64,000 bases of DNA, from contig NC_092670.1 in assembly GCF_964355755.1 (NCBI RefSeq), positions 24,117,201 to 24,181,200 of the forward strand, read 5' to 3'. Both the position numbers and the translations under genes were made by a program. The stretch's first letter is position 1; the number at the start of each line of letters is the position of its first letter. Shown here in pieces: positions 1-64,000 of the stretch. Source of the DNA: Antedon mediterranea (taxonomy: Eukaryota; Echinodermata; Crinoidea; Comatulida; Antedonidae). The notes beneath the pieces were generated by a model. The model was not told where the DNA came from. It did no database searches and saw only the letters and a list, made by a program, of their open reading frames with translations.

Positions 1-94
1 ATAAATAAAGATGATGTTGTTATCCACTATTTTTTTCATCTATAAAATGGGAATTGAAATAATCAAATATTTTTTTTATTTTTTTTTATAATAG

Positions 95-1670
95 CAATGA
101 TTAAACAATTTCTGACTGATGTGTACTGGGGTCATCTAGATTATCTTATTATTGATACACCGCCAGGTATGTCAAACTCAAGATTAAATTATACCTTCAA
201 ATTTTTTTTTCCGGATTTCACAGATTTCATACATTTTATTAATTATCACTTGTGTCAATTTTAGAATCAAAGAAACAACCTTTTTTAAAATAATTTTTTT
301 GTTTTTGTATCATAGGAACCTCTGATGAACATATTACAGTCATTGAAAATTTACAAGACCTGAAACCAGAGGGCGCTGTGCTTGTAACAACTCCCCAGGT
401 TGGTAATAATTCTGCAATGGCAAACTTAAAAACACTCCTCATGTTGGTAACAATTCTGCAATGGCAAACATAAAAACACTCCCCAGGTTGGTAACAATTC
501 TGCAATGTCAAATTTAAAAATACTCCTCAAGTTGACAAAATTATCCAATTTAAAATTAACACCATTCTATTATGCACCGCATATTATGCAATTATTAATG
601 TTCAGTTTGCAAATCATTTGTGTATGATTTATGCCATCTTAGACTCAATAAACATTTTTCTTTATTTTGTAGGGGGTTGCAATCGGTGATGTTAGACGAG
701 AAATCACATTTTGTCGCAAGACAAAGATTCCAATTATAGGAATTGTTGAAAACATGAGCGGATTTGTTTGTCCTCATTGTGCAGTAAGTAAAGGGGTTTG
801 GGGTTTCTGTTGCCTGATTTATTATTGTCAGATAGAAAACATATCTACTAAAACTTTTCACAGTTGAATTAAAGACTGAAAAAACGCTTAATACAGTATG
901 AGAGGATGGTAAACATATGAAATATAGGGTGAAGTGGCAAGTGCGCTAGGTATTAAACAGTCGATGTATATGTTTTTTGATAGACAAGTGTATAGTTTTT
1001 GTTGACATTTTGTTTTCCAGGAATGTAGCAATGTGTTTTCCAAAGGAGGTGGTGAGGCTTTAGCAAAACAGTGCAATGTTCCATTTTTAGGTAAACAAAA
1101 AAAACACATAAATTAAATAATGTGGTAGGCTTAATTACTTGTCAATCTACTATGCTTATACTGAATAATGAACAAGTGTAAGCATTAAGCAAATTAATTA
1201 CTATACTAATTAATTTGTGTGTTTTTTTTTAGTGCTTTAAAATTACAAATCAAACTCTTCTACCATTCACTCAAAAGGTTTTAAATTCTGTTGAGATTCA
1301 GCAAACATTGTTTGAATTATGAGTAATGTCACAACCCTAATATATATTTAACCTTTTGTAGTGGGTGTTGATAGTTACTACTATAATAACAATTGTCCCA
1401 CTGTACAATATAGTTATTCACAACCCGGATTTTCACATAACTGCATTAGTTACAAATGAGCAATATATACTAGTTATTGTATTTTGCTCTTTAAAGATTT
1501 ATGTTTCTTTTCACCTTTTATTTTCAGGTTGTATTCCACTTGATCCTATGCTGGCGAAAACGTTAGAAGACGGACAGAATTTTATAGATTTATTTCCCGT
1601 GTCAAATACTTTGAAATCATTGCAAAATATTGCTGTTATGATCACAGAACAACAAAATATAAGAGACTAA
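95..1670 (+). CDS. NUBP2: NUBP2, cytosolic Fe-S cluster assembly factor (5' end outside window)
   Basis: Five exons read through in frame with GT-AG borders: 95-166, 316-398, 673-783, 1021-1090 and 1528-1670 (TAA). They give the C-terminal 158 residues of a P-loop ATPase of the Mrp/NBP35 family. Visible motifs are [16 protein letters not shown] (switch region), a [11 protein letters not shown] block, [16 protein letters not shown] with the CxxC that holds a bridging 4Fe-4S cluster in this family, and the [16 protein letters not shown] block near the end. In known systems NUBP2 pairs with NUBP1 as the scaffold that builds Fe-S clusters for cytosolic and nuclear proteins. The Walker A N-terminus lies upstream of base 1. 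The missing NBP35-type N-terminal cysteine domain cannot be checked here, so NUBP2 is preferred over NUBP1 on sequence flavour. Confidence 0.93.
385..535. repeat. Tandem repeat copying the NUBP2 exon-2 splice donor
   Basis: About three imperfect units of 40-55 bp start at the end of NUBP2 exon 2. The exon end CTCCCCAG|GTTGGTAA is reproduced at about 480-496 (ACTCCCCAGGTTGGTAAC), so a second copy of the 5' splice site sits in the intron about 90 bp downstream. Units share TTCTGCAATGGCAAAC and AAAAACACTCC. Confidence 0.75.
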
Positions 1671-2085
1671 ATTTTACTGTCTTTCTTGGCATAGAAATTC
1701 AAAGAAATAGGCTGTGCACTGTCGTAATGTCTTACACAGTGTAATAATATAGGCCTACCTACAGCATCTTTGATTAGTAAGTACTTGAAGGTTAATGACT
1801 TGAAAATACGCATGGATCTTGCTATATTTAGCTTGATTGTTATTTATACATAAATTTCATACCATAATAAATAATAGGCCCATATTTTAATGTTTTAAAA
1901 ATGAAACAAGCATATATGCCTACATATGTCTAACAAAATGATAAAATAAAATAAAATGGCTAACTATTGATATACAGCAAAGTTTGACTAATAATTTCTC
2001 TACTAATGAAGTGAGGGTAGTAGGAGGGTGTGGGTTTATAAATGGGGTTGGAAGGATTAACTACAGTGTAGTTGGCGAATGGAAT
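1671..2085 (+). other. NUBP2 3' UTR and poly(A) signal
   Basis: Non-coding AT-rich sequence follows the NUBP2 stop. A canonical AATAAA lies at 1866-1871, about 195 bp after the stop, and is the likely cleavage signal. Nothing else recognisable was seen up to the start of the duplicated cGLR 3' flank near 2085. Confidence 0.55.
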
Positions 2086-2710
2086 TATGAAAGTAATTAA
2101 TTTTAAATTCTTTATTTAACAAAAAACAAATAATAGGCCCATATGTTGTGTTTATCATAATAATGCTTATTGGATTGGATCCCACAATATAGCAATAATA
2201 AATGATATAGCATAGATAGGCCTCTAAGCATATCATTCAAATACTTAAACTTTGTATTCCTACTTAAACGATAAGAATTAAAGTTCAATCCACATTTTGT
2301 TTTTGTTTTTAATCCTCTACACCCCACAATCAATTAAAGCACTTGTAATAATTTACCTTTATTGTATAATAACCGGCCCTATTTTATATTTTTGTACCAT
2401 TTTAATTATTGGTTATTTATTATATTATATTTTGAAAAAAATTCTTTTTATATAATAGATTAAACGTTAGTTACAAGCAAAATTATATTTTAAGGTGAAT
2501 TATGAAAATGATAAAAAATCAAAAACAAAACCATGTTTAATACTGTCTATATACATGTCATGATAACAATTTCTACGGCATATCAAATGATATTTCATGT
2601 TTTGGAAAACGAGTTTCATTTCTCTCGTGTGTTACACAAGTACAGTAAAATAAACTTAATATTTCGATTTTTTTTTTTTTAATTAATATATGTTTTGTTG
2701 GGCGCTAATG
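2085..2710 (+). pseudogene. 3' remnant of a third cGAS-like gene copy
   Basis: Bases 2144-2180 match the membrane-anchor part of the last exon of the two downstream cGAS-like genes (TTTATCATAATAATGCTTAT is shared). Bases 2181-2640 then match their 3' UTR and flank, including AACGATAAGAATTAAAGTTC, ACTTGTAATAATTTACCTTT and CAATTTCTACGGCATATCAA. No nucleotidyltransferase exon lies upstream, so only the tail of this copy survives. It shows that the cluster once had at least three units, or that a unit end was duplicated alone. Confidence 0.75.
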
Positions 2711-3489
2711 GGCTTTCATAGGCTTCTATAGTGACGTCTTTAGAAAAAGTGGAGTTGACATAAAAATATACTGTATGTTACAAATGTTTATTTTGATTCT
2801 CTACCAAAAACGGGTCTCGGTTGTAAAAGACTCATTGGGCGCTCCGGAATGAATCGCGGCCGGATTGAAGCCCGGCGCGGCCGGAGTGAAGCGCGGCGCG
2901 GCCGGAGTGATCTGTATCGACATGTACACGTCGGCTAATAATCTGTAAGTAAGCAATACAAATTTTAGGTAGTGTTTTTGGTCGTTTTTCGTAATTGATA
3001 CAACATTATCCAAACTTAATGTTGACATTGCAGTCTTCTCAGTTTTATAATACTGTAGTCACATCGACCAAACAGTAGCATGAAACAGTTTTGTAGGCTA
3101 TTGTTGTATCAATGACAGTAGTTGTACTACAACTATCATAGAGTAGTGTGACATGACATATGCATAGACGATCGGGAAATTCCATGAACCTGCTGCAATC
3201 TCATATTACATTCATATATACTATAGGCCTACTGCTGAAATAATTAAACAAGTTTAATGCTTATTATAGCTTAATATTTATTTACATCAATTTGTTGAGG
3301 AAATTAAATTATATCTATATAAATAGGTATTGATACAGTTTTCAGGTGAAAATGGGCAATTCATTCGCAACTCTTAGAAATTGACAGACACACTCGACCT
3401 ACACTCATATTTGACCCTTGTTAATGTACTTCTCAGTTTCAAATTACTATTTATGATATTGTGACGTCACTTCTGCTTTCGAAAATAGT
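2711..3489. other. Intergenic DNA with a short GC-rich triplicate
   Basis: No gene seen. At about 2845-2912 a GC-rich block repeats CGCGGCCGGAGTGAAG about three times with a period near 21 bp, in strong contrast to the AT-rich surroundings. 2697-2760 resembles 8675-8720 (shared CTAATGGGCTTTC), consistent with both being duplicated intergenic flank of the cGLR unit. Confidence 0.5.
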
Positions 3490-3790
3490 AAAAAAAATCA
3501 CTTAGATTAGAAAACATTTCGTTCTAGAGCTATAGAATAATAATTGTTTATGCTGTCTTTGATAAATTAATATTTTTGAAAAAAATCTAATCGAATGATT
3601 AAATTCTAATCGAAACATTAAATTCGTTGTATCATGACGCCATTTGATTGGACGTGTGCAAATATTATTTAAGCGTATAAGTTATCCCATAGTTCTAGGC
3701 TGAAAAATGTTTAGATTTCTTTTGATTTATGTATGAAAAATGCATTTAACGTCGATCTTTATCGTCCTAACATAAAATAGAAATAAGTCT
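3490..3790. mobile_element. Diverged copy of the 378-bp MITE found at 6318-6695
   Basis: Shares the internal stretches TTCGTTCTAGA, TTTATGCTGTCTTTGATAAA and CATTTGATTGG with the intact element, and ends near 3770 with a decayed terminal repeat (GTCGATCTTTATCGTCCTAA). The left terminus is not clear. Confidence 0.55.
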
Positions 3791-3805
3791 GCACTGATGT
3801 TTAGT

Positions 3806-4310
3806 ATCTTTTCGTATGTTAATACACTGTGCTCAAGTGGACCCAATTTGGAGCCAGGGGAGCACAGTGATATAACATGTGTATTAACATACGAAAATAT
3901 ATTAACATTCAATGACTTTTTTCTATTTCATATCACTGTGCTCTCCTGGCGCCAAATTGGGTCCACTTGAGCACAGTGTATTAACATACGAAAAGATATT
4001 AAAATTCAGTGACTTTTTTCAATTTTATATCACTGATCTCCACTGGCTCCAAATTGGGTCCACTTGAGCATAGTGTATTAACATACGAAAAGATATTAAA
4101 ATTCAGTGACTTTTTCTATTTTATATCACTGATCTCCACTGGCTCCAAATTGGGTCCACTTGAGCACAGTGTATTAACATACGAAAAGATATTAAAATTC
4201 AGTGACTTTTTTCTATTTTATATCACTGTGTGCTCTCCTGGCTCCAAATTGGGTCCACTTGAGCACAGTGTATTAACATACGAAAAGATATTAAACTTCA
4301 GTGACGTAGG
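3806..4310. repeat. 97-bp tandem array with an inverted first unit
   Basis: Four direct units are recognised by GGGTCCACTTGAGCA at about 3959, 4056, 4152 and 4251 (spacings 97, 96 and 99). Each runs through GTATTAACATACGAAAAGAT and TATCACTG. The first unit, about 3806-3870, is the reverse complement (TGCTCAAGTGGACCCAATTT), so it can fold back on its neighbour. The array ends at about 4305, directly before the likely 5' UTR of the cGAS-like gene at 4440. An open frame through it (4009-4392) follows from the repeat period and is not taken as a gene. Confidence 0.85.
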
Positions 4311-4439
4311 AGATCGCAACAAATTTAGATCACGGAAATGCCCCTATGCTTCAGAGTTGAACAAATTGTTTTTATCCTTTGAATCAGGTTAGTATTAAAA
4401 AGTAAAGTAAATTGCATATTGGTGTAACTTTGAGAAAAC

Positions 4440-7400
4440 ATGGTTGGAAAAGAAGATATTGAACTATCAAGGTATGATTCTTTATCTGTTGAACTGGGAC
4501 GGTACTACGAACGATACGCAACATTTCCAGCTCGTGAAAGAAAGAAAGCGGCTGCAATTGTTGAAAAAATCAAATACCATTTTCTGCAATTCATCAAAAA
4601 AGAACAAGAAGAATGTAGCAAGCCGTACACATTTGGTAATCTAATGCATCAAGGTAGTAGCTACAAGGCACTGAAAGTGATCAAGCCAGACGAGTTTGAC
4701 CTCTTGTTACCACTAATATTGGAGGAGGATGATTGGGAATTGAACACCCTATGGTAAATACAAAGCTCCAGGATATTTCTTCATAAAGGAAATCGGTGAT
4801 ACCTCAGAATACCCCATTAAAATTGTAGAAAATGGCTACTTAGGTCGTAATCTGGTGAAAAGAAATTTGCAATCGGTTGTACACAGAGCTGTGAATCATA
4901 TGACAGACAGCTGTGACACTGGAGCCACACGTATCACTCTGAAAGTACACGGCCCAGCATTCCCACTTCGGGTTTGGTATGATTTTTACCAAGAAATGAG
5001 CATTGACATCGTCCCAGCAATACGACTTAATGATAGGTTATTTGTTTCAAAACGTCATCCACATGCTACTGACAGTCCCTTGGATTTGTACAATAACATG
5101 TGGCGTGAGAGTTTTTCTAAACAAGAAAAATATATCATTAAAACTATGGATAGGAAAAAGGAATGTCGCAAGAAGTGTCTAAAAATCCTGAAAACAATTC
5201 AAATTGTGAATCCATCTGAACAACTTAGATTTCTGAGTTCATATCATCTTAAGACATGCATGTTACATTTAAATAATGAATGTGTTGAGCCGTGGGATGA
5301 AGAATACATCGGCGATCGTTTTAGAGATCTGCTGTTGGTACTTAACACATTCTTAGAACGTGGGGTGATGGAAAGTTTCTTTGATCCTGGTATAGATCTG
5401 TTTGCAGGCCTAAGTGAAGATGGTATACAAAGTACCGGAGGATGGCTTAATAAAATTGTTTCTTCAGATGATCAAATTATTGAACAGTTGTTACATAGGT
5501 AAGCATGGTGCCAATTTATATTTTGTTACCTAATCAAATATTGATAGGCCTACCTCAATCAATGGTAAAGTTGATAAACTGAATCACGACACAACGTCCA
5601 ATTCATATACCATCCGACCCACTTCACTGACTGTAATCATATCATTGTATACTGGGCTATTGCGGATACTTTTTTTTTTAAAGAAAACACATAATTATTT
5701 TATTTTTTAGAGTGAAACAATCAGAATCAGAAAGTCTTGGTAGTCCGGTAAGCACGATTATTTTCTAGGTATATCGCATAAGGCCTACCTAATAATAGGT
5801 CTATGCATTCCGCCCAGCATTTTAGGCATATTAAATTTGTTCAATATTAACGCTAAAATGAGGGTGAATAAATTATAGCAGTTAGAGAGTGAAGCCTTGT
5901 GAAGATTAAGATTGTCTGACCCTTTTTTATTCATCATCAAGGCTCGTCATTATGCGGATTTGAATACCGCCCCCGGGTAGCATCTTTCTGACGAAAGAAA
6001 ATAGAATCTTGATTTTAGAATGTTAACGTCTCTGTTCTATATTTCAGGAGTGGAGAGGTATGATAGATTTGAATATGAACACATATGATGACGGTAATGC
6101 CTTCGTTACTACAATGAATTTAAATAGCAATAATTATAATACAGTTATGGCTTACGGCAAAATAATGGAAATTACCGTCGACATCCGTTATATTATTTAA
6201 TTTGATAATAACAATTTCAGAAGTTTCTTCGTATACTAGTACTAGTGCAGAATCTGAAAGTAACTCATGTGATGAAGGTACTATTCTTTATTTAATACAA
6301 ATTGATATTATATTCCAAAGGCCCATTTACACTAGGACGATAACGATCGACGATAAATAGATAAGCATGCATTTTATTTACATAACACAAAAGAAATTAG
6401 AAGGTTTTTCGTTCTAGAACTAATCATTTATGCTGTCTTTGATAAAAATGATATTTTTAAACTCCAATTAAATAAAAACAATAAAATCATTGTATTGTCA
6501 CGATATTTTTGCTCTTGCTAATCATGACGTCATTTGATTGGTGGACGTGTGAAAGGAAGAATAGATGGTTATTCTCAGTGTTATTCTATAGTTCTATAAT
6601 GAAAAGTTTTCATATTTCTTCTGTTTTATGTATTAAACATGCATATTTGTGTCTATTTATCGTCGATCGTTATCGTCCTAGTGTAAATGGGCCTTAAACC
6701 TCGTGTCTGTAATTTGTCGTCGTTTAGTACCAATAAACATTTTTTTTTCTTTTAAGAAGTTTTCTATGATGATCTAGAATCTGAAAGTAACTCAAGTGTG
6801 GAAGGTGATGCTTTATTCACTGAATTTAAATACCAATATAGACTTATAACTGTAGGCCTACATGATTGACAATCATAAATGTTTGTAATTTTTTTTTCAT
6901 GTATTCTTTTTTGTATGAAAGTAATTCATTTGAAAAGGTATATAAAAATAATTTTTTTACCACCGTTAAGTTCTTTTTCACTGTAAAAGTACGCCAGATC
7001 TATTAGTGTTCTAGCATTTATTTTCTAAAACTGTTCATTTTTGGCATCTTTAGCACTATGTTCAGAAGATTACAATCCAGCTTATTACGCTCCGAATGAG
7101 GTAAGTACCTGTATTTTAAAAACAAAAAAGTAGGTCTGTAAGCCTTTGTTGATTTTATTTTATTAGATAATAATCACATTTTGATTATGTTAATAATAAC
7201 AATATTACTAATAATTAACCAATGAAAATTATAATGATTTATGATAAACTTAATTTTTAGAAAGTGGATATTGAAGCCCAGCGGCCACTGATCCACAAGG
7301 GTAGACCTACCGGTAACGCTTTTATCCATATTTTCTCGTTGTTATTACAATCAGAATGTTTCTTTTTGCTCAGATGTACCTTTGAGTAAATTTTTCATCT

Positions 7401-7687
7401 CGTAATATACGTGACGAGAAATTACGAGATTATTGTGAGCCGTGCGCATGCGTAGATCAGTGAGCTAGCGTTTGCTTTGTTGTTTGTACGATTGATTTGG
7501 TGCAAAGTTAATAAAATTCCAACGTTATTTGAACCTTTTTTAATAATATAAACTGTAATAGTTTCTTTTAATTTTAGTTTACTATATTTCTTTCAAATGA
7601 AGTCAATGGTGTTTTTTTTCAGAGCAAGTGGTGGAAATGAAGAAGCCGACAAAACAAAGATCGTGTGCATGTTGCTTAATTAGTTAA
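4440..7687 (+). pseudogene. cGAS-like (Mab-21 type) nucleotidyltransferase, copy 1, frameshifted
   Basis: Exon 1 (4440-5498) carries a cGAS/Mab-21 nucleotidyltransferase core: HQGSSYKALK (GS motif), then PDEFDLLLPL with the paired acids, then MSIDIVPAI with the third acid, then a Mab-21 C-lobe (MWRESFSKQEK, ECRKKCLKILK, LSSYHLKTC). Relative to copy 2 two bases are missing near 4740-4750, so translation stops at 4757; homology resumes in another frame at once. Downstream exons with matching phases: 5711-5747, 6048-6093, 6221-6277, 6757-6804, 7054-7100, 7261-7312 and 7623-7687. The last hits TAA at 7685, just before the bases that encode the membrane anchor in copy 2. A likely 5' UTR exon ends at a donor near 4388. 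Either a pseudogene or, if the frameshift is an assembly error, a gene for a soluble protein. Confidence 0.85.
6318..6695. mobile_element. 378-bp MITE with about 44-bp terminal inverted repeats
   Basis: Left end AAGGCCCATTTACACTAGGA and the reverse complement of the right end are identical over about 44 bp (through GATAACGATCGACGATAAAT). It sits in the intron after the exon ending at 6277. The equivalent intron of copy 2 (11188-11294) lacks it, so insertion followed the gene duplication. No coding capacity. The target duplication is not clear. Confidence 0.88.
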
Positions 7688-7753
7688 TTTGTTGTGTTTA
7701 TCATAATAATGCTTATTGGATTGTTCCTATACTTTAAATACAAAAGTACCTGA

Positions 7754-9389
7754 CGTGAATAATCTTTACCTGAAACGTTCAGTGTTAAAGCGACTTCAAG
7801 ATTTTTATTTAAAGCCAATTCCCACAAAATAACAATAATGAGTGGGACGCCATAGAGAGGACTCTGAGCATAATCATTAAAATACTTAAAAGTTGTAGTC
7901 CTACTTAAGCGATAAGAATTAAAGTTCAATACACCTTTTTTTATTTTTCAACCAAATAGGAACTTGTAATAATTTACCTTTATTGTATCATAACCAGCCA
8001 TATTTTATATTTTTGTACCATTTTTATTAGGCTATTGGTTATTTATTATATTCTAACAAAACTACTTTTATATAATAAATTAAACGTTAAGCAAAATGAT
8101 ATTAATAGTATTGTATTATACTTTAATAATTATAATATTTAATTAATAATATTTAAAAATATTTTATTTCCTACTTTATAGGCCTACTTGTTATTCCTTA
8201 TAATATTTCACCTTACTTTTGCTATATACTATACAGAGTCCAGTCTTAATGAATATAGTATTCATATTCATTCATTCAATTTATTTCGGAATCTCTGGTC
8301 TATAGAAAGTAACATTATACGTATAAATAAAAAATAATAAGGTGGAGGTGAATTATGAAACGGATTGATTTTAAATTCTTTATTTAATAAAAAACAAAAC
8401 CATGTTTACTGTCTACATACATCTCATGATAACAATTTCTACGGCATATCAAATGATATTTCATGTTTTGGAAAACGCATTTATCCTATGCAAGTATACA
8501 GTAAAATAAACTTTTAAACGTTTTAAATTAGTTTTACATTATACTTACTTCCCATCCCTGTATTGTTTATTTTCACTTTTGGTTTATTTCGAACTTTATT
8601 AATTCGAAATTTCAAATTAATAATTCGTTATTTAGAATTATTAATTCGTTATTTCTGAAATTAATATTTTGGTTGGTCCTAATGGGCTTTCGAAATATAG
8701 TGACCTCCGTAGTGAAAACCGTATAGTACGTACGTATAGTCCTACAATATTCTACGTACGTGATCATTTGTTTAAGCCATGTCCCTCTGGTAATAGAAAT
8801 ATTCGATTTTGTTGCAATTGTTTGATAAAGGATGTAAATAAACTCATCCAAAACGTTAATTACGTATATCAAATGAACAAAATAGGCTCACTTTTTGACA
8901 ATAGCCCCCTCTCAAAATTATTATTAATATTATTGTTGGAAATCGATGGGATGATGAAGCCACGTAGGTTATTTCATCAGCGTACAAAGTTGATATAAAA
9001 ATGTAGTAGAAGCCGTACGTGTTTTTGTTTGATTTTCGTAATAATTATACGTATTAATTATCCGACGTAGTGTTGACGTGTTGTTTTTATTATTGTGAAG
9101 TCAATCAATTAAACAGTATATCGTAGGTATTATTTGCAGTTTATGTCCACTCATTGTAAATTCCCTAATACGACCTAACGTCACTAGTCGGACCTGTCAG
9201 TTAATGGTTGGGTTAAGAGCGTATCCAAAAAGCTACATCAAATTAATATGCAACTTCAGGGTGCAACTTCAGGTGATAATATTCTAATTCTCATCCGCCC
9301 AAGCAGTTTCCTATCCAGTTCCATGTCTAAATGTACACATTTCCACTCGCCCTAATTGCATATAATTACGTTTTTGGTTAGGGGAGAAG
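7754..9389. other. Duplicated 3' flank of the cGLR unit and spacer
   Basis: 7754-8520 is the 3' UTR/flank shared with 2181-2640 and 14326-14490 (AACGATAAGAATTAAAGTT-type block, TTTATATTTTTGTACCATTT, CTACGGCATATCAAATGATA). 8560-8680 is rich in AATTCG/TTAATAATTCGTTATTT repeats. 9250-9275 holds a small duplication of GTGCAACTTCAGG. Open frames on both strands at 8612-8998 are not supported by homology or splice sites. The promoter of copy 2 must lie before 9390, but no motif is convincing. Confidence 0.5.
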
Positions 9390-12062
9390 ATGGTATTATC
9401 GGTTGAACTGAAAGAGTACTACAATGAACATGCAACATTCTCAGATCATGAAAACGTGAAAGCTAATCAGATTGTTGAAAGAATTGAAAACTTTATTAAA
9501 CACTTTTTAGAACACACAAAACTGGAAGAACTGCCATACACATTTGGTAATCTACTGCATCAGGGTAGTAGCTACGAGGGGCTAAAAGTGATCAAGCCAG
9601 ACGAGTTTGACCTCATGTTACCACTAAAGTTAAATGAGCCTGACTGGGAAATAACGAAACCTTACGGACCATACGAAACACCAGGATATTTCTTCATAAA
9701 AAAGAAACGAATCTATTTAAATCCAAAAGAGATCAAACAAACATTCCAATCGATTTTACAAAAAGTAATCAATCGAATACAACAAAGAAATACTATAACT
9801 TTGCGAGCATCCTCTGGCCCTGCACTAACACTTAATGTTTGCTATGATGACAATCTAAAAATGAGCATTGATATCGTTCCAGCTATAAGCCTTAACGGTA
9901 GATTATTTGTCACAAAATGTCATCCAAATGCAACTGACAAAAAACAGGATTTGTATCATAACATGTGGCGCGAGAGTTTCTCTGAGAAAGAAAAACATAT
10001 CATTCAAACTATGGATAGGTTCAACGAATGTCGCAAGAAGTGTCTAAAAATCCTGAAAACAATTAGAAGTATGAATCCATCTAAACAACTTAAATGTCTG
10101 TCTTCATATCATCTTAAGACATGCATGTTATATCTAAATAAAAGGGATGTTGGCCCATGGAATGAAGCATACATCGACAATCGTTTTAGGGATCTGCTGT
10201 TGATACTTATCGAATTCTTAAATCGTAAAAGCATGAAAAATTTCTTTGAACCTGGTATAGATCTATTTGCAGAATTAAATGAAAAGGCAATAAAAGATAC
10301 CAAAGTGTGGCTTAATAATGCGATTATTGAAGATTTGCTATGTAGGTAAGCATGGTTGAATTAATATTTTTGGTGTGATACCTACTGCAATGTATTTAAC
10401 GTTGATCATGCCTAGCACATTACTATCATTCATGCCAACCACTTTACTAACTGTAATTATTTTACTTAATTGAAAAGGAATAGAAATTATTAAACATTGT
10501 TACAAGCATGGCACCATTTTATATTTGTTACCTATCTGTAATCAAACATTGATATCCAAATCAATAATCAAGTTGATCAATACTGAATCACAATACCCAT
10601 TCATCATACCTTCCAACCCATTCACTGACTGTAATCATTTTACAATTTGTTAAAAAAGGAAACACATTTTCATAATTTTATTTTTTAGAGTGCAACAATC
10701 AGAATCAGAAAGTTCTGGTGGTCCGGTAAGCACGATTATTTTCTGTTTATGTATATCGTACCTAAGGCCTATGTATTGCGCCCAACATTTTATTTAAATT
10801 AAATATGATATTAAAGAATTTGTTATTTTGTCCTATAATATTAACGTTAAAATGAGTGACTGAATTCCATGGGCCCCGGGTAGCATCTTTCTGACGAAAG
10901 AAAATAGAATCTTGATTTTAGAATACTGTTAACGTCTCTGTTCTATATTTCAGGAGTGGAGAGGTATGATAGATTTGAATATGAACACATATGATGACGG
11001 TAATGAATTAAATAACAATAAGGGCCTAATTATAATACAGTTATGGCTTACGGCAAAATATGGAAATTACCGTCCACGTTCGTTATAAATTTTTATTTTC
11101 TCTAAATGCTGAATTTTTCAATACATTTTAAAATGGTGTTATCGTATACTAGGGAAGACTCTGAAAGTAACTCATGTGATGAAGGTATTCTTTATTTAAT
11201 ACAAATCGATATTATAATAATTCTAGGCCTCATGATTGTGATTTTCGTTATTTGTCGTCGTTTAGTATACCATTAAACATTTTTAAGTTTGAAGTTTTCT
11301 ATGATGATCTGGAATCTGAAAGTAACTCAATTGTTAAAGGTGATGCTTTATTCACTGAATTTAAATATCAATATAGACTTATAACTGTAGGCCTACATTG
11401 ATAATCATAAGTATGTTTGTACAGTAATTCATTTGAAAATGGTTAACATTCAAATTGTTTACCACCATTAAGTTCTTTTTTTCTTTGTAAAAGTACGTCA
11501 GGTCTATTATTTTCTAAACTTGATGTTCATTTTTTAGCAACTAATTCATCAGTAAGTTCAGAAGATGTTCTGAATGACGTAAGTACATGGGTTTTTTTAA
11601 ATTTTATTTTGTTAAATAAATAATCTCAATTTTACTAATAATTAACAAATGGAAATTATAATGATTTATGATAAACTTCATTTTTAGGAAATCGATATTG
11701 AAGCCCAGCCACTGATCAACAGGCCTACCGATGGTAATGCTTTTATTCATAATTGTGTCGTTTTTATTACATTCAGAGCGTTTTTTTTTATTGCTCAGAT
11801 GTACCTTGGGTAATATTGTTTATAGGCTAATTAGTATATTTGAATATAATTTATGTTTTTAAACTGTAGTTTCTTAGATTTATTTTACTTATTTCTTTAA
11901 AACGGAAACCAATGTATTTTGTTTTCAGAGAAAATGGGCATGGAAATGAAGAAGCCGACAAAACAAAGATCGTGTGCATGTTTCTTAATTAGTCTTCTTG
12001 TTGTGTTTATCATAATAATGCTTATTGGATTGTTCCTCATCTTTAAATACAAACGTACCTGA
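9390..12062 (+). CDS. Tail-anchored cGAS-like (Mab-21 type) nucleotidyltransferase, copy 2
   Basis: Exons 9390-10345, 10689-10725, 10954-10999, 11295-11339, 11538-11578, 11688-11733 and 11929-12062 join in phase to 434 residues. Residues 1-319 form a nucleotidyltransferase of the cGAS/Mab-21 family: G59-S60, E72 and D74 in PDEFDLMLPL, D161 in MSIDIVPAI, then WRESFSEKEK and SSYHLKTCMLYL of the C-lobe. All three metal-binding acids are present, so catalysis is plausible; ligand and product are unknown, and no cGAS-type zinc thumb was seen. A linker rich in Ser, Glu and Asp follows. The end is RSCACFLIS, a hydrophobic stretch at about 409-429, then KYKRT: a C-terminal tail anchor with two cysteines at its cytosolic edge that could be acylated. 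The start ATG is the first in frame. The exon homologous to 6221-6277 has lost its acceptor here and is skipped in the model. Confidence 0.85.
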
Positions 12063-12171
12063 ATAATCTTTACCTGAAACTTTCCGGTATTAAAGTGACT
12101 TTTTATTTGTACCCTTCCCACAAAATAACAAATTGAGTGGATGCCAGAGGCCTTCGGAGTCTTAATACTTA

Positions 12172-14325
12172 CAGTGGGAAAGCCACTTCGCGTTTTGACC
12201 GTTAAATCGTGTAAAATCGACTTACTTCCGCATTGACGATTTTGAAGCGCCACCTATCGTTGAAAACTGAAACCACGATTTTTCGTCGCCTAGCAAATAA
12301 GTGCTGTTTTATTTTAAGCTCTCATGAATATTTAAGAACCGCCCAACATTACCTATTATGGTAAAAGCATTTCCTAATAAGTATAATTGAATAACCAATC
12401 GGTTTCTTTCAAAGAAACCGAAGCTAATACAATACATTCGGCGACTGAAGTCGGGACTCGTGAAATTTATAAATGTGGTACGATTTGACTACTGTTTTGT
12501 TGTCCATTTTCTGAATAGTCGGAGGTACATCCCAACAAATTAAAACAATTATAATCAATTGTTTTATCAAGAATAATATTAGTTTAATCGAGTATGATAT
12601 ATTTCTATCCTGTTCAAAATTTGTTGGTGTATTCTCAGGCCTCGAAAGGTAGGTACATTTTCTAGCTGTGAGCGTGGTTTCGGCAACGCGAGACACGTGT
12701 GTCAGTATAGGCGATAGCGAGACGTGTGTTGTACTGTGTTGATGCTGATCCGATAGTCGTTAAGTTGTACTGATTACGAGTATCATTGGTCCTGGCCGGC
12801 CTAGCCTGGTGATCTGATCCCCCAAAAAAATACTTTTTTTCAATCAGTATTAATATATTATTTGATTTATTAGGCTCAATAGATGCCTAGCTAGGCTACT
12901 AGTAGGCCTAGGCCTAGATTATAAATAATAATAGTAAATACTGTAATTTAATTAATAAAATACAGCTTCCATTTGCCTTACTTTTATGTCATGTAATATT
13001 ATAATTATATATACAACCAGACATTAACATTTTTTAAAATAATATTTATTATTTTTTCTGACACTTTCAGGAATCGTTGATGATGCAGAGTTCTTTTTCT
13101 TTGTGACTTCAAACTGAGAGTGAAGTGGATAAAAAGATGACACCGTTACCTACCGACATTGTCATACCCAAACTATAATTTAATTATTTAAAACAAAATG
13201 TTGAATTACAAAAATGTATGTTGCAGAGGATTTAGATGAATATTACAATACAAATATTTATGTTGAATGCAAACCTACTACACTATACTCTGTAAATTAT
13301 GTTATTGTCATGTGGTAGACCTTAAAAATTGAATATTTATTGTATGTTAGGCCTATTTTATATTTTATTATTATTAATACTGTATTAGTTTAATATTTAT
13401 ACTACAATGTATTAATTTATATTATACAGTACTAGTTTGTACATGTTTTTACCCAAAAAAAATGAATAAATAATTTGTTATTCAATCTAATTGCTTGTTT
13501 GTTCATCAATAGCAAAACAATTGTAAGCAAGTATATAACAGTTCTTGTTAGCCGCTTATTTCAGGTCATATTATTAATATTAGCTAGGCCCGACGCGCCC
13601 GATCACAACGTCACTAAGTGACTTTCCGCCCCTGGAACAATCGCTGGCTAATAGGGCTAGGCCTCGGACTCGTATAAAAGCTATTATAATAGTTATGATA
13701 AATATTCCTCAACTAAAATGTATACTGTGATAAATAAACAAGTAATAATATACGTTGTATTGGAATGTATTTATTTATATGAATTCTTATACGCGGACAA
13801 TTATAAACATCGCGTATATCGTTCGCTATAAATAAATTCATAAACACGATGACGATGAGTTTACAAAATGGCGGTTTCGCTAGTTTTCGATGGAACAAAT
13901 AGTGGTACCTTTAGTTTGAATAGTCGGAGCTGCATCCCAACCACCGAATTTTGTATCTTAATATCGTATTCTGTAGATTATTAATTTTTCTAACAGGGAT
14001 TTTAAATTCAGGACTGTTCAATTTTTCTAAATATTTTATTTTAATGATTTTCTAGGGTACAATTTCGGAAAAAAGACATTGGTTGATTTTGCCGTTAAAT
14101 TACAGATTATCGTTTTGTTCAAATACATTTAATTTTACATGACAATATATTAAAACCATTTATGAATTTATTTCACTAACAATATTTTTCCGATAATCAG
14201 CTAAATTTACAAATATTGTGTTTTTCCAACACCCTAAAATTTAGCAATTTTCAACTAAATTAGAAAAGTAGGGCGCCCTCTCCGAGTCGAAATTTGACAC
14301 GATTTGTCGACTGGCTGTCCCACTG
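12172..14325. mobile_element. 2154-bp non-autonomous TIR element in the 3' flank of cGLR copy 2
   Basis: Begins CAGTGGGAAAGCCACTTC and ends with the inverse of CAGTGGGACAGCCAGTC; further inside both arms carry AAATCGTGT(A/C)AAAT. It interrupts the 3' flank shared with copy 1 and is bordered by CTTA on both sides (12168-12171 and 14326-14329), a likely 4-bp target duplication. Inside are a direct repeat (GAATAGTCGGAG at about 12516 and 13919), a 21-bp palindrome at about 12400 (CGGTTTCTTT / AAAGAAACCG) and no transposase frame. Superfamily not assigned. Confidence 0.8.
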
Positions 14326-14870
14326 CTTAAACGATAAGAATTAAAGTTTTAAACCTTTTTTTATTTTTCATCTTCACCCCACCACAACAAATTAGACACT
14401 TGTAATAATTTACCTTTATTGTATCATAACCGGTCATATTTTATATTTTTGTACCATTTTAATTATTGGTCATTTGTTATATTTTGACAAAAATACTATT
14501 AGGTTAAACGTTACTACAAGCATATTAACGGTATTATAATATTATACTATTAAATATTATATTTTATTACGTTATACTTGTTATTCATAAGATGTTGTGT
14601 TAACATATTCCCACAACACTAATAAATATTGCGAATTACATCAAAGTCCAAATTGATTGTTTTGATATTAAATTCGATAGTTAAAACCTTTTGAATGTTA
14701 TACATTTTTAAAACAAAGGACGCAACTACATCTACGTCACAACTCTTTTATATAATAATGATGGCTCTGAGTATAAAAAAATTTAGCGCCATCTATAATC
14801 TAAAATACTGGAGTACACATTTACAACTAGCTGTTTTTAAAAAACGTGTTTTGTGAAGAAACCTCGAGAG
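14326..14870. other. Continuation of the cGLR copy 2 3' flank, then spacer to GRWD1
   Basis: 14326-14490 resumes the duplicated flank (AACGATAAGAATTAAAGTT, TTTATATTTTTGTACC). The rest is AT-rich spacer. The GRWD1 promoter should lie near 14750-14880, but no TATA box is convincing. Confidence 0.5.
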
Positions 14871-14910
14871 AGAGGAGTTGTTTTGTGTTTATGCTAAAAT
14901 TGTTACAAGA

Positions 14911-17900
14911 ATGTCGAATGAACATGATGGAGAGAGTAGTGACGAAATGGAAGTACTTGAAGGTAATAATAGTGACAATGATGCGGGAGACAGCAACATG
15001 GAAATAAAGGCATACATCCCAGGGGGAGAACTGACAGATGGTGAAGAGCTGGTTAGGGACGAATCAGCATACCACATGTACCACCAGGCACAAACAGGTT
15101 GGTTTGCACGTACATCCATCATTATGCCTAGCCTAGGCTCACTCGGTTCAGTTAATTTATGGCCTAGCTAATTTAAAGTATTTTAGGCCTAGCTAGTAAG
15201 GCCTAGCTAGTACGGTAGCAGGCTTAGCTAAATAAGAAATCTAATGCCTAGGCCTACTACTAACTAGTTCTTAGAGGAGGCTTATTTATTTGTTCTCGTC
15301 AGGTCACCGAAGTTAAGCAACGTTGGGCCCGGTTGCGTTCTGGATGGGAGACCGTCTAGAAATCGTGGCGGGTGCTGTATATACTGGAGAGTGATGGTGT
15401 AATAGTAATATCGGACTAGCATGTGATAGGCATGGGTTCGAGGTTATCTGTACCATACTAATTGCATCCTTAGGCAAGATGCTTTACTCTCATTGCCTAA
15501 TCTGGTAGGCGCTGCACTGCTGGCTGCCGTGGGTCCGTGGAGGGCCTAATCCGAATTTCCTCACTGAGGACAAATAATAATACAAAAAAAATACAAAAAA
15601 AAAAAATACAAAAAAATACAATTTTTAATTGAACAACTATAACTTGTCATTATAAAATCGATCCTGCTAAAGATTTACTTGTATGCGTTATATAATTAGG
15701 CCTAGGTGTATTACCATTACCATTTTGAGTAAACAACACAAATATCTCAAAGGTAAAAAGAATTTGACACTAAAGATATTATCGTATCATATGATATCTT
15801 TATTCACCTTTTTCAACAGAAGACCGTACACACCATACAGTATGCAAATGGACAGCTCTATTTTTACAAAAAGTGTATATTGATACCAGGCTTGTTTAAA
15901 TAGTTACCATAGCATAAATTCATTACTACAAGACATGTTTTATGATCAATTTTCCTGAATCAATAAGTAATAAAGAAAAGCAAGTACAATTAAAATGAAA
16001 TTTTATAGCCCATTACAAGTTTCCTGTAAAGTTTATGATGTTTATTGAGTATTGATTGAATTGCATGTAATAAAAATAATACATTTTTAATAGAATGTAG
16101 AGTGGGTGCATTATTTGTAATGCATACAAAATTAAACTAATTAATTTTCCTTCAAGTTTCCATTTTATATTTAAGAATGATAATGGACAATAGTGTGTGT
16201 TCAGTACATTTTACTGTATTTCATTTTGAAAAAAGTAAGATTAACTCTTAAATTTTAAGCTAAAAAATATATTGTATCCTATATAGTTAAGCTTAGAGTT
16301 TGCAATTTTTCTTTTTCTGTTTGTACATTTGTTGATTTTGCATGAAATTTCCGAAATAAAAGAAATTGAGATTTAAATCAAATTTACGTACCTGTAACAT
16401 GAAAACCAGCAACACAAAACATGACAAATAGTTCTTGCAGTAACAGTTGGACAAACTCTATTTCAAAAATAAAAGGAAAGGCTTCTTGGTATGATTCATA
16501 AAGCTCTGTCTACAAACTTGATATCCCCATAGTATGGATATCAGATCATGATCACATATCACTACCATATTATTTGGGCACATCACACTTTTTTTGTCTA
16601 AAACTAGTTTGATAGTGTAGACAGAGCTTAATATTTGTTTGACTTTATAGAGAGAATCATCATAGTTGCAGATTCTTAATACTTGCTTACTGAGGGTAAG
16701 GTTTAGGTACTAAAATAAAACTGCGTACCATTTGCTAAATTGGTGGTTTGCAGCAGTCATCTACTTACAGTATAATATCTTTGAAAACAAATTTATAATT
16801 TTATTTTCTTGCAAATATACCATTACTTTAATTGATTTTATTTATAATTTCTTTTTTATTTTACTTAGGGGATCCTTGTTTAAGTTTTGATGTGATACGT
16901 GATCAGCTTGGGAATGACCGATCAACTTACCCACACACGGCCTACCTTGTCGCAGGTAGGTATCTGGTTATTTGTGTAGACCATTGAAATTTTATAATTA
17001 TTGAAATAAAATATTACTTAAAACTTTTAGATTAGTAATTAATTAATTAATTCATTTTTTTAAAGTCAAAATAAGAATTAACAGTAATATGCACTTAACT
17101 TTTAAATTTAATAATTAATTCATTTCAAAATATATTTAAGTCAGACTATAAACTTACTGTAGTGTTACAATTACATACAGTATAATATTAAACAATGCTA
17201 TCTTGTAAGCTTATACGATTGAATAATAATACTTATGTTACTTAGCAACAGCTTGCAATTACAATTATTTTAATAAAATATCCATTGATATTTTGACATT
17301 GTTATTATAATAATATATTCTGTAAAATTATTATTAATCAAAGGATAATAAGAATTATTCATTCATTATTATATTGAATGCATCAAAGTGATTAAAAAAC
17401 AGAAGCTGCTTATTTACTTTATAATTATTATTAATTAATGGTGATGGTTTAAAACAGTCTTCACTGACTGAACTGATTAAATTGTATATCAAGGTAAACT
17501 TGACATTAATGTCTATGTCACAATTTCAATCCTGTAATTCAACTTCAAGACTAGACTATCAGGCTCATTGTTTTTCTTTCATTTTGTACTGTAGGTGTTT
17601 TTTTTTCTTTTTTATGTTTTGTCCCCTCTCTTTGTCATCTAACAATTCTGAGCTTCATGAGGGGTTCCTTGTTTTCTTACCTGAATATGTTTGTAATTTA
17701 AACACAAAAATGAATTACATTAAAAGTTATATCTTATTGGCATAATCAAATATCATAGCTGTGTCTCTATATACAATATTTTAGAATTTTAATTGTAGAA
17801 TTGTAGTTTTGTTTTGTATATTTAGGCAAATTGCCAAGGCGGCAATCTTGTTCACAAGACAAACATATACACACGATGCTCTACATTCAGTAAACAAACT

Positions 17901-20852
17901 CTTATTACAAGTCTTTGGGAGTGGAGTTGTAAATTGTAATTTGTCATTAGAAAATATTCATGACATAACAGGATTTGAACCCAGAACCCTTGAATTGGTA
18001 GGCAAGCATCATAACCACCAAGTCACAACTCATTTCTTTTTCAAATTGCATTTACTGTATGTGAGTGCATGTTATTATGCCTTATTAATCAGATTGTAAT
18101 TCAAACTATTATTAATCTGATTAACTTGTTATTTGTGTGTCTAGGTACACAGGCTGAGAAGGCACACTTGAACAGCATCATTGTAATGAAGATGAGTAAC
18201 TTGTTTAGTAATTGCAAGGATCCGTCATCTGACAGCGAGAGTGAAGATGAAGATGAAGAAATGCCAGAACTTAAAAATGAAATGATTAGTATTAATGGAT
18301 CGGTAAACAGATTAAGGGTAAGAAATAGAAATGTATGAAGTAAAATAAAATAAAAATAAAAGTGATTGATCTAAAAAATGTTTTACTGAAATTACTGCAG
18401 TAACTACACTACATACATGTAATATGTAAAATCCTTTATTTCAAATAAGAATGTCACAGCTAGGAGTGCCAAGCATATGCAGGGCAAAAGATTGTTATAA
18501 AAATTACAGTTAAAAATTGTACATTATTAGGGAACAATGTTTTCACATTGGTTAAAAGCGGGCATTCCATATGGTATAGCTACATACCAATGCCGTTTTG
18601 CTTAGTTTTTTATTTATTTTTTATTATTTTTTTGTTGGTTTCTATGTAGAAGTTCAAATTCAACTTTATTTATCCACAGAGGCCCAGGTCAAAACAAGGT
18701 TGTTGTTCTCTGGGGCCGTACATATACAACATACAATTTAACTTATTACAATATATAACAGTGTAACGGTGTTTGCGATTACCCCAAAATGTCTTGCTAA
18801 ATAATTGCATATACAGGTTAAAGAATAAACAAAATTATGATAAATTTGACTTGACATAATCCATAACTGCTTAACAAACTATGAAATGTTTTCTCTTTAT
18901 TTATAGGTCAGTAAAATAGCAGACAAAGACGTGGTTGCATGCTGGTGTGAAACGGGCAAAGTACACCTGTATGATATAAGCCCATCATTACAATCCCTAG
19001 AGGTCACAGGTCAACAGAAACCATTGATATCAAAGCCTTTGCATACATTTACAGGTCATCAGATTGAAGGCTATGCTGTAGATTGGTCAAATTTAGTGCC
19101 TGGTAAGTTAACTTACGTTTTTGTATAATTCAGTCAATACAGTAAAACTTTGTGGACGTAGGAGTGTCATTACTTAGCCAGAGGAAACATGTCAGCCTAT
19201 TTTTCTTGATCAAATTTTTGGTTTTGCAGGTCGTTTAGCCTCCGGTGATTGTAAGAAAAATATACACGTTTGGAAACTGCAAGATGGTGGTAGCTGGCAT
19301 GTAGATCAGAGACCATTCACGGGACATACAGACTCAGTAGAAGATATACAATGGTCCCCTAATGAATCAAATGTAAGTGATGACATAAATCACCTTTGCT
19401 GGCATACTATGTTGAATATGATAATCATACTTATATTAGGGAAACTACATTTCACCAGTTGCATATAATAATAATAATGCGTTGAAACACCGGTTCTCGT
19501 CAGATCACCGAAGTTAAGCAACGCTGGGCCCGGTTGCGTTCTGGATGGGAGACCGTCTAGAAATCGTGGCGGGTGCTGTATATACTGGAGAGTGATGGTG
19601 TAATGGTAATATCGGACTAGCATGTGATAGGCATGGGTTCGAGGTTATCTGTACCATACTAATTGCATCCTTAGGCAAGATGCTTTACTCTCATTGCCTA
19701 ATCTGGTAGGCGCTGCACTGCTGGCTGCCGTGGGTCCGTGGAGGGCCTAATCCGAATTTCCTCACTGAGGACAAATATAAATACAAAATACAAAAATACA
19801 AATACAAAATAATCTTCTTCCTAGAGTGCTTTCCTAGAGAGAGCCTACAATTTAAATTATCTACGACATACGCATTATGCCTAGATACCACCACTGTGTC
19901 GAGGAATAGCGATATGATGTACATCACAACTACCCTGTATATGCGCACAATGAATTGACCTAACTTCATGACTAGGTCATAAGTTGTCGCAAATGAAAAG
20001 CTTCTTATATTGCTTGGTGTCCTGTCTCTCTAGCTTCTTAATATCAGACAGCGTATAATATTTCCCCTTGATTCCTAAAAGTGTCAATATTAAAATGTAC
20101 TGTAATTGTAATCTTGTTTTCAAGGTATTTGCATCATGTTCTGTCGATAGCACTATTCGAATATGGGACATACGAGCCGTGCCGAATCAAGCCTGTATGT
20201 TAAGTAAAGATGCCCACAGCAGTGATGTGAACGTTATTAGTTGGAATAAGAAAGAACCATTTATTTTATCAGGGGGAGATGATGGTGTTATTAATGTTTG
20301 GGATCTACGACAATTTAAGGTGATTATTATTTCGATTCTTTAAATGTTTTTCAGCTAGTGGGTTTATAAATATGAATAAATCATAAACTTTTATGTATTA
20401 GAATTTCTTTGATATTTTTACCTATTAGTTGAGACAAATAATACATTACAATATACCATACACATTTAATGTGATTTCACACACAATTCCGATGTGCTTA
20501 ATGGATTAACTGATGAAAACTTGTTTTGTAGGCAACATCACCTGTAGCAAAATTCAAACATCACACAGGGCCTATTACATCTGTTGAATGGCATCCGACA
20601 GACTCCACCGTGTTTGCTGCATCAGGGGCAGATGATCAACTGACCCTCTGGGATCTTGCCGTTGAGAGGAATCAAGAGGAGACATCAGCATCTGTAGCAT
20701 CTGCAGAACTTGCTGCTATTCCACCACAGTTGTTGTTCATTCATCAGGGTCAAAAGGACATCAAAGAGCTGCATTGGCATCCGCAAATCTCTGGAACTAT
20801 TATCAGTACTGCTCTGAGTGGTTTTAATATATTCAAAACCATCAGTGTATAA
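14911..20852 (+). CDS. GRWD1: GRWD1, glutamate-rich WD-repeat protein
   Basis: Seven exons (14911-15097, 16869-16955, 18145-18317, 18907-19102, 19230-19372, 20125-20319, 20532-20852) join in phase to 433 residues, close to the vertebrate length of about 446. An acidic N-terminus ([11 protein letters not shown]) is followed by the histone-binding segment around [20 protein letters not shown], a short acidic loop ([13 protein letters not shown]), and WD repeats with diagnostic blocks [67 protein letters not shown] and [18 protein letters not shown]. It ends ELHWHP...[10 protein letters not shown](K)TISV, typical of the family. GRWD1/Rrb1 acts in the nucleus as a chaperone for histones H3/H4 and ribosomal protein L3. 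The ATG at 14911 is chosen over any upstream non-ATG frame. The long AT-rich introns carry SINEs and a MITE. Confidence 0.96.
15120..15270. repeat. CTAG/GGCC word cluster in GRWD1 intron 1
   Basis: A dense run of GCCTAGC, TAGGCCTAGCTAG and CTAGTA words just after exon 1. Similar clusters lie at 34960-35420 and 44865-45235, each near the 5' end of a transcription unit. Confidence 0.7.
15292..15625 (+). mobile_element. Composite 5S rRNA/tRNA SINE, copy A
   Basis: The head (15292-15385) matches the internal and 3' part of 5S rRNA: GAAGTTAAGCAACGTTGGGC, GGATGGGAGACCG and GGGTGCTGTAT. A tRNA-like part follows, with box-A-like TGGTGTAATAGTAATATC and box-B-like GGGTTCGAGGTT. Then comes a unique body (GGCTGCCGTGGGTCCGTGGA) and a tail of ACAAATAATAATACAAAA repeats. 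It lies in GRWD1 intron 1 and is nearly identical to copy B. Confidence 0.88.
16502..16628. mobile_element. 127-bp MITE, AGCTCTGTCTACA family
   Basis: Perfect 13-bp terminal inverted repeats AGCTCTGTCTACA ... TGTAGACAGAGCT, with TAA directly on both sides (16499-16501 and 16629-16631), as expected for a PIF/Harbinger-type target duplication. Relatives lie at 32745-32812 (one end only) and 51914-52055. Confidence 0.85.
17850..18035 (-). mobile_element. tRNA-derived SINE in GRWD1 intron 2
   Basis: Read on the minus strand it has an A-box-like TGACTTGGTGGTTATGATGC and a B-box-like GGGTTCAAATCC, then a tail shared with the copy at 42465-42607 (AGTCTTTGGGAGTGGAGTTG on plus; CGATGCTCTAC near the far end). 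The overlapping plus frame at 17809-18099 is not a gene. Confidence 0.75.
18655..18760 (-). mobile_element. 3' end of a non-LTR retrotransposon, antisense
   Basis: TTTATTTATCCACAGAGGCC and TCTCTGGGGCCGTACAT are typical of CR1/L2-like 3' ends in antisense. A related sequence is at 58812-58885. No coding part is attached. Confidence 0.5.
19491..19815 (+). mobile_element. Composite 5S rRNA/tRNA SINE, copy B
   Basis: Same structure as copy A, with a better kept 5S part (CAGATCACCGAAGTTAAGC, GGATGGGAGACCG) and tRNA-like part (GGTGTAATGGTAATATCGG, GGGTTCGAGG). It ends in TACAAAATACAAAAATAC repeats. It lies in GRWD1 intron 5. High identity to copy A suggests recent mobility. Confidence 0.88.
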
Positions 20853-22620
20853 AATAAATAAATGACAATTGAAAACAAAAATTCAGACCAGATGGAGATC
20901 TAAAGATGGCCAAGCAGGCATTAGCACTTCTGTCCCTTTTTTTCCATTTTAGAAAATGACTTTACAGCTAATTTATTTGTGCACTGATTGATGATATTGT
21001 AGTCAATTTTGCTACAAGTTTGCTAGCCTTATTTTTTTTTTCTATGTGGTATCCATGGACCTACCCTACCACTCGTCCTCCCTCTCATCATCAATGCACA
21101 TGTTAAGTAAAATGCTACTTAAGTTTCCTAGGCTGAACTTTTGCTGTCCTTTTCATGTTAACTTGTCGATGGTTATAAAGATACACATTTGTTTTAATCC
21201 TTATTTGGTTATCCTCTAAAATTCTTTTATAAAAAACAAAATCTGCAGTTGCTTATTTAAACGTGCAAAAATCGTATAATATGATATAAGTACAAAAAAA
21301 AACTATTGAATCATGCATGAATTTTTTTGTAATGTATTGTATGCAAATAAGTATTTTGATAACAAATGTTTTAATTGTTCTGTTGTTTTTATTATATTGT
21401 TGTTTTTATTATATCATTTAAAACATGGATTTTCCGTTTCATACCCATCTAAGCACAAGAAACTTGCCAAAATTACAGGAATGATAAACTATATTTTATA
21501 TAAACTCATTAAAGGCTTAGGGAATGAATTACAACCCTGGCACTTGGTCAGGATTGAACCCTGGACCTCGAGATTTGAAGCCAAGCACATTAAACCATGA
21601 GATTATGTGATTCAAAAGGTTTTAGAAATCTCCGACCATGATAAAGCGCTTAAGCTATAATTTTTACTAATGTTTTATCAAATAACTACAATGTAAATTT
21701 AAATGTTTTAATTTATCTAAGCTGAAGAAGCTTTGAATATTTTATGGGGGTATTGTGAAGAATATAAATAAAGTTTTTATTGAAAATAATGTTTTGTGTA
21801 CTTTATCTTTAAATTTGATTTGCTTCATAATATTTAAAACAAGACTTTTAGATCATGAAACAATTTGCACAAAATCTGTCATCACTTTCCGGTTGTTTGT
21901 GATAGAAACCATTGTTTTTCTAAACTAATATTTAGTTTAAATATAAATCGTTGTTTCAAAATACCACTCGTATAATATCAGAATCGCTACAACTAGTACT
22001 GTATTAGTAAAATCATCCTTTATTTCAAATTAAAAAAAAACATACAAACATTAATTGAAAACAAAAAGCGAATTTACTGGCAACGCCAAACAACAGAGGG
22101 CCAAAGGTCACAATAATTTCAAAAGAAGGTTTTTCGTACGGGACATGCTGAAAAGTGTCTTAGACTTTTCCAACTTGCTATAAAACAGTTTTATTAGGTA
22201 AATATTACATATTTGAAATATAAATACTTTGTTAAATTATTCAATTTTTTAAATTAGTCTCTTTAAGCTTCTGAACTAGTGATTTTGTAGACATGATTGA
22301 TTGAGTTTGTGTTCCTTCTCCAGAGCACCAGAATAGAGAGGGGGCCTAGCCTATTGTCAGTGGTAGGCTGCCTCGTTCCTCAATTACCATAAGAGATATC
22401 TTGGACGTTTGGTCCTTTTGTTGACATCAGTTTAGGACGGTCTCTGTTTTTTAAGTAATTAATAACTAGAGTACCTACTGCTCTCTAACATACACTGTAG
22501 GCCTGCCTAGTATGATACACAAATTCAGAAGAAGCACACACATACTGTATGCCTAGCCTACATAATAAAATTATTGTATCTTCACAACTAATGCATTTTT
22601 TATTTAATAAAATCTTGTAG
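20853..22620 (+). other. GRWD1 3' UTR, SINE and UBC9 upstream region
   Basis: AATAAA at 20853-20858 directly after the stop and again at 21767-21772 (AATATAAATAAAG) give short and long 3' UTR options. A tRNA-derived SINE in minus orientation spans about 21496-21612 (B box on minus GGGTTCAATCC). 22300-22560 contains TAGGCCT/GCCTAGCC words near the UBC9 5' end. A splice acceptor at 22619-22620 (CTTGTAG|GTACTG) suggests that the UBC9 5' UTR is spliced. Confidence 0.55.
21496..21612 (-). mobile_element. tRNA-derived SINE downstream of GRWD1
   Basis: On the minus strand: CATGGTTTAATGTGCTTGGC (A-box region) followed by CCAGGGTTCAATCCTGACCA (B box). Same general class as 17850-18035 but a different subfamily. 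Confidence 0.6.
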
Positions 22621-22654
22621 GTACTGACATCTATCATAAACCATATTTATTAAA

Positions 22655-25279
22655 ATGTCGGGCATAGCAATAGCCCGTCTATCAGAGGAACGCAAAGCAT
22701 GGAGGAAAGATCACCCATTTGTAAGTATTAAGTCTCCAAAATCAATGTCAAACTGGTTTTATTGAGGTATAAATTTAGACTTAAAAGTGCAATACTGTAC
22801 TGTATTTTCTTTATGATGTTAATTGGTTTATCAACACTATAAGTATACATCAAGGTTTGAGTGACCTTACTCGACCAGCTTATATTAACCTAATATTCCT
22901 GCCATCTTTTTCAGTTGCCAATGCGTGAGACATTAAATTAAAATTGTATATAGCAATGTTATTGGTAATAAGAGGGTTAACTCAAAATAATTGTGAAATA
23001 TACACCCTCTATGTTAAATTTTTCGAAGAATTGAGTTGGCTTGTCCTGTACTAACATCAACCATAAAATACAAATAAACATAAGCCAAGGTTAATTATGC
23101 TCACATTAATTAAATTAATTAAATAATGTGCAGCCCTAGACTATTTTTCTTTCAAAATAGGCAAGTTAATTTCAAAATAATGTTTTTTCGGAATATTTTT
23201 ATGGATGCGTGATAAATAAATGAGGCATAAAAAATCAGCCCTCAAGCGTGAGAGTTGGCAGGTACGTATAACCTAATATTGAATTAATTTACACCTGATA
23301 TTTTTTAGGGATTTGTTGCTAAACCAATGAAAAATGCAGATGGAACATTAAACCTCATGACATGGGAATGTGGTAAGTTATTTCAATTTTGTAACCATAA
23401 TTTCTTTACAATCAAATTATATTAAAACTATTAATAAAACTAAAAATGTTATAATGATTTTTTATTACTTAATTTTTAAGTATCAATATTTTACGAATAT
23501 TCTATACATAACTATATAATATATAAATAATATATACTTACACTGATGAAGGGCTAGTGTTGCCCAAAATCTCTGCTAATATTTCTGGTTGTTTTGGTTT
23601 ATCTTTTTGGTTTTTTTGTTTGTTTGGTATCTCCATTGAAATCCAGACACTGATACCACAACGTTTTAATTTTTCAGTAATTTGCCTTTGGATTTAAAAA
23701 TATATAATATATAAATTTTATAAGTTGTATGTTTAATCATGAAATGTCAAATTCAAACTATGTTTAAAATGTTGTAACGTTGTTTTATGATTTCTTTTCT
23801 ACAGCAATACCAGGAAAGAAAGGGGTAAGCAATCATATTCCTTTAAGTCCAATTAAAAATAAATTTGTCACTTCTTATTGTAATTGTAATGTTTTTCAAA
23901 TAAAATGTTTACCTTTACAACTCAATACTATGTAAAATGTATTCTATTTTTGTTGTTATCAAAGTGATGTTTTTGATTTTTAGACGACATGGGAAGGTGG
24001 TCTTTATCAACTCAAGATTATTTTCAAAGATGACTATCCCACCACACCGCCCAAATGTATGTAAATTAAGGGACCATCTCAACATTATTCTACTGAAATT
24101 ACTGCTTTTTTTTCCACTGCAACAAAAATACTATTTTTTTTTCAATATAGACTGTAATAAAGTGTATAATGTTACATATAAAGGCTAAATTTATTGCGTA
24201 AGCCTGACAGGGTATCTAATGATCAGCTTTGGCTGGATGAACCACCCTTGTTAAATATTGTAAATGTAATTGTAAGGTCTAAATAGCCTCAGGTTTTTAT
24301 ATACCCACAGTTTAGAATTAATGCTGTATTTTTAACATGTCAATATTTCATTTAGGTAAGTTCGATCCACCTCTGTTTCACCCTAATGTCTATCCATCAG
24401 GGACAGTATGTCTGTCTCTGCTTGATGAAGATAAAGATTGGAGACCAGCTGTAACAATTAAGCAGGTAAACTTACTTCTCGGATAAAGACTATAGGTCCA
24501 ATGTACATATATAGCTCATGTGCACTTTAAAGAACACACATCCTTCGAGATGAGTAGGGGATACCCCGGTTTACTAGAGTACACACACAACCACTGCCAC
24601 TCACACCTAGGCACTGTGGGAGAACAGTAGTTTACTACTGAACAGGCTTTCCAGTATAAAGAATACAAGAAATAAATTGAACAGGACTGAAAATGTATAA
24701 ACATTTAAATAGTCAGTCAGAAAGTTTACCAATCTTTTTTTCTATTCCCTTTTCAAGATATTGTTAGGAATACAAGATCTTTTAAATGATCCTAACATTA
24801 AGGATCCTGCACAGGCTGAAGCATACACAATTTACAGGTAAAGAGTTCATTGTGTTTAGCCCACTCAGTTCAACTACTCTAGGTGTAATATGTATACAAT
24901 AGAACCTCTATTAAGGGGACACCTTAGGAACTTAACAAAGTGTCTCTTTAACAGAGGCATCCCATGATTTGGGGGAGTGTTGAAATATATATTTCTCCTC
25001 GTATTCTTATGAGGTGTCCCCACAATGCATACCAATTTTTTTTTGCTTTTTTTAAATGTGAATTTTCTGTTGCGTTGAGCAAAGTATATTTACTTAATAT
25101 TTCTTACATTAGGTAAATGCATAGATTTGTCACATTGCATAATGAGAAAATGTTATTATTGTGTGTTTATAAATGAAAAGAAGAATAACAGATATTTATT
25201 TGTTTTTTTTAATTTTAGTCAAGACAGGAATGAGTACGATAAGAGAGTGAGACAACAGGCCAAAACATTCGCACCTTAA
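22655..25279 (+). CDS. UBE2I: UBC9, SUMO-conjugating enzyme E2
   Basis: Seven exons (22655-22720, 23309-23372, 23805-23824, 23984-24056, 24356-24465, 24758-24837, 25219-25279) join in phase to 157 residues, one short of the usual 158. The start [20 protein letters not shown] is the family N-terminus that contacts SUMO and E1. HPN sits at 83-85 and catalytic Cys93 in [16 protein letters not shown] follows, a UBC9-specific insertion. The C-terminus [11 protein letters not shown] is canonical, lacking only the last serine. The protein takes SUMO from the SAE1/UBA2 E1 and passes it to lysines in the psi-K-x-E context, mainly in the nucleus. The 20-bp exon 3 is a true microexon (AIPGKKG). Intact and presumably functional. 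Confidence 0.97.
24890..24970. repeat. Dispersed AGAACCTCTATTAAGGGGACA repeat, single copy
   Basis: ATAGAACCTCTATTAAGGGG followed by ACACC and, 30 bp on, GTGTCTCTTTAACAGAGGC. The same words form the tandem array at 57860-58400 and occur, decayed, at 52540-52790. It lies in UBC9 intron 6. Confidence 0.6.
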
Positions 25280-26029
25280 GCTCTGCAAACAGCACATTTT
25301 GTCTTGGACAAGAAAGTGTATTTTTTATCTTGTGATGGAATCTTAATGGATTGTGAATGAATTTAGTGAAAAAAGGATTCAAACATTACCTTTTATAAAC
25401 AAATTATTCGTTTTTTGGAAATTGCCAGACAATCAAATTTAAATGTCAGTGACGAATTATGATCACACGCTGACAGCGTACAGGTGTGTTGAGCTGTACA
25501 AAAACAATGTATGAAAATGGTACATTCTTGGTGTTGGGAAGTGTGTATTTAACACATTAATATGTATTGTAGGCCCTTAAAGTCTCTGTGTGTAGTATCA
25601 GCCTAGTGTCAATTATTAACTACCTCTGCTATAGTATCACTATACAACTCCTTTCATGACCTAATCATTTGCTTTGTGTGTTACTTTGAACTTGTAAAGT
25701 TCAGAATGACAGCAAATCTCTGTATATAATAGTTGGTGTGGTATTTTGTATCTCTTGTTTTCACTCTCATCTACCCTAACCCCATCCCACTTCTGAATGT
25801 TGCCTTTTTGTACACATGAAAATGCTAAATTGTCTTTTAAACCAGCTATCTGTATATTAAACTACATAGAAATAGTAAGTTTTGTAGTTAAAAGAATGTT
25901 TTGGAAATCAAAATTGTTTGATGAATAGCAAAGGGCAGTATATTATGCTACTGTAGTTGGTAAACATGTTTATAGTTTCCATGGAAACATAATGGGGCAA
26001 TTGTTTCAATCATGTTTAGTCTCCAGGTT

Positions 26030-26560
26030 TTTACCAGGGAAGAAAGATTCACCCTTAGTTGTATGGAAGAGTAAAATTTACTCTTCTGTGTTTACCAGTG
26101 AAGAAAGATTCACTCCTAGTTGTATGGAAGAGTAAAATTCACTCTTGTATGGGGGGGGGGGGGGGGGAGTAAAATTCACTCTTCTGTGTTTACTAGTGAT
26201 AAAAGATTCACTCTTAGTTGTATGAAAGAGTGAAATTCACTCTTGTATGGGGGAGTAAAATTCAATCTTCTATTTTTACAGAAAGAAGAAAGATTCACTC
26301 TTAGTTGTGGGCCTATTGAAGAGTGAGAATCACTCTTATGTGTATGGGAGTGTAAAATTCATTCTTCTGTTTTTACAGAAGATTCACTCTTGCATGTATG
26401 AGAGTCATGAAAGAGCGATTCACTCTTGTATGAAAGAGTAAGATTCACTCTTCTGTTTTTTTAACCTGGTAATAGAAATTCAGAGAAAATTCAATCTTCT
26501 GGTTTTTTTTTACCAGGGAAGATTCACTTTTACTCGCATCAGAGAATAAGATTCAATCTT
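26030..26560. repeat. AAGATTCACTCTT minisatellite with a 17-G run
   Basis: About a dozen degenerate units built on AAGATTCACTCTT / AAGAGTAAAATTCACTCTT, many containing the inverted pair AAGAGT...ACTCTT and so able to form small hairpins. An unbroken run of 17 G lies at 26151-26167. It is downstream of UBC9, possibly within its 3' UTR. Confidence 0.8.
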
Positions 26561-26599
26561 TTTTTTTAACCATCCAGCAAAGAAAAAACAAGCATGATT

Positions 26600-28840
26600 T
26601 ACTCGATTCTTGGTAACGCTAACAACTATACAAATGTAGAGTGCAAAAAACATAGGTCATTTTGTACCAATGAAAGTAATATATTTTTGTCAAAATTGCT
26701 AGAGGTTGCAAAATATACGAAACGACACTCCATACCAAACACTGCTTAAACTACGCGTGATTTATGCAAATTTATCCTATGACGTTTTTCCACTGTTGTG
26801 ACGTCATTTGACTAAGAATTATTCAAATTGCAAATTAAACTCAAATTGAAATTAATTCTTGATAGTAGTTTGCCAATATCGCATGTTACTAGGTATTTTT
26901 TTTTATCGTAGGCCCTATACACATGTCTACTCGTAAAAAATGGGACGGGTTGTGAAAGAAATTTGTTTTATTGAGGTAATTAATGCGGGTGATGCTACAA
27001 GCATAGTATGTAGGCTCACCAAGTTATATAAACATGACTTACAAATGGTAATCTTCACTGAATATGAATACCGCATTCGTCCCGTCTTTTAGGTTTTACC
27101 AGAGAGTACCTGATATAATCAAATCAACTCAAAATGTCAAAAACGTTTCAAAAGTGTGTTTATGTTCTGAAATGTTCCTGATATTCACAATCTTTCTGAA
27201 ATATGATGTACAGATTGTTCGAATTTTTATTTTATCATATTAGAAAACTATTTTATAAAGGTTAACACTTTAATCAAATAAACCCAAAACGCATGTTGTA
27301 TAATACATATTGTTTTTATTGGTCTTTTTTCAGTTATAATATTTAGTAGCTTAATTTATAGGCGATAATTAATTCAGTGTTTCAAAATATTAAATTATGT
27401 CATTAAACAGTTCGTTAGATTTTCTGTAAAAAACGTAACAAAACATCTCTTTTCGTGAGGGATTACATTACATTGATTGTATATTCACCCCGTGGTTCCT
27501 CTCTCTTGATTTAATACTCTAAATTACTTTTTCAATATGAAGTTATATTCCGATCATGAGTTAATAAACTTTTGTAGAACACAAAACAATAAAAGCTGTC
27601 TAAAAATTCAGTAACTGACTTATTGAATATTACTACTAATAATCTCAGCTAATCGTAATATGCTATACTGTAGTTTTTTTTCGCGCCGTTTTATAGGCAG
27701 TTGTATTCAAGAGGACGGAAGCATTAAGAAACTGTATAGTTTACTAAAAGCAGAACAATGGGAATTCGTAAACTCGGACTGGGCATGCGCAAAGCACGTC
27801 TGGAAGAAGATATGAGATGTATGCAGACAGTAGACCTATTCAATAAAGAATGTTCTCGCCGCTGGCTGTTTCTTAAATTATCAATAGTATATTATTTTTT
27901 TTTAAAGCATAATTTATTGAAGAAAGACAAATAATTAACAATTAATTAACATTTAATATTTAATATATATTTAATGTAATATTCTTGTTTTAGATATCTT
28001 GATTCTTTTTGTGAGAACCTTTTCTATCTATTGGTTCACTCTTCCCTCGGGTGTACACGACACTCGTTCTTGTCTTACCTTTACCACCAGTACAGTAATA
28101 TTAGTTAATAACTCTGTACCACCATCGTTGGCGTTAAACTTAATCCGTTACTTATATAATATTAATAATAAACTCACTTTGCTTCAGAAGCTGGAGCCAG
28201 CAACTGCGATAACGGAATGTGGTATAGGTACACTGATTATTCGTCTCTAGGGCGCGCTTAAACCCAATTATGCGCTACAACAAACAAATAAAAAGGAAAA
28301 AACGAAATATGAATGCATAGAAAGAGAAATGTAGTGTGCGTCACGTAATACTGTTCTTGCGGCGTAGGCCTGCTACACGTGATCCGTGTATACTAGTACA
28401 TTTTAAATTTTCTGCACAAAAAGAATAGGCATTTAACTATTAACTTTATGTTTGCCGACTCTATTAAAATATGTATATTTAATATTTAACAATTTGCAAT
28501 AACCCCCCTCTCAAAAGATGCCTATTCGGAAACGCCATGTTCAAACGTCCCAGTGTTAAAATGTTCTTATATCCGCTACTGCATGGAAATGCTTTTGCGG
28601 TTAAACATGAATGAAAATCATAATACCGATACTAAAAAATTCCAGTAGTTAGATTAATTCAGTCCATTGGTTTAGTCTGTCAAAAGTAGTGTCTTAAAAA
28701 GTATTGCCACGTCTTACTTATTCAACCTTATAAATATTCATTGTTTCCCATCAACCCAACGCGCATGCCCGCCACGTCAATATGTATCCATGCTGAAAGT
28801 GTGATTAGAGTGGCCTAGAGAAACAGACGACCAGGCAGAC
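26600..28840. other. Intergenic DNA, UBC9 to KDELR
   Basis: No convincing gene. Short open frames at 27758-27934 and 27999-28250 lack homology. 27690-27850 is locally GC-richer. The KDELR promoter should lie at 28700-28843; no TATA box is obvious. Confidence 0.4.
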
Positions 28841-28843
28841 AAA

Positions 28844-31800
28844 ATGAATGTTTTTCGATTAATAGGCGATTTGTCCCATCTTTTGGCCATTATTATTCTT
28901 TTAATTAAAATATGGAAAACGAGATCATGTTCTGGTAAGTATAATATATTTAATATTCAAGTAATTTAGCGTCTACTTTATGTGTACCGGCGAGTTGTGA
29001 CAAAGTCAGTGGATTGTTGTTGTGCAGGGACCGCACGATAAAGGGTTGAAGTGCCACCAACGTGGCCCTGATTTTTGGCCTAATGCAAAATTATTATAGG
29101 CTAGCCTAACTGTTACGTGCGACGTATTTGGACACTGTTTATATTTACTTATTGTAATATTTCTAAAACAAGCTTAGGGCCTAGACTGAGAGAATACTTT
29201 TCTTCTAATGTGTTATTAAATATGGATACATTTTGATCAACAATTCGATCATCAATCATATTATAAATAATAATGATATATCATGGTCCGGAGTAAATTG
29301 AATAAATATTCATTAAGTCGTGTGTCTTTTTAGCAAAAGAATTATTTAGAAACAAAGATTTTTAATGGATGATTGTATTGTTAAATTGTCTGTAAAACGT
29401 ATACTGTAATGACCTTCAGCTGATCCTAATTTCCCTAATTGCTAAGAAGGAAATGGTAAAATATTCTCATTGTTATAAAGATCAAATTGTTTTTCAGATG
29501 CCAGTTTATTAAACGCCGTGGCTAAAGATACGGTACCGTATTCTAACTTCTGTTTACTAAAGGTACAGTAAAATTGCATTACGTCATAATCAGCCAATGG
29601 GGTGCTGGTACGTTTGTGATGTCATCGTATAAGGACTTGGGATTTTTTTTCATATCGCGTCTGTTGTATATGTAGAGAATTCCTATCGGCGGCGCCAGGC
29701 TGCGTGGATGTGTGTGCGCTGCAGATGAGGGTTTTATTTTTATTCCAAATGGCCTATTTAGGCCTATATTTTTTATTAAACTTATGGTCACAATGGTGAC
29801 CATAAACAACAAGCAAATGCAGACAATAAAGGGGCCCTCAAATACTATGATTTAGACAGTAGCCACAGGGCTGACGAGTCACAGAAATCAGCGCACACAT
29901 GCAGCTGGCCCCAGCCTGGCATCGCTTTCCCTACACAAACAAACTCATATAATGACGTTATAGTACGTAGTAAGTAGGCCTGGGCCTCTTTTGAAACGGT
30001 TTTCTGTATTCTAGAATTAAAATCAACATGTTTTGGCTTTTCAATAATAATAACAGATGTAGGCTACATTTAGTTTTTGTCACACACAACGGCGATAATA
30101 GCGATAAATAAAGCATAAAGAAAATGCGGTTGATCACTGTTTTCGCGATATGAACAAAATCCACAAAGTCCTTATACGATGACGTCACATGTACCAGCAC
30201 CCCATTGGCTGGTTATGACGTAATGCAATTTTACCGTACCTTTAGTAAACAGAAGTTAGAATACGGTACCGTATCTTAACCGACAGCGTTTATTAAATTT
30301 CAATTCTGGCATTTAAAAAACCTTCAGAGAAATATCCAGTATAATTGTATAGGGCCGGCCGTAGAAGATTTGTTTTAGCAGTAACTATTCCTCATTAAAG
30401 ACATTTGTTGATTAACCATTCATTATTAATGTTTTGCTTTTCTCAGGTATATCTGGAAAAAGTCAGATCCTGTTTGCACTTGTATTCACAACTAGATACT
30501 TAGATTTGGTTACAAATTTCATCTCTGTGTACAATACAACAATGAAAGTGTTCTACATTGCAGCTGCATATGCAACAGTTTACCTTGTGTACGTTAAATT
30601 TAAGGCAACGTACGACGGCAACCACGACTCTTTTAGGATGGAGTTCTTGGTTGTTCCTGTAGGAGGTTTGGCTGTACTTGTCAACCATGATTTTTCGCCA
30701 CTTGAGGTTAGAAATTTACTATGTTTAATTGTTAAAAAACAATATACAGTAACAGAAATACAGAATAAAAATAAACCATACATAATTATTTCCGACGAAT
30801 TTTTATTAAATGAGGATAGTCTATTGTGTGCCAACATTTACCTGGATAAACCAACAATAGCCCTATCTCTCTAAGGAGAGAAGACATTTACTAACAGAAG
30901 AAATTCAGTTAAATACCCATCGAATAATGATCATTGCTTTGTTTAATTTTCTTCTTTAATTACATTCCTGCATTCATTGTACAATATTTGCAGAACCTGG
31001 CATTTGTATTTATTTTTTTGTTAGATTCTGTGGACTTTCTCGATCTACTTGGAGTCTGTAGCCATTTTACCGCAGCTGTTTATGATCAGCAAGACAGGAG
31101 AAGCTGAAACCATCACCAGTCATTACCTGTTTGCTCTTGGTGCTTACCGTGCGTTCTACATCGTCAACTGGGTTTACAGATACTATTTTGAGGGATTCTT
31201 TGATCTTATCGCCATTGTTGCTGGATGCGTACAAACAATACTCTACTGTGATTTCTTCTATTTGTACATTACTAAAGGTAAGCTGTGGGTATTAATTTTT
31301 GTAGAACACATCCAGACCTAATAATGACTTATTACAGTATCGTAAATGAAGGCTTGGGTAGTTACACTTTTTTTTTACCCTTTGGGAAAAAAATGAAAAG
31401 AAAAAAACCATATTCTCAGATGTTTTCGCATTCACCAGTGTGAATGCAGACTACGAGTGGTTTCAGACAAATTCTTTTGATTTGTTATTAGAGCTAATTC
31501 TTTCTTTCAATAAAAGCTTGCAAAATGTAATAATAATATAAGTTAGTGATATGAGGGTTAATAATCCTAATTGTTTAATAATTAACAACCTACCACCAGT
31601 CGCTAATGCGGCCAGCTGTTGGAATCAAAATGTGAAATCACTGCTATAAATGATCTTTGTTAATTCAAGATACAGGGCATTATTTCCTACAGAGTTCTGT
31701 AAATCACACAAGTGTTTAATCTTAGCATACGTAACCAGTGTTTCACCCACCTCTAGGGTAGAGATTGGTTTATGAATGTGGATGTGACTCTTTTATTTAC

Positions 31801-32918
31801 CCAAAATAAACACATATACACATTATATAATGTATAATAATAAAACAAATAAGAATAATTGTACTATGGCAAATAAGCAATGTTTTCTTTTCATTTGAAT
31901 AAATATTTTAATCACACCATATGTTCTTAGAATCCATTGTAAATTACTCTACATTTTGGAGTAATTTGAGATATTGTACAATATTGAATGCACTAGTAAA
32001 GAGCTTGCAGCATCACCTCTCATGTTGTTGCGAGTCCGGCTGTAGTGCAATAATAATACTTGCTCAAAAGACATCTTGTAATCAATTAGTTACAAGTTTG
32101 ATAGACAAGCAAGTTACAATTTACATTATGTTGACAAACCATACATACCTTTACCAGTGTGAATCTATAAAAATAATGTTGTGGAAATGATTTATTAAAG
32201 AATACTATCTTTGGTTCAGAACTTTCAGGCACGTTTGCAATGATAAAAAGCATTAAAATATGAGTGTATTAGTAACTGGATAGTAGTACATAGTTAGTAA
32301 CCTGTGTAGTAAAAAATAAATTGGTGTATTATATGTTACAAATGAACTATGACTTAATCTGTTGCACATCCTTGCTAGGATATTTCTGGCCTAGGCCTTT
32401 ATATGGTATTAAATTAAGTGCACGTGGACTTAGCAATGGTACTAAACCACAAGGTGGATTTGATTGTGCTGGAGTACCTCAATCGTGACCAACACAAAAG
32501 CATCACTCACTAACAATGGGACCTACCTTTGCCTATTGTACTTATTCAATGATTGTTATGATCCATACATTATTAGTTGTACAGTGATTAAGTCCTAGGC
32601 ACCCTTACATAAAAATTACAATGCAAAAGATAGGACATTAGGTTACGTTCAGCACTTAAGTTTACACTGTTAGGCCCCTTTTACCCTCCCTCTTTTAAAA
32701 TCTTAGATCCGCCATTAACAAAAATTGAAAATATAGATTTTCGTGTCCATAATGTGCACATCACATATTTTTGTCACATAAAGTTTGATAGTGTAGACAG
32801 AGCTATATCTGATATGCCCTCTAGTCTTCTTCTCTTTGGAAACGTTTTTTAAAATATTAATGTGTATAACTATTTCATTTCAGTTCTGAAGGGCAACAAA
32901 CTTTCTTTACCTGCATAA
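28844..32918 (+). CDS. KDELR: KDEL receptor, ER lumen protein-retaining receptor
   Basis: Four exons (28844-28934, 30447-30706, 31025-31277, 32884-32918) join in phase to 212 residues, the exact family length. Ligand-pocket residues known from the family are in place: R5 and H12 in [14 protein letters not shown]47, Y48 and D50 in TTRYLDL. Conserved blocks [51 protein letters not shown] and [13 protein letters not shown] follow. It is a seven-helix protein that cycles between Golgi and ER and returns HDEL/KDEL-tagged chaperones. The tail reads [11 protein letters not shown]: where vertebrates carry KK before LSLPA, this one has NK, so one lysine of the COPI signal is replaced. Whether it is KDELR1 or KDELR2 is not meaningful here. 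Intron 1 contains a foldback element. Confidence 0.97.
29498..30312. mobile_element. 815-bp foldback element in KDELR intron 1
   Basis: The left arm (29498-29650) and right arm (30158-30312) are inverted copies over about 145 bp, with shared blocks ATGCCAG, GATACGGTACCGTATTCTAA, TTGCATTACGTCATAA, CCAATGGGGTGCTGGTAC and CATCGTATAAGGACTT. The right arm has a small insertion near its tip. The centre has no transposase. A smaller hairpin (ATGGTCAC/GTGACCAT) lies at about 29784. Confidence 0.88.
32745..32812. mobile_element. Fragment of the AGCTCTGTCTACA MITE
   Basis: Only one end is present: GTGCACATCACAT, then AGTTTGATAGTGTAGACAGA-GCT. The other terminus is missing. It lies in KDELR intron 3. 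Confidence 0.7.
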
Positions 32919-34760
32919 ATTAGCAACGTTACCTGTCAGCGCATCTCAGATGTCTTGTAAATGTTTAAGAAAAACTGTACGGAATTAGCATCATAACAAC
33001 CAATCACATCGTGTATGCTGGTGCGTCTCCTGGTTAACTTAATGATAATTTTGTTGTATTTGTCAAAAGCCTTGCCAATAGGTGGCGGTATAACAATTTA
33101 AGTGTCTTCAAAATCATTCTTTTATTGGGTCTTTTAAAAATACTTTCTTTCCTCACATCAACGTTGGTAATAAATTTGTCACGGATAATGTGTGCGTTAT
33201 TGCATTAAGTGTTTTAGGCTTTATCTCCTTCAGTAAAAACCAATGCAATACCTTACCTCCAATTAAATGCTTTTATTCCCTAGTTCTTTGTCACTATTTC
33301 CATCCCATGATTTTGTTTTTATTGGGCCTATCATATATTGTAAAATACTGAAGTGCTGTTCTTCCTTTTAAAAGTTGATACGTTTTTTAATTAATTAATT
33401 AATTAGTAAATTATTGCTTTGAAAACTGTACTTTCATTTGTTTCATATGTAATATTCAAATATTGTCAGTTCAGCCATCACATTAAATATAGCCTTATGA
33501 AAACAGTACAAGTTTATAAAAATGTCCATGGTTAAATTGTCATTATTGCCTGTGTATATGCGTCTAAAATTTCATAATATGAACTTGGTTATAAATAGCA
33601 AAAAAACCCAATGTTGTAGAATATGGATGTTGTAAACAATGCTGTATTTGACCTGTGAAATTATATAGGCCAACTGTGCCACTCTCAAACTGAATTGAAA
33701 GTTTTTTTTATTGTGCATGGCAATACAATAGAAATATATTTACGGAAACCGATTAGATTAATTTCTGTCTTCTACTATATAGATTACTTAATTATAAGTT
33801 TTGTACAGTTTTGTGATTTTAACATGCAAAAAAAATATGTTTGTACAACAGTGCTTCTGTTTGTGCAAAGTGTAATATAAGTTATCGTTATATGAGTGTT
33901 AATTAATTAACGAGCCTGCTCGTCAGTCTTAATAAAGTATATTTTCCCCCCGGTACCACCAACACATAGGTTAGTTTGTAGCAGAGCCATATAGACAATG
34001 TTGGGTCAGCTTTTTTGCACGGCGCTCGCTTGTTAAAACTGTTATTGTTGTTGTTATTTTATAACATATTAACAATAATTTTCCAAGACAGCTTTATTAA
34101 TGAATGAATGTTTTTATTTATTTCTTAAATGTTGCATTCTCAGCTACGTTTCATTGTATTTCTGTTTACCGTCACATTCACTGCTAAAAATCAAGTATGC
34201 ACCATGTAAAATGAGTTGTCCAGATTTGTCTATAAATGGCTCTGGCCTGTAGCATATATGTATCCCTTTTTTATATTTATTCTTTGATATTTGGATATTT
34301 CCCTTGCATGCTAGATGTTAATAGGATTTTTTGTTTTCTTTATGGTGGACTTTATTACTATGTTTGAGTGCACAAACATTAAGTATGAATTAGATGCCTG
34401 TTTCGCAAATATTTTCAATCAATAATTACATTATTTTGCAAGCATAGTAATAAACATAATTCAGGAAAAAAAATGTGTTATTATTTTTGTTTTATTATTT
34501 GTTGAAGTTATAATGTATCCCTTAAATGGGATAACAAATGTCGATCATATGTACACAAAATATATTGGAACAAATTTATAATTACATGCATCTCGAGACA
34601 AGTCTAACTTATAAAGGTTCTTATATTTTCGTCTCGCGTATATTTGTATTGTTATTCCGTGGATCATTCATTTGTAAAATTATTTCTTATTATTAAATTA
34701 AGAAAGAAGCTGTTCAACCATGGATTACTCCTCATATTGTGTCAACTAATCCTGTTTGTT
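32919..34760 (+). other. KDELR 3' UTR and intergenic DNA
   Basis: No gene seen. AATAAA at 34449-34454 could end a 1.5-kb 3' UTR. Other features are an AATT microsatellite near 33390 and AT-rich sequence. Confidence 0.45.
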
Positions 34761-34789
34761 TTGGTCTAGCGCCCTCACGAAAACTGAAA

Positions 34790-34880
34790 ATAGCTCGTCG
34801 AAAGGCTAGGATCGAGGAGGCATCAGGGGGCCGGGTTGACACGCGCGCGAGCATCATGTGCTAAGAATTTAGAAATTACA
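34790..34880 (+). other. Likely non-coding first exon of the lysine-rich gene
   Basis: A CpG-containing stretch (GGCCGGGTTGACACGCGCGC) ends in a consensus donor ATTACA|GTAAGT at 34880/34881. A matching acceptor, TATTTTCAG, lies at 35654-35662, 26 bp before the ATG at 35689. The exon start is not known. Confidence 0.5.
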
Positions 34881-34959
34881 GTAAGTTACTCAATCATTTT
34901 ATTATGTATAATGGAAGCCTATACTACTAATTGTAGTGCAAAGCTATTCTAGGCCTATA

Positions 34960-35420
34960 CTACTAATTGTAGTGCTAGGCTAGGTAGTAGTGACCCTGTT
35001 TAGATAGCTATGCCTATCTATATAGATAGATAGATAGAGGCCTAGCCTAGGCTAGGCCTATATAGTTGAGGGCTTCCCATGTACTACTTAGGCCTAGATA
35101 GCTAGGCTTATTAGCTAGGCCAGAAAGACTCTAGAAGCCTAGAGGCTAGTAGGCGCTATGCCACATTCTAGAGTAGTAGTACTAGCCTGGACCTACTACA
35201 GAATACAGAGATAATACAGATAATCGACCTACTAAGGAGGCCCTAGCTAGAGTAGTAGTACAGTAGTAGGCTACTTCTACTAACTGTATATATATCTGCC
35301 ATACTTTAAATAGGCCTACTACTAGACCCGGCCCTACTCCGTAGTAGGGGAGGGCCTAAATAAAATATTATAATAATAAATTAGTATTATTAGGCCTGAT
35401 TATTAGGGGAATCCATAATA
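34960..35420. repeat. CTAG/GGCC word cluster upstream of the lysine-rich gene
   Basis: Dense TAGGCCTAG, AGCTAGGC, CTACTAC and TAGTAGTAG words, with a GATA run at 35020-35036. It lies in the putative first intron. Confidence 0.7.
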
Positions 35421-35688
35421 TTAGTTAGGCCTTAGTAAGTAGTATAACATATTATTTCCACTGAACCAGAATCCACAATCATGAGGCTCATTATTTATAC
35501 TGTATCATAAAATAATATTAATAATATTTTTTTTTCTCATTTCATTTAGCACTCTATTTTTACATGTGTGCTCATTCTCATTTTTTTCACAATCAAAACA
35601 ATAGATTATTGTCAGTATTAAATTACAAAAGAAAAACTTAAATAATCCCTAATTATTTTCAGAAATTGACTAGTTTATAAATTGTACA

Positions 35689-38600
35689 ATGGGCAAAAGC
35701 AAAAAGAAGAAGAAAGATAAGGCACAGGTTGCAGCCTCAGAAGGAGGAGATGTATTTAATACCAGTCTAGCAGAATTAAAACAGGCTCTAAACATACTAG
35801 GCTTTGATGTTGTACCAAAAACACTAACTCCAAATAATATGGTTTCATCTCCTATTACTGATATCATTAAGGAGTCAAGAAAACGCAAGTTATCTGTCAG
35901 CTCCAATGCAGAAACTGAATCCAGTGGGCCCCACTCAAAAAAACATAAACATAATGACCAGCACAGAAAACCAGAGGAAATTGGGTCACCTGTGAGATCT
36001 AATGCTGAGTCTTCGATTCCAAAATTTAACACTTTACGTAAGTAATTATTACAGTACAGTATGTTTAAGAAGTCCTAAACAAAACAACTTCAAGTACAAC
36101 TTTAAGCCTGTTTTATACTAAAATAATAATTTGCTTATTTAATATTATATAAGCAAAATAAATTTGCTTATACAGTACCCATTTTTTTTAACATTGCTTT
36201 TTGCTTCTTTTAGATTCTACTCCTACTTCGACAAGAAAAGTAGCCAATGTTTCATTTTTATTCAATTCTCAAAGCTCATCCTCTGACCTGGACTTCTCTT
36301 TGGCAAAATTGTCACCATTAACTACTAATAATAATCTCGGCAAGAAACATAAAGACAAAAAAATAAAGTCGCCTAAAAAGGATGCAAGCAAACAAACATC
36401 TTCTCAAAGTCAGTTAAATATAAATAAATCTGGACAAAAGAAGACATCGTCGCAAGGAAAAGCTTCAACCAGTTGTGATTGGACAAGAAAGGAACTGGCT
36501 GCTGTTGATGCCACAAAATTAAATTTATTAGAAAAATATTTTGTTGGTAAAAACAAAGATGTAACAGCAAAAGTAAAATCTCCCAAGAAACAGAAGGTAA
36601 CGGAAACATCAACCAAGAACACTGTCAACATTAATCAGCCTAATGATACCCAAAGCATGTCTACAGCTTCTCCTAGTAAGATGCTTACAATAACTTTACC
36701 GAAAAAAGATAGTAGGCCTAATACCTTTATAAATGGACAGGGTGATAAAACAACACCAGAAGTAAAATCTCATAAGAAAAAGAAGACAAAAGAAAAGCCC
36801 AACAAGAACACTGTTACCGCAAATCAGCCTTCTGATACCCAATGTGAAAGCACATCTACAGATTCTCCTAGTAAAAAACTTATAATAACCTCACCGAAAA
36901 AGGATAGTAATATCTTTATAAATGGACAGGGTGATAAAACAACACCAGAAGTAAAATCTCATAAGAAAAAGAAGACAAAAGAAAAGGCCAACAAGAACAC
37001 TGTTACCGCAAATCAGCCTTCTGATAACCAATGTGAAAGCACATCTACAGATTCTCCTAGTAAAAAACTTATAATAACCTCACCGAAAAAGGTTAGTAAT
37101 ATCTTTATAAATGAACAGGGTGATAAAACAACACCAGAAGTAAGATCTCATAAGAAAAAGAAGACAAAAGAAAAGGCCAACAAGAACACTGTTACCGCAA
37201 ATCAGCTTTCTGATACCCAATGTGAAAGCACATCTACAGATTCTCCTAGTAAAATACTTTTAGTAACCTCACCGAAAAAGGATAGTAATACCTTTATAAA
37301 TGAAGAAGGTGATAAAACAACACCAGAAGTAAAATCTCATAAGAAAAAGAAGAAAAAAGAAAAGGCCAACAAGGACACAGTTACCCAATGTGAAAGCACG
37401 TCTACAGACTCTCCTAGTAAAAAACTTACAATAACCTCACCGAAAAAGGATAGTAATAGAAATACCTTTATAAATGAACAGGGTGATAAAACAACACCAG
37501 AAGTAAAATCTCATAAGAAAAAGAAGAAAAAAGAAAAGGCCAACAAGGACACAGTTACCCAATGTGAAAGCACCTCTACAGACTCTCCTAGTAAAAAACT
37601 TGCGTTAAATTCACCAAAAAATGATAGTAATACCTTTAGTAATAAACAGGGTGATAAAACAGTTGAAGAAAAGAAAGGTGGTCAGAAAAGAGTTTCAGAA
37701 GAAAAGGTAAAGTATCAATTTGTTACATTTTTATTTCAATTAACTTAAAGCGGAGATCACAAACCTCCATTATCAACTTTTTTTGTCTGAATTGCCCTTT
37801 AGGTATCTCCAAAGAAAAAAGAAAAGTTATCCAATGCTGAGGTGCCACAAGTTAACATTAATAATGCAGTAAGTAAAAGCCCTAAAAAACATGCTGTATC
37901 CCCCAATGAAGAAAGTGTGGCTGTACAACAAAGTAAAAAGAAAAAGAAATCCAAAAAGCATGAAGAAGAGGCAATTACAGGTAATGATAACAATGCTAAA
38001 AACCATTCTGAATCATTAATGTTGCATCAACCTGAGGAAGAGGTATCACAAAAGAAATCTCACAAGAAAAAGAAAAAGAAAAGTAGTAAAAAAACATCAA
38101 GTCAGAAATTGTCGACAGAAACGTCGGCAACTTTCAAATTGAGTTTAACTGATTCAGGTAGTGATACAAAATTGACAGCGAAGTCTGTAAAATCAAATAA
38201 AAAATCAAAAGAAAAAATTTCAACGAGTATCGGAAATTCTTCTAGTAAACAAATTGTAGGAAATTCTGGGAAGGTAGAAAAGGATAAGAAAACTAAAACT
38301 ACTAAAAGTAAAAATGAAGCTAAACTCAAAGAAACTAAGCAAAATACTGAGCAAGCAATTGATACAGATTTGTCAAAAGGTAAGAAAAAACGAAAATCAA
38401 GTACAAGTAAAAAGTCGGTTGACAAATTAACTTTAACTGACACAAATTCATTGAAAAAAGCAAAGAGCCCTGCAAAAAAGACAACTGTTAAAAAAGTTAC
38501 CAAAAAAGAAACACCAAAAACAATGATTAAATCAGCAAATGAAATTGTTGAGGATGAGGAGAGTTTTTTTGATTTGTTTGACTTTGAAGCTTGGGAAGAC

Positions 38601-38744
38601 AAGATGGACAACGTACAGCATTTATTGTCTGATGGAACTATGGAGACAGATCTAGGATTGATACCAATTAAGAAAAAGGACAAAAAAAGGAAGAAGAAGA
38701 AGAAAAAGAAGGATAATTTGAAAGAGAAAAAAGAAAAATTGTAA
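35689..38744 (+). CDS. Lysine-rich tandem-repeat protein, nucleolar type
   Basis: Exons 35689-36037, 36214-37706 and 37803-38744 join in phase to 927 residues. The N-terminus MGKSKKKKKDKAQ is strongly basic; a short non-repetitive segment follows (TSLAELKQALNILGFDVV). Residues about 293-605 are six tandem units made of GDKTTPEVKSHKKKKTKEK, then NTVTANQPSDTQ, then CESTSTDSPSKKL and SPKKDS. Basic KKKK tracts alternate with Ser/Thr/Asp clusters that suit casein kinase 2 and proline-directed kinases. This resembles the alternating design of NOLC1/Treacle-like nucleolar proteins, but no domain was recognised. Near the end an acidic-aromatic patch (ESFFDLFDFEAWEDKMDNVQ, about 866-886) precedes an uninterrupted KKK-rich tail. 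No membrane segment. Function unknown; nuclear or nucleolar location is inferred from composition. Confidence 0.85.
36741..37680 (+). repeat. Coding minisatellite, 189-bp period
   Basis: GGTGATAAAACAACACCAGA starts at 36741, 36930, 37119, 37308 and 37482, and a decayed sixth (GGTGATAAAACAGTTGAAG) at 37650. The first three steps are exactly 189 bp (63 codons), then 174 and 168, always multiples of three. Near-identity of the units points to recent unequal exchange or conversion. Confidence 0.92.
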
Positions 38745-38884
38745 TATTTTATTGAAGGTATTATTCAGTACTGATACAATTAAAAGTCAGGATGGTAAAT
38801 TCATTATTTTCCTGATTCAAGTAAAATCAATTGGACTGTATATTTGTTGAATTAAATGCTTTGTATAATAACTAAACTATTTTA

Positions 38885-38980
38885 ATAGTTTAACAACATT
38901 CTCTTTTAAAAGGAGAATGTTTTTTTTATGTCTTACTGTGAATAAGCCTTGTACATACATAAATAATATGACTGAATAAA
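38885..38980 (+). terminator. 3' hairpin and poly(A) signal of the lysine-rich gene
   Basis: ACATTCTC and GAGAATGT pair around a TTTTAAAAG loop at about 38893-38918 and are followed by a T run. AATAAA is at 38975-38980. The hairpin may be incidental. Confidence 0.5.
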
Positions 38981-39124
38981 AATTGTGAATAGCTTTTTTG
39001 GCAATTTTACTATTAAACGTGAATTAAGATAAATGCATCAATTGATGATAATGGTTTTTTTAGTGAATTCTAGGCCAAAAAATGAAGTTGACAAATCGGT
39101 TTAGTGCCCTTTCTTACACTAATG

Positions 39125-40395
39125 TGAAAAAGTACCCACGTTATCAGAATTCTTACCACAAAGCCAAAGTGGGTTTCGCAAAGGCAGAAGCACAAGTGAT
39201 ATTGTTTTTACACATCGATGGCTTATAGCTAAAGCGCAACAAGAAACAATAAATATTTACATAACCGGTATAGATATGTCAAGCGTGTTCGACACCGTGG
39301 ATAGAAACAAAATCCTCGACATACTCAAACATATTATAGACGAAGATGAACTTAGGATCGTTAGATTTCTGCTGAGTGAAACCGGATTAAATCTAAAAAT
39401 AAAAGGGGCAAAAGAACAGCCAATATTCCTAACCAACATCGGCACCCCTCAAGGAGATATATAGATTAAGCTCGGTCTTATGTGCACTGTTTACCTTGCG
39501 TCTGCGCTACGAGGAATCTTATATATAAATTTACGTAAGGGCAAAATTCGATAAATCGCGCGTTATTTCTAGAATGTTTACTCGATGGTATATAAAGTTG
39601 GTTAGAATCTCGGTACTGATTTTAACCACCAGATGTAACCCTGTTTACTAATTAAATTGAGTTAGATAATTAGTTATTGAGAATTAAAACGAATTTAGGT
39701 TCAACGATTTGCCCCAAATAGGGGTGTTGTCCGATCGGGGTATACACTGTCTAATGGATGTCCTCTTAAAAATTACCTGCACACAATAATACGAGGATGC
39801 ATCATATTTTCCTATCTCCTCCTTGGGGACAGAGAAGACATAATTAGAAGAAAACAACTAGCGCGTGTAGCAATGACCAAACTAAACTCGATGTGGCTTC
39901 GAAAAGATAAAATCAAATTAAAAATACGTATCAAGCTGTACAACTCGCTAGTTAAAAGTATATCTCTACAACTCTGAAACATGGGGACTCACAAAAGAAG
40001 AAGCACATAAACTTGACACATTTCAAAGACAGCAACTTCGCAAAATTATAGGTATCAGGTTCCCAGACAGAATATCGAACATAAATTTATACAGAAGGAC
40101 AGGAACAAAACCAATTTCATTAGAAATAGTCGACGCAAGATGGAGACTACTGGGTCACATACTTAGACAAGACCCATGTACACCAGCCAACACAGCAATA
40201 AGCTATTATTTCAGCAACACTATCAATATAAAATTTCGAGGAAGACCGAGAACCACCCTACCAATAACTCTCAGAAACGACCTACTCACCCATAAGCAGA
40301 ACACAAACATCAAGTATCCCGGACAATTGAAAACCAAGAAAGACGTCAAACAACTTAAAGAACTAGCCAATGAAAGATCATGTTTTCCTTTATAA
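39125..40395 (+). mobile_element. Decayed non-LTR retrotransposon (RT and C-terminal part)
   Basis: From about 39160 the plus strand reads SQSGFRKGRSTSDIVF, then DMSSVFDTVDRNKILDI and TNIGTPQGD, which are reverse-transcriptase motifs. The YADD region is missing, replaced by unrelated sequence at 39470-39760. Homology resumes at about 39830 with RRKQLARVAMTKLNSMWLRK, SETWGLTKEEAHKLDTFQRQ and RWRLLGHILRQDP, the C-terminal part of such ORFs, with a frameshift near 39965. 5' truncated and non-functional. Confidence 0.85.
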
Positions 40396-40403
40396 CATTT
40401 ATT

Positions 40404-40912
40404 TTAAAGATGTAGGCCTATTGTCCCTTTGAAAAGTGGGTCATTTTGAAGTATCCGAATAGTTATTAACTTTCACCAAAAATTATTCGAAAAAAAAATA
40501 ATTTTACTGAAATACAGACGTTTTTGGTGCAAAAAATAACTTTGGCTTCCAGTCAAAGTTTTCGATCAAAACATATCTCATAATGCAATGCGCTTATTTG
40601 GCTACTCTGTATGCATAATCATAAACATTCCTCGCGATCTGTGTGAAAACACCTTCTCAACCCTGACGTAAACAATCCTAATTAGCATCATGCATAATGT
40701 ATACTCATGGTTTGAAATCTTTGTTTACTTTCGCCGCGCTCGCGACTATTTTCCAGATGAAATGTAATTAAATTAATTTAGCTGTTAATTACGTAAAATT
40801 TTTATTTTCGACTTGAAGTGAATAACTTTAATATTACTTTGATATAGACAATTAAAATTTAGTATATTTTGACCTTCATTTCTTTGTGTTTCAAGGGACA
40901 AAACATCTTTAA
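40404..40912. mobile_element. 509-bp MITE, TTAAAGATGT ends
   Basis: Ends TTAAAGATGT...TTGTCCCTTTGAAA and its inverse TTTCAAGGGACAA...ACATCTTTAA. The body contains CGCGATCTGTGTGAAAACAC and ACTTTAATATTACTTTGATA. A second copy exists as two separated halves (41949-42280 and 46826-47046). Confidence 0.82.
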
Positions 40913-41948
40913 TAAAAAGAATACTAATTTATGGCATGATATAATAGGACACTTTTGGTGTGGCCTATGTCAGGTTTTCTGGAAAATGTGATTCGGAATG
41001 TATTTTTAATGGTAAAATTAAACTTGGAACCTTTGGACCTCACTGGTGTTGGGAAAGTCCGGTTTTGGGAAAGTCCGATTATACAATAATTATTGTTGTA
41101 ACAAAGAAACCTGTCACGTGACAACAAACACATGATGATTTAAATGGTGAATCAATATCTCTATTGATCTGCAGGCAATAGAGGTACAAAATAAGACATG
41201 AATATTTATATATATATCTATCCATTTTTCAAAATTTAAAAATCTGTTCATTTTACCACGTATACTATAATTATATCCTTTAAAATGTTGTTGATTTTAG
41301 AGACATTATTACGTGTGCAATTAAAATTAATTAACTTGTAGGCCTACATGTATGAAATTAATTATGACACTGTTGATGTGAGAATGAAATATATACTGTG
41401 GATAAAAAAGCTTACAAAGCTGTCTATTAAATGCCGGAAACACTTTCGTTGCGATACCAGTGTGATAACTGTTTCAGCAGAATGCTACACTGTTTAGCTA
41501 GGTTACAATGAAAACCTAATCAGTTTGGCAAAGCTGTCTAAAGATTCGATGCGAAGGCCATGGGCATCGTTAGCAAATTTAAAATAATACTTATAATTAT
41601 ATCTCTGATGATGTTATATGTAATAATATTATCCCTGTATACGAGAATATTACATACTATTAAGGCTCTCCGAATCATAAAGCTAGTACGTACATAAATG
41701 CTTCACCGGCCATTGTTATTGTGTAGTCTATTTACGATTGAATAAAATATGCCCGGAGTTAATAGGCCTCAATGGTTTGCACGCTGGTATCCCGCTGAAG
41801 TGCGGAAGGTTTTGTTTTTGTATTTTTATCTAAATGTATTTTGTTTTCACTAGTGATGATGCTGCATCTAATAGTTTAGGTGAATATTATTTAAGTTTAA
41901 TATTAAGGTAGGATACTACCGTAAACACGTAGGTCTAGACCGTTAATA
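40913..41948. other. Intergenic DNA
   Basis: No gene or recognised repeat seen. AT-rich, with scattered TAGGCCTA words. Confidence 0.4.
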
Positions 41949-42280
41949 TTTAAAGATGTATTGTTCCTTTGACTAATTTAAAAAAAAAAAGATTTTTGAC
42001 AAAAAGTGGGTCATTTTGAAGTATCATAATAGTTATTAACTTTCACCAAAAATTTGTCGAAAAAAAAATCATTTAACTGAAATACAGACGTTTTTTTGTT
42101 CAAAAAATTAATTTGACGTCCAGTCAAAGTTTTCGATCAAAACATATCTCATTATGCAACGCGCTTGTTTGGCACTCTGTATGCATAATCATAAAACTTC
42201 CTCGCGATCTGTGTGAAAACACCTTCTCAACCGTGACGAGTTGTAGGCCTAAGCAATCCTAATTAGCATCGTGCATAATA
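41949..42280. mobile_element. Left half of a split TTAAAGATGT MITE
   Basis: Matches 40404-40700 from TTTAAAGATGTATTGTTCC through CTCGCGATCTGTGTGAAAAC to GCATCGTGCATAAT, where homology stops at the 3' end of an antisense non-LTR element. The remaining half starts at 46826. Confidence 0.8.
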
Positions 42281-44220
42281 CTGAACACTGAATACTGAAA
42301 TGCTTTATTTGTCTTTATTTTTTTAAATTTTATTTTATTCAATTTCCAGGCACAACAATACATGACAACACAGCGGTGCAGCACCCTGAGGATTGCCATG
42401 AGTGCAAAAGCACTATCGAGATGGCTCTCCATATACTGCACTAGAACATATAAGACAAACATATTATACACAAGATGCTCTACATAAACAAAGACTTATT
42501 ATTAAGTCTTTGGGAGTGGAGTTGAAAATTGTCATGAGAAGGACTTGAACCCAGGACCCTTAAATTGGTAGCCAAGCATCATTACCACCAAGCCACAGCT
42601 CCACTCCATCATCATCATCATCATAAAATAACAACAGAAATTCTTCTTGAAGATTGACAATTATTAGTACAATAATAAATAAATATACAATATAATATAT
42701 TATGTACACACACATAATTGCAAAAAAAAAAATAAGTTATGAAACACGGTGTAAAAAGACTAGGTATTAAAATTGAATAGGATTCAGGAGATTAAAATAG
42801 TTTAAACAGCTTTAAAAGGATTAAAAACAGCTTTAAAAGGATTCAAACCATTAGAATGTTCCTAAAACCTTTACAATTTATAAATTGCTAAAATTTCAAA
42901 TTTACGTTTTAAACGGTTTAAAATTGTTTACATAGTCTTGTATTACATAACATTTTATCGATGGTGACGTGAATTAATTATATGAATAGCATTTGCAACA
43001 AAGGCATATCTCGATCTGTTTGTCTTAGTTGTTGGAACATGTATTCTACCATTGCGTTTGATAATAAAGTATTTGCTAAGGGGATGATCAACATCCTTAA
43101 TTATTTTATGAGCTGCCTTCACTATCCAATCTATGTATATTTCATCTAACTACACTAACGGATCTTTAAGTTTAACAATATATTCAGCTTTCTTTGTAAT
43201 GCGATTCAATTTCTTTTTATCTTTTTTATTAATATTTTCATAATTGCATATCAAACAGAAAGACATAATACTTTGGATCATGGTGGTATAAAACAATTTT
43301 AACAGTGAGCTATCAATACTAAGGGATTTCATTTTGCGAAGTATAAACATTCTTTGATTGGCTATTTTAACTATTCTATTCGTATTGGTTTCCCACGACA
43401 GTTTGTGGTCCATGACAAAACCTAAGTATTTATATTCTTCTACTCTATCTACTTCGTTACCATCAATCAGAACTGGAATAATAGGATATTTCTTTACTCT
43501 AAAGTCTACGACCATCTCCTTAGTTTTACCAACATTTAACTTTAAATTATTCAATTTGCTCCAATTTACAAAATCTGATATCAATTTACGGTAGTCATAT
43601 TCATTATCATGCTTATCACCTAAAATGTATCCTGTGATAACAGTATCGTCTGCATATTTAATCACAGAACATGACTCATTTGGTGACCTAAAGTCAGAAG
43701 TGAAAAGGAATACAACACAGGTGATATTACACAGCCTTGAGGTACTCCTACATTTGTTATCCTGCCGTCAGACATGTTATGTTATGTGCCCATTAGCTAT
43801 TACAAACTGAGGTCTACATTTCAGGAAATCGGACAGCCACCTGATGATATCGTGGTTTATCTCCATGTCTTGCCGACGATAATGGTGTTAAAGGCACTTG
43901 AAAAGTCTACATACAGAGATCTAACATATGATCTTGACTTATCTAAGTGATTACAGATGTTATTTAGGTGTGTTAAAATAGCATCCTCCACACTTCTATT
44001 AGACTGATAAGCAAATTGATAATTGTCTTGAAAATTACTTGATTGATAAGGTTTGTCATTTGGATACTGAATTTTGTCACTGTTGGTACAATGCTGTCCA
44101 CACAAAAAGAAATATAATCAGAGGTGACCCGTGTTTCCATGTCAAGATCATTTGATTTAAAAGTGTCCCAATCTGTAGAATCAAAACAATCTTGCAGTTT
44201 GACACATCCCTTGTCCATCG
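42281..44220 (-). mobile_element. Decayed CR1/Rex1-like non-LTR retrotransposon, minus strand
   Basis: Minus-strand reverse-transcriptase blocks in order: QFAYQSNRSVEDAILTHLNN and SLYVDFSSAFNTI (about 43880-44040), then VGVPQGCVISPVLYS (about 43725-43765), then IKYADDTVITGY with the YADD active site (43630-43665), and NNLKLNVGKTKEMVVDF and VEEYKYLGFVMDHKLSW to 43150. Frameshifts between the blocks disable it. The 3' tail at 42281-42300 has short AGTATTC-like repeats, as in CR1/Rex1 elements, and abuts the interrupted MITE. 5' truncated near 44220. Confidence 0.85.
42465..42607 (-). mobile_element. tRNA-derived SINE
   Basis: On the minus strand: TGTGGCTTGGTGGTAATGAT (A-box region) and CCTGGGTTCAAGTCC (B box), then a body containing CAACTCCACTCCCAAAGACT and a distal AGAGCATCTTG. 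It matches 17850-18035. A CAT trinucleotide run follows at 42607-42624. It sits in the 3' region of the non-LTR element. Confidence 0.82.
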
Positions 44221-44229
44221 CTTATGTTG

Positions 44230-44864
44230 TTGTATAACTGGCTTGGATTGCTTGATTCGTTGACGGTATTTGGGAATTTAGTGTTACGTCTTCCCTCTCT
44301 CTTAAATTCATCGATTGGAAATTTCGATCGTATTTACGTTTGATGATTAAAACCAAACTTTTTAGACTGAATATGGTATTCATGAACGTGAAATACGCTA
44401 CAGTTGAAAATAAAGTTTCAACTGATAGAAAGTTTGATTACAACATCCAATCAGCGCCTAATATATTGTGACGTGAAAGCGCGCGGACAACAAAAGTTTG
44501 TCTTCCCTCTCCTCGCTTCCCGCCCGCCTGATCTTCAGAGTCAGTGTCTTCATGCTCTTCGATCGCATTTTAGATTCTTTGCCGACAATTTACGAGCTAC
44601 CGTATTCGTAACATATACCAATTGAATCAATATCTATTTTAGAAGGTTGGTAATCATTTATTTTAAATTGAATCTAAGGCATACGCTACATTGAGGCCTA
44701 CATTCACACCACCACCACCGCGCACATTTTCTGGCCACAGCACAGATCTAGTTAGTAGGCTAGTTGACGTGACAGCAGCGAGTGTGGTGTACGGTACGGC
44801 TCGAGTTTATTTTTGCCGGTTACCGAGTTAGGCTATAGACCTAGTTAGTGAGTAGCCTAGGTTA
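44230..44864. other. Spacer with CpG-containing sequence
   Basis: No coding sequence supported. 44700-44830 is GC-richer (CACCACCACCGCGCACATTT, GGTACGGCTCGAG) and could be the promoter or first exon of the candidate transcript downstream. Confidence 0.35.
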
Positions 44865-45235
44865 AATTTACTAAATCAAATGTGTTATGCCTTGAATATT
44901 ATTCTATCTAGGCTAGGCCTAGCCTAGTTGAATAGGCATTTCCATTGTATAAACAATTTTAATGAATACTAAAAAAACGTTACTTTGTAATTCTTGATGA
45001 CGTTCTCTAGCTAGGCCTACCCTACTACTACTAGCTAGCATAGGCTAGTACTAGCCTAGTAGGCTAGGCCTAACTAGTAGGTCTAGCTGGAGAAGAGCTA
45101 GGTCTAATAAATAGGCTAGGCTAGGCCTAGTTACTAAGCCTAGGCTAGGCCCTACTTTAATACTATTTCCTAGACTAGGCCCTAGGGGCCTAGGCCTATA
45201 GCTAGAGCCTCTAGTAGGGCCTAGCCTAGGCGTCC
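44865..45235. repeat. CTAG/GGCC word cluster
   Basis: An extreme run of TAGGCCTAG, GGCTAGGC, CTAGCCTAGG and CTACTACTAG words, densest at 45005-45235. Like the clusters at 15120 and 34960 it precedes exon-like sequence. Confidence 0.8.
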
Positions 45236-45365
45236 TACGAATAAATTATGATATAATTAATAATTATAATATTAATAAATAATGACGATAGGCTATACTG
45301 TGTATACTGTACAGTACTAAACTATAACATTTAGTAGAAACATATTATTTCTATCTATTGCACAG

Positions 45366-46430
45366 GAAAAATGCTTGACTACACAATGTCAATGATGTTT
45401 CGGGCTGCAATCATTCACAATAACAACATGGACATCATCTTGAACGATTTATATTTATTTTTTGATAGTAAGTAATAATAATATGTTGTATATCTGTATT
45501 TAAATCACTGTATTTATACATGTCAATTGTGTATAAATTCGTGTTTTTTAAGCTTTAAAACAGGGACTGGATTAAAAAATATTTCCAACCTAGAAGAAAC
45601 TACTCGACATACCGACCTGATGCTAGAAAAAGATTGCCTAATTATTGGTGGCTTGACTGAATCTGAACTAGCCTATTATTTTTACTATTTGTGTTACTGT
45701 TATTAATGTTTTATAATTTATTTTGTGCACTAGGCCTAATGGTCTTGTTATGTTGATTTATATGAAGCATACTATATGTCTCAATCTTATACAGAGCATG
45801 AACCAAATCAGAAGCTGTGAATTTGTTCATTCAACATATCCATGTAAGCATATTAATTAATAGTACAGTTTTTATTTTCATTTTAAAAATTACGAATGTC
45901 AAAATTTACTTAAATTAGAGAAAAGAGTTTTATATGATACTCTTTTCTGATAATATTGAATAGCAAAACTATTCACCGTTGCTTTTTAAGACCATATTGA
46001 AAATAAAAAATTATCAATGATAAAGATAGTACAGTACTACTACTAAAGATGCGTACATTTATCAAATATTTTATGATAAATAACAGTTTGTTATGCTTTT
46101 TGTTATTCTTACAGGATGCAACAGATGTTAGAAAAGAGTATGCAGGACAAAAATTTGCACAGCCATATTGATTGTCAATTGGACGGTCATCATAACTCAA
46201 CATGTACTTTCATTCAGACACATTGTAGAAGCCATGGTTGGGCTTTTATTTAGGCTGCACTATATTTTCCTGAATGATATTTGTGGACTTTGTAGATGCC
46301 CTCCCAAGAATTAGGGTATATCACCAAGGCATATAAGATAGTTTTTGAATTTATAATTATACTACTGAAAGACAAAGACTACAGCAGTGTCTTGACTATT
46401 GTAATATACTGTTGTTATGTTTTCAATAAA
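45366..46430 (+). ncRNA. Possible spliced transcript, small ORF or lncRNA
   Basis: Acceptor TATTGCACAG|GAAAA at 45365, ATG at 45371, donor GATA|GTAAGT at 45467. A second acceptor, TTAAAACAG, at 45563 continues the same frame through ISNLEETTRHTDLMLEKDC to a TAA at about 45705, giving roughly 79 residues without recognisable homology. Further exon-like blocks lie at 45795-45843 (donor CCAT|GTAAGC) and from 46115 (TTCTTACAG|GATGC), with AATAAA at 46425-46430. The splice consensus is good but the coding potential is weak, so a non-coding RNA is as likely. Confidence 0.35.
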
Positions 46431-46825
46431 ATCAAAATGGAATATATATAAGAAACGTATCTTTTTTAAGCATCGTATTTAAACAAAAAAGTCAATCGAT
46501 TTTGGTTGAAAAAATAATTTTTCCAATCTTCTTAGTTTGAAATTTTTCAATCTTTGAATCGATTGAAAATCTTCAATCGTTATTTCAATCAATCCGATTT
46601 GTCCCTACTCACAGTCGGCCAAAAGTTGAAAAATCAACCGTATCGATTGAATATTCAGTCGACCAATTTAAGAGAGCTGGTTTTAACATCGATAACTTTT
46701 GGTCATAATTTGGTAACACAGTTGAGCAGGCATTTGTTAAAATCACCCAGTGTAATCGGGGGGGGGGGGGGTCCCTGGTGCAGATGTTTCATATTTGTTG
46801 ACAATTGCAGATATTAATATATAAA

Positions 46826-47046
46826 ATGCATACTCGTGGTTTGAAATCTTTGTTTACTTTCGCTCGCGACGATTTTTCAGACGAAATGTAATCAAATTAA
46901 TTTACCTGTTAATTACGTAAACTTGTTTTTGGCTCGAATTTTCGACTTAAAATGAATAACTTTAATATTACTTTGATATGGCCAATTTCAATTTCGAATA
47001 TTTTGAACTTCATTTTTTGTTTTTCAAGGGACAATACATTTTTAAA
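46826..47046. mobile_element. Right half of the split MITE
   Basis: Starts ATGCATACTCGTGGTTTGAA and ends CAAGGGACAATACATTTTTA, matching 40697-40912. It completes the left half ending at 42280, so 4.5 kb now separates the two parts. Confidence 0.8.
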
Positions 47047-47139
47047 CATTAACGGATAGGCCTAATAGCTTTAATTTTTTAATTTAAAACGGTAGGCTTA
47101 CTGTTAAAGGTGAATTCAGATGATTGATGATAAAAAAAA

Positions 47140-48924
47140 GTGGTTTTTAGTCGCGTGCAACACAGCTCACTATGTCGGTCAGTAAACACTTGTATAATAT
47201 GCCTTGTCTTGATATCAGTTTCAACTAGCTTAGTCGATTTTGACAGTATATTCCTCATGGCCAGGAATCGATGTGGTTATGTTTTAACGGTGCGCAATCA
47301 AATATTACGCGGTCTACGCACGATTTAACAAATCACGTTTTTAATATCTTCACAAGCTGGAATCACAATTAAATAAATTTGGTACTCATAAATGTCAGGT
47401 CATATTTCATCAAATGGCAATACAATTACGTGCGTAGCGCATATAACACATGCGTACGCGCGCTTAAAATTGTCAACATTTATTTTCGATGAAATTAGAG
47501 TATACGATTCAGGCAATTTTAAGCGTTTAAAATAATATGCACTCTTTTTTGTCCGATTTCTGTTTTACAACCTTTCTTTAATAATATCGGCAAGAATCTC
47601 CTCCATGTAGGGTTTCTCTTTTCAGCCCTTTGTTTTCTCCTCTTGCCACCTCTTCTGATAATCTGTAAGAGTTCCTTTTTCATCTAACACCTTCTCCTCT
47701 AAAGCATGCAAATTGCAGCATCTACTGTAGTATTTTACTCTACTCTATACAGCTCACTGTCGGTCGGTTGGTCGGATGATTGGTCGGTCGGTTTGTCGGT
47801 CGGTAAACACTAACTCAAATTTGAGCACCGACTGCAGCCATGTATAATGTCCTTGATATTTACAGTGAATGATGTTTGAAATGCAAAATAATTTACAAAA
47901 TCAGTATAGTGCCCTCTATACATACACTATACCGTGCCAATTTCTAATAGAGGGCCGTTTGTCACCAAAGACCGGCGGTTCTAAAATGATACAAATAAGA
48001 TGCTTTACTCATTGTTTTAATATTTCAAACAAATACGTGTTTAAAAAGATCTTTATAGCCATCTATACATCGCATTATGTTACCAACAAATTTGGGCCGT
48101 ATTCTCCGGATCCCTCGAAAGATCTACGTGACGTTTCGGCGATTATTGAAAACACAGTGTGAAATGAGTTTGTGGACAAGGCCTGTTTTCACATGGAACA
48201 TTTGTCCTATAACCTTCTTTTTTTCTTTGCAACAGTTAACCTTTGTAAATTCGTTTTGCTACCGAATTCGTGGCACAATCATTTGTAAGGTTATCTTAAT
48301 CAGCCTATTTGAAATATTTAGATTATGATTAAATGCATGCTATAATATCAAAGATCGTATCTGTTATCTTGTAGGCCTACTAAAATATGAATATTTATAA
48401 TAACATTTTATTTAACAAGTCCTTGTTATAAACATGAGGCGTTTTTGTGAATTTTACAAACATCATGTTCAATCCACATTATATAATTATAAATACTTAC
48501 TCTGTTATAAATTAAACAAATAACGACATTGATTATGTGCGAATGTAATATTTGTTTATGTACCGGATACACTTTCTTGCGGTATGCAGTCAGGTATTAG
48601 ATTGTTGTCTGCATGTTCACTCGTTATATCTAGCTACAACCTGCTACTCTACCATGATGGTAATCAACATGTTATCCCTTACGTAATCGAGGATTCTCAA
48701 AAGCGGGAGTGTAAAACTCGAGTCAATATTCTGAGTACAGAAATACAGAATATTGTGTTTAATATTCATACCGGTGGACTCGACTATTATACACTTTGTA
48801 ATGCAACCATCAAAAAGCAGGAGCTAGATTATTGGTTCATGCCCCATTTAAGTGTTGACGGTTTTATCCTTTTAAATAAATTATTTTCCAATTCGTTGAT
48901 CTTACCCATTTATTATAGGCGTAT
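47140..48924 (+). mobile_element. GGTCGGTC-bearing repeat family, copy A
   Basis: Contains TTTTTAGTCGCGTG, CACTATGTCGGTC, GCCAGGAATCGATGTGGTTA and TTACGCGGTCTACGCACGAT (47146-47335), a GGTCGGTCGG run at about 47760-47810, then a body (TTACCAACAAATTTGGGCCG, CTACCGAATTCGTGGCAC, AGAATATTGTGTTTAATATT) that recurs in 50580-51600. Open frames inside it are not supported as genes. No transposase seen. Confidence 0.65.
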
Positions 48925-50107
48925 AAAAAAACCAAAAAAATCAAGTCAGAAATTGTCGACAGAAACGTCACCAACTTTCAAACTGATTCAGGTAGTTATA
49001 CAAAGTTGACTGCGAAGTCTGTAAAATCAAATAAAAAATCTAAAAAATCAAAGAAAAATTTTCAACAAATATTGAAAATTCTTCTAGTAAACAAATTAAA
49101 GGAAATTCTAGGAAGGTAGAAAAGGATAAGAAAACTAAAACTACGTAAAAAATTAGTAAAAATTAAGCTAAAGTCAAAGAAACTAAGCAAAATACTGAGC
49201 AAGCAATTGATACAGATTTGTCAAAAGGTAAGAAACAAGGCCATATAGATGGCTGCAGTCACGTGCTTAGTGTTTACCGACCGACCGACCAACCTACCAA
49301 CTGACCGAAATTACTGAACATGTTTAAAAATGTTGAAATGTTTAAAAACAGTTGTATTTTTTTAATTTACACGTGCGTACGTAGCCTGTCACTTTTGACG
49401 TGCTCGTATAACGTAACTTCGAGTTGAAAAGTAAGTCAAGAAAACAGAAATCGGGCAAAAAGAGCGCGCAATAACACTTAACGCGCAGTGCGCGCGCAAA
49501 AATCTGGGCACTCATGGCAATTTTGTAAACGCCTAAAATTGCCTGAAACGTACTCTTATTTCATCGAAAATAAATTTTGAAAATGTTAAACGCGCGTACG
49601 CATGCGTTACATGCGCTACGCACGTAATTGTATTGTCATATGATGATTTATGCCCTGAAATTTATGAGTACCAAATTGTATTTAATTGTGATTCATGGTT
49701 GTGAAGATATGATTACAAACGTGATTTCGTTAAATCGTGCGTAGACCGCGTAATTTTTTATTGCGCACCGTGAAAACATAACCACATCGATTCCTGGCCA
49801 TAAGGAATATACTGTGAAAAAATTGACTTAGCTAGATTAAACTGATATCAAGATAAGGTCAGAAAGCGATAAAACGCATAGTGATACCGGACCGACAGAC
49901 AGACCGACAGACCGACCGACCGATCGACATAGTGAACTATAGAGTCGCTTCCACGCGACTAAAAACGAAAATCAAGTACAAGAAAAAAATCGGTTGACAA
50001 ATTAACTTTAACTGACACAAATTCATTGAAAAAAGCAAAGAGCCCTGCAAAAAAGACAACTGTTAAAAAAGTTACCAAAAAAGAAACACCAAAAAGAACA
50101 ATTAAAT
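48925..50107 (+). pseudogene. Broken partial copy of the lysine-rich gene's last exon
   Basis: 48925-49229 matches 38081-38385 (CAAGTCAGAAATTGTCGACA, GAAAAGGATAAGAAAACTAA), and 49965-50107 matches 38391-38533 (AAATTAACTTTAACTGACAC, AGCCCTGCAAAAAAGACAAC). Small deletions and stop codons disrupt the frame, and the middle is interrupted by a repeat at 49230-49962. The 5' exons and the C-terminal tail are absent. The copy lies between two members of the same repeat family. Confidence 0.9.
49230..49962 (-). mobile_element. GGTCGGTC-bearing repeat, minus copy inside the pseudogene
   Basis: Runs from GGCCATATAGATGGCTGC to TCGCTTCCACGCGACTAAAA, with CGACCGACCGACC runs at both sides and the body TAACCACATCGATTCCTGGC in reverse orientation to copies A and B. 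Comparison with the intact gene at 38386-38391 fixes its borders within a few bases. The body also contains TGCGCGCGCAAAAATC. Confidence 0.78.
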
Positions 50108-51600
50108 CGCCACTCTACAGCTCACTATGTCGGTCGGTTGGTCGGTCGGTAAACACTAACTTGTATATGACCTTATCTTGATATCAGTTTAATCTAGCTA
50201 AGTCAATTTTTCACAGTATATTCCTTATGGCCAGGAATCGATGTGGTTATGTTTTGACGGTGCGCAATAAAAAATTACGCGGTCTATGCACGATTTAACG
50301 AATTCACGTTTGTAATCATATCTTCACAACCATGAATCACAATTAAATAAAATTTGGTACTCATAAATTTCAGGGCATAAATCACCATATGGCAATACAA
50401 TTACGTGCGTAGCGCTTAAACTTTTCTAAATTTATTTTCGATGAAATAAGAGTACGTTTCAGGCAATTTTAAGCGTTTACAAAATTGCCATGAGTGCGCA
50501 TATTTTTGCGCGCGCACTGCGCGTTAAATGTTATTACGCACTCTTTTTGCCCGATTTCTGTTTTCTTGACATACTTTTGCTACAATACAATAATATGCTG
50601 TACTTAATGTTTTATTATGTCAAATAAATACCGTATCGTCTTTTGAAACGATCTTTGTAGCCATTTAAACATAATTATGTCGCATTATGTTACCAACAAA
50701 TCTTGGCCGTATTCTTCGGATTAATGAAAACGCAGTGTGAAATGAGTTTATGGAAACGAGACTTATATACAAGGTTCTTTTCAAACATGGAACATTTGGC
50801 CTATAACCTTCTTTTTTTCTTTGCAACAGTTAGGCCCAAACCTCTGTAAATCGCGTTGCATTCGTTTCGCTACCGAATTCGTGGCACATTCATTAAAAGC
50901 GTTATCTCAATCGGTCTACTTGAACTGTTTAGATTATGATTAAATACATGCTATAATAATATCAAAGATCGCATCTGTTATCTTTTACTAAAATATGAAT
51001 ATTTATAATAAAAACATTCATACTACCCGTTTTACCAGAATGTATTTTATTCAAGTCTTTGTTATGAACATGTGGTGTTTTTTGTGAATTTTACAAACAT
51101 CGTGTTCAATCCACTATATATTACAAATACTTACTGTGTTATAAATTAAACAAATTTAACGACACTGATTATGTGCGAATAAAATATTTACTATGGATAA
51201 AAAATATCACATCAATTAACATTCAGTGCCTGATTTTGCGGTATGGAACTAGTTAGAGTACCTCGAGGTCTCACTTGTGTGTGTATGTGCCACTGGCCAA
51301 TCTAGCTATCAACCTGGTACCTTTACCTGATGGTATCCACATGCTATCTCGTGATAAATCGAGAATCAAAAGCTCGAGTCTCTAAAACTCGAGTCGTCTG
51401 TACACAGATATTGTGTTACAGAATATTGTGTTTAATATTCATAACGACTATTATTACACTTTGTGATGCAACCATCACAGCCAGGAGCACCTGCTAGATC
51501 GTTGGTTCAACCCCATACCCCATGTGTTAAAGGTTTATCCTTTTAATTAAAATTATTTTCCAATTCTTTGATCGTATATATTAGGCTTATATACATTTTT
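50108..51600 (+). mobile_element. GGTCGGTC-bearing repeat family, copy B
   Basis: Starts CACTCTACAGCTCACTATGT then CGGTCGGTTGGTCGGTCGG. It shares the AATCGATGTGGTTATGTTTT block and the later TTACCAACAAATC...GAATTCGTGGCAC body with copy A in the same orientation. The frame corresponding to 48584-49009 is broken here. Confidence 0.65.
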
Positions 51601-52120
51601 TTTCCATCAGTGTTGGGGATTTACTCAGTGGCGTCCATACATTTTGTACATTGAACACTTTGTATTATTAAGAACTAATTACTATAAAAGGCCTATAAAC
51701 GATTTAGTTGAAAACAAAGCGTGTGGCACGGTATAATAAGATTTAGGCTTTACTTTTAATGTATTTTACACGTTTATACATACAATACATTGATATTATT
51801 AGAATATGACACAATATTTGGCTACTTTTTGTATCTTTGGCTATACAAAATGAAATAAATACAAATTTAAAATGTAAAAAAAATGAAAATAGCTTAAAGA
51901 AATTTCTTTCTAAAGGCTTTGTACTGTCTACACTATCAAAATTGATTTGACAAACAAAATGATGTGCCCAAAATATGGTAGTAATGTTACGCCATCGTGT
52001 CCATGGTGCATATCACATTTTCTTGTCATATACAGTTTATAGTGTAGACAGAGCTTTATAGGCCTATAGTTCAAATTATAATTTAAAAATGACCATCATT
52101 TAGCATCAAGACTTGATGAC
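51601..52120. other. Spacer downstream of the adhesion GPCR, with a MITE
   Basis: 51914-52055 is a diverged AGCTCTGTCTACA-family MITE (ACTGTCTACACTATCAAA...TAGTGTAGACAGAGCT). The rest is AT-rich and may include the GPCR 3' UTR end (minus strand). No gene seen. Confidence 0.6.
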
Positions 52121-52440
52121 TGTTAGTCTGAATTTACTTTAAACAGAACAATCTTGCTGTTTTAGAGACGTGGCTTCTTGTTAAACAGATCGTTATGAAT
52201 GTACTTTATCATTATTAGCATCAAGACTTGTTGAACAGACCGTTAGTCTAAATTCACTTTTTAAACAGAACAATCTTGCTGTGTTAGAGGCTTGACTTCT
52301 TGTTAAACAGGTCGTTCTGAATGTACTCTATCATTATTAGCAAGACTTGTTGAACAGACCGTTAGTCTAAATTCACTTTTTAAACAGAACAATCTTGCTG
52401 TGTTAGAGATTTGGCTTCTTTCAGTCGTTTTGATCTTGCT
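52100..52440 (-). repeat. About 120-bp tandem repeat that includes the GPCR coding end
   Basis: Three units marked by AAACAGAACAATCTTGCTG at 52141, 52263 and 52382 (spacing 122 and 119). The highest-coordinate unit contains the real stop codon of the minus-strand GPCR. The other two, in its 3' UTR, still encode QQDCSV and a stop in the same order. Confidence 0.88.
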
Positions 52441-55400
52441 CTCCATATGTTGAATTGTTCTTTAACCTGTTACGACAAAAACACATTATTAAAACATAAT
52501 TTACAACATAAAACAGCACAAAATAAACCGAAGCACCACCTTAGTAGAACCCGTCCTTTGTGACAGTCATATTCAGGGAACTCTTTCCTGTGAAACGAAT
52601 AAGGAACAAGCTGTTTTTATTTAACACTGGGCCAATCCGTATTCAGAGGACACCCCTCAAGGGGACACTTTCTTGTGAATCGAATAAGAAGCAATATATT
52701 TAACACTACACCCTATCAATGGATACATACCATATTATATTCAGGGGGACTCTCTGGGTCGAGAAGCTGTCCCCTGTCATACGGGTTCTACATTACACAC
52801 ATGCTGTTTAAAATGATCGGTGCCCTGTCATGTATTTGTTTTATTGCAAAGTATTGTTCCATATGCTTTTAACGTAATTACGTTCACGAGGACACTTAAT
52901 CGTGTAGATATATACAATTTGTTTTTGTTTATACGACTACGATACGGCAATGTAAACAATCGGCATCTTTGGTTCCATAATCATAACTGGTTTTCCCATT
53001 ACTATTCCCATTTTGATAGGACTTTAGTTTTACAGTATTAGCATTTGAAACTATTAGGTTTGAGTTAATTTAATTGGAAAACATGCATATGATGATGTTA
53101 AAGAAAGATCAATTATCATGACGTCATGATCAAGATTATCAGAAAAAGAAAAAAAAATTGATGGTGGCTAATTATTGCAATTAAATATTAATTGCAAATG
53201 CATGACATTTTAATTATATTATTTTACATGGCCTAACCCGCTTGCATTGTACAGTGTGTGTTTTTTGCACAGTAACGTAATTTTTAAGTTATCGAATTTA
53301 TTACTATTTGTACACAAAGAGACCATACCTCGATTTACATGAAAATATATATCATTATTTGTGACGTCATTAAAATCTCGAGTTATCTGTATATTTGAGG
53401 ACCGACACATAAAATAGCACGCCCTCTGTCGGTCTGCATTTGTTCAAATACAGTATTTCTTTTTATTTAGATTTAATTAATGTATTTATTTATAATTTGT
53501 TTAAACGTGCATATGTGTGTTTGTGTGAAGAATATTAAATAAAATTGAACTGAGATTGCATATTAGAAAAATAATAATGATAAAAATTCCTGTAACTTTT
53601 ATTTTATATTTCAACAAAATGATAATGTCTCTGCGGATACTTACCTCTACATCCATGACACAATACACTATGAATATTGCAAGGCCTTGAGGGCAATTCA
53701 GAATAACGAATATATACTCGAATACTATGCTTGCGCTTGAAAAGGCAAACGGTCCAAAAACCCAAGTAATTCCAAAAACAGGAAGCAGAAAAATCGTCGC
53801 TTTCATTGTTTTTCTAAAAAGAAGATTAATTATTATGATTAATTATTTTGACACGTTCTATTTACTTTCCACATTTATCAAACTACACGTTATGATAATC
53901 CATCGATATTTGTGTTGTGTGTTTATTACCAAAAGTTAATTAAATTTAACCTACATAACACGTTTCAAATTGTAATATAATTATATTCTAAACCTTTAAC
54001 TCGGGGTTATCTTAGAGTATGATATGAATAATGATGATGTTCAAAAAGCAGTTGTAACATGGTAGATTTAAAACAAATATATCATATACTATTTTAAATC
54101 TCCCTATTGTAACGTTCAAACGTTATTCGCGTTACGCGTACGTGCTTGCGTTGCGTCCTAACAGTGGCACTTACAATGTACTCTCATTAAAACTCTTCTC
54201 ATTTCTGCTTTGTCTTGATTTGGACTTCAAATAGACAGTTCTTAGCGTCATCACTAAAATAATCATATTTACCTGTAACAAAAAACATGTTATTTTGAAA
54301 TTTATTGATTGATATGAATTAATAATAAGGATACGCATGGTGACTGTTAATGATTTCGCACTTTATTCATTACTGGATAGCACTTAACAAGATTTGAACA
54401 ATCAATCATCACCTTACAAAAATGTACCGAGGCCTAATTTATCAAAGTACTGAGATGTTTTCCGGATTTCAAACACGGCAATGCCTCAACGAATACCGGT
54501 AGGCCTGTGTACTTTTTTGTAAATGTTCGTAAGTAGTTATCTCTTGATTTCCGATAGGAATTTCACATGACGGATCAATTGATTCTTAATGACGTCATTG
54601 ATAATGTTACTTATGTTAATGAGGATTTTTAAAAATGATGCAAGTCAAATTCATATCACTTTACCGTAATTATAATTAAAGCCGGTATTACTAAAGCATA
54701 GACTGCTCCATTGCTTTCGTTTAACCAACATCTGAAATGCAAAAAAAGATTATACTATATTATACTGTTATTTGTGCCATACTGACTGTTTTCGAACCGC
54801 GCGCGTTATAGATTGAAAACGAACGCCGACCTTTTCACGATGAGCAACAAGTCGAAAAGTCATTCTGAGTGTCAGTCAGAATCACGCGCACCCTTTTCCG
54901 CCAGTTCTGTATAATAATAAACGACCGGGCAGTGTTTAGGTGTTGTGAAGTGTGAAGCAAAGTTTAAATGGCTGTTCTATGGATGTTGCTAATTGACCAG
55001 TCTGAACTGTCTCTTGTGTATGGCGCGCCAAGCTGTCATTCATTCGAAAATAAAGATATCTTAGTTTAAAACTAAGATATCTCTATTAATAGAGATATCT
55101 CTTTTTAGAACTACGATATCTCTATTTAAAACTAAGATATCTCTATTTAAAACTAAGATATCTCTATTAATAGAGATATCTCTATTAATAGAGATATCTC
55201 TATTAATAGAGATATCTTAGTTTTGTTTCCGGTTCAGTGTTTTATGGGTAATACGATTTTCCATCTATGACTGAGGTAAGGTCAAGTTCCCATATTTATG
55301 GCGCGCCAAGCTGTCATTTATTCAAGCAATAGAGATATCTTAGTTTTTAATAGAAATATCTTAGTTTTAAATAGAGATATCTTAGTTTTAAATAGAGATA

Positions 55401-58400
55401 TCTCTATTAATAGAGATATCTCTATTAACAGAGATATCTCTATTTAAAACTAAGATATCTCTATTAAAAACTAAGATATCTCTATTAAAAACTAAGATAT
55501 CTCTATTTAAAACTAAGATATCTTAGTTTTTAATAGAGATATCTCTATTAATAAAGATATCTCTATTAATAGAGATATCTCTATTAAAAACTAAGATATC
55601 TTAGTTTTAAATAGAGATATCTTAGTTTTTAATAGAGATATCTCTATTAATAGAGATATCTTAGTTTTAAACTAAGATATCTTAGTTTTAAACTAAGATA
55701 TCTTTATCTCCGAATAAATGACAGCTTGGCGCGCCATACATATTGTAACAATATCTTAATAATAAAAGGCTATAATGAAATAAAATGGAACAGAGGCAGA
55801 AACAGGATGTTTGAGAAAAAATGATGAGGCTTATAATGAGCACATAAACACTTTCCATGCATTCCAACCGAAAAAGGGGATAAAAACCATGGTATTTGAT
55901 CACTATTTAATTATGGATTATAGAAGTTTCTATGTACAATTTTGAATAAGTTTTAGTGAAATAGCTTGGTGGATAATGCCGATCATTTTTAATGGTAAAA
56001 CAAAATTGAAATACCTCTAGTTTTCAATGCCTAAAAAATTGTTTATAAAATACGTGTTATTCCAGGCACAGTCAGTGGGGAGGAGTAGAAGATGTAGATG
56101 AAGATAATTGTTATCTCCATGTTTGTAATTTAAACTTGAACACGTCGTCGATACTCATTGCAATGAAATCGACTATCGTCCTTTTGAGCCGTCCTTATTT
56201 TGTACAATATACTCCCGAATATACTATTAATTGGAAAGGGAAAAAATACTAGTCCTTGGATCTACCTTTTAATGATGCATGTTAAATGCGTGCAACGTTT
56301 AGTACTTTTGTGCAGTATTACAGCTCAAAACTACACGAAATTAATACAGTACAATATCGGCTCTCAACAATTTTATTATAGTATTTTTCAGTTTTTGTAG
56401 CACTGTATAGCTTATACCTTACCTAGAAATCAACAACCATAAACACCTTGGTGGGATGTCCCTAATGGGTCATTACTCTTCCATTCTAAATGACACACTT
56501 CCACCACATTCACAACTATACCATTCCCTTCATACTTTGCAACAGGAAACAAAACTAAGATATCTATATTAATAGAGATATCTCTATTAATAGAGAAATC
56601 TCTAATAATAGAGATATCTTAGTTTTTAATAGAGATCTCTATTAATAGAGATATCTCTATTAACAGAGATATCTCTATTAACAGAGATATATCTCTATTA
56701 AAAACTAAGATATCTCTATTAAAAACTAAGATATCTCTATTTAAAACTAAGATATCTCTATTAATAGAGATATCTCTATTATTAGAGATATCTTAGTTTT
56801 AAATAGAGATATCTTAGTTTTAAATAGAGATATCTTAGTTTTTAATAGAGATATCTTAGTTTTAAATAGAGATATCTCTATTTAAAACTAAGATATCTCT
56901 ATTTAAAACTAAGATATCTCTATTAAAAACTAAGATATCTCTATTGCTTTAATAAATGACAGCTTGGCGCGCCATAATTGTGTTTTAAACTGGTCGTTTT
57001 TTGCATTGAGTACAGGTGGAAACCAAGTTTTAGGAAATCGAATACCAGCCATTAGTCTTAAATGAAAGCCTAAAATAGAATGTCGTGTTTCATTTTAATT
57101 GCAGCGTTGGGAGCGTTATCTATTTTTTTCTTCTGTTGTTTATCATTGTTTTTTCTTTTAAATGTATACATGTAAAGGTCATTATTTTATTGAAGGTCAT
57201 CGGAAATAACGGTCACATGATTCGACGGTTACAAACGTGAGCATTTCCGATAGTTAATCAAATCCATTTAATTCGAGGCTAATTATATAGATATTTAAAA
57301 TATTGAAGATGTAATTAGCATTCATATAATCACCTGTCCGTGTTAAACTGGTTATAACAATTTATCATCTGTATAAAATATCGATTAGCCAATCAGAAAG
57401 CTTTACCGTTGGGCTCGTTTGATTGTAAATTATATCGCTTTTTAACTATGATTGGAAAGTTCATTAAAGGATTCTTTTCACACGAATCTTTCGCACTTTT
57501 AAACTGTGACGTATACCGTGGCAAATTACGCGGCAATTTTACGAGACTGGTCCATAACCCTGGTCATGGCTATAGCTTCTAAGCAATAAACCCCACAGAG
57601 CACGGTGGACATACAAATATATATTTTTTGTCAGCAAACTGCGCCCCGTAGCAAATTGTTAAACGATTATGTTTCTCGTTAATAGCTGGTGATTCCACTG
57701 TCATGATATCTATTTCCCCAATAAATTCGATTTTAATTCGGCAAGCTCAGATACGATCATGAACGGCTAATGAACAATCATGACCCACCATGTATGTTGG
57801 CGCCAACTTATATTAATTATCTAACTAAACTGCCCGTCTGATCATTACTGCTTATACAATAGAACCCCTCCTATGGGACCCTATCCAAGAGGGACACCCT
57901 ATTAAGGGGACACTATCACGTGAAACAAAGAGAGTCAATATGTTTTAACACTTTCAGCCAACTCCTTGCTTAATGGGATGTGCCTATTAAGGGGACACTA
58001 TCACGTGGAACGAAGAGAGGCAATATGTTTCTTTTAAATGTATTTATTTATTTATTCATTTCGCTTTAACACTTTTAGCCAACCCCTTGCTTAATGGGAT
58101 GCCTCTATTAAGGTCACACTGACACGTGAAACGAACAAGAGGCATTGTATGTTTTAACACTTTCAGCCAACCCCTTGCTTAATGGGATGCCTCTATTAAG
58201 GGGACACTGAAACGTGAAACGAACAAGAGGCATTGTATGCTTTAACACTTTCAGCCAACCCCTTGCTTAATGGGATGCCTCTATTAAGGGGACACTGACA
58301 CGTGAAACGAACAAGAAGCATTGTATGTTTTAACATTACCTATTCAGGGGACACCTTTTAAAGGAACAGGTTGTTGTGTCCTGAAGGTGTCCCTTTAATA

Positions 58401-61400
58401 GAGGTCATCTGTATCAATTACTTACGGTGAACTCGATCTGTAATTTCCATCTACGTCAACAGAAAGAGTGGTTACAATAACTAACGCCGATACACCGTAG
58501 CATACTATAAAATAGTTTCGAGGAACATTTTGCCTGGTTGAGAAGCTTTTAGTGACTTTGAAAGCTATGAATACGGCCTCTGCCATCATCCACATAAACA
58601 TATTGAGAACGGTAAAATGTAAACAGACTCCAACACCTACGCAAACCTGAATATACGGAAGGTAAACAATAACATTATTAATATATACAAAATGTAACAT
58701 TATTTAAGATACTCATTTTTGTATTTTTGTATAATGTACTTTGTCAGAAGGCGTTAATTGAGGGGATCCCTCAGGATGTAAATCCTTTTTGAGGATTTAG
58801 AGGGCTATTATTATTATTACATTTATTTACCCAGGGTAGCCCAAACAGTTAAAAACTGGTTTCCACTGGGGCCCTGCATTTTACGTTATTTTTTTAATTT
58901 TTTTATTACGCTATATAAAATGTAAAAAAGCAATAGCACACAGTTAATAATGTTTGTATTACAATTAAAAATATTGAAAAAAAAAATCTATCCCTGGTAC
59001 CATACGCAATGATTGTTTTTTGTTGGTTTTATCTGTTTTTGTCCATGTATGGTATGGTATCGAAATATCAGTTCTCATCATGTCATTGAGTAGAGTATTA
59101 TTATGTCAACAGAAAGTACATAAGCTTGTTACTAAAATGTAGGCCTACATATTATTATAATTAAGAGAGATAATAACAGTAGTTATTTTTTCGATGGAAT
59201 TATATAACAAGTTGCGACGGCCTAATGAAGTAAGAGTAACGAGTATTTATCAGGTAGATGATGTTGTGCGTGTGTGGTGATGATGATGGAGTGAAACCGT
59301 ATAATATTGCCAATAAATAACTGATGAATAATATAATTATTGTAATAAGGATTATGAAGGACACCAATGACGTCATATAAACAAAATATTACACAATGAT
59401 ATGAATATTAACGAGCTTTTTAATATTTACAATTTTGTGTATACTCATTAATTCTACTAATAAACAAAACATAAATTCTCAACCAAGATTGATTGTGATT
59501 ATGATAAACCCCAAAGATTCAAAACCAAAAAACCAAAAAATAAAACATTATATGATGCCCTGCATTGCACTTTACAATGTTTAACGCATGATGATGAAGA
59601 TGATAATATCGATCGTTTAATAGTGCGTACTATTTCACGCCATGTGACCCACATTCGTCCAATCAAACGACAGGAATTTATTTAGGTGTATATAATAATA
59701 AATAAAGTACCGTTTTTGATGTGCTGTCGATACCAGACAAGAACAAAGTATACGTAGCTATCAGATTGATTACCAAGTTTGTGTGGATGAAAATACGTGT
59801 TGAGTTCCACAAATCTCTGAAAAAATGGATATTTTATAAATTTCTATTATTTAATTCAACCTATATTCCGTTATTTTTCAAAATGTCATAAGCGTACAGT
59901 ATTCGTTGAATCGAAACTTTACAAGTTTTGAACTTGCACAAACCGGCAACCAGAGATGAAGAGCGCTGCCAAACTGTTCAGTATAAGATGGTATGTAAAG
60001 GCTACCAATAACAGGTGCAACGCGTAAAGAAAGTAGAACGAGGGAAAATTGAACGGAATACATTGGACGTTTATATAGGCCTAGTTGGAGAAAACAAAAC
60101 ACTGTTTGTCTTTTGAATTTTTGATGGAATTTATATGAATTATATACTATATTAAGAAGACTTCAAATGTTTGTTTGTTCTTTTTGCGTATAAAGTGGCA
60201 TCAACAGAAGAATTTTCTCAGTTTGATCAAGGAATTATATGCGATAATTAAAATGCAAATGTTCGTTTTATGTATTGAATTTGGATTTTATAACTGTGGA
60301 ACAAAATGGACTAGAGCTAAGGTGGTCGATGCAAATGTAAGTTAAGTTAAATTGTGTTATGCCTACTTTGGCTCCTTTCTGAGATTTAGTTGTTTTGAAA
60401 GCAATAAGTAACTATCGTAACCATGGCAAACCAATAGCTTTAGGCAAGAGTTGTAATCATGGAATAATTCAGCTCACCTGAAGAAACAGTAGACGGACAG
60501 CAGACATACAAGGCTGATCAGAGATATTGACAGTAGCACATAACTAATCGTATCCAACGCAATCATATCGGTGTATGATTTCTATGAGAAAAAATATTAA
60601 AATATCAATATAAAACAAAATCGACGTTCTCTGATAATATCGCGATAAACATATCTTAGTATGCGAATGAGTGTCTTCAAAAAGATCATTGTTTCTTTGA
60701 ACAATTCTATATAATAATAATGGTTTTTAATTTTTAGCCTAAAACCGTTATAGAAAGACATCGGTTATGTTGTAGTTTATTCTATACACTGTACCGTGCT
60801 ATATTTATCATTAGTATTATTATGGATTTCTTTGCTTCAATACATAATCAAAATATTATCCTTAACGTGTTATCCTCATCGTCAACATGTACAGTTAATA
60901 TACAGTTCTCATCCGCATCCATAAAGGGTATTTTTTGTTTATTTTGGTTGCGAAGCGCGAAGAACTCGGTAAGCCAATGTGCCAAGGCTCGATTCTAAAT
61001 CCAATAATGATTATCATTCCAAATTGCGCACAATTGACACACGTCATTTCATTCTCGTGTATTAAGATGGGTAAACTCCTAAATCTCATCTCAACGGTTT
61101 TATTATACATTGCGTACGGACTTTGGGTTTCTGTGACTCAGTAAAAAGTGACAACGAACGTATTTCATTTTCAAATCAATGGTGCTTAACTTTCCCAAGA
61201 TAATGATAAATGCTGATTATTTTTACGCTTACACTAATAATATTCAGCATAAGCATTTTATATGTATTACTTTTAAGCTGAGTATCTTTCTGCTACACCA
61301 TGTTTAATGGCTTATATTATAGCATCATCCTTCGTACATTCAAATTGTCCTGGAGGTGATATTATGTAAATTAGATTTAATTCTTTGCCTCAAGTAAACT

Positions 61401-63978
61401 TGTATATTAATGATGCTGCCTTTACCTTAGTAAACTTTTGTGTTTGATTATTCATTATGCGTTTGTTTCTAATCAGTAAGTGCCACTTAATGAAACATTG
61501 TGCTTAAGTTTACAATTAAGTAGTTTTATTTGTTATTATGTGTTTTAATGTATCAATCAAACACACAGGGAAGTCTGAAATGTCATTAGAAATTAATTAA
61601 TGATCGTGTTTTTTATTTTTCCTGTTGAAATATTTTATACAATAAAATTCAACATTTCTTTAAAAGTATCTCTCCTTCTCTCCCCACCCACACCTCTCTC
61701 TCACTCTCCCCCTAATTATTGTACTAGAAATCGTCTGTCTGTCTGTCGGTTGGTCCTATATCCCTACATGTGTAATTTTCGCGTACGTATTAACAATATG
61801 ATTACATACGTTATATGAGTTGACCTGTAGCAATATTCCAAAACTTGTGAGGTGGTTACAAACACATTTCACGTCTCCATCACTCATTATTTCAGTGCTG
61901 CATCCATCTGTGGACCAACTCCTGAAATAGAAACAATGTGAATGAATGAATGCGCTGCTTGCACAGCATTTATTATAAAGTATATACAAATATTTAAAAT
62001 TTGTTGTTTGTACACAGACAAAGCTTGAATTATAAAAAAAAAACAAAAAAACAAACATGCTAAAAAAAAAACACATCAAAAGACACAAAAACATACAGGC
62101 AAAAATGTGTATACCTTAACTAATGTAAAAACATACTCCTATTTTAAGAAGTGAATAGAGGCCACTATCATAGTTAGCCTGTCATAATTGTAATTCTGTA
62201 TAATAATACTATTTGAAATTACCCTGACATTGAAACAATGTGTACTTTAACCAATGTAATAACAAACTTAAGATTCAGCATTAATCGTTTTCGGTGAGTT
62301 ACAATGTAAAAACAAACTTCTATTTTAAGAAGAAGAGGCTACTTATCGGTAGGCCTATCATAGTTAGCCTGTCATAATTGTAATTCTGTATAACAATACT
62401 ATTTAAAATTTCCCTTGAAACAACAGTAGGTCTAATACACTCACTTGTACGTGTTGTTGATGAAAGAACAATTTGCGTTTAATGGTTTGTCTTCTATATA
62501 GTTTGCTAGTGCCTGTAAGTATACAAAAATACAAATTTGAATTAGGTCGATATAATAAAATAAGAACTAACTAACTAACTCACAAGCGCCTTGAGCATTT
62601 TTGTGGATATGTGCCCTATATAAATCTTATTATTATTACTAAATAACTAACTAACTGTAATTGACTATTTAGAATTAAAATAATCTCAAGATGAACCTTT
62701 TTTTGCGTAAACGATGTACTCTGTATCTCAAATTTGGTACGATTAGAATAAACGCTTATTGACGTGAAATGACCAACCATTTGCACTCCTTCCAATTCAC
62801 TAAAATAAACAAACAAAACATTAGAAAAGGTTTTTAATTTTGAAATATATCATAACTTATATAATTACATTTACGATATGAAGTACACTTGGTATTACAA
62901 TTTGAAAATTAAATGTAACTACAATCTCCTTGTGTTATCTGGATAAACCGACATGTTTACATTTCTCAAAAACTGATAATTAAATTTATCTAACATCCCC
63001 GTAATCAAATGGTATGATCGAAAATTTCAACCGCCTATGACCATTGAAAAAAAAAATTTGAGGCAATTTCCCATCAACATTTGCTATAATAGTATCGAAC
63101 TTTAAAAAAATCTAAATAAGAAACTAATGTTTTCTATTATAATAATATTCAATCATATTGACCTTTTGGAAGCATTGATGATTTGCAAGTCAACACGTAG
63201 AACAACGGAATGGCAATTTGAACCTGTAATTGGAAATTAAATTTCCTCGTAAAAAACAATGATTACAATTTCGTTAAAATGAACTTGAGAAATGTTTAAA
63301 CACAACCAACTCTTTATTTGGGAAACACCGGTGGATGTTAAGGTGACACCCTTAGGTGTATGACTACAGGGTAAGCAGCAGTAAGCAGCGTTCCGCAAAC
63401 TTTTGATTTCGTGGCCTAAAATCCGGTTCCCGGGACCAAACCGCGATCCAACTACTCAGCTGGACCAGGACAATACTTAAGAATATGGACCTGTAGGTAA
63501 CCGGAAATTGCATTGTAATTTAATTGAAGAGTAAACTTGCGCTGATGATCCACCGAAATTTAGCGCAGTCCGTGTAACGCACACGACGCATGTCACCGGA
63601 TTCGCGTCACACTCTCAAAACATTTTACATTACATCGCTTGGGCGTTGGGTATGTTTACGATATTTTTAGCAAGGTCAAACCTTTACAGTAAATTGTAAC
63701 TCACATGCCTATTGATGAAAATCTAACTACAATGAAGTAGCTTTACGTAAGAAGTAAGTCACATATTTTGTAATACTCTGACGTCAGAGTAGTTCCCAGT
63801 CTCTCATTTCTGAGCCAAAGAATATGCAATTCTCTTTAGGATTATGCAAACATAATAAATATTTCATCAAATCGTTAATATATAGATGACAACTTACAAT
63901 TGTTCACGTCGATTTGAAACGCTAATTCATCTCCGACATCAGACCAGTTTCTGTTGTTAAGTGAAAAGACTGCAGTAT
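52380..63978 (-). CDS. Adhesion G-protein-coupled receptor (5' end outside window)
   Basis: Minus-strand exons in transcript order: 63978-63898, 63223-63163, 62799-62697, 62512-62445, 61921-61825, 60581-60478, 59816-59711, 58646-58426, 54731-54665, 54272-54175, 53813-53645 and 52466-52380. All join in phase. The first four give the end of a GAIN domain (SVVLRVDLQIINAS, NANCSFINNTY). Exon five is the GPS: SWSTDGCSTE, VKCVCNHLTSFGILL, with predicted autocleavage at HL|T and TSFGILLQK as tethered agonist. TM1 is in the 60.5-kb exon, TM2 at 59.7 kb (TRIFIHTNLVINLIATYTLF), TM3-4 at 58.5 kb (LHFTVLNMFMWMMAEAVF), TM5 across 54.7 and 54.2 kb (CWLNESNGAVYALVIPALII, NMIILVMTLRTV), TM6-7 at 53.7 kb (FGITWVFGPFAF, PQGLAIFIVYCVMDVE). 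The tail, VKEQFNIWRARSKRLKEAKS to QQDCSV, is short. Class B2; subfamily and ectodomains cannot be told. The 3.7-kb intron 54732-58425 carries the palindromic arrays. Confidence 0.93.
52540..52790. repeat. Decayed AAGGGGACAC-type dispersed repeats
   Basis: GAACCCGTCC...ATTCAGGGAACTC, CTCAAGGGGACACTTTC and GAATCGAATAAGAAGC resemble units of the array at 57860-58400, in the intron between the last two GPCR exons. Confidence 0.5.
55053..55218. repeat. GATATC two-word palindromic array 1
   Basis: GATATC cores are separated by spacers made of TCTATT (word X) or TTAGTTTT (word Y), each facing the reverse complement of X or Y. Examples: TCTATTAATAGA (X-X'), TCTATTTAAAACTAA (X-Y'). Unit lengths are about 18 to 21 bp. 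Arrays 2 (55329-55705) and 3 (56549-56943) use the same words. Confidence 0.92.
55299..55736. mobile_element. 438-bp nested TIR element of the same family
   Basis: Begins TGGCGCGCCAAGCTGTCATT and ends with the inverse, again with TA on each side (55297-55298 and 55737-55738). It consists almost wholly of a GATATC word array (55329-55705) with about 18 intact GATATC sites. It lies inside the larger element. Confidence 0.87.
56549..56943. repeat. GATATC two-word palindromic array 3
   Basis: About 18-19 units of the same two-word design, with local changes such as AGAAATCT and AGATATATCT. It ends at CAATAAATGAC-like sequence before the right terminal repeat (CTTTAATAAATGACAGCTTG). Confidence 0.92.
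57860..58400. repeat. About 100-bp tandem array, CTTGCTTAATGGGATGCCTC units
   Basis: About five units share AACACTTTCAGCCAACCCCT, TGCTTAATGGGATGCCTCTA, TTAAGGGGACACTGACACGT and GAAACGAACAAGAGGCA. One unit is expanded by a TTTATTTATTTATTCATTTC insertion near 58030-58060. It lies directly downstream (in transcript sense) of the TM3-4 exon of the GPCR. Confidence 0.9.
58812..58885 (-). mobile_element. Antisense 3' end of a CR1/L2-like element
   Basis: ACATTTATTTACCCAGGGTA, then AACTGGTTTCCACTGGGGCC, preceded by an ATT run (the tail read in antisense). No coding part. Confidence 0.65.
62575..62645 (+). mobile_element. SINE/LINE 3' tail with (ATT)n
   Basis: AAGCGCCTTGAGCATTTTTG, then GTGCCCTATATAAATCTTAT and an ATT run, flanked by ACTAACTAACT on both sides (a possible target duplication or microsatellite). 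It lies in the short GPCR intron 62513-62696. Confidence 0.65.
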
Positions 63979-64000
63979 CTACAAAAAAAGCCCGATTCAT

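Follow-up and report, generated by a model that had tools for sequence, protein, structure and literature searches.

The location of a nucleic-acid sensor decides what that sensor can detect, and a gene of the crinoid Antedon mediterranea raises the question of whether a cGAS-like enzyme can be held on a membrane by its own C-terminus. This gene, W2, occupies positions 9390-12062 of the plus strand in the stretch of 64,000 nucleotides that we analysed (the window), and has an upstream tandem copy, W1. A preliminary description of the DNA had joined seven in-phase exons of W2 into 434 residues, a chain that we rebuilt exactly (9390-10345, 10689-10725, 10954-10999, 11295-11339, 11538-11578, 11688-11733 and 11929-12062; phases 2, 0, 1, 1, 0, 1), with introns that are all GT-AG.

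The first exon (9390..10345, +) has 318 codons plus 2 nt and encodes the nucleotidyltransferase (NTase) core and a C-terminal helical bundle, as delimited by Pfam, by AlphaFold/Foldseek and by the shared donor. It ends at a phase-2 donor (AG/GTAAGC) with a TAA immediately behind it, so that an unspliced W2 transcript would yield a soluble protein of 319 aa. The short exons that follow on the same strand were drawn from the comparison with W1 and, for most of them, from the rebuilt model as well. Exon 2 (10689..10725) encodes the linker piece VQQSESESSGGP and exon 3 (10954..10999) the piece EWRGMIDLNMNTYDD, which is the same as W1 at 46/46 nt; exon 4 of the 434-aa model (11295..11339; VFYDDLESESNSIVK) is symmetric (1-1), exon 5 (11538..11578) adds the Ser-rich linker piece ATNSSVSSEDVLND, and exon 6 (11688..11733) encodes EIDIEAQPLINRPTD, linker with a dileucine-like EAQPLI. 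The last exon (11929..12062) holds a juxtamembrane segment (KKPTKQRSCAC), the transmembrane (TM) segment, the C-tail and a TGA stop. Another symmetric (1-1) mini-exon, DSESNSCDE (11158..11184, +), is optional and lies outside the 434-aa model; both it and exon 4 encode a SESNS core, and the acceptors of the two are good in W1 and weakened in W2. Since both mini-exons are symmetric and have weak acceptors, W2 products of 419, 428, 434 or 443 residues are possible, and the TM segment is in frame in all four.

The tail has the make-up that the preliminary description had claimed: an acidic Ser-rich linker (72 residues in the 434-aa model, pI 4.05), then CAC, then a hydrophobic segment of 21 residues that stops 5 residues before the end. 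This segment, FLISLLVVFIIIMLIGLFLIF (residues 409-429; 11982..12044, +), is followed by KYKRT and the stop. Its Kyte-Doolittle hydropathy is 3.39 over 19 residues, and the best window elsewhere in the protein reaches 1.09; the scan of the whole protein, a check that had been proposed with the original model, predicts a single TM segment near the C-terminus, with no second one and none at the N-terminus. Comparison of the W2 linker and tail with the PDB returned no relative. A strongly hydrophobic TM segment speaks for insertion by the ER route, a +3 C-tail of the KYKRT type is known from mitochondrial and peroxisomal anchors, and EAQPLI and CAC look like signals for endolysosomal sorting and palmitoylation, short motifs of a kind that can arise by chance. 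A site in endolysosomes, or one set by palmitoylation, would be just as compatible with the acidic dileucine-like EAQPLI and the CAC before the TM segment.

Where introns are AT-rich, short exons can be chained at will, and we therefore took W1 (4440..7753, +) as a test of the W2 tail. Comparison with W2 shows a tandem copy with the same exon layout that is now a pseudogene: a frameshift near 4744 disrupts its NTase exon, and a TAA at about 7685 interrupts its TM exon. Every tail junction of W1 is still GT-AG, the splice sites of 7/7 tail exons are retained, and exon length differences (7/7) and exon gaps (7/7) are multiples of three. The introns of the two copies differ at 291 of 1135 aligned sites (26%), with many indels, whereas the pooled tail exons differ at 36 of 361 (10%; P=6e-14). 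For the TM exon the count is 11 of 131 sites, and 27% of sites differ in the NTase exon; taken singly, exons 11538-11578 and 11688-11733 show no significant conservation between W1 and W2. Judged from this comparison, chance alone does not account for the exon chain of the W2 tail, and the tail exons appear to be real exons in the stated frame, which is the only claim that we make for the tail. Synonymous change in the TM exon is no higher than non-synonymous change (sd 1.0, nd 8.0), and with so few synonymous changes the conservation of the tail may partly reflect gene conversion or splicing constraint. We rejected dN/dS as a means of proving that the tail is under selection at the protein level, as synonymous changes are too few and W1 is a pseudogene. 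Around the 46-nt exon 10954-10999, identity between the copies extends over at least 25 nt of the upstream intron, for which gene conversion or a binding motif are possible explanations.

As to the enzyme itself, the three metal-binding acids that had been assigned to the Mab-21 catalytic domain (E72, D74 and D161) are all kept. A Pfam scan of W2 detected Mab-21 (PF03281, 5.2e-18) and Mab-21_C (PF20266, 1.9e-15), with MID51-like_C (PF21297) also above cut-off, and neither OAS1_C (PF10421) nor any other OAS family. The active-site string reads HQGSS...EFD...SIDI. Its glycine-serine motif HQGSS covers residues 57-61 (9558..9572, +; from alignment and motif match), the first two acids form E72-F-D74 (9603..9611, +) and align with H and Q of MID51, and the third, D161 (9870..9872, +), is invariant in the paralog alignment. 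Residues 58-162 match the cGLR motif h[QT]GS X8-20 [DE]h[DE]h X50-90 h[DE]h; the residue before the motif Q is H, and the leading 'h' position is thus not strictly hydrophobic. All full-length paralogs keep this motif and the three acids. The NTase of W2 is basic (pI 8.76), and inspection of the alignment revealed no H..CC..C cluster around residues 175-200 that would correspond to the zinc-ribbon (HCCC) insertion of vertebrate cGAS. A search of viral contigs with the NTase exon found no relative.

The best solved relative of W2 in sequence is MID51 (MIEF1; phmmer 3.1e-24, residues 3-303), a non-enzymatic receptor. The fold agrees: with an AlphaFold model built from nine sequences of the same genome (pLDDT 75.4, pTM 0.68, confidence lowest in the active-site loop, residues 59-73), Foldseek ranks 1-21 are MID51 (TM about 0.76) and cGAS structures come next. 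TM-scores against MID51 and cGAS are about 0.72-0.79, cGAS-DNA complexes reach a TMq of up to 0.78, and the E-value ranks MID51 ahead of these complexes. The earlier label of a cGAS-like enzyme hence stood as to cGLR type and metal ligands and had to be amended as to kinship, with MID51 closest among solved structures and cGAS second. MID51 and W2 share the Mab-21 fold and a membrane anchor (predicted in W2), but the anchor of MID51 is N-terminal and its metal site is degenerate (H/Q), while W2 has a C-terminal anchor and E/D. Because MID51 is nearest and E72 and D74 are kept where MID51 has H/Q, we assigned W2 to the MID51-like branch of the cGLRs, with a catalytic site intact by sequence. 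As far as alignment and predicted model go, W2 shows the three sequence and structure properties that define cGLRs (PMC9980059) while being nearest to an inactive, membrane-anchored relative.

The preliminary description had proposed surveying Mab-21 genes for a C-terminal TM segment. Within this genome, a search with the tail recovered only W2, W1 and a single unrelated match that was weak (E 1.1); none of 20 sampled long Mab-21 ORFs elsewhere in the genome, taken as single unspliced ORFs, has a C-terminal TM segment. Two of these 20, on C7, have N-terminal hydrophobic stretches.

A different kind of tail was found in the closest family. C1 and C7 carry eight related loci, and the NTase exon of the intact ones ends at the phase-2 donor of W2, with a stop codon directly behind it; in L010 the donor has decayed to ATGTAAG and the NTase exon is broken. 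Behind the NTase, a ubiquitin-like (UBL) exon is intact in five of the eight loci (L009, L010, L011, L014 and L016) and present as a relic or broken exon in the other three (broken in L015, scraps in L012 and L013). The window has no PF00240 match, and W2 has no UBL exon. In L009 (4299-6182, -; G000:C1:24191298-24193181) the second exon is a UBL (PF00240, 2e-19) that ends in RLRGG-stop like mature ubiquitin, and this cGAS-like enzyme could possibly be conjugated via its own C-terminus. The UBL tail of L011 (4418-6070, -) ends in RLRGGR-stop, one residue beyond GG; both L009 and L011 have intact enzyme exons and a single UBL exon in matching phase. The UBL exon of L010 (near G000:C1:24228615-24228827) is 8/262 nt from that of L011 and has the same RLRGGR-stop, an end that resembles ubiquitin-like precursors needing trimming. 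In L014 and L016, linker exons precede the UBL exon.

No ATG precedes the domain in the intact UBL frames, which makes free-standing UBL genes unlikely, and by a rough estimate the chance that the 57 genome-wide ubiquitin matches would fall next to the paralog loci is of the order of 0.003. In an NTase tree without a Mab-21-like outgroup, W1 and W2 are sisters (100/100) and UBL tails occur in both main clades; with a Mab-21-like gene as outgroup, the long outgroup branch leaves the position of W1/W2 unsettled. Most paralogs of this genome thus have a UBL as their C-terminal attachment, and the TM tail is probably derived, a state of one tandem pair. From the UBL in both clades and the sister pair W1/W2, we infer as the simplest order that the UBL was ancestral and was lost in the W2 lineage.

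Some loci have further peculiarities. L014 (G000:C1:23480501-23482687, -) encodes NTase, an acidic linker, a Gly/Ala-rich hydrophobic segment (GLGWLGIAAVGAAVGLTAAFSYLST) and then a UBL without GG. The UBL exon of L016 (3258-5977, -) runs in frame into a repeated hydrophobic C-terminus (FGWLVALLSLMVVVYCVPSP), and L015 (C7), in which the UBL frame is broken, has a hydrophobic stretch related to that of L016 in another frame. L012 and L013 (G000:C1, about 24.240-24.247 Mb) have intact NTase exons with decayed UBL scraps downstream; the coding sequence of both may by now terminate at the stop codon within the splice donor.

Among catalogued cGLRs, 87% have no added domain, and ANK, TPR, death-domain and multi-cGLR fusions have been described (Li et al., PMC9980059); the main text of that paper does not mention any cGLR that carries a TM segment at its C-terminus, and the literature that we searched gave no description of one with a tail anchor or a ubiquitin-like tail. 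The antiviral NTase Oas1b of the mouse carries an ER-targeting/TM domain at its C-terminus (PMC5473748), an anchor placed like that of W2 but in the OAS superfamily and not in Mab-21. In OAS1 p46, a C-terminal prenyl tail brings an NTase that senses nucleic acids to intracellular membranes (PMC13372824, PMC7612834) and is required to sense viruses replicating on endomembranes (PMC13372824). The p46 tail is made by CaaX prenylation of an OAS-family protein, whereas W2 is a Mab-21-family protein with a predicted TM segment. The view that membrane-bound Mab-21 relatives carry their anchor at the N-terminus agrees with the two C7 ORFs and with MID51, but it drew on the Mab-21 family only, and the OAS precedents have C-terminal anchors. 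The UBLs of OASL have no conjugable GG. OASL is an NTase with C-terminal ubiquitin-like domains (PMC13372824) and in this resembles L009, L011, L014 and L016, but it is an OAS-family protein, catalytically inactive, with two UBLs. In bacterial CBASS, a cGAS-like enzyme takes part with Cap2 in ubiquitin-like conjugation (PMC10097602), which is comparable to the RLRGG end of L009, not to W2; the CBASS enzyme has no fused UBL.

Read from the sequence, the exon model and its frame, the active-site residues, the predicted fold, the TM segment and the differing tails of the paralogs point to the reading that we favour and hold to be slightly better than an even bet, namely that W2 would be a catalytically competent cGLR of the MID51-like branch, C-tail-anchored in a membrane. 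If W2 is transcribed as modelled, the TM segment of its last exon would be inserted post-translationally, with the NTase and helical bundle on the cytosolic side and the flexible acidic Ser-rich linker acting as a tether of about 60-80 residues, its length set by the optional symmetric exons. Such a placement on an endomembrane would be analogous to that of OAS1 p46 and Oas1b. A nucleic-acid ligand near the membrane would then trigger synthesis of a cyclic dinucleotide, which would signal to the STING proteins that this genome encodes. Matches to the STING ligand-binding domain form a tandem cluster on the same chromosome as W2 (G000:C1:19073412-19107563, 18 exon-level matches). The C-terminal exon would be exchangeable behind the fixed phase-2 intron, and a likely ancestral UBL tail would have been lost in the W2 lineage, with linker and TM exons in its place.

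Other readings of W2 have to be weighed against this one. Its kinship would also suit a nucleotide-binding adaptor of the MID51 (MIEF1) type that recruits a partner, e.g. Drp1, at mitochondria or peroxisomes without cyclase output, the anchor having moved to the C-terminus. MID51 is indeed the best match in sequence and structure across the whole exon, PF21297 is above cut-off and the basic C-tail KYKRT fits outer mitochondrial or peroxisomal targeting. We nevertheless find an adaptor unlikely, as E and D are kept where MID51 has H/Q, the acids are present in all full-length paralogs, W2 has no N-terminal TM segment, and the expanded, tandem, fast-evolving family looks like an immune repertoire. 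The TM exon might instead lie outside the enzyme, if the working product were the soluble 319-residue cGLR obtained by reading through the donor to the TAA, or if the downstream exons formed a separate transcript. That W1 keeps the tail splice sites and frame, with length differences in multiples of 3 only, and that both W1 and W2, like the intact paralogs, retain the exon-end donor, makes this improbable in spite of the stop directly behind the donor in intact paralogs, of L012 and L013, which with their UBL exons decayed look as if they already ended at that stop, and of the in-frame ATGs of the last exon, from which a peptide of some 41 residues could be translated.

We consider it more doubtful still that W2 belongs to a decaying lineage-specific duplication, with a recently acquired TM tail and two functionless copies. 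Decay is plain in W1 (the frameshift, and the stop in the TM segment), affects L010, L012, L013 and L015 as well, and might be read from the two weakened linker-exon acceptors of W2; against it, the 318-codon NTase exon of W2 is intact, with all catalytic residues, and so is the frame of its tail.

Beyond the tail-anchored cGLR that we favour for W2, we tentatively put forward, as a possible but less than likely generalisation, that a fixed NTase exon is combined with interchangeable address exons: a tail anchor in one lineage and elsewhere a UBL whose RLRGG end might conjugate the whole enzyme. If this were true, cGLRs would have re-evolved both tail solutions of the OAS family (Oas1b/p46 and OASL), with an echo of CBASS Cap2. 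Were these genes expressed as modelled, they would form a natural set of enzymes differing in address tag, and the localisation of cGAS-type sensors would become directly testable. As a MID51 relative with intact catalytic residues, W2 also bears on the origin of the MIEF proteins from enzymes, and the UBL-tailed family around it is of no smaller interest than W2.

Elsewhere in the window, as seen by eye, an ORF at 30416-30874 is like a KDEL (ER-retention) receptor exon, long Lys/Ser-rich ORFs with internal repeats (SPKKDSNTFINEQGDKTTPEVKSHKKKK) at 36192-38744 are nucleolar-protein-like, and fragments at 39952-40395 and 43150-43767 are like a LINE-type reverse transcriptase.
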